Assembly (NCBI GenBank): GCA_002784065.1
Contig: PFJY01000009.1
Coordinates: 1 to 32,669, forward strand
From: Hydrogenophilales bacterium CG_4_10_14_3_um_filter_58_23
Lineage (GTDB): Bacteria; Pseudomonadota; Gammaproteobacteria; Burkholderiales; Sulfuricellaceae
DNA: 32,669 bases
Reading direction: 5' to 3'
Shown here in pieces: positions 1 through 32,669 of this stretch. The position numbers and the translations under genes are program-made. Each line of letters begins with the position of its first letter. Position 1 is the stretch's first letter. The notes under the pieces are model-generated. The model saw nothing but the letters and a program-made list of their open reading frames with translations, did no database searches and was not told where the DNA came from.

Positions 1-25
1 GTCCAATCACACCTAATCTTGCCGC

Positions 26-83
26 TTCAGGCTCATTCCTGGTTGGAAATACAGGCCTCGTTCAGGCTCATTCCTCATTGGAC
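26..83. repeat. Two-copy direct repeat, about 35-bp period (ttcaggctcattcct N2 ttgga)
   Basis: ttcaggctcattcct at 26-40 and 61-75; gtccaat at 1-7 is the reverse complement of attggac at 77-83. Confidence 0.6.
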
Positions 84-159
84 AAGGCTCCGCCTTTACA
101 AAAAAACTTGCCAAGTGCATTATTGGGCTGTTTTTAATCCCTGAACGGACAACCACTTG

Positions 160-1875
160 ATGGCAGCTTCAACAACTTTGACCAAGCTCAGCGGACTGGC
201 CAACGCACTGGTACAAAGCGGGCGCCTGCTGGAGGCTGATGCCGAAGCCATTCAGTCCCAGGCCGGCGCCGATGAAACCGGCTTTGTCGCCCAGTTGGTG
301 CAGAGCAAAAAAATGAGCTCCCTGGAAGTTGCAGAATTTGCTGCGCGGACATTCGGTTTTCCCCTGCTGGATCTGACGGCCATTGATGTGGATCACCTGC
401 CCAATGACGTGCTCGATGCCAAGCTGATCAGAAGCCGGCGAGTCCTGGCCCTGCAAAAGCGCGGCAACCGCTTGTTCATCGCTACCTCCGATCCAGCCAA
501 CATGCGCGCCCTGGATGATGTGCGTTTTAAAACCAGCCTCACGGTTGAACCGGTAGTGGTGGAGGACGACAAGCTCGGCGCCCTGATAGAAAAAATTGCC
601 GAAGCCACCGATACTTCACTACAGAATCTGGCTGGAGAAGACCTCGACCTCGAATTCACCGATGACGAAGTGCTGGCGCAGAAAGATGAGGGCGCCAGCG
701 CGGAAATCGATGACGCTCCAGTCGTCCGTTTCCTCCAGAAAATTCTGCTGGACGCGATCAATGCTGGCGTCTCAGACATTCACTTCGAGCCCTACGAAAA
801 ATACTACCGTATCCGCTACCGCCTCGATGGCATACTCTATGAAGCGGCGCAACCGCCCCTGGCGATCAAGGATAAACTCTCCTCCCGCATCAAGGTGATT
901 TCCAAGCTCGATATATCGGAAAAGCGCATACCTCAGGACGGCCGCATGAAGCTGGTGCTGTCCAAGAACCGCGCCATCGACTTTCGCGTCAGCACCCTGC
1001 CTACTCTGTACGGCGAGAAAATCGTGATGCGGATTCTCGACCCGGCCATCGCGACGCTGGGGGTTGACGCATTGGGCTACGAGTCGGACCAGAAAGAGCT
1101 TCTGCTCAATGCCGTCCGCCGTCCCTATGGCATGGTGCTGGTAACTGGGCCGACCGGTAGCGGCAAAACCGTATCGCTCTATACCTGCCTGAATATCCTG
1201 AACGAACCGGGCGTTAACATCTCCACCGCGGAAGACCCTGTCGAGATTAACCTTCCCGGCGTCAACCAGGTCAATGTCAACGACAAGGCCGGACTGAATT
1301 TCGCTGCAGCACTCAAGTCCTTCCTGCGCCAAGACCCGGATGTCATCATGGTGGGTGAGATCCGCGACCTGGAAACGGCGGACATCGCCATCAAGGCAGC
1401 GCAAACCGGCCACATGGTTCTGTCCACCCTGCACACCAATGATGCGCCCGGCACCTTGACCCGCCTGATGAACATGGGAGTCGCCCCTTTCAACATCGCC
1501 TCCGCAGTAATCCTGATTACCGCACAGCGCCTGGCACGGCGCCTGTGCAAGTGCAAACAGCCCATCGACATTCCCAAGGAGGCGCTATTGCTTGCAGGCT
1601 ATGCCGAAGAAGACCTCGACGGCACTTGGCAGCCTTATGGTCATATCGGTTGCGAAATCTGCAAGAACACCGGCTACAAAGGGCGAGTCGGCATCTACCA
1701 AGTCATGCCGATCAGCGACGAAATGAGCCGCATCATCATGAAAAATGGCACTGCGCATGACATCTCCGACCAGGCAAAGCGCGAAGGTGTACGTGATCTG
1801 CGTCAATCCGGCCTGCTCAAGGTGAAGGCCGGACTGACAACGCTGGAAGAAATCGAAGCCATCACCAACGAGTAA
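160..1875 (+). CDS. pilB: Type IV pilus assembly ATPase PilB
   Basis: Walker A GPTGSGKT, VGEIRDLETADIAIKAAQTGHMVLSTLHTND, C-terminal CxxC motifs (CKCKQP, CEICKNTGYKGRVGIYQVM). ATG at 160; the track start at 157 is TTG. Confidence 0.95.
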   Translation: MAASTTLTKLSGLANALVQSGRLLEADAEAIQSQAGADETGFVAQLVQSKKMSSLEVAEFAARTFGFPLLDLTAIDVDHLPNDVLDAKLIRSRRVLALQKRGNRLFIATSDPANMRALDDVRFKTSLTVEPVVVEDDKLGALIEKIAEATDTSLQNLAGEDLDLEFTDDEVLAQKDEGASAEIDDAPVVRFLQKILLDAINAGVSDIHFEPYEKYYRIRYRLDGILYEAAQPPLAIKDKLSSRIKVISKLDISEKRIPQDGRMKLVLSKNRAIDFRVSTLPTLYGEKIVMRILDPAIATLGVDALGYESDQKELLLNAVRRPYGMVLVTGPTGSGKTVSLYTCLNILNEPGVNISTAEDPVEINLPGVNQVNVNDKAGLNFAAALKSFLRQDPDVIMVGEIRDLETADIAIKAAQTGHMVLSTLHTNDAPGTLTRLMNMGVAPFNIASAVILITAQRLARRLCKCKQPIDIPKEALLLAGYAEEDLDGTWQPYGHIGCEICKNTGYKGRVGIYQVMPISDEMSRIIMKNGTAHDISDQAKREGVRDLRQSGLLKVKAGLTTLEEIEAITNE

Positions 1876-1879
1876 AGGA

Positions 1880-3109
1880 ATGAGCATGGCCATCGCAAAA
1901 AAAAAGGAAGCAATCAAAGACCTCCTCTTCGCCTGGGAGGGAACAGATAGAAAAGGTAAAGCCGTAAAAGGCGAGATGAGCGCACCGGGTGCGGCGGTAG
2001 TGCATGCCATGCTGCGGCGCCAAGGCATCACCGTTCTCAAGGTTAAAAAACAAGGCGGCTTCGGTCGTGGCAAAAAAGTTACCGAAAAAGACATCTCACT
2101 GTTCACACGGCAACTGGCCGTCATGATGAAGGCGGGCGTACCGCTGCTACAGGCCTTCGACATTGTCGGCAAAGGACATAGCAATCCCGCCGTTTCGAAG
2201 CTGCTTGGCAACATCAAGGCCGATATCGAAACCGGTAGCAGCATGAGCCAGGCATTCCGTAAATACCCTTTGTATTTCGACGCGCTGTACTGCAACCTGG
2301 TCAACGCTGGCGAACAGGCGGGCATTATCGACACAGTGCTGGATCGCCTCGCGACCTACAAGGAAAAGATTCTTGCCATCAAAAGCAAGATCAAATCGGC
2401 GCTGTTCTACCCCATCTCCATTCTCGTCGTCGCTTTTGTCATCACGGCAATCATCATGATCTTCGTGGTGCCGGCATTCAAGGAGCTGTTTACCAGTTTT
2501 GGCGCTGACCTGCCCACTCCGACTCTGGTGGTAATGGCCATCTCCGACTTTTTCGTTGCCTGGTGGTGGGCGATTTTCGGGGCAATCTGGGGCAGTCTCC
2601 AGTTCTTTTTCTACACCTGGAAACGCTCGAAAAAAATGCAGTATTTCATGGATCGCTTGTCTCTCCATCTGCCAATTTTCGGCCCGGTGATCGAAAAAGC
2701 CACTATCGCACGCTGGACCCGCACCCTGTCCACCATGTTTGCCGCCGGTGTACCCTTGGTTGAAGCGCTGGACTCGGTCGGCGGCGCAGCCGGCAATGCC
2801 TTGTATTTTGATGCAACGAAAAAAATCCAGAGCGAAGTCAGTACTGGCACCAGCCTGACGGTGGCGATGCAGAACAGCAATTTGTTTCCCAATATGGTCT
2901 TGCAAATGGTCGCCATCGGCGAGGAGTCAGGTGCTTTGGACTCCATGCTCTCCAAGGTGGCCGATTTTTACGAAGCCGAAGTGGACGATGCCGTGGCAGC
3001 ACTTTCCAGCCTGATGGAGCCGATAATTATGGTGGTTCTGGGTGTCCTGATCGGCGGCCTGGTTATCGCCATGTACCTGCCGATCTTCAAGATGGGTTCG
3101 GTGGTTTAA
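1880..3109 (+). CDS. pilC: Type IV pilus inner-membrane platform protein PilC (GspF family)
   Basis: Typical duplicated GspF domains (FTRQLAVMMKAGVPLLQAFDIV; WTRTLSTMFAAGVPLVEALDSV), GEESGALDSMLSKVADFYEAEVD; follows pilB; RBS-like aaagga. Confidence 0.95.
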   Translation: MSMAIAKKKEAIKDLLFAWEGTDRKGKAVKGEMSAPGAAVVHAMLRRQGITVLKVKKQGGFGRGKKVTEKDISLFTRQLAVMMKAGVPLLQAFDIVGKGHSNPAVSKLLGNIKADIETGSSMSQAFRKYPLYFDALYCNLVNAGEQAGIIDTVLDRLATYKEKILAIKSKIKSALFYPISILVVAFVITAIIMIFVVPAFKELFTSFGADLPTPTLVVMAISDFFVAWWWAIFGAIWGSLQFFFYTWKRSKKMQYFMDRLSLHLPIFGPVIEKATIARWTRTLSTMFAAGVPLVEALDSVGGAAGNALYFDATKKIQSEVSTGTSLTVAMQNSNLFPNMVLQMVAIGEESGALDSMLSKVADFYEAEVDDAVAALSSLMEPIIMVVLGVLIGGLVIAMYLPIFKMGSVV

Positions 3110-3110
3110 A

Positions 3111-3167
3111 TGTAGGAGCGGCATTGGCCGCGATAGGAATCGCAACGCGGCCAATGCCGCTCCTACA
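3111..3167. repeat. Paired inverted REP-like element (BIME-like) between pilC and pilD
   Basis: tgtaggagcggcattggccgcg (3111-3132) and its perfect reverse complement (3146-3167), 13-nt loop; each arm has its own palindrome gcggc-attg-gccgc. Confidence 0.85.
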
Positions 3168-3186
3168 CAAGCTCGGAACCAAAATA

Positions 3187-4041
3187 ATGATCTTCGAACC
3201 CCCGCAATTCTCCCCGGCGCTGTACGTTAGCGTAGCCGCACTCCTCGGCCTGATGGTCGGCAGCTTCTTGAATGTCGTCATCTATCGGTTGCCCAGGATG
3301 ATGGAACGCGAGTGGCGCGAGCAATGCAGCACTATAGACGGGGAGGGAGCCACTCCCCCCGCGGCCTACAATCTGGCTGTTCCTCGCTCGGCGTGCCCGT
3401 CCTGCGGCCATACGATTTCGGCATGGGAAAACATTCCGGTGATTTCCTGGCTGATTTTGCGCGGTCGTTGCGCACACTGCAAAGCCCCGATCAGTCCACG
3501 TTACCCCATCGTCGAAGCCCTTACTGGCATTATCAGCGGTTACGTCGCCTGGCATTTCGGTTTCGGGCCGATCACCCTGGCCGCCCTGCTATTCACATGG
3601 GCGCTGATCGCACTGACATTCATCGATCTCGACACCCAACTGCTACCGGACAGTATCACCCAACCCCTGATCTGGCTCGGTCTGTTGCTCAATCTCAACG
3701 GCTTCTTCACCAGCGTGAGCGAAGCCCTGGTCGGGGCGGTGGCGGGCTATTTGTCGCTCTGGAGCGTCTACTGGCTGTTCAAGCTGATTGCAAAAAAGGA
3801 GGGCATGGGCTATGGTGATTTCAAACTGCTTGCTGCGATCGGCGCATGGCTGGGCTGGCAGATGCTACCGCTGGTTATCCTGCTTTCTTCGCTGGTCGGA
3901 GCGGTGGTCGGCATTTCACTGATCCTGTTTGCCGGCCATGGCCGCCAGATTCCGATTCCTTTCGGCCCCTACCTCGCGGGTGGCGGACTGATCGCCCTGC
4001 TGTGGGGAAAGCAAATCACCCAGGCTTATCTCGGGTTCTAG
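3187..4041 (+). CDS. pilD: Prepilin peptidase / N-methyltransferase PilD
   Basis: GSFLNVVIYRLP, CPSCGH..CAHC zinc motif, DLDTQLLPD, GYGDFKLLAAIGAWLGW. Start placed at ATG 3187; the ORF track extension to TTG 3124 lies in the REP. Confidence 0.93.
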   Translation: MIFEPPQFSPALYVSVAALLGLMVGSFLNVVIYRLPRMMEREWREQCSTIDGEGATPPAAYNLAVPRSACPSCGHTISAWENIPVISWLILRGRCAHCKAPISPRYPIVEALTGIISGYVAWHFGFGPITLAALLFTWALIALTFIDLDTQLLPDSITQPLIWLGLLLNLNGFFTSVSEALVGAVAGYLSLWSVYWLFKLIAKKEGMGYGDFKLLAAIGAWLGWQMLPLVILLSSLVGAVVGISLILFAGHGRQIPIPFGPYLAGGGLIALLWGKQITQAYLGF

Positions 4042-4044
4042 GCG

Positions 4045-4653
4045 ATGCTGGTAATCGGCCTCACCGGCGGCATCGGCAGCGGCAAAAGTAGCGTCGCCCG
4101 GATTCTTTCCACCTTGGGCGCCGCCGTCATCGATACCGATGAGATCGCGCATCGCCTGACGGAAAAAGGTACCCCGGCCCTTTCCGCCATCATCGAGCAG
4201 TTCGGATCCAGCTACCAATTACCGGATGGAAACCTCGATCGTGCCAGGTTGCGCAAACGAGTGTTTTCCGATCATGCCGCACTGGCAAAACTGGAAACGC
4301 TTCTCCACCCTCTCATCAAACAACAGGTCGTCTCGGAAATGGCTGAGGCACAGGGGCCCTATCTGGTGCTAGTGATCCCACTGTTTATTGAGACCGGTGC
4401 ATACCGCGATCTGGTTGACCGGGTGCTGGTAGTGGATTGCGATGAAAACCAGCAAATCTCCCGGACCATGTCCCGTAGCCAGCTTTCCGCCGAAGAGGTG
4501 CGATCCATCATGGCTCAGCAGGCCCCTCGCGCGGAGCGCATCAGACAAGCCGATGACATCCTGCCCAACCGGGGTAGCAGTGAATATCTCGAAGAATACG
4601 CCCAGGAACTGCATCGGTATTACTTGACGCTGGCATTACAGCGGCAGGCATGA
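4045..4653 (+). CDS. coaE: Dephospho-CoA kinase
   Basis: LVIGLTGGIGSGKSSVARILSTLGAAVIDTDEIAH, HPLIKQ, VDCDENQQISR. Confidence 0.95.
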   Translation: MLVIGLTGGIGSGKSSVARILSTLGAAVIDTDEIAHRLTEKGTPALSAIIEQFGSSYQLPDGNLDRARLRKRVFSDHAALAKLETLLHPLIKQQVVSEMAEAQGPYLVLVIPLFIETGAYRDLVDRVLVVDCDENQQISRTMSRSQLSAEEVRSIMAQQAPRAERIRQADDILPNRGSSEYLEEYAQELHRYYLTLALQRQA

Positions 4654-4727
4654 AGCCACTTCACTGGAAATCAAAATAATTCAAACTTTCATGTAATTAT
4701 GCCAATACAAATCATTGCCAGATCGCT

Positions 4728-4733
4728 TATAAT
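4728..4733 (+). promoter_or_regulatory. Candidate -10 (TATAAT) upstream of zapD
   Basis: Exact TATAAT in an AT-rich 96-nt gap after coaE; no convincing -35 at 16-18 bp. Confidence 0.3.
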
Positions 4734-4770
4734 TCAGCAAAATTAAACTTTGCCGACTCCAGACCCGACA

Positions 4771-5526
4771 GTGATCACCTACGACCACCCTCTTAATGAG
4801 CGGATTCGCACTCTCCTGCGATTGGAGGATCTGTATGCCAAAGCGTATTACTTTTTCTCCCGGTCGCACCAGATGGATCATCACGCCGCACTGTTGGTTG
4901 TGTTCGAAATTCTGGAAGTTTCCTGCCGCGCCGATCTAAAATCCGACCTGCTCCAGGAACTGGAACGGCAGAAGCAAACCCTGGAAGCCCTGCGTAACAA
5001 TCCCGCCATTTCGGAAGATGCCTTGAATGAGGTGTTGCGCGATATCGACAATGTCGCCGGTCGTCTGCACAGCCTGCCTGGCAAGGTCGGCCAGCACTTG
5101 CGCGAGAACGAATGGCTGATGAGCATCAAACAGCGCACCTCCATCCCTGGCGGGGTATGCGAATTCGACCTACCCTCCTATCATTTCTGGCTGAACCAGG
5201 ATGAAACTCTGCGCCGTCAGAATCTGACGGAATGGCTGGCGCCGATGCTGCCGATTCGGGATGGCTTGAGAATCATCCTGCGCATGCTGCGCGACAGCGG
5301 CAAATCCAGCCACCACACCGCACAGCGAGGCGCATTTCAACAGATGTTGAGCGGCAGGGTGGCGCAGATGCTGCGTATCTCGGTCGCACGCAACTTACCC
5401 TGCTTCCCTGAAATCAGCGCCAACAAATACGCGATCAACATCCGCTTCACTGCTCTGGGAGGTACACAGAAACCAAGGGGGTGCGACACCGATGTCGAAT
5501 TTGATTTGACCCTTTGTAACCTTTAG
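4771..5526 (+). CDS. zapD: Cell division protein ZapD (DUF1342)
   Basis: [20 protein letters not shown]...; [15 protein letters not shown]; location with coaE and yacG. GTG start at 4771 preferred over TTG 4750. Confidence 0.88.
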
Positions 5527-5557
5527 GTCAGGCAATCAATACCTGGCATTACCGCAC

Positions 5558-5755
5558 ATGAATACTCCTGCAAAACCCTCACCCTCCGTCCCCTGCCCGA
5601 TTTGTGGTAACCCCGCGTCCTTTAGCCCGAAAAATCCATTCCGCCCGTTTTGCTCGGAGCGCTGCAAGCTGATAGACCTTGGTGAGTGGGCGAAGGAGGG
5701 CTATCGTATCCCGCTGGCCGAGGGAGAAACGGAAAAGAACGAGAATCTCAACTAA
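5558..5755 (+). CDS. yacG: DNA gyrase inhibitor YacG
   Basis: Small zinc protein CPICG...[25 protein letters not shown]. Confidence 0.92.
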
Positions 5756-5783
5756 CGGTCATGTCGAGAAGTGCCCGTAGCCC

Positions 5784-5814
5784 GTAGGATGGGTGGAGCG
5801 TAGCGATACCCATC
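5784..5814 (+). repeat. Single GTAG-headed REP-like element (31 bp)
   Basis: gtaggatgggtggagcgtagcgatacccatc, identical to 18944-18974 and to the reverse complement of 13523-13553; stem gatgggt/acccatc. Confidence 0.85.
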
Positions 5815-5922
5815 ATTACGGTTTACCCGATGGGTGATGCAGAATATTTCATTAATTCACTGCTCTACCTTGCGAACCTTTGCGGTGAAATGCCGTTTTT
5901 AAATTCATTCCTTGTGAAGCAA

Positions 5923-6858
5923 TCACGTCTGCCATGCCCCACGCAACATGGCGATTCCATGTGCACCATGCCGCCACGCTTCGTCCAGGTCTGCGCGGGA
6001 GACCCCGCCCAGCGCATAGACCGCTATCGGCAAATTCTTTGCCAGGCGCGCAAAGCCCTCCCAGCCCAGAGCCGGCGCTCCAGGATGGCTCAGGGTCGGC
6101 AGCACTGGCGACAGCAACGCAAAATCCAGATCCAGTTCGGCAGCCCTATCCAGTTCGTGTCTGTCATGGCAGGAAGCGCTCACCAACTCCACTTCCGGTC
6201 GGGCTGTCAACGCCATCAGCTGTGCCGAATTCAGTTGCACCCCATCCGCCCCGACCTCCCGAGCCAGTACCGTATCACCGTTAATCACCACGCGTGCGCC
6301 GTGAGCATGCGCCCGCCGCACCACCTCGGCGGCGAAAGCGCGCAATGTTGCCGCGTCCATAGTCTTCTCTCGCACATGGATCAGCTTGACCCCCTGCTGC
6401 AACGCAACCTGAAACCGCTCCAGAAACGGCTCTACGCCAAGCTCCGCAGCATGAGTAATCGCACACACCGGGGGTAACGCAAGCGAGCGCAGAACCGGGC
6501 CATTGGCCGGTAATAGCGGTGTCACGGCCACTGCATCGGGATATTGCCAGGAAAGGCGCTGGTTTTCCTTGCCGTGAGGCTCGCCGTGCCAGCTCACCAC
6601 ACGAAAGAAATGCAGCCGCACCGTGGCGTGGGGATAGGCGTAGACGCGGGTCAGCCAGGGATGTGCCACCTCCACCGTTATCCCCAACTCCTCGTGCAAC
6701 TCACGAACCAGGGCATGGTAGGGCGTCTCGCCCGCTTCGATCTTGCCGCCAGGAAACTCCCACCATCCGGCATAAGGTTTGCCAGCAGGGCGCTCTGCCA
6801 ATAAAAACTCGCCATCGGGCCGCTGCACGACAGCAGCGGCGACTTCCAGAATGCTCAT
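5923..6858 (-). CDS. Nudix hydrolase fused to a ThiE/TenI-like domain
   Basis: Nudix box GGKIEAGETPYHALVRELHEELGI; C-terminal TIM-barrel-like LIHVREKTMD..GADGVQLNS..LLSPVLPT..ALGGVSRADLDEAWRHGAHGIAM. Start overlaps argJ stop (TGATG). Confidence 0.88.
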   Translation of the reverse strand: MSILEVAAAVVQRPDGEFLLAERPAGKPYAGWWEFPGGKIEAGETPYHALVRELHEELGITVEVAHPWLTRVYAYPHATVRLHFFRVVSWHGEPHGKENQRLSWQYPDAVAVTPLLPANGPVLRSLALPPVCAITHAAELGVEPFLERFQVALQQGVKLIHVREKTMDAATLRAFAAEVVRRAHAHGARVVINGDTVLAREVGADGVQLNSAQLMALTARPEVELVSASCHDRHELDRAAELDLDFALLSPVLPTLSHPGAPALGWEGFARLAKNLPIAVYALGGVSRADLDEAWRHGAHGIAMLRGAWQT

Positions 6859-8087
6859 CAGCTTCGGTACTCGGCATTAATCTTGACGTAATCATAAGAA
6901 AAATCGCAGGTCCACACCGTGGCCGCCGCCTGTCCACGGCCAAGCTGTACCCGCACCGTGATTTCTGGCTCCTTCATCACCCGCTGGCCATCCTGCTCCT
7001 GATAGCTTGCCGCGCGGCCGCCATGTTCCGCCACCAGCACATCACCCAGATAGAGCTTGAGCCTGTCCACATCCAGATCGGCAATGCCGGCATAGCCGAT
7101 GGCAGCGAGTATCCGTCCCAGATTGGGATCCGAGGCAAAGAAAGCGGTTTTTACCAGGGGTGAGTGTGCGATGGCATACGCCACTTGGCGGCATTCCGCC
7201 TCCGAGGCTCCACCCTCGACGACGATGGTGATGAACTTGGTCGCACCCTCGCCATCCCGGACGATGGCCTGGGCCAGCACTTGCGACACCTCGGTGACCG
7301 CATCGCGCAGAGCGGCGTAGCGAGCACTTGCAGCATCGGTGATTTCCGGCACGCCAGCCTCGCCGGTGGCGATCAGGATGAAGGAATCATTGGTGGAAGT
7401 ATCACCATCCACCGTGATGCAGTTAAAGGAACGGTCGGCGGCATAGCGCACCAGCGCTTCCAGCAGGGGCTGGCTGAGCGCCGCATCGGTGGCGACATAG
7501 CCGAGCATGGTCGCCATGTTCGGATGGATCATGCCGGAGCCCTTGGCGATGCCGGTGAGGGTGACCGTCGCATCGCCCAGCCTGATCTGCTTCGACACCG
7601 CCTTGGACACGATGTCGGTGGTCATGATCGCCTGCGCGGCGTTGAACCAGTTGCTTTCCATAAGGTCGGCCACTGCCGCCGGCAGACCGGCAACAATCTT
7701 GTCTACCGGCAGCGGCTCCAGGATCACGCCGGTGGAGAAAGGCAGCACCTGTTCCTCCGCGCAACCCAGCAGCTTCGCCACTTCGGCGCAGGTCTGCCGG
7801 GCACGGTTCAAACCCTCTTCGCCCGTGCCGGCGTTGGCGTTGCCGGTGTTCACCACCAGCGCGCGGATACTTTTTCCCGCAGCCAGATGTTCCTTGCACA
7901 ACGCCACCGGCGCAGCGCAAAAGCGGTTCTGCGTGAACACCCCCGCCACCCGCGCTTGGTCACCCAGTCGCATCACCAGCAAATCCTTACGATTGGCCTT
8001 CTTGATACCGGCTTCGGCGATGCCGAGGGTGATGCCTTTAACGGGCAGCAGTTGATTGGGGTTGGGCGGAGTAAGATTTACGGGCAT
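6858..8087 (-). CDS. argJ: Bifunctional glutamate N-acetyltransferase / amino-acid acetyltransferase ArgJ
   Basis: Autocleavage region [34 protein letters not shown]. Start MPVNLTPP at 8087; the longer ORF to 8189 crosses the secA terminator hairpin. Confidence 0.94.
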
Positions 8088-8147
8088 GGCGCTTCCAGAA
8101 AGGTCATTACGATTATGGCATTTTAACAGCCGATGCCCACAGATGAA

Positions 8148-8180
8148 ACAGAAAGGCCGGCATATAGCCGGCCTTTCTGT
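8148..8180 (-). terminator. Hairpin terminator downstream of secA
   Basis: acagaaaggccggc-atata-gccggcctttctgt, 14-bp perfect stem about 20 nt after the secA stop, followed on the minus strand by ttc-rich sequence. Confidence 0.7.
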
Positions 8181-8199
8181 CCCTGCCAAATCTCAGTAA

Positions 8200-10920
8200 C
8201 TAGCTGAGCTTGCCATGACACTGCTTGTACTTCCTGCCCGAACCGCACGGGCAGGGATCGTTGCGTCCGACCTTGTCGCCAGGGCGGACGAAGGGGTGGC
8301 GCTCCTCTTCCTTTGCATCCTCGTCATCTCCTTCCAGCGCTTCGTCGAAATCAGCGTGGTGGTATTGGACATTGGAAGGCTGGGGCTGAGCTTCTACCGC
8401 TTCCACATCCTCTTCGCTGCGAATCTGCACGGTCAGCACGATCTGGGTGACCTCTCGCTTGATGCGGTCGAGCATGTCGGAGAACAGCTCGAATGCCTCG
8501 CGCTTGTATTCCTGCTTCGGGTTTTTCTGGGCGTAACCGCGCAGATGGATACCCTGCCGCAGATGATCCAGCGCCGCCAGATGCTCGCGCCAGTGAGTAT
8601 CCAGGCTTTGCAGCATCACGGCGCGTTCGAAGTGGTGCATGGTTTCGATGCCGACCGATTCCAGCTTTTGCTGGTACTGGGCGTTGGCTGCATCGATGAT
8701 GCGTTGGCGCAGGCCGTGTTCGTCCAGGCTGGATTCCTTCTCCAACCACTCCTTGATCGGCAAAGCCAGTTGCCATTCGGCGGTCAGCGATTTCTCCAGC
8801 CCCGCCACGTCCCACTGCTCTTCCATGCTCTCCGGCATGATGTACTGGCTGATGTGGTCGTTGACCACGTCCTCGCGCATCGCCTGGATGGTTTCGGAAA
8901 TATCCTCGGCCTCCAGCAACTCGTTGCGCTGGGTGTAGATCACCTTGCGCTGGTCGTTGGAGACATCGTCATACTCCAGCAACTGTTTGCGAATGTCGAA
9001 GTTGCGCGCCTCCACCTTGCGCTGGGCATTCTCGATGGCGCGAGTTACCCAGGGATGCTCGATCGCCTCGCCCTCCGGCATCTTCAGGCGATCCATGATG
9101 GCCGCCACGCGATCGGAAGCGAAGATGCGCAGCAACGGGTCTTCCAGTGACAGGTAAAAGCGGCTGGCGCCGGGGTCTCCTTGTCGCCCGGAACGGCCCC
9201 GCAACTGGTTATCCACCCGGCGCGACTCGTGGCGCTCGGTGCCGATGATGTGCAGGCCGCCCGCAACCAGTACCTGGTCATGCGCGGGTTGCCATTCACT
9301 CTTGATTGCGTCGTGACGCTTGATCTTTTCCTCTTCGCTCAGGCTCTCGTCGAGGCGAATCCGGTTGAGATCGCCTTCGATGCTGCCGCCCAGTACGATG
9401 TCGGTGCCTCGGCCCGCCATGTTGGTGGCGATGGTAATCGCGTTCGGCTGGCCCGCCTGCGCCACGATTTCGGCCTCGCGCGCATGCTGCTTGGCGTTCA
9501 ACACCTCGTGAGGCAGCTTCTCCTCGGCCAGCAGATTGGAAATGTATTCCGAGGTTTCGATCGAGGTCGTGCCGACCAAGACAGGCTGACCCCGGCTCTG
9601 GCATTCCTTGATGTCGTTGATCACCGCCTGGTATTTTTCTTTTGCGGTGCGGTAAACCTGATCCATGCGATCTTCGCGGATCATCGGTCGGTGGGGCGGA
9701 ATCACCACGGTTTCCAGCCCGTAGATCTGCTGGAATTCGTAAGCTTCGGTGTCGGCCGTGCCGGTCATGCCGGAGAGCTTCACATACATGCGGAAATAGT
9801 TCTGGAAGGTGATCGACGCCAGGGTCTGGTTTTCCTTCTGGATCGCCACGCCTTCCTTCGCTTCCACCGCCTGATGCAGGCCATCCGACCAGCGTCGCCC
9901 AGTCATCATGCGGCCGGTAAATTCGTCGACGATCACCACTTCACCGTTCTGCACCACATAGTGCTGATCGCGGTGGTACAGGGCATGGGCGCGCAGCGCG
10001 GCATACAGGTGATGCACCAAGCCGATATTGGCGGCGTCGTACAGGCTGGTGCCGGGCAGCAGCAGTCCCGCCTCGGCCAGCAACTGCTCCGCATGCTCGT
10101 GTCCTGCTTCGCTGAGCAGTACCTGATGCGATTTTTCATCGACACTGTAATCGCCCGGGCCGTCTTCTTTTTCCTGCTTGGTGAGCTTGGGCGGCAACTC
10201 GTTGATGCGGTAGTACAGATCGACGGTGTCCTCGGCCTGGCCGGAGATAATCAGCGGGGTGCGCGCCTCGTCGATCAGAATCGAATCCACCTCATCGACG
10301 ATCGCGTAATTCAGGCTGCGCTGCACCCGCTCTGCGGGCTGGTACACCATATTGTCGCGCAGGTAATCGAAGCCGAATTCGTTGTTGGTGCCGTAGGTGA
10401 TGTCGGCGGCGTAGGCGGCCTGTTTTTCCTCGTGGTCCATCTGCGACAGGTTGACACCGACGGTAAGCCCGAGGAAATTGTGGATGCGGCCCATCCACTC
10501 AGCATCGCGCTTGGCCAGATAGTCGTTCACCGTAATGACATGGACGCCCTTGCCGGACAACGCATTGAGATACGCGGGCAGGGTAGACACCAGGGTTTTG
10601 CCCTCGCCGGTGCGCATTTCGGCAATCTTGCCATAATGCAGCACCATGCCGCCAACCATCTGCACGTCGAAGTGGCGCATCTCGAGCACCCGCTTGCCCG
10701 CTTCGCGCACCACGGCGAAAGCCTCTGGCAGCAGCGCGTCCAGGGATTCCCCATTCTGGTAACGCTGCCTGAATTCATCCGTTTTGGCGCGCAACTCAAC
10801 ATCGGACAGAGGCGCGATTTTCGGCTCCAGCGCGTTGATGGCTAGCACCGCTTGCATGTATTGCTTGATTAGCCGATCGTTGCGGCTACCAAAGATTTTT
10901 CTGACCAGACGGGATATCAT
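8200..10920 (-). CDS. secA: Preprotein translocase ATPase SecA
   Basis: [48 protein letters not shown]-terminal zinc motif [20 protein letters not shown]. Confidence 0.98.
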
Positions 10921-10996
10921 GAATTTTTAGGAAGTAAAATAAACAAAAAAGCCAGCGCCGAGCTTAGCGATGGCCGTCACTCAAATAGGCACAAGA

Positions 10997-11911
10997 TCAG
11001 CTCTGTTGCAGGTAATGTTCCGGATTTTGCGGAGCGCCCCGGAGCCGCACCTCAAAGTGCAGGTGCGGCCCGGTGGAGCGGCCAGTTGTACCTACTTCGC
11101 CGATTTTTTGCCCTTTCATCACCACGTCACCCACCTTGGCCAGCACTTTTGAAGCATGTGCGTAACGGCTGATCAGCCCGTTGCCGTGATCGATCTCGAT
11201 CATATTACCATAGCCGGCATAAGTATCGGCATAAACCACGATGCCGCCCCCTGCCGCGTGGATAGCCGTGCCAGAATCAGCCACGAAATCCACGCCTTCG
11301 TGGAAGGCTTTCTGGCCGGTGAAAGGGTCGATGCGATAGCCGAAATTGGAAGAATACCAGCCGACGGAAACCGGGCGAGCCGAAGGCATGGCGACTTTCT
11401 TCGCCTGCTGCTGAACCAGCACCGACTCCATCAACCCGAGCTGGTCGGATCGATCATCGAGTTTTTTCATTAAGTCGTCGAGCTGATGGCCAAACTCGCT
11501 CAGGGTCATGTCGCGCGCCGGCAGGCTGGACTCCGCGCCGCCCTGGCCCGGCTTTTTGTCAAAATTGAATTCCTGTTTGCCCATGCCCGTCAGCGTCGCC
11601 AATCGCTCGCCCAGGGAGTCGAGGCGCAGCACCTGCGCCTGCATCTGGCCTAACTTCACCGCCATGGCGCTGAGATTCTCCCGCAAATAAACCTGGCTCT
11701 TAGCCGCCTCGGTGCGCTGCGCGCTTAACACCAGGGATTGCAGGTAGGGATGGGGAATGTCTGCGGCATGAAACAACAGCAGATAGGTGAAGGCCATGGC
11801 CAGCAACAGCGGAAAAGCCAAAAGCGCCATGCCCAAGGTCATCACCTGGGTATGGCTCAACGCCACGGTCTTTCCCTTTGCCAACTTACCGGAAACTAGA
11901 ATAATATTCAC
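10997..11911 (-). CDS. M23 family metallopeptidase (LytM/NlpD-like, membrane anchored)
   Basis: N-terminal TM segment; FGYRIDPFTGQKAFHEGVDFVADSGTAIHAAGGGIVVYA...GNMIEIDHGNGLISRYAH...GRSTGPHLHFEVR. GTG start at 11911 with gggagaa RBS. Confidence 0.9.
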   Translation of the reverse strand: MNIILVSGKLAKGKTVALSHTQVMTLGMALLAFPLLLAMAFTYLLLFHAADIPHPYLQSLVLSAQRTEAAKSQVYLRENLSAMAVKLGQMQAQVLRLDSLGERLATLTGMGKQEFNFDKKPGQGGAESSLPARDMTLSEFGHQLDDLMKKLDDRSDQLGLMESVLVQQQAKKVAMPSARPVSVGWYSSNFGYRIDPFTGQKAFHEGVDFVADSGTAIHAAGGGIVVYADTYAGYGNMIEIDHGNGLISRYAHASKVLAKVGDVVMKGQKIGEVGTTGRSTGPHLHFEVRLRGAPQNPEHYLQQS

Positions 11912-11935
11912 AGTTCTCCCTTTAGTTTGTTTTCT

Positions 11936-12370
11936 ATGTCCACCCATCCAGCACATTCATTCCTGAACGCCGCACCCAACCTGCAGGCGCTCCTTCAGCA
12001 AGCGCAAAAATTGCGGGTATTGCAGAAGGCCTGGGATGAAGTCGTGCCCAAACCGCTGGCCACGGCATCTAGTGTCGGCGCGGTCCGCCAGCAAACGCTG
12101 ATCGTCTTCGCGAGCAATGGCGCGGTTGCCGCCAAACTCAGGCAGCTCGCACCCAGCCTGCTGGAAAAAATTCAAAAACGGGGTGCTGAGGTTACTGCAA
12201 TTCGCGTGGACGTGCAAGTCGAGGTCTTGCCTTTAGACAAAAAACCGAAAGACCTGATGGTGAGCCATAATGCCTTGAACAGCCTGGAAAAACTGGAACA
12301 AAGCCTGGACGATTCGCCGCTGAAAAACGCCCTTCATGCCTTGATCCGGCGGCATTCCGCCTTGAAGTAG
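11936..12370 (+). CDS. DUF721 / DciA-like protein
   Basis: LLQQAQKLRVLQKAWDEVVPKPLATASSVGAVRQQTLIVFASNGAVAAKLRQLAPSLLEKI; located between secA/M23 and lpxC. TAG stop lies in a REP head. Confidence 0.75.
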   Translation: MSTHPAHSFLNAAPNLQALLQQAQKLRVLQKAWDEVVPKPLATASSVGAVRQQTLIVFASNGAVAAKLRQLAPSLLEKIQKRGAEVTAIRVDVQVEVLPLDKKPKDLMVSHNALNSLEKLEQSLDDSPLKNALHALIRRHSALK

Positions 12371-12442
12371 GGTGGGCACGTTTTTGTGCCCATGCGAGGA
12401 ACGGATGTATTCTGCGTGGGCACAAAAACGTGCCCACCCTAC
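12367..12442. repeat. Paired inverted REP-like element between convergent DUF721 gene and lpxC; likely bidirectional terminator
   Basis: gtagggtgggcacgtttttgtgccca (12367-12392) and its perfect reverse complement (12417-12442), 24-nt loop. Confidence 0.85.
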
Positions 12443-13353
12443 ACAGCCAGGCTGTTCAACCGCAGCAATGCGGCCGGCGCATCTTCCTGGCGCTCGAAAC
12501 TGACGAATTCCCACGCCTCAGCATCCGTCATCAGGCAGCGCAATAGACGGTTATTCATGGCGTGCCCGGATTTGTAGCCAGTAAATGCACCGATCAGCGG
12601 GTGGCCGAGCAGGTAAAGATCGCCGATGGCATCCAGCACCTTGTGCTTGACGAACTCATCCTCGTAGCGCAAGCCGTCACTGTTGAGAATGCGAAACTCG
12701 TCCATCACGATCGCGTTGTCGAGGCTGCCCCCCAGCGCCAGTCCCTGCGAGCGCATTGCCTCCACCTCATGCATGAAGCCGAAGGTGCGGGCGCGCGCAA
12801 TTTCCTTGATGTAGGAAGTATCGGCAAAATCCACCGTAACCGACTGGCCGGAATTGGACAATACCGGGTGATCGAAAGCGATGGTGAGGTTCACCCGGAA
12901 ACCCGGATGCGGATCGAAGCGCACCCATTTGTCGCCATCCCTGACCTCCACCGGTTTTTTGACGCGGATGAACTTCTTCGCTGCCGATTGCTCCTCGATA
13001 CCGGCGGATTGCAGCAGAAACACGAAAGGCGAGGCGCTGCCGTCCATGATCGGCACTTCCGGCGCGGACAGGTCGACATAGGCATTGTCGACACCCAAGC
13101 CGGCAAACGCAGACATCAGATGCTCGACGGTAGACACTTTGACGCCATCCCGCACCAGCGTCGAGGACAACCGGGTTTCTCCGACACTGTACGGCTCCGC
13201 CTTGATGTCCACCGGCTCAGCCAGATCGACGCGCCGAAACACGACACCAGTGTCGACCGCAGCCGGACGCAAGGTGAGGTACACCTTCTCGCCGGTATGC
13301 AGCCCCACCCCGGTGGCGCGTATGATATTTTTCAGTGTCCGCTGTCTAATCAC
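12439..13353 (-). CDS. lpxC: UDP-3-O-acyl-N-acetylglucosamine deacetylase
   Basis: [61 protein letters not shown] stop lies in the REP head. Confidence 0.97.
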
Positions 13354-13469
13354 GAGAATTTCCCATGAGCATCATGGTGTTGTCAGAGGCCGGCAGTTTA
13401 GCACGGCGAGCGTGGCAGGCCAACCCTCGCACCGAAACCGACACCCCTGGCAGCCATTCGACTCAGCCC

Positions 13470-13553
13470 GTAGGATGGGTTGAGGCGCTTGCGCCGATAC
13501 CCATCATTTTACGGTGATGATTGATGGGTATCGCTACGCTCCACCCATCCTAC
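13470..13553. repeat. Paired inverted REP-like element between ftsZ and lpxC
   Basis: Left arm gtaggatgggttgaggcgcttgcgccgatacccatc (13470-13505); right arm gatgggtatcgctacgctccacccatcctac (13523-13553). Confidence 0.85.
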
Positions 13554-13566
13554 CCCTCAACGCAGG

Positions 13567-14715
13567 TCAGTCAGCCTGTTTGCGCAGGAATGCCGGAATA
13601 TCGAGCAATTCCACGCCGGACTGCTTCATCGCCTCGACTTGCGCATCGCGCCGACGCCGCATCACTGCGGGCTGTTCCAGTTCGGAGTAATCCACCATCA
13701 TCGGCTCATTGTCGGTACCCGTCTTCACGATGCTTAACGGCTTGTTTTGTTGACGGTTGACTGGCGAACCCAGGCCGGTAGCCACCACTGTCACGCGTAA
13801 TTCGTTTCCCAGCGTGCTGTCGAGCACCGTACCGAAAATTACCGTTGCATCCTCGGCAGTGAAGCTGCGGATAGTGTTCATCACTTCGTAGACTTCCTCA
13901 AGATTCATGTCGTCGCTGGCGGTGATATTGACCAGCACGCCGCGCGCGCCGGACAGGTTGACATCTTCCAGCAGCGGACTGGCCACTGCCTGTTCCGCCG
14001 CCATCCGCGCGCGGTCGGCGCCGGACGCTTGGGCCGAACCCATCATCGCCATGCCCATCTCCGACATCACCGTGCGCACGTCGGCAAAGTCGACGTTGAT
14101 CAAGCCGGTACATTTGATCAGCTCGGCAATGCCCGCCACCGCGCCATGCAGCACACCATCCGCCGCCTTGAAGGCATCGCGAAAGCCGATCTTGCCGCCC
14201 AGCACTTCCATCAGCTTGTCGTTGGGTATCACGATCAGGGAATCAACATGTTGCGTCAGCGCCTCAATGCCTTCCATTGCCACTTTCATGCGCTTGCCTT
14301 CAAAACCGAACGGTTTGGTCACCACAGCCACGGTCAGGATACCCAGCTCCTTGGCTACTTCGGCTACCACCGGTGCGGCGCCGGTGCCTGTGCCGCCCCC
14401 CATGCCGGCGGTGATGAACAGCATGTCGGCGCCGTCGATCAGCTCGGCGATGCGCTCTCTATCCTCCAGCGCCGCTTCGCGCCCGACTGCGGGGTTGGCG
14501 CCCGCGCCCAACCCCTTGGTGATGGTCGAGCCCAGCTGCACGGTGGTACCAGCCTGATTGCGCTTGAGCGCCTGCGCATCGGTGTTGGCGCAGATAAATT
14601 CGACGCCGCCCAAGCCACTGGCGATCATGTGATCCACTGCATTGCCGCCGCAGCCGCCCACGCCGATCACCTTGATTACCGCTTCCTGTGTTTGTGTGTC
14701 CATGATCTCAAACAT
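13567..14715 (-). CDS. ftsZ: Cell division GTPase FtsZ
   Basis: [50 protein letters not shown]-terminal [11 protein letters not shown]. Confidence 0.98.
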
Positions 14716-14769
14716 GCCTGTCTCCTTAATGTTGTTAACCCCAAAGTTTAAAACCCAAAAAATACCTGC

Positions 14770-16008
14770 TCAAAAATTCCCTTGAAACCAACTCTTCATC
14801 CGATTGAAAATTTGTGTCACCGAGCCGTTCTGCATCGTTGCCAGGTGATGGCGCTGGTGTTGTTCCATGCCCGCAAGCAGCAACCCCACGCCGGTGGCGA
14901 AGCGCGGATTGCGCACCACCTCGGCCAACCCGCCCACGTACTGTGGCATCCCCAGCCGCACCGGCATGTGGAACACCTCCTCGCCCAGCTCCGCCATCCC
15001 CTCCATGGCGCTGCTGCCGCCGGTGATGACGATGCCGGAAGAGAGCAGTTCCTCGAAACCGCTGCGGCGCAATTCTGCCTGCACCAGGCTGTACAGTTCC
15101 TCGACTCGCGGCTCGATCACTTCGGCCAGAGTCTGGCGCGACAGCTGCCGCGCTGGCCGGTCGCCAACACCGAGCACCTCGATCATTTGCTTCGCGTCGG
15201 CCAGCTGGCGCAGCGCGCAGCCGTATTTCACCTTCAGATCCTCGGCGTCCGCCGTCGGCGTCCTGAGCGCCATGGCCACATCGTTGGTGATCTGGTCGCC
15301 GGCGATCGGGATCACCGAGGTGTGGCGGATCGCGCCGCCGGTGAATACCGCGATGTCGGTGGTGCCGCCACCGATGTCCACCAGGCACACGCCCAAGTCT
15401 TTTTCGTCTTCCGACAATACCGCCATGCTGGATGCCAGTGGCTGCAGAATCAGGTCGCGCACTTCCAGCCCGCAGCGACGCACACACTTGATGATGTTCT
15501 GGGCCGCGCTGATCGCGCCGGTGACGATATGCACCTTGACCTCGAGCTTTACCCCGCTCATGCCGAGCGGCTCGCGCACGTCTTCCTGCCCGTCGATGAT
15601 GAATTCCTGTGTCAGGATGTGCAGCACCTGCTGGTCGGTCGGAATGACCACCGCACGCGCCGTTTCGATCACCCGGTCAACGTCGGTCTGGCCCACTTCC
15701 TTGTCCTTGATCGCCACCATGCCATGCGAGTTGAGACTCCTGATATGGCTGCCGGCGATGCCGGTGTAGACCTCGCGTATCTTGCAATCGGCCATCAGCT
15801 CGGCTTCCTCCAGCGCGCGCTGGATGGCGTTGACAGTAGACTCGATATTCACCACCACGCCCTTCTTCAAGCCGCGCGACGGCGTCTGCCCCATGCCGAT
15901 GATCTCCAGCCGCCCTTCCGGCAGGACCTCCGCGACGATGGCGACGATTTTCGAGGTGCCGATGTCCAGCCCCACGATCAGATTTTTTTGCTCTTTGGCC
16001 TTGCTCAT
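14770..16008 (-). CDS. ftsA: Cell division protein FtsA
   Basis: LIVGLDIGTSKIVAIVAEV, VDIGGGTTDIAVFTGGAIRHT, GIVITGGSSAMEG. Start MSKAKEQ at 16008. Confidence 0.97.
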   Translation of the reverse strand: MSKAKEQKNLIVGLDIGTSKIVAIVAEVLPEGRLEIIGMGQTPSRGLKKGVVVNIESTVNAIQRALEEAELMADCKIREVYTGIAGSHIRSLNSHGMVAIKDKEVGQTDVDRVIETARAVVIPTDQQVLHILTQEFIIDGQEDVREPLGMSGVKLEVKVHIVTGAISAAQNIIKCVRRCGLEVRDLILQPLASSMAVLSEDEKDLGVCLVDIGGGTTDIAVFTGGAIRHTSVIPIAGDQITNDVAMALRTPTADAEDLKVKYGCALRQLADAKQMIEVLGVGDRPARQLSRQTLAEVIEPRVEELYSLVQAELRRSGFEELLSSGIVITGGSSAMEGMAELGEEVFHMPVRLGMPQYVGGLAEVVRNPRFATGVGLLLAGMEQHQRHHLATMQNGSVTQIFNRMKSWFQGNF

Positions 16009-16032
16009 CCCTTGTCTCCCTTCTCCCACCGG

Positions 16033-16842
16033 TCAGGCGGCAGTTGCCAGAATATTGACATCACGTCGCCACCCGACCTTTTTCTTCGAATTTCCCTGCC
16101 CCGGCCTTGCTGCCGGCTGCGCCTTCTTTGCTGCCTTCTCGGCAATCTCCGGGTAGCGAACCGCAAACCCGTTGGGGTAGCGTAAGTCGGCGTAAGCCAC
16201 CGAATGCGGGAGTTTGGCGACACTCTGGCCGTATACCCCGACGAATTTCTCCAAACGCTCGCGCACCTTGTCCCTGCCCAATTCCACTACCAGTCCATTA
16301 TTCAGCTGGAGCTGCAACGCACGGCGGTCTGACAGGGTCATACGAGTCAGAGCCAGGTTGAACGGCTTGAGCAACCGGCTGAATTCCTCATAATGCCCAG
16401 TCACTTCCCTGGTCGCGCCTTCCGGGCCGTTGAACTCAGGCAGCACCGCATTCGTGGCCGCCCTGAATGGCTCGCCGTGGGTGTTGACCAATGCCGAACT
16501 GCCCCAGCGAGCCAGTACCACGTGCTCCTCGATCGCCACTTCCAGCCGGTCCGGCCAGCGCCGCCTCACGTTCACGTTACGCACCCAGGGCAGCTTCTCG
16601 AACGCCGTGCGGGTGCGGTTCAGATCGAGGGTAAAAAAGTTTCCCCTCATCTCGCGTGCCACGATGAACTGCACCTGCTCGCGGTTGACGTGCTGCAACT
16701 CTCCCTCGACGTCTACCTTGCGCAGTGGAAACACCGGCAGATGCACCGCCAGGAACAGCACGGCGTATACCAGCAGCACTGCCGCCAGTGCGTAAAGCGT
16801 GTTTGCCAGCCACAAGGTCATCTGCGTTTTATCCCAAATCAA
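16033..16842 (-). CDS. ftsQ: Cell division protein FtsQ
   Basis: N-terminal TM, POTRA-like FPLRKVDVEGELQHVNREQVQFIV, position between ddl and ftsA. Start is TTG 16842 or ATG 16823. Confidence 0.9.
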   Translation of the reverse strand: MIWDKTQMTLWLANTLYALAAVLLVYAVLFLAVHLPVFPLRKVDVEGELQHVNREQVQFIVAREMRGNFFTLDLNRTRTAFEKLPWVRNVNVRRRWPDRLEVAIEEHVVLARWGSSALVNTHGEPFRAATNAVLPEFNGPEGATREVTGHYEEFSRLLKPFNLALTRMTLSDRRALQLQLNNGLVVELGRDKVRERLEKFVGVYGQSVAKLPHSVAYADLRYPNGFAVRYPEIAEKAAKKAQPAARPGQGNSKKKVGWRRDVNILATAA

Positions 16843-16865
16843 AACAAGCCCCTTTTACCACTGTC

Positions 16866-16954
16866 CCTTCCCCCTCCCAGGGGGAAGGTTAGGATGTCCG
16901 AGCCCCAAACGAAACTTCCCACCCCCACTCTAGCCTCCCCCTAAAAGGGGGAGG
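16866..16954. repeat. Two G/C-run hairpins in ftsQ-ddl spacer
   Basis: ccttcccccT-ccc-Agggggaagg (16866-16888) and cctccccctaaaagggggagg (16934-16954). Confidence 0.7.
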
Positions 16955-16961
16955 GAATGTG

Positions 16962-17882
16962 CTACTCCGCCCGCGCCAATCCAAGAACCCTGACCACCAA
17001 ATCTTCAAAGCTCAGGCCCGCTGCCCGCGCCGCCATCGGCACCAGGCTATGGTCGGTCATTCCGGGCGAGGTGTTGGCTTCCAGCAAGTAAGGCTTACCC
17101 GCCGCATCGAGCAGGAAATCCACCCGCCCCCAACCGGCGCCGCCGAGCACCGCGTAGCCCCGCTTTGCCAGGCGCTGAATTTCGCTCTCCTGTTCCGCTG
17201 ACAGCCCGCACGGACAAAGGTAGCGGGTATCGTCGCGCAGGTATTTCGCCGCGTAATCGTAGAACTCGTTGGCCGGCTCGATCTTGATCACCGGCAGCGC
17301 CTCGCCACCGAGAATCGCGGCGGTGTATTCGCCGCCACCGACGAACTGTTCGGCAATCACCAGATCGTCGTAGCGCGCCGCCAGTTCGTAAGCGGCGCGC
17401 AGATCTGCGGCTGCCTTCACCTTACTGATGCCGACACTGGAACCTTCGTTAGCCGGCTTGACGAACAACGGCAAGCCGATGCGCGCGGCAACCGCCGCAA
17501 AATCGCTGCCGGAATCGAGCAACTCGTAGGCGGGAACCGGCAACCCAGCCGCCTGCCACACCAGCTTGCTGCGCCATTTGTCCATCGCCAGGGCAGAGGC
17601 CAGCACGCCGCTGCCGGTGTAGGGAATGTCCAACAGAGCCAGCGCGCCCTGCACCGTGCCGTCCTCGCCCTGGCCGCCGTGCAGGGTGATAAAGACCCGC
17701 TGGTAGCCATCCCGCTTTAGCTCGCCCAACTCCCGCTCGGCCGGGTCGAACGCATGGGCATCGACGCCGCTGCGCTTGAGCGCCGCCAGCACCGCATTGC
17801 CGCTCTTCAGCGACACCTCGCGCTCGGCGGAGCTCCCGCCCAGCAGCACTGCGACTTTTCCGAAATTGTGTGTTTGCATCAT
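16962..17882 (-). CDS. ddl: D-alanine-D-alanine ligase
   Basis: [81 protein letters not shown] at 17882 or 17879. Confidence 0.97.
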
Positions 17883-17909
17883 TCGAAAACCTTTTCTTTA
17901 CCGCAAAAT

Positions 17910-18029
17910 GTAGGTTGGGTTAGCGGCTTCATCGCGTAACCCAACAAACCTAAAACATCAAAACCCATATTTAAGGAAGCTTGGGTTTGTTGGGTTACGG
18001 CGCAAAAAACCGCGCCTAACCCAACCTAC
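17910..18029. repeat. Paired inverted REP-like element between murB and ddl
   Basis: gtaggttgggttagcggcttcatcgcgtaacccaacaaacc (from 17910) and inverted gggtttgttgggttacggcgcaaaaaaccgcgcctaacccaacctac (to 18029). Confidence 0.85.
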
Positions 18030-18043
18030 ATGAATTCTGTGGT

Positions 18044-18973
18044 TCACGTTTTTTCTCCGATTACCCGCACTTCCGTGACCAGTTCCACGCCGTGCTGCTC
18101 CTTGACCGTTTGACGCACCTTGGCGATCAGCGCCTCGATGTCCGCCGCCGTGGCTCCGCCGGCGTTGACGATGAAATTGGCGTGCTTGGGCGACACCATC
18201 GCTCCGCCGACCGTCGTTCCCTTCAGGCCGCACGCCTCGATCAGGCGCGCCGCGTGATCGCCCGCCGGGTTGCGGAACACCGAGCCGGCATTGGGCTGGC
18301 CAATCGGCTGGCTCGTCACCCGCTTCTCCAGCAAGTCCTTGATCTTTTGCCGCGACACTTCGCCGTTGCCGGGCTTGAAGGCGAACCAGGCGGCGACGAA
18401 CCATTCGCTGGCTATCCCCGCCTTGAGCGCCACGTGGCGGTAGCCGATGTCGAAATCCTGCGGCAGGCGGCGGCGCAACTCGCCGAAACTGTCGATGGTC
18501 AGGACTTCGGTCACGTGTTGCCAGGTCTCGGCGCCGTAACAGCCGGCGTTCATCGCCAGCGCGCCACCCACGGTGCCGGGAATGCCGGCGAGAAACTCGG
18601 CGCCCTCGAAACCGTTCAGAGCGGCAAAACGCGCCACCTTGGGGCTGGCCACGCCCGCCTCGGCGTAAACACCGGCCAGTGCGCCCGGCTTTCCGTGCCA
18701 CAGCGCGATTTGGTTGAGCGCACCGTGCAGCAGCACCACCGTGCCACGCACCCCGCCGTCGCGCACCAGCAAATTGCTGCCCAAGCCGATGAAGTGCACC
18801 GGCTCGTCGGCCGCCAGCCCCTGCAAAAACCGCGACAAATCGGCGATATCCGCCGGAATGTAAAACCGTTCTGCCGGCCCACCGACGCGCCAGCTGGTGT
18901 GCTTGCTCATCGGCTCGTTGCGGCGCAAAACGCCGCGCAGTCCGTAGGATGGGTGGAGCGTAGCGATACCCAT
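18044..18973 (-). CDS. murB: UDP-N-acetylenolpyruvoylglucosamine reductase
   Basis: LRGVLRRNEPMSKHTSWRVGGPAERFYIP, GLGSNLLVRDGG, IPGTVGGALAMNAGCYG, GSVFRNPAGDHAARLIE. ATG 18973 overlaps murC TGA (TGATG). First ten codons are REP sequence. Confidence 0.95.
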   Translation of the reverse strand: MGIATLHPSYGLRGVLRRNEPMSKHTSWRVGGPAERFYIPADIADLSRFLQGLAADEPVHFIGLGSNLLVRDGGVRGTVVLLHGALNQIALWHGKPGALAGVYAEAGVASPKVARFAALNGFEGAEFLAGIPGTVGGALAMNAGCYGAETWQHVTEVLTIDSFGELRRRLPQDFDIGYRHVALKAGIASEWFVAAWFAFKPGNGEVSRQKIKDLLEKRVTSQPIGQPNAGSVFRNPAGDHAARLIEACGLKGTTVGGAMVSPKHANFIVNAGGATAADIEALIAKVRQTVKEQHGVELVTEVRVIGEKT

Positions 18974-18974
18974 C
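18944..18974 (-). repeat. Single REP-like element overlapping murC stop and murB 5' coding end
   Basis: Plus-strand gtaggatgggtggagcgtagcgatacccatc, 31-bp exact match to 5784-5814 and to the reverse complement of 13523-13553. Confidence 0.87.
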
Positions 18975-20361
18975 AACCATCACTCCGCACTAGCTTGTTA
19001 GGCACCTGGCCGATCGAGCCGGCCCCCATGGTCAGCACCACATCGCCGTCCCGCGCCGCATTCAGAATTTCATGCGGCAGTTCCGCCAGCGTTTCCACGA
19101 AAATCGGTTCAACCTTGCCCGCGACACGAATGGCGCGCGCCAATGCTCTGCCGTCTGCGGCCATGATTGGCGCTTCGCCGGCGGGGTAGACTTCGGTCAG
19201 CAGCAGTGCATCGACGGTCGACAGCACCTTAACGAAGTCCTCGAACAAATCGCGCGTCCGGGTGTAACGGTGCGGCTGGAAGGCCAACACCAGCCGCCGG
19301 CCGGGGAAGGCGCCGCGAGCAGCCGCAAGCGTTGCCGCCATTTCCACAGGATGGTGACCATAATCATCGATCAGGGTGAAGCTACCGCCATCCGGCAGTG
19401 CCGCTTCGCCATGGCGCTGGAAACGCCGGCCTACGCCGCGGAACTCGGCCAATCCCTTGACGATGGCCGTATCCGGCGCGCCCACTTCCGCCGCCACCGC
19501 AATCGCCGCCAGCGCATTCAGCACGTTGTGGCTGCCGGGCAAGTTGAGCGTTACCGCCAGTTCCGGCAATCCGGCGCGTTGCACCTTGAAATCCATCCGT
19601 CCGCCGCTGTGGCTGATGTCCGTCCCCCGAACCTGCGCGCCTTCTTCCAAGCCATAGGTGACCATCGACTTGGTGATGCGCGGCATGATCTCGCGCACGT
19701 TGGCGTCATCTGCGCACAACACCGCCATGCCGTAGAAAGGCAGGCGCTGGATGAAGTCGACGAAAGCCTGCTTCAACCTGCCAAAATCGTGCCCGTAGGT
19801 TTCCATGTGGTCGGCGTCGATATTGGTCACCACCGCCATCACCGGCATCAGGTAAAGGAAGGAAGCATCGGACTCGTCCGCCTCGGCGACGATGAAATCG
19901 CCCTGGCCCAGCCGCGCGTTGGCGCCGGCCGCCTCCAGCTTGCCGCCGATAACGAAAGTCGGGTCCATGCCCGCCTCGCCGAGGATACTGGCGATCAGGC
20001 TGGTGGTGGTGGTCTTGCCGTGGGTGCCGGCCACCGCAATGCCCTGCTTGAAGCGCATCAGCTCCGCCAGCATCATGGCGCGCGGCACCACCGGGATGTT
20101 GCGCTCCCTCGCCGCAGCCACTTCCGGGTTGCCGGACTGGACTGCGGTGGAGATCACCACCACATCGGCGCGCTCCAGATTGCTGGCGGCGTGGCCTTGG
20201 TAGACTTGGGCGCCCAGGCTCTTCAGACGGCGTGTAGCAACGTTGTCGCCCAGATCGGAACCGCTTACCTCGTAACCCAGGTTGAGCAGCACCTCGGCAA
20301 TACCGCTCATGCCGACGCCGCCGATGCCAACGAAATGAACGTGTTTGACTTTATGTTTCAT
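18973..20361 (-). CDS. murC: UDP-N-acetylmuramate-L-alanine ligase
   Basis: [58 protein letters not shown]. Start MKHKVKH at 20361 (ATGA overlap with murG). Confidence 0.97.
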
Positions 20362-21554
20362 CCTGCCAACTCCATGCACACCCTTGCCACGTCTGCCGTG
20401 GCTTCCGGCTTGGCCAATTTTTTCGCCGCCTGCGCCATCGCCAGCAACTTCTCGCGGGTAAAACCATGCAGCAGTTCCGCCAGTTTTTCCGCGTTCAATT
20501 CGGTCTGTGGCAGCAGCACCGCTGCGCCGTTCTCGCTCAGGAAACGGGCGTTGCCGGTCTGGTGGTCGTCCACCGCGTGCGGGTAGGGCACCAGCACGCT
20601 GGCCACACCGGCGGCAGTCACTTCGGCCAGGGTCAGAGCTCCCGCCCGGCACACGATCACGTCGCACCAGGCATACATTTGAGCCATGTCGTCGATGAAG
20701 GCGCGGGCGTCGGCAGCGACGCCGGCAGCGGCGTAGTTGGCTCGCAGCTTTTCCAGGTTTTTGGCGCCGGACTGGTGGATCACTTCGGGGCAGTCGGTTT
20801 CCGCAATCAGTGCCAGCGCCTGCGGCACCGCTTCGTTCAGCGCCGCCGCGCCCAGGCTGCCGCCCACCACCAGCAGGCGCAGCCTGCCTTGGCGGCCAGC
20901 CATCCGTTGTTCCGGCGCGGGCAGGGCGGCGATATCAGCGCGCACCGGGTTGCCGCACCGTTCCAGCGCCAGTTTGCGGCAGCCGATTGGCTTGTCGCCG
21001 GAGTTGTTGAAAGCTGACGGGAAAGCCACCAGGACACGATCGGCAAGGCAGGCCAACACTCGGTTGGTCAGCCCGGCCACCGAGTTCTGCTCGTGGATCA
21101 CCAAGGGCCTGGCCAGCAGGGAGGCCATCAGGCCGCCGGGGAAAGCCGTGTAGCCGCCCATGCCGAGCACCACGTCGGGGCGGATACGGAAAATCGCCGC
21201 CGCGCTCTGCCACATCGCCAACAACAGCATGAGCGGCAGCGCCGCCCAGCGCAGCACGCCCTTGCCACGCATCCCGGCGAATTTGACCCAGGCCATTTCG
21301 TAGCCTTTTCCCGGCACCAGCCGCGATTCCATGCCGGCGCGCGTGCCCAGCCACACCACTTTCCAGCCGCGTTCTTTCAGATAATCCGCCACTGCCAGTG
21401 CCGGGAACACATGCCCGCCGGTGCCGCCCGCAATGATGAGCAAAGTTCGTGAGGCGTGAGGCGTGAGGCGTGAGGCATAAGGCGCACAGGTAGCGGCGGG
21501 TTCGTTTTCACCCCTCACCCCTAACCCCTCACTCCTCACCTGTGGCTCGCTCAT
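20358..21554 (-). CDS. murG: UDP-GlcNAc:lipid I GlcNAc transferase MurG with an extended, repeat-encoded N-terminus
   Basis: [71 protein letters not shown] 21554 overlaps ftsW stop (ATGA); SD-like aagggg. Confidence 0.94.
21448..21543. repeat. Heptamer arrays in inverted orientation inside the murG 5' coding region
   Basis: (cgtgagg)x4 at 21448-21475 plus cataagg; then cacccct cacccct aacccct cactcct cacctgt at 21509-21543. Confidence 0.85.
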
Positions 21555-22714
21555 ACCGAATACCCCTTCATCACCTGGCGATTCTCCCAGTCCACCCGCA
21601 GCAGCACGCCGATGGCGGTGCAATTGGCGACGATTCCGCTGCCGCCATAAGACAGCAGAGGCAAAGTCAGTCCCTTGGTCGGCAACACCCCCATGTTTAC
21701 GCCCATGTTGATGATCGCCTGCACCGCCAACCAGATGCCGATGCCGTAGGCCGCCAGCGCGGCAAAATGACGGTCGATCCCGGCCGCTTGGCGGCCGATA
21801 GAGAAAGCGCGGACAGTCAGCCAGACGAACATCAGGATCACCACGGCCACGCCAGCGAAGCCGAGTTCCTCGGCGATCACAGCAAGCAGGAAGTCGGTGT
21901 GCGCTTCCGGCAGATAGAACAGTTTTTCGACACTCGCGCCCAGGCCGACGCCATACCATTCGCCTCGGCCAAAGGCGATCAGCGCGTGAGAAAGCTGGTA
22001 ACCCTTGCCGTAGGGATCGGCCCAGGGATCCATGAAGCCGACAATGCGCTGCATGCGATAGGGTGAAGTCCAGATCAGCAGCAGGAAGCCCACCAGCAAC
22101 ATGGCGATCAGGCCGGCGAACAGCCGCCAGTTCATGCCGCCGAGGAACAGGATCGCCATGGCGATGCTGGTGATCACGGCGAAGGCGCCGAAATCCGGCT
22201 CGCGCAGCAGCAGGCCGCCTACCAGCAGCATCACCATGAACATCGGCATAAAGCCCTTCTTGATGCTGTCCATGTAAGCAGCCTTGCGCACCGTGTAATC
22301 GGCAGCGTACAGCACAGCGAACAGCTTCATGAACTCGGACGGCTGCAAATTGATCACCACCAGCGACAGCCAGCGCTGGCTGCCGTTGACCTCGCGACCG
22401 ACGCCGGGAATCAGCACCAACACCAGCAGCGCCAGGCCGGAAAGGAACAGCCAGGGCGCGGTTTCCTGCAACACCTTGTTCGGCACCTGGAAGGCAAACA
22501 GGCCGAACAGGGCGCCGACGCCGAGATAAATCGCTTGGCGCACCAGGTAATAGCTTTCCTGGAAGCCGGTGTGCTTATCCGCTGCAGCGATGGCGATTGA
22601 GGAGGAATACACCATTACCAGCCCGAAGCCGAGCAGCAGAATCACCAGCCACAGCAAGGTGCGGTCGTAGTCGGGTCTGGCGTGCTCGACGGCTACCGGC
22701 GAATAGGTATTCAT
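21551..22714 (-). CDS. ftsW: Lipid II polymerase / division protein FtsW
   Basis: [62 protein letters not shown]. Start [11 protein letters not shown] at 22714; the longer track ORF reads through the REP. Confidence 0.95.
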
Positions 22715-22884
22715 GCCAAAAACCTTTTTCCGTCCACAAAAAACACGAAAGACACGAAATAAATCAACAGTGCGTAGGGTGTCAAAAGCTGCGCGCATTG
22801 CACCGTATTCGAGCAACATACGGCGCAATGCGCTTCGCTTATTGACGCCCTACGCTTTACGGTGGTTAGCAAATAGGTGTTCAT
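22711..22884 (-). CDS. Putative 57-aa micro-ORF spanning the murD-ftsW spacer, ATGA-overlapped at both ends
   Basis: [59 protein letters not shown]-like gggaagg 7 nt upstream of ATG 22884; stop TGA overlaps ftsW ATG. No protein-level evidence. Confidence 0.45.
22774..22853. repeat. Paired inverted REP-like element in murD-ftsW spacer
   Basis: gtagggtgtcaaaagctgcgcgcattgcaccg and inverted gtagggcgtcaataagcgaagcgcattgcgccg. Confidence 0.8.
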
Positions 22885-24272
22885 ACTTTCGCCTTCCCTA
22901 GTTTTTTAACCGAAGCGATGAACACCTGGGCGCGATGTTCGTAGCTGCGGAACATGTCGAAGCTGGCGCAGGCCGGCGACAGCAGCACCGCATCATCCGA
23001 CCGGGTCTGTTCGAACCCCAGGATCACGGCTTCCTCCATGCTCGCCGCTGCAAATAAGGGCACGCCGCAGTCGGTTAGGGCCGCGCCGATTTTCGGCCCG
23101 TCGCGCCCGATCAGCACGACGGCGCGGGCATGGGCCGACACCGCCGGTGCCAGCGGGCTGAAATCCTGACCCTTGCCATCGCCGCCGGCAATCAGCACCA
23201 CTTTGCACGGCATGCCGTTGAGTGCCGCCACCGTGGCGCCTACATTGGTTCCCTTGGAATCGTCATAGAAGGTGATGCCGTTGATCTCCGCCACCTTCTC
23301 CACCCGGTGCGGCAGTCCCTTGAATTCGCGCAGCGCCTCGATCAGGGGCTGGAGCGGCAGGTCGATGGCGCGGCACAGGGCCAGAGCGGCCAGCGCGTTG
23401 GCGGCGTTGTGCAAGCCGGCAAGCGGCAGATCGGCTACGGCTAACAGCCTATTTTCGCCCTGCGCCAGCCATGGGCCGTTCTCGCCGCCCAGCAATCCCC
23501 AGTCCTCGGGTTTCTGCGGCGCGTCCAGGCCAAACGTCACCGCCTTGCTATCAGGCTTCGCCATCGCCAAGCTGTAACTGTCTTCCCGGTTCAGCACCTG
23601 AACGCCGTTGCCGGCAAAAATGCGCGCCTTGGCCGCAGCGTACTCCGCCATACCGTGATAGCGGTCCATGTGATCTTCGGTCACGTTGAGCACGGTCGCT
23701 ACAGCCGGATTCAGGGTATGCGTGGTTTCCAGCTGGAAGCTGGAGAGTTCGATCACGAACACGTCGGCAGTCTCGCCGCGCCGGCTCAGATCGCTCAATG
23801 CATTCAGCACCGGCAGACCGATATTTCCCGCCACTACCGTATGCAGGCCTGCCTTCTTGCACATCGCACCGACCATCTCGGTCACCGTGCTCTTGCCGTT
23901 GGCGCCGGTGATGGCGATCACCCGGGTTCTTAGCGTTAAGTCCTGAGTCCTGAGCGCCTGGGCGAATAACTCGATATCCCCGACCACTTCCACACCGTGC
24001 GCCAGCGCATCGGCAACGGCCGGTTCGCGCAGGGAAACGCCCGGACTGACCGCGAGCAGGTCGGCATTGCAGAAGACTTCTTCCTTGAGCTTGCCGGTAA
24101 ATAGCGGCACGCCAGGCAGCTCAGCCTGAAGGCGTGCGGCGTGGGGCGGATGGTCGCGCGAGTCGGCGACAGCCACCACCGCACCTCTCGCGTCCAGCCA
24201 GCGCGCCATGGAGAGACCCGTGTCGCCAAGTCCCACCACCAGCACTTTTTTATGTTCGAGGTTAGATTTCAT
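22881..24272 (-). CDS. murD: UDP-N-acetylmuramoylalanine-D-glutamate ligase
   Basis: KVLVVGLGDTGLSMARWLDARGA, ITGANGKSTVTEMVGAM, FYDDSKGTNVGATVAALNGM. Start MKSN 24272 (alternative MAEMKSN 24281). Confidence 0.95.
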   Translation of the reverse strand: MKSNLEHKKVLVVGLGDTGLSMARWLDARGAVVAVADSRDHPPHAARLQAELPGVPLFTGKLKEEVFCNADLLAVSPGVSLREPAVADALAHGVEVVGDIELFAQALRTQDLTLRTRVIAITGANGKSTVTEMVGAMCKKAGLHTVVAGNIGLPVLNALSDLSRRGETADVFVIELSSFQLETTHTLNPAVATVLNVTEDHMDRYHGMAEYAAAKARIFAGNGVQVLNREDSYSLAMAKPDSKAVTFGLDAPQKPEDWGLLGGENGPWLAQGENRLLAVADLPLAGLHNAANALAALALCRAIDLPLQPLIEALREFKGLPHRVEKVAEINGITFYDDSKGTNVGATVAALNGMPCKVVLIAGGDGKGQDFSPLAPAVSAHARAVVLIGRDGPKIGAALTDCGVPLFAAASMEEAVILGFEQTRSDDAVLLSPACASFDMFRSYEHRAQVFIASVKKLGKAKV

Positions 24273-24273
24273 C

Positions 24274-24357
24274 TCAGCCATGTAGGTTGGGCACCCCGTG
24301 CCCAACAAATAAATTTGGGTTTGTCGGGCACGGAGTGCCCGACCTACGCCTATTCAT
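24274..24357 (-). CDS. Putative 27-aa micro-ORF in mraY-murD spacer
   Basis: [30 protein letters not shown] overlaps mraY TGA (ATGA), stop one nt before murD ATG 24272. Mostly REP sequence. Confidence 0.35.
24282..24347. repeat. Paired inverted REP-like element between mraY and murD
   Basis: gtaggttgggcaccccgtgcccaacaaa and inverted gtaggtcgggcactccgtgcccgacaaa; compensatory T-A to C-G change in the stem. Confidence 0.87.
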
Positions 24358-25439
24358 CTCAGCTTCAGGGTGGACAATCCCACCAGCACCAGCATCATCG
24401 AAATAATCCAGAAGCGAACCACCACCTGGTTTTCTTTCCAGCCCTTCAGCTCATAATGGTGATGCAGTGGCGCCATGCGGAAGATGCGCTTGCCGGTGAG
24501 TTTAAACGACCCCACCTGGAGCACCACCGACAGGGTTTCCACCACGAACACCCCACCCATCACGAACAGGACGATTTCCTGCCGCACGATCACCGCCACC
24601 ACGCCGATCGCGGCACCCAGCGCCAGCGCACCCACATCGCCCATGAACACTTCGGCGGGGTAGGCGTTGAACCAGAGAAAACCCAGGCCAGCTCCGGCCA
24701 GGGCGGTGCAGAACACGGCCAGTTCACCGGCGCCAGGCACGTAGGGAACACCGAGGTAACGCGAAAAAACGAAGTTGCCGGCAATATAGGCAAAAAGTGC
24801 CAGCGCGCCCGCCACCATCACCGTCGGCATGATCGCCAGGCCGTCCAGCCCGTCGGTGAGGTTGACCGCGTTGCTGCTGCCGACGATGACGAAATAGGTC
24901 AGCACTACGAAGCCCACTCCGCCGAGAGGGATCGTCAACATTTTGAAGAAAGGCACGATCAGTTCGGTATGGGCCGGCAGCGTGGCAGTCATGGCGAGAA
25001 ACACGGCAACACTGGCGCCGATCAGCGATTGCCAGAAATACTTGGTCTTGGCCGACAGCCCCTTGGGGTTACGATGCACCACCTTGCGCCAGTCATCGGC
25101 CCAGCCGATGGCGCCGAATCCTATCGTGGTGGCCAGCACGACCCAGACATAAAGGTTACGCAGATCCGCCCAGAGCAGGGTGGAAATCGCCATCGCCACC
25201 AGGATCAGCGCGCCGCCCATGGTCGGCGTCCCGGCCTTGATCAGGTGTGTCTGTGGGCCATCGTCGCGCACCGACTGGCCGATCTTGTAGGCGGTGAGCT
25301 TGCGGATCATTGCTGGACCAACGATGAACGAGATCATCAGCGCGGTCAGCATCGCCAGCACCGCGCGCAAGGTGATGTAACCAAACACGTTGAAGGCGCG
25401 AATGTCGTGCCCCAGCCATTGGGTCAATGCGAGCAACAT
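24354..25439 (-). CDS. mraY: Phospho-N-acetylmuramoyl-pentapeptide transferase
   Basis: [56 protein letters not shown]. Confidence 0.97.
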
Positions 25440-26794
25440 GCCATATCCTCCTTCACGAAACTCTTCACGACCCGCTCCATCTGCATGAAACGCGAACCCT
25501 TCACCAGCACCGTCACCTCTGGCGCCAGAAGGTTTTCGATTTCGTGCAACAGATCCTCGATATATTCGAAATGCCGTCCGCCCTCGCCGAAAGCTTGTGC
25601 CGCAGCGGCGCTCAGATCGCCCAAAGTGAACAGCAGATCGACCCCGGCCGCCTTCGCCGCCGCGCCGATTTCGGCATGCAGCGCGCGCGCGTTTTCGCCC
25701 AGTTCGCCCATGTCGCCCAGCACCAGCACTTTTTTGCCCGGCAAGCCGGCAAGCACGGCGATCGCCACCCGCACCGAGGCGGGGTTGGCGTTGTAGGTAT
25801 CGTCGATCAGGGTGGCGCCATGCAGGCAGGGACTTTTCCGCAGTCGGCCCTTGACGCTGGCAACCTTGGCCAGCCCTGCGGCGATGGTGGCGTTGTCGAC
25901 ACCCAGAGCCTGAGCCACAGCCGCCGCCGCCAGGGCGTTACGCACGTTGTGCTCGCCCGGCACCGGCAATGCGACGGCAAATTTTCCCGTGGGCGTGGCC
26001 ATCTCGATTTCACTGCCGAAGGACTGCAATTCGAAGCTGGCCGATAGTTCGGCTGGCTGTTCGAGGCCGAAGCGGATGATGCGGTGACCTGCTGCCAGTT
26101 CCTGCCACAGCGCCGCATGCGGGTCGTCGGCGTTGATCACGGCGGCGCCGTTAGCGGCCAAGCCCTGAAAAATTTCGCCCTTGGCGCGAGCCACCGCCTC
26201 GACAGTACCCAAACCCGCCAGATGAGCGGCCTGGGCATTGAGGATCAGCGCCACATCGGGCTTGGCAATCCCGGACAGATATGCGATCTCGCCCGGATGG
26301 TTCATGCCCATCTCGATCACAGCATAGCGATAGGTATCGCGCAATCCGAGCAGCGTCAGCGGCATGCCGATGTCGTTGTTGAGGTTGCCCTTGGTCGCGA
26401 GCACTGCTTGATCGCCAGCCTGCTCGCGGAGTATTGCCGCGATCATTTCCTTCACCGTGGTCTTGCCGCTACTGCCGGTGAGCGCCACCACGGGAATCGT
26501 GAAGCGGCTGCGCCAGTGAGCGGCCAATTCACCCAGAGCAAGGCGCGCATCCTTGACAACCAGTAGCGGAAAATCGCCCCAAGCCGGGTCGCGCCGTTCC
26601 ACCAGCGCGGCGACCGCACCCTGTTCCATCACTTGTTTGACGTAATTGTGGCCATCGAAACGCTCACCCTTCAGCGCCACGAATAAATCGCCGACGACCA
26701 CTGCACGGCTGTCTGTGGTGACGCTGTAAAACGTCACATCCGCACCGCTGGTTTCAGCGTTTATCGCTTTGGCTGCTGCGCTCAGGCTTAACAT
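25424..26794 (-). CDS. murF: UDP-MurNAc-tripeptide D-alanyl-D-alanine ligase
   Basis: [62 protein letters not shown]; overlaps mraY by 16 nt. Confidence 0.96.
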
Positions 26795-28269
26795 GTTGCA
26801 ACCCTCTCAAGGATGCGCGACACCACATCGACATCGGCAAAGGGCAATTTCACACCCTTGATTTCCTGGTAATCCTCGTGACCCTTGCCGGCGATCAGCA
26901 CCACGTCATCCGGCTGCGCCCCGCGCACTGCGGCATCTATGGCTGCGGCGCGGTCATCAATCACCCGATAGTTGGCGCCCATGCCGACGATAATTTCGTC
27001 GATGATGGCGCGGGCATCCTCGCCACGCGGGTTGTCGCTGGTCACGATCACGCTGTCCGCCAGACGCGATGCCACCGCGCCCATCAGCGGGCGCTTGCCT
27101 CGGTCGCGCTCGCCGCCGCAGCCGAACACGCAAATCAGTTGGTTATTACCGCCCGTGATTTCGCGCAAAGTACCGAGCACTTTTTCCAGCGCATCCGGGG
27201 TATGGGCGTAGTCCACCACCACCAGCGGCTTGCCCTCGCCGCCCAGGCGCTGCATACGGCCCGCAACCGATTCAACCTTGCCCAGCTCGCGCACCGCGTC
27301 TTCCAGCGCAATGCCGCTCACCAGCAGTACCGCCAGCGACGCCAGCAGGTTGGAAGCGTTGAAGCGGCCGAGCAACTTGCTGCTCAACGGTGCCGTCCCC
27401 CATGGCGTAAACGCCTTGAAGCGGATGCCTTGTGCATCCGCCACCAGATCGCGCGCCAGAACGGCGAAGCGGCAACCCTCATTTCTCCCCTCCAGGCTGT
27501 AGCCTACCGTCTGCACGCCGCTGCACCCGAGCGTGGCCGCAAGTTCGACGCCGAACGGGTCATCCATGTTGAGCACTGCGTATTGCAGTTCCGGCCAGGC
27601 GAACAGGCCGGCCTTGGCGGCGGCGTAGGACGCCATGTCGCCGTGGTAATCCAGATGGTCGCGCGACAGGTTGGTGAGCACGGCGATGTCGAAATGCACG
27701 CCGTTGACCCGGCCCTGCGCCAAGCCGTGAGACGACACTTCCATCGCCACGCACTTCGCGTCGTCGGCCAGGTAGTCGCGCAGCAAACCATGCAGGCTGA
27801 CTGCATCCGGTGTGGTATTGGCGGAAGGCGCCAGCGCGCCGGGGAAGCCGTTGCCGAGCGTGCCGACCAGGGCGGTTTTTCTGCCCAGCCCGGTCAGGCA
27901 TTGCGCAATCCAGTGGCAGCACGAAGTCTTGCCGTTGGTGCCGGTGATGCCGATCATCCGCAACTTGCGCGACGGCTCGCCATAAACCTGGCTGGCTATC
28001 GCGCCGATTTTGTCGCTCAAGCCATCGACCGGAAGATTCGGTACTTCCCATTCGTCATTCCACTCGAAACCCTCTCGCTCCCACAGCACCGCGTTGGCGC
28101 CGGCGGCAACCGCTTGTGCAATGAACTTGCGCCCATCCATCCGCTCGCCGGGGTAGGCGGCAAAGGCATCGCCGGGTTGTAAGCGGCGGCTATCCACGAC
28201 TAAGCCCCGCACCCCGGCTGAGGCCAGAAAGCTAATGGCTGATAGCTGATGGCTGACAGCTGTCTTCAC
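26788..28269 (-). CDS. murE: UDP-MurNAc-L-alanyl-D-glutamate:meso-diaminopimelate ligase
   Basis: GLVVDSRRLQPGDAFAAYPG, GITGTNGKTSCCHWIAQ, TSDNPRGEDARAIIDEI (DNPR DAP-specificity motif). GTG start overlaps ftsI TGA (GTGA). Confidence 0.96.
   Translation of the reverse strand: MKTAVSHQLSAISFLASAGVRGLVVDSRRLQPGDAFAAYPGERMDGRKFIAQAVAAGANAVLWEREGFEWNDEWEVPNLPVDGLSDKIGAIASQVYGEPSRKLRMIGITGTNGKTSCCHWIAQCLTGLGRKTALVGTLGNGFPGALAPSANTTPDAVSLHGLLRDYLADDAKCVAMEVSSHGLAQGRVNGVHFDIAVLTNLSRDHLDYHGDMASYAAAKAGLFAWPELQYAVLNMDDPFGVELAATLGCSGVQTVGYSLEGRNEGCRFAVLARDLVADAQGIRFKAFTPWGTAPLSSKLLGRFNASNLLASLAVLLVSGIALEDAVRELGKVESVAGRMQRLGGEGKPLVVVDYAHTPDALEKVLGTLREITGGNNQLICVFGCGGERDRGKRPLMGAVASRLADSVIVTSDNPRGEDARAIIDEIIVGMGANYRVIDDRAAAIDAAVRGAQPDDVVLIAGKGHEDYQEIKGVKLPFADVDVVSRILERVATC
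28230..28264. repeat. Heptamer array in the first codons of murE
   Basis: agctaat ggctgat agctgat ggctgac agctgtc (five 7-mers) at 28230-28264. Confidence 0.75.
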
Positions 28270-30014
28270 ACCACCTCCTTCACTTCGGGGGCGTTTTCCA
28301 GCGGCAGGATATTGCCGGTTGGCGCATCGGGCGGCACGGAGAGCAGGCGTAGCGCGCCCGACATCACCTGGCTGAATACCGGCGCGGCCACTGTGCCGCC
28401 GTAATACTGGCCATTGGAAGGCTCATCAATCATCACCGCCACGATCAGGCGCGGATTGGACGCCGGCGCCAGGCCGACGAATGAAGCGATATATCGATCC
28501 GACGAATAATGGCCGTTTTCTTCCTTGTGCGCTGTACCGGTCTTGCCCGCCGCGCGATAGCCCATTACCTGGGCGCGCGGCGCTGTGCCACCCGGCAGCA
28601 CCACCAGCTCCAGCATGCTGCGCACGGCCAGCGAGGTTTTCGCCGCGATCACCTTCGCCCCTGCCAGAGGGACATCCACCTTGAGTAAAGAGACTGGCCT
28701 GATTTCGCCATCTCCGGCAAACACCATATAGGCGCGCGCCAGTTGCAGCAGGCTAACGGAAATACCGTGGCCGTAAGCCATGGTAGCCTGCTCGATCGGC
28801 CGCCAGGATTTGTAGGGGCGCAGCCTGCCTGACGCCTCGCCGGGGAAGCCGGCATGGGGCGGCTGGCCGAAGCCGAAACGGTCGAAGGCATTCCACAGGG
28901 TTTCGGGTTCGAGCGACAGCGCCATTTTGGCAGCACCGATGTTGCTCGACTTCTGGATCACCTGCGTCACCGTCAGCACCCCATTGGGATGGGCGTCATG
29001 GATCGTCGCCGAACCGATGGTGAAGGTACCGGGCGCGGTCTGGACGGTCGTTTCCGGCGTGAACTTTCCCGACTCCAGCACGGCTGCGGCAGTGAAAGGT
29101 TTCATCGTCGAGCCCGGCTCGAAGGTGTCGGTCACAGCGCGGTTGCGCGTACTGTTACGATTCAGCTTGGCGCGATTGTTGGGGTTATAGGCAGGCAGAT
29201 TGGCCAGTGCCAGGATTTCGCCGGTTTTCGCGTCGAGCACCACGATCGCGCCGGCTTTGGCCTTGTGCGCGATGACCGCTGCTTTTAGTTCGCGGTAGGC
29301 GAGGTACTGTATCTTGCGGTCGATGCTGAGCGCCAGGTTATGCCCGTCCTGCGGGGCGCGAATACTTTCCACGTCCTCGACGATGTGGCCGAGGCGATCC
29401 TTGATGACGTGACGGCTTCCCGGCTTGCCCGATAGCCAGTCCTGGTAGGTCAGTTCGAGCCCTTCCTGGCCGTTGTCGTCGACGCCGGTAAAGCCGAGCA
29501 GATGGGCCACCACCTCCCCGGCAGGGTAGTAACGACGATATTCGCGCTGCAGGAACACGCCTGGCGCATCGATCTGCATCACCCGCGCCGCAGTTTCCGG
29601 CGGCACCTGGCGCTTGAGGTAGACGAAATCGCTCTGGCTGTGAGTGAAACGGCTCTTCACGTCGCTTTCGCTCATTTCCAGGATTCTGCCCAACTGACGG
29701 ATACGTTCCGGAGTGATTTCGAAATCCTTCGGGCTGACCCACACCGACTCTACCGGCGTGCTGATCGCCAGCGGTTCGCCGTTGCGGTCGGTAATCATGC
29801 CGCGATGCGCGGTCAATTCGATCATCCGGCTGTAGCGCGCGTCGCCCTTCTGCCGCAGAAAGTCGGTGTTCAGCCCCTGCAGGTAAAGGGCCCGCACAAT
29901 CAGGATCAGAAACCATAACAACAGCAGCCAGATCAGAATGCGCGCGCGCCCGGTCGGCAACTTCAGCATCGGCAAGCTGCGTCCGCGTATAGCCCTGTTC
30001 AGCACATAGCTCAT
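28266..30014 (-). CDS. ftsI: Peptidoglycan transpeptidase FtsI (PBP3)
   Basis: AHRGMITDRNGEPLAIS, STMKPFTAAAVLESG (SxxK), SSN, AAGKTGTAHK (KTG). Confidence 0.97.
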   Translation of the reverse strand: MSYVLNRAIRGRSLPMLKLPTGRARILIWLLLLWFLILIVRALYLQGLNTDFLRQKGDARYSRMIELTAHRGMITDRNGEPLAISTPVESVWVSPKDFEITPERIRQLGRILEMSESDVKSRFTHSQSDFVYLKRQVPPETAARVMQIDAPGVFLQREYRRYYPAGEVVAHLLGFTGVDDNGQEGLELTYQDWLSGKPGSRHVIKDRLGHIVEDVESIRAPQDGHNLALSIDRKIQYLAYRELKAAVIAHKAKAGAIVVLDAKTGEILALANLPAYNPNNRAKLNRNSTRNRAVTDTFEPGSTMKPFTAAAVLESGKFTPETTVQTAPGTFTIGSATIHDAHPNGVLTVTQVIQKSSNIGAAKMALSLEPETLWNAFDRFGFGQPPHAGFPGEASGRLRPYKSWRPIEQATMAYGHGISVSLLQLARAYMVFAGDGEIRPVSLLKVDVPLAGAKVIAAKTSLAVRSMLELVVLPGGTAPRAQVMGYRAAGKTGTAHKEENGHYSSDRYIASFVGLAPASNPRLIVAVMIDEPSNGQYYGGTVAAPVFSQVMSGALRLLSVPPDAPTGNILPLENAPEVKEVV

Positions 30015-30295
30015 GGCCGCGACGCCCTATCGGTTGCTGGCTGTACCACCTGAATGCGCGAGGCGTCAGGCACCTGCATCTGCAGATAGGCTGTGGCGAT
30101 TTTCTCGATACGGGTGTGCATCGCCCAAGTGCTTTGCTCCAGTTGCAGTTGCCCCCACTCCACTTCCATCTTTTTCGCTAGCTCCTGCTCCTGCTCCAGC
30201 TCGATGAAAATCTTGCGCGCCTTGTGTTGGGCGGTAATGACCCCCAGCGCACACATCACCAAAACCAGCACCAGCAACAAATTGAGCTTGGTCAT
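30011..30295 (-). CDS. ftsL: Cell division protein FtsL
   Basis: Short bitopic protein with N-terminal TM and coiled coil between rsmH and ftsI; ATGA overlaps both sides. Confidence 0.9.
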
Positions 30296-31230
30296 GCCGC
30301 CGCCTCTGTGCGCTCAGCCACGCGCATCGTCGCGCTACGCGAGCGCGGGTTGGCGGAGACTTCCGCCCCGGAAGGTCGAGTAGCCTTGCCCACCAGACGC
30401 AAACGCGGCGCAGGCAGTTCCGCCGCACGCAACGGCAGCCTGGCCGGATAAACAGCCGGTTGCGCGCCATCGCGCATAAAGCGCTTGGCGACCCGATCTT
30501 CGAGGGAATGAAAGCTGATGACTACGAGGCGACCGAACGGCGCCAGAACCTCGACGCACTGGGGTAACACTAGCGACAACTCCTCAAGCTCCTGATTGAG
30601 GTAAATCCGTATAGCTTGAAAGGTGCGCGTCGCCGGATCTTGATGTGGCTCGCGGCTTTTGAAGGCTTTTGCCACGATCTGGGAAAGTTGGCGAGTGGTA
30701 ACGATGGGCTCCCCCGATCGAGCCGCAACAATCGCTCTTGCAATCTGTTTAGCATACCGTTCTTCACCATAATTTTTTATTATCTCCCCGAGTTGTTGTT
30801 CAGTTACGCCAGCCAGAAATGAAGCAGCGGTAGCCCCATGGCTCGTGTCCATGCGCATATCGAGCGGCCCATCAAAACGAAAACTGAAGCCGCGCGCCGC
30901 TTCGTCGATCTGCGGAGAAGAAATCCCCAAATCCAACAGCACACCATCAACCTGCGCCACATCCAGATCTTTCAGCACATCGCGCAAACGGCTGAAACTG
31001 CTGTGCACAATCTGGAAGCGCGGGTCGGTTATTTTTCTGGCCTCTTCCACTCCGGCCAAATCCCGGTCCAGTGCGATCAACCGGCCCCGCTCGCCGAGCT
31101 TTTCCAGAATCAGCCGGCTGTGGCCGCCGCGACCGAAGGTGCAATCTACATACACCCCGTCCGGCCGGATATTCAGACCGTCGACCGCCTCATCCAGCAG
31201 AACTGTCTTGTGGCGAAATTCCTCGCTCAC
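30292..31230 (-). CDS. rsmH: 16S rRNA (cytosine1402-N4)-methyltransferase RsmH
   Basis: [84 protein letters not shown]. Confidence 0.97.
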
Positions 31231-31670
31231 AGCGAGAAGTTTTCCAGCGCGGCCGGAATGGCATTACCAGGCGACAGCGCTTGCTCCATCTGGGCACGCC
31301 AGCCCTCCATGCTCCACAGCTCGAAATACCCGCCCTGACCGATCAGCATGGCTTCTTTCTCCAGTCCGGCAAGTTGACGCAGCACGGGAGAAACCAGCAG
31401 GCGGCCAGACGCATCCAGCTCCACCTCTTCGGCATGGCCCAACAGCAGGCGCTTCCAGGAAGAAGACACGGGATCGAAACTCGGCAATGCATTGATTTTT
31501 TCTTCGATGGGCAGCCAGGCAGGCTGGGGATAGAGCAGCACGCAGCGGTGGGGGTGCGCGGTCATGATCAACCGCCCGGCGGACTGAACCAGCAGCGCGT
31601 CACGATGCTTGCTTGGCACTGCCAAGCGTCCTTTCGCATCGAGATTCAAAGCTGTTGCACCGCGAAACAT
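31227..31670 (-). CDS. mraZ: Transcriptional regulator MraZ
   Basis: [26 protein letters not shown]; two SpoVT/AbrB-type repeats (second: [21 protein letters not shown]). Start placed at ATG 31670. Confidence 0.95.
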
Positions 31671-31701
31671 GACGCCCCCTTGAGATTCAGATTGAGGAAG
31701 T

Positions 31702-31741
31702 GGGTTCCCACAATTCGCCACTTCTCACCACTAATTCCCAC
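31702..31741 (-). promoter_or_regulatory. Putative MraZ operator: four direct repeats GTGGNNANNN, 10-bp period
   Basis: Minus strand GTGGGAATTA GTGGTGAGAA GTGGCGAATT GTGGGAACCC, contiguous, directly upstream of mraZ. Confidence 0.8.
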
Positions 31742-31768
31742 TATAGGGAAAAAAAAATGGGGGGTCAA
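31740..31768 (-). promoter_or_regulatory. sigma70-type dcw (mraZ) promoter
   Basis: Minus strand TTGACC (31768-31763), 17-bp spacer, TATAGT (31745-31740); -10 abuts/overlaps the first MraZ box. Confidence 0.75.
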
Positions 31769-31889
31769 GCTAAATTTCGGATTTTTCTCTTTTGTGACAA
31801 CGAGTTAATTAACAAATCGCAGAAAAAATCAATATGCTTAAAAAGCAAATAGATACGCGAAATACCGGAAGTGATTTATTAGGACTTTT

Positions 31890-31980
31890 GGTGATGGGTG
31901 AGGGGTGATGGGTGAGGGGTGATGGGTGAGGGGTGAGGGGTGAGGTGTGAGGTGTGAGGTGTGAGGTGTGAGGTGTGAGC
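31890..31980. repeat. 13-unit heptamer tandem array (RGTGAKG type)
   Basis: ggtgatg ggtgagg ggtgatg ggtgagg ggtgatg ggtgagg ggtgagg ggtgagg tgtgagg x4 tgtgagc, uninterrupted 7-bp register. Confidence 0.95.
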
Positions 31981-31998
31981 CACCCTCCCTCATCCCAA

Positions 31999-32019
31999 CC
32001 TTCTCCCGGGGGGAGAAGG
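31999..32019. repeat. ccttctccc-ggg-gggagaagg inverted repeat between rnpB and the heptamer array
   Basis: 9-bp perfect stem; flank catcccaaccttc resembles catcctaaccttc (minus strand) in the ftsQ-ddl spacer. Confidence 0.65.
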
Positions 32020-32053
32020 GGCAATGGTGAAAGGCACTTGTTTTGATTGGGGT

Positions 32054-32402
32054 GAAGCTGGCCGATAAGCCGGGTTCTGTCGTGGACAGTCATTCCTCTA
32101 GGCGCACGGTTACCCGTGAACTCAAGCAACCTACCCGCAGGCTCGACGAGCCGCCTCAACGCCTGCCTATTTGGTCTTGCTCCGGATGGGGTTTACCCTG
32201 CCACTCCCGTTGCCGGGTGCGCGGTGAGCTCTTACCTCGCCATTTCAACCTTACCTGATCCGCTTGCGCGGCCATCGGCGGTGTATTTTCTGTGGCACTT
32301 TCCATGGCCTCACGGCCTCCGGTCGTTAACCGGCATCCTGCTCTATGGAGCCCGGACTTTCCTCTCCGCGCTTGCGCGCGCAGCGACTGTCTAGCCAGCT
32401 TC
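32054..32402 (-). ncRNA. rnpB: RNase P RNA (class A)
   Basis: Minus strand begins GAAGCTGGCTAGACAGTCGC..., contains GGAGAGGAAAGTCCGGGCTCCATAGAGCAGG, GCAAGCGGATCAGGTAAGG, and ends TGACTGTCCACGACAGAACCCGGCTTATCGGCCAGCTTC. Confidence 0.95.
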
Positions 32403-32408
32403 GCGGCC

Positions 32409-32417
32409 ATTATACCA
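32409..32417 (-). promoter_or_regulatory. rnpB: Extended -10 promoter of rnpB (TGGTATAAT)
   Basis: TATAAT at 32414-32409 with TGn extension, 6 nt before the first RNA base GAAGCTGG; weak -35. Confidence 0.6.
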
Positions 32418-32504
32418 TGCAAAGACCAGCCATTTCCGATCGTTTTGCTTGGCTATTAGCCTGAAAACGGCAGTTGACCGCTTCGCTTCGATTCTTCAAG
32501 CCCG

Positions 32505-32669
32505 GCAGGCTGCTAGGAGCCTGTCGGACTTAAAGGAAATCGGCTGCAAATCCGCTTGGGCGGTCCATATTTCACCGTTTTTTTGGTCAATAGAACGACT
32601 ATTGACCTGCAAAACCGGCAAATGGGGTAAGCAGGGATGGGCGGCTTTATGCCCAACTCGCAAAATCTG
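32505..32669. mobile_element. Possible IS end or dispersed repeat running off the window edge
   Basis: ggctgctaggagcctgtcggacttaaaggaaatcggctgc...ggtcaatag-aacga-ctattgacc (perfect 9-bp inverted repeat at 32585-32607); resembles sequence I associate with transposon ends in betaproteobacteria; no transposase visible. Confidence 0.3.

Follow-up and report, generated by a model that had tools for sequence, protein, structure and literature searches.

A GTAG-tagged REP at the murC-murB junction of a Sulfuricellaceae genome probably supplies the start codon of murB

Introduction

GTAG-tagged REPs and REPtrons are described as repeats with a GTAG end, a 7-bp stem, high copy number, inverted pairs and a REP-flanked RAYT gene, some of which lie at the ends of proteins (PMC3733652). 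The family described below resembles them in its GTAG end, its 7-bp stem, its pairs with a conserved spacer and its REP-flanked RAYT. In the same work N-terminal REPs were mostly deemed misannotated, whereas here comparative, structural and Shine-Dalgarno evidence backs coding use in a peptidoglycan gene.

Rickettsia palindromic elements (RPEs) are, like the repeat at murB, selfish palindromes found in frame within host genes, according to PMC10969869 (citing Ogata et al. 2000). Expression of N-terminally decorated proteins in R. conorii is stated in PMC3733652. As presented there, RPEs are ~150 bp long and have a conserved reading frame of their own, whereas the murB REP has 31 nt and supplies a stop, a start and codons. 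With 31 bp for a single REP and some 80-90 bp for a pair, the element falls outside the RPE class of ~150-bp palindromes with a conserved peptide frame. In E. coli, REPs within 15 nt (<16 nt) of a stop codon are reported to stall ribosomes and lower translation of the upstream gene (PMC12306157). The murB REP likewise places a hairpin directly 3' of a stop codon but, unlike those E. coli REPs, it overlaps the stop and forms the start and coding sequence of the next gene. Stop/start overlaps such as TGATG couple genes by termination-reinitiation (PMC6728339). The murC-murB pair has the same kind of overlap with a Shine-Dalgarno sequence just upstream, whereas its overlap, unlike those, appears to have been made by repeat insertion.

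REPs and RPEs have been described before inside genes and at N-termini; unusual here is so well controlled a case involving a start codon. N-termini encoded by REPs have mostly been set aside as annotation errors, and the murB case has the controls to take one seriously: copies spread through the genome, other junctions in relatives, conserved sequence immediately downstream, and a transposase. Its comparative support is unusually good and comes from a single genome, that of a sulfur-oxidiser-like bacterium. It serves as a clean and testable instance of essential genes having their stop, start and N-terminus rewritten by a mobile palindrome, and it suggests a genus in which repeats rewrite gene ends repeatedly. 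Here we present the anatomy of the junction, the dispersal of the repeat, the junctions of relatives, the conservation of the LRG region and the RAYT gene between REPs, all of which were directly observed, together with a proposed history. Positions refer to the window, i.e. the whole stretch of 32,669 nucleotides that was analysed.

The repeat family in the genome

The 31-mer occurs three times in the window without a mismatch (none expected in shuffled sequences), at the places given in the preliminary description: 5784-5814 (+), 13523-13553 (-) and 18944-18974 (+). The first copy is intergenic with a truncated partner arm, the second belongs to a complete inverted pair in the lpxC-ftsZ gap, of which it forms one arm, and the last lies at the murC-murB junction. 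Dispersal beyond the window had been set as a check, and the surveyed draft genome, 88% complete and with 2.8 Mb in 248 contigs, contains 43 copies at three mismatches or fewer, 25 of them exact, with none for the reversed control.

The repeat opens with GTAG and forms the stem GATGGGT/ACCCATC, with -12.9 kcal/mol for the + strand. Many copies are paired in inverted orientation, about 40-50 bp from start to start, with the recurrent spacer AATCATCACCGCAAA. A RAYT gene (REP-associated tyrosine transposase; NF047646, 6e-53) is located at L148:1610-2020 (C159 of the genome under study, G000) with a REP pair on each side. Its reading frame seems to be interrupted close to the 3' end, so that the gene may be inactive here or its assembly faulty. 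With GTAG and an imperfect palindrome, many dispersed copies, paired copies with a conserved spacer and a REP-flanked RAYT, the 31-mer fits a GTAG-tagged REP family in a REPtron-like setting. The distribution of the family is patchy: it is present in nine of the 41 genomes searched (G000 included), all from the taxonomic family of G000, and G000 has the highest number of copies.

Anatomy of the murC-murB junction

The gene murB (for the essential enzyme UDP-N-acetylmuramate dehydrogenase; 18044-18973, minus strand) is intact with 309 aa (NF010480, 2.6e-113), is the single match in the genome, and has murC (18973-20361, minus strand) directly 5' of it. The GTAG-tagged REP at the junction (18944-18974, +) has the exact 31-nt family consensus, and its minus strand reads G ATG GGT ATC GCT ACG CTC CAC CCA TCC TAC. 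The preliminary description had proposed that this repeat carries the murB ATG and the first ten codons, and indeed the ATG (18971-18973, minus strand) is inside the REP and codons 1-10 (18973-18944) are wholly so. The reported overlap with the murC stop is likewise present: the TGA at 18975-18973 and the ATG form a TGATG at 18975-18971, a stop/start overlap (TGATG or ATGA) as found in termination-reinitiation pairs. A GGAG about 9 nt 5' of the ATG was confirmed at 18986-18983 (minus strand), at the join of old junction DNA and repeat spacer, where it would act as the murB Shine-Dalgarno sequence.

One detail has to be revised. The murC stop had been read as one native T plus GA from the REP; the GA does belong to the REP, but the T is probably not native, because it falls in a putative spacer remnant, AACCATCAC (18975-18983, +), which agrees with the spacer consensus AATCATCAC of the inverted pairs at eight of nine positions (background frequency in the window 1.4e-4). 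Judged by this match, what lies at murB is one half of an inverted REP pair, with nine spacer bases attached. Since the coding strand reads GTGATGGTT 5' of the REP, the last two murC codons (Asp-Gly) are probably element-derived along with the T of the stop. Old junction DNA restarts at GCGGAGT, which is common to G009, and comparison with relatives indicates that the REP is swapped in for the old murC-murB junction.

A different GTAG-tagged inverted pair (GTAGGTTGGGTTAGCGG...CCTAACCCAACCTAC) fills the murB-ddlB gap at 17910-18029, so that REP-type repeats flank both ends of murB.

Junctions in related genomes

Among named relatives, Sulfuricella sp. T08 and Sulfurimicrobium are the nearest. 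A comparison of MurB N-termini had been recommended, and the ten-residue REP-encoded N-terminus of G000 is absent from the 54 MurB junctions read, the window's own apart. A native ten-residue N-terminus with a coincidental repeat was rejected in view of the dispersal of the 31-mer and of these junctions.

MurB starts with MN.ALA.AP..LRG in seven members of the genus or family (G010, G020x, G004, G003, G008, G015 and G013), mostly preceded by a GGAGG or GGAGA Shine-Dalgarno sequence, and with MCANFQLPHS or similar in G005, G009 and G011, there within ACTCAGG heptad arrays; the MCAN start of G007 is related and has no heptads. The heptad ACTCAGG is dispersed only within this genus among the 26 genomes searched; its reversed control is uninformative, as the repeat resembles its own reversal. 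The segment MCANF..LPHS was considered as a dispersed element and rejected as murB-specific and not mobile, as each of three genomes had a single copy.

G009 and G011 have the flanks in common with G000 and lack the insert; in the alignment of these junctions, rows G005x and G007x represent the wrong locus end and were disregarded. G010, G020x, G004 and G011 are the genomes with which G000 groups in a gene tree of the MurB body, and of these four G011 alone has the heptad junction. As this grouping mixes heptad and heptad-free junctions, it implies more than one change at the junction, or an exchange of it.

Start site of murB

The murB frame has a TGA at 18982-18980, and the only ATG, GTG or TTG codons from there to the LRG are the TTG at 18976-18974 and the ATG at 18973-18971, both of which touch the REP. 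The view that a conserved LRG region precedes the next methionine, that of MSKHTSW, was borne out: counted 5' from HTSWRVGG, Gly at -11 is invariant (54 of 54 MurB junctions), Leu or Met occupies -9 in 53 of 54, and an LRG-like motif is present in 41 of 54. An AlphaFold2 model of MurB (39 sequences) has a strand at residues 15-21, with blocks of pLDDT 92-95. The first ten, REP-encoded residues are predicted to be disordered, with pLDDT <50 for residues 1-6 and 50 for the block 1-10. Because the Gly is invariant, the strand is predicted and the only in-frame starts touch the REP, a MurB start upstream of the LRG and in the REP appears to be needed.

According to a rival reading the REP is extragenic and the N-terminus read from it a product of misannotation, with MurB starting at MSKHTSW or some other codon. 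Many N-terminal REPs have been argued to be misannotated (PMC3733652), and other REP copies in this genome precede native starts, those of serS, miaA, purH and an AddA-like gene. A start at MSKHTSW would, however, remove LRGVLRRNEP, which is conserved across the order and belongs to a confidently predicted strand. The downstream ATG also has almost no Shine-Dalgarno sequence (duplex -1.8 kcal/mol, versus -9.8 at the REP ATG region), an unpaired probability of 0.01 and an opening cost of 15.6, and this reading is considered unlikely. Opening costs at the REP ATG and at the next methionine are similar, so that the choice of start rests on the Shine-Dalgarno sequence, conservation and structure. 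From these we infer translation of murB from the REP ATG; the TTG at 18976 could serve instead.

Folding of the start region and proposed coupling to murC

Computed in silico, opening of the murB start costs 19.1 kcal/mol at the REP junction, 14.9-29.5 in the heptad alleles and 3.4-8.6 in the repeat-free MNxALA alleles; the heptad-free start of G007 is likewise costly to open (14.3). The predicted REP hairpin over the start would make murB depend mainly on termination-reinitiation from murC, with ribosomes that finish murC melting the hairpin and re-initiating at the murB ATG. As REPs near stop codons reportedly stall ribosomes in E. coli, an effect on murC translation is possible by analogy.

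It could be argued that the REP is selected at this junction as a regulatory element, for example as a hairpin tuning murC termination or murB output, which would be true domestication. The position of the murB start in the REP hairpin agrees with this, as does the reduced translation of upstream genes reported for E. coli REPs <16 nt past the stop (PMC12306157). The murB copy is, however, the unmodified consensus of a family with 25 exact copies and occurs in one genome only, the junctions of relatives function without a REP, and no test run showed selection. Domestication in this sense is thought quite improbable, and the term 'domesticated' used in the preliminary description is not retained here, the REP-encoded residues being predicted disordered as well.

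Proposed history of the junction

In one lineage of the Sulfuricellaceae, a RAYT-type REP inverted pair would have inserted between murC and murB, at a junction that was already variable and probably heptad-bearing. One REP arm would then have been lost down to the spacer, and the surviving arm with its nine spacer bases would have taken the place of about 40 bp, including the old start codon. The GATGGG end of the REP happens to offer an ATG in the right frame and the GGAG of the old junction was retained 9 nt upstream, so that the new junction would work: TGA ends murC, and the overlapping ATG in the REP starts murB. Ten REP-encoded residues would thereby have been added to a tolerant, disordered MurB N-terminus. 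The account as a whole, from pair insertion and arm loss to a murB start in the REP and reinitiation from murC, is considered quite probable; insertion followed by the loss of one arm, and use of the REP ATG by the cell, are what we infer from the observed junctions.

The arrangement is known from one draft genome (248 contigs, 88% complete). That the junction is an assembly artefact from a short repeat, as a draft with dispersed exact repeats might invite, is barely credible, as the two genes are also neighbours in those relatives that were examined, the flanks closely match theirs and both frames are open.

Repeats at other gene boundaries

Among the 43 copies in this genome and 30 loci in six relatives, no REP-born start besides that of murB is well supported. 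Most REP-initiated frames are mechanical extensions of genes with their own post-REP start or have no Pfam match; those in relatives were judged by eye only.

The gene waaA ends inside a REP (L012:1501-1520, G000 C142), which in G000 adds CRMGGA and a TAG, while the relatives stop earlier, at LIEPYLD, LIEPCIS or LIDEVLNA. MurG has the uninterrupted start MSRTILIMAGG in G003, G005, G008 and G013, and in G000, G004, G010 and G007 it is longer near the start by about 30-40 residues. In G000 the extra residues number about 40, follow Met-Ser and are in large part encoded by GGTGAGG/CCTCACG heptad arrays (21448-21540). The entry of repeats into murG near its start and the end of waaA in a REP suggest that repeat turnover at gene boundaries is habitual in this genus.

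In the pair spacer (GCGGTGATGATTG-ATG-GG), GGTGAT gives an anti-Shine-Dalgarno match of -9.1 kcal/mol just before the ATG. A wider proposal, which we regard as rather doubtful, would make REP pairs portable translation-start modules. Together with the heptads they would, time and again, give cell-wall genes of the genus (murB, murG, murE) new starts and turn freely initiated genes into upstream-coupled ones.

Further repeats were observed in this region and elsewhere in the genome. Heptads of the AGCTGAT type at 28230-28262 encode AVSHQLSAIS immediately past the GTG start of murE. In murD an AGTCCTG heptad (23939-23954) stands in frame just 5' of the GANGKST nucleotide-binding loop, and MurD of G007 has a similar ALRTQDSGLGT at the same place. 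A diverged REP copy (L150:1508-1538, G000 C96) ends 2 nt before the ligA ATG and so occupies the ligA ribosome-binding region. Where the cluster begins, about 13 tandem copies of GGTGAGG (31890-31979) lie upstream of mraZ.
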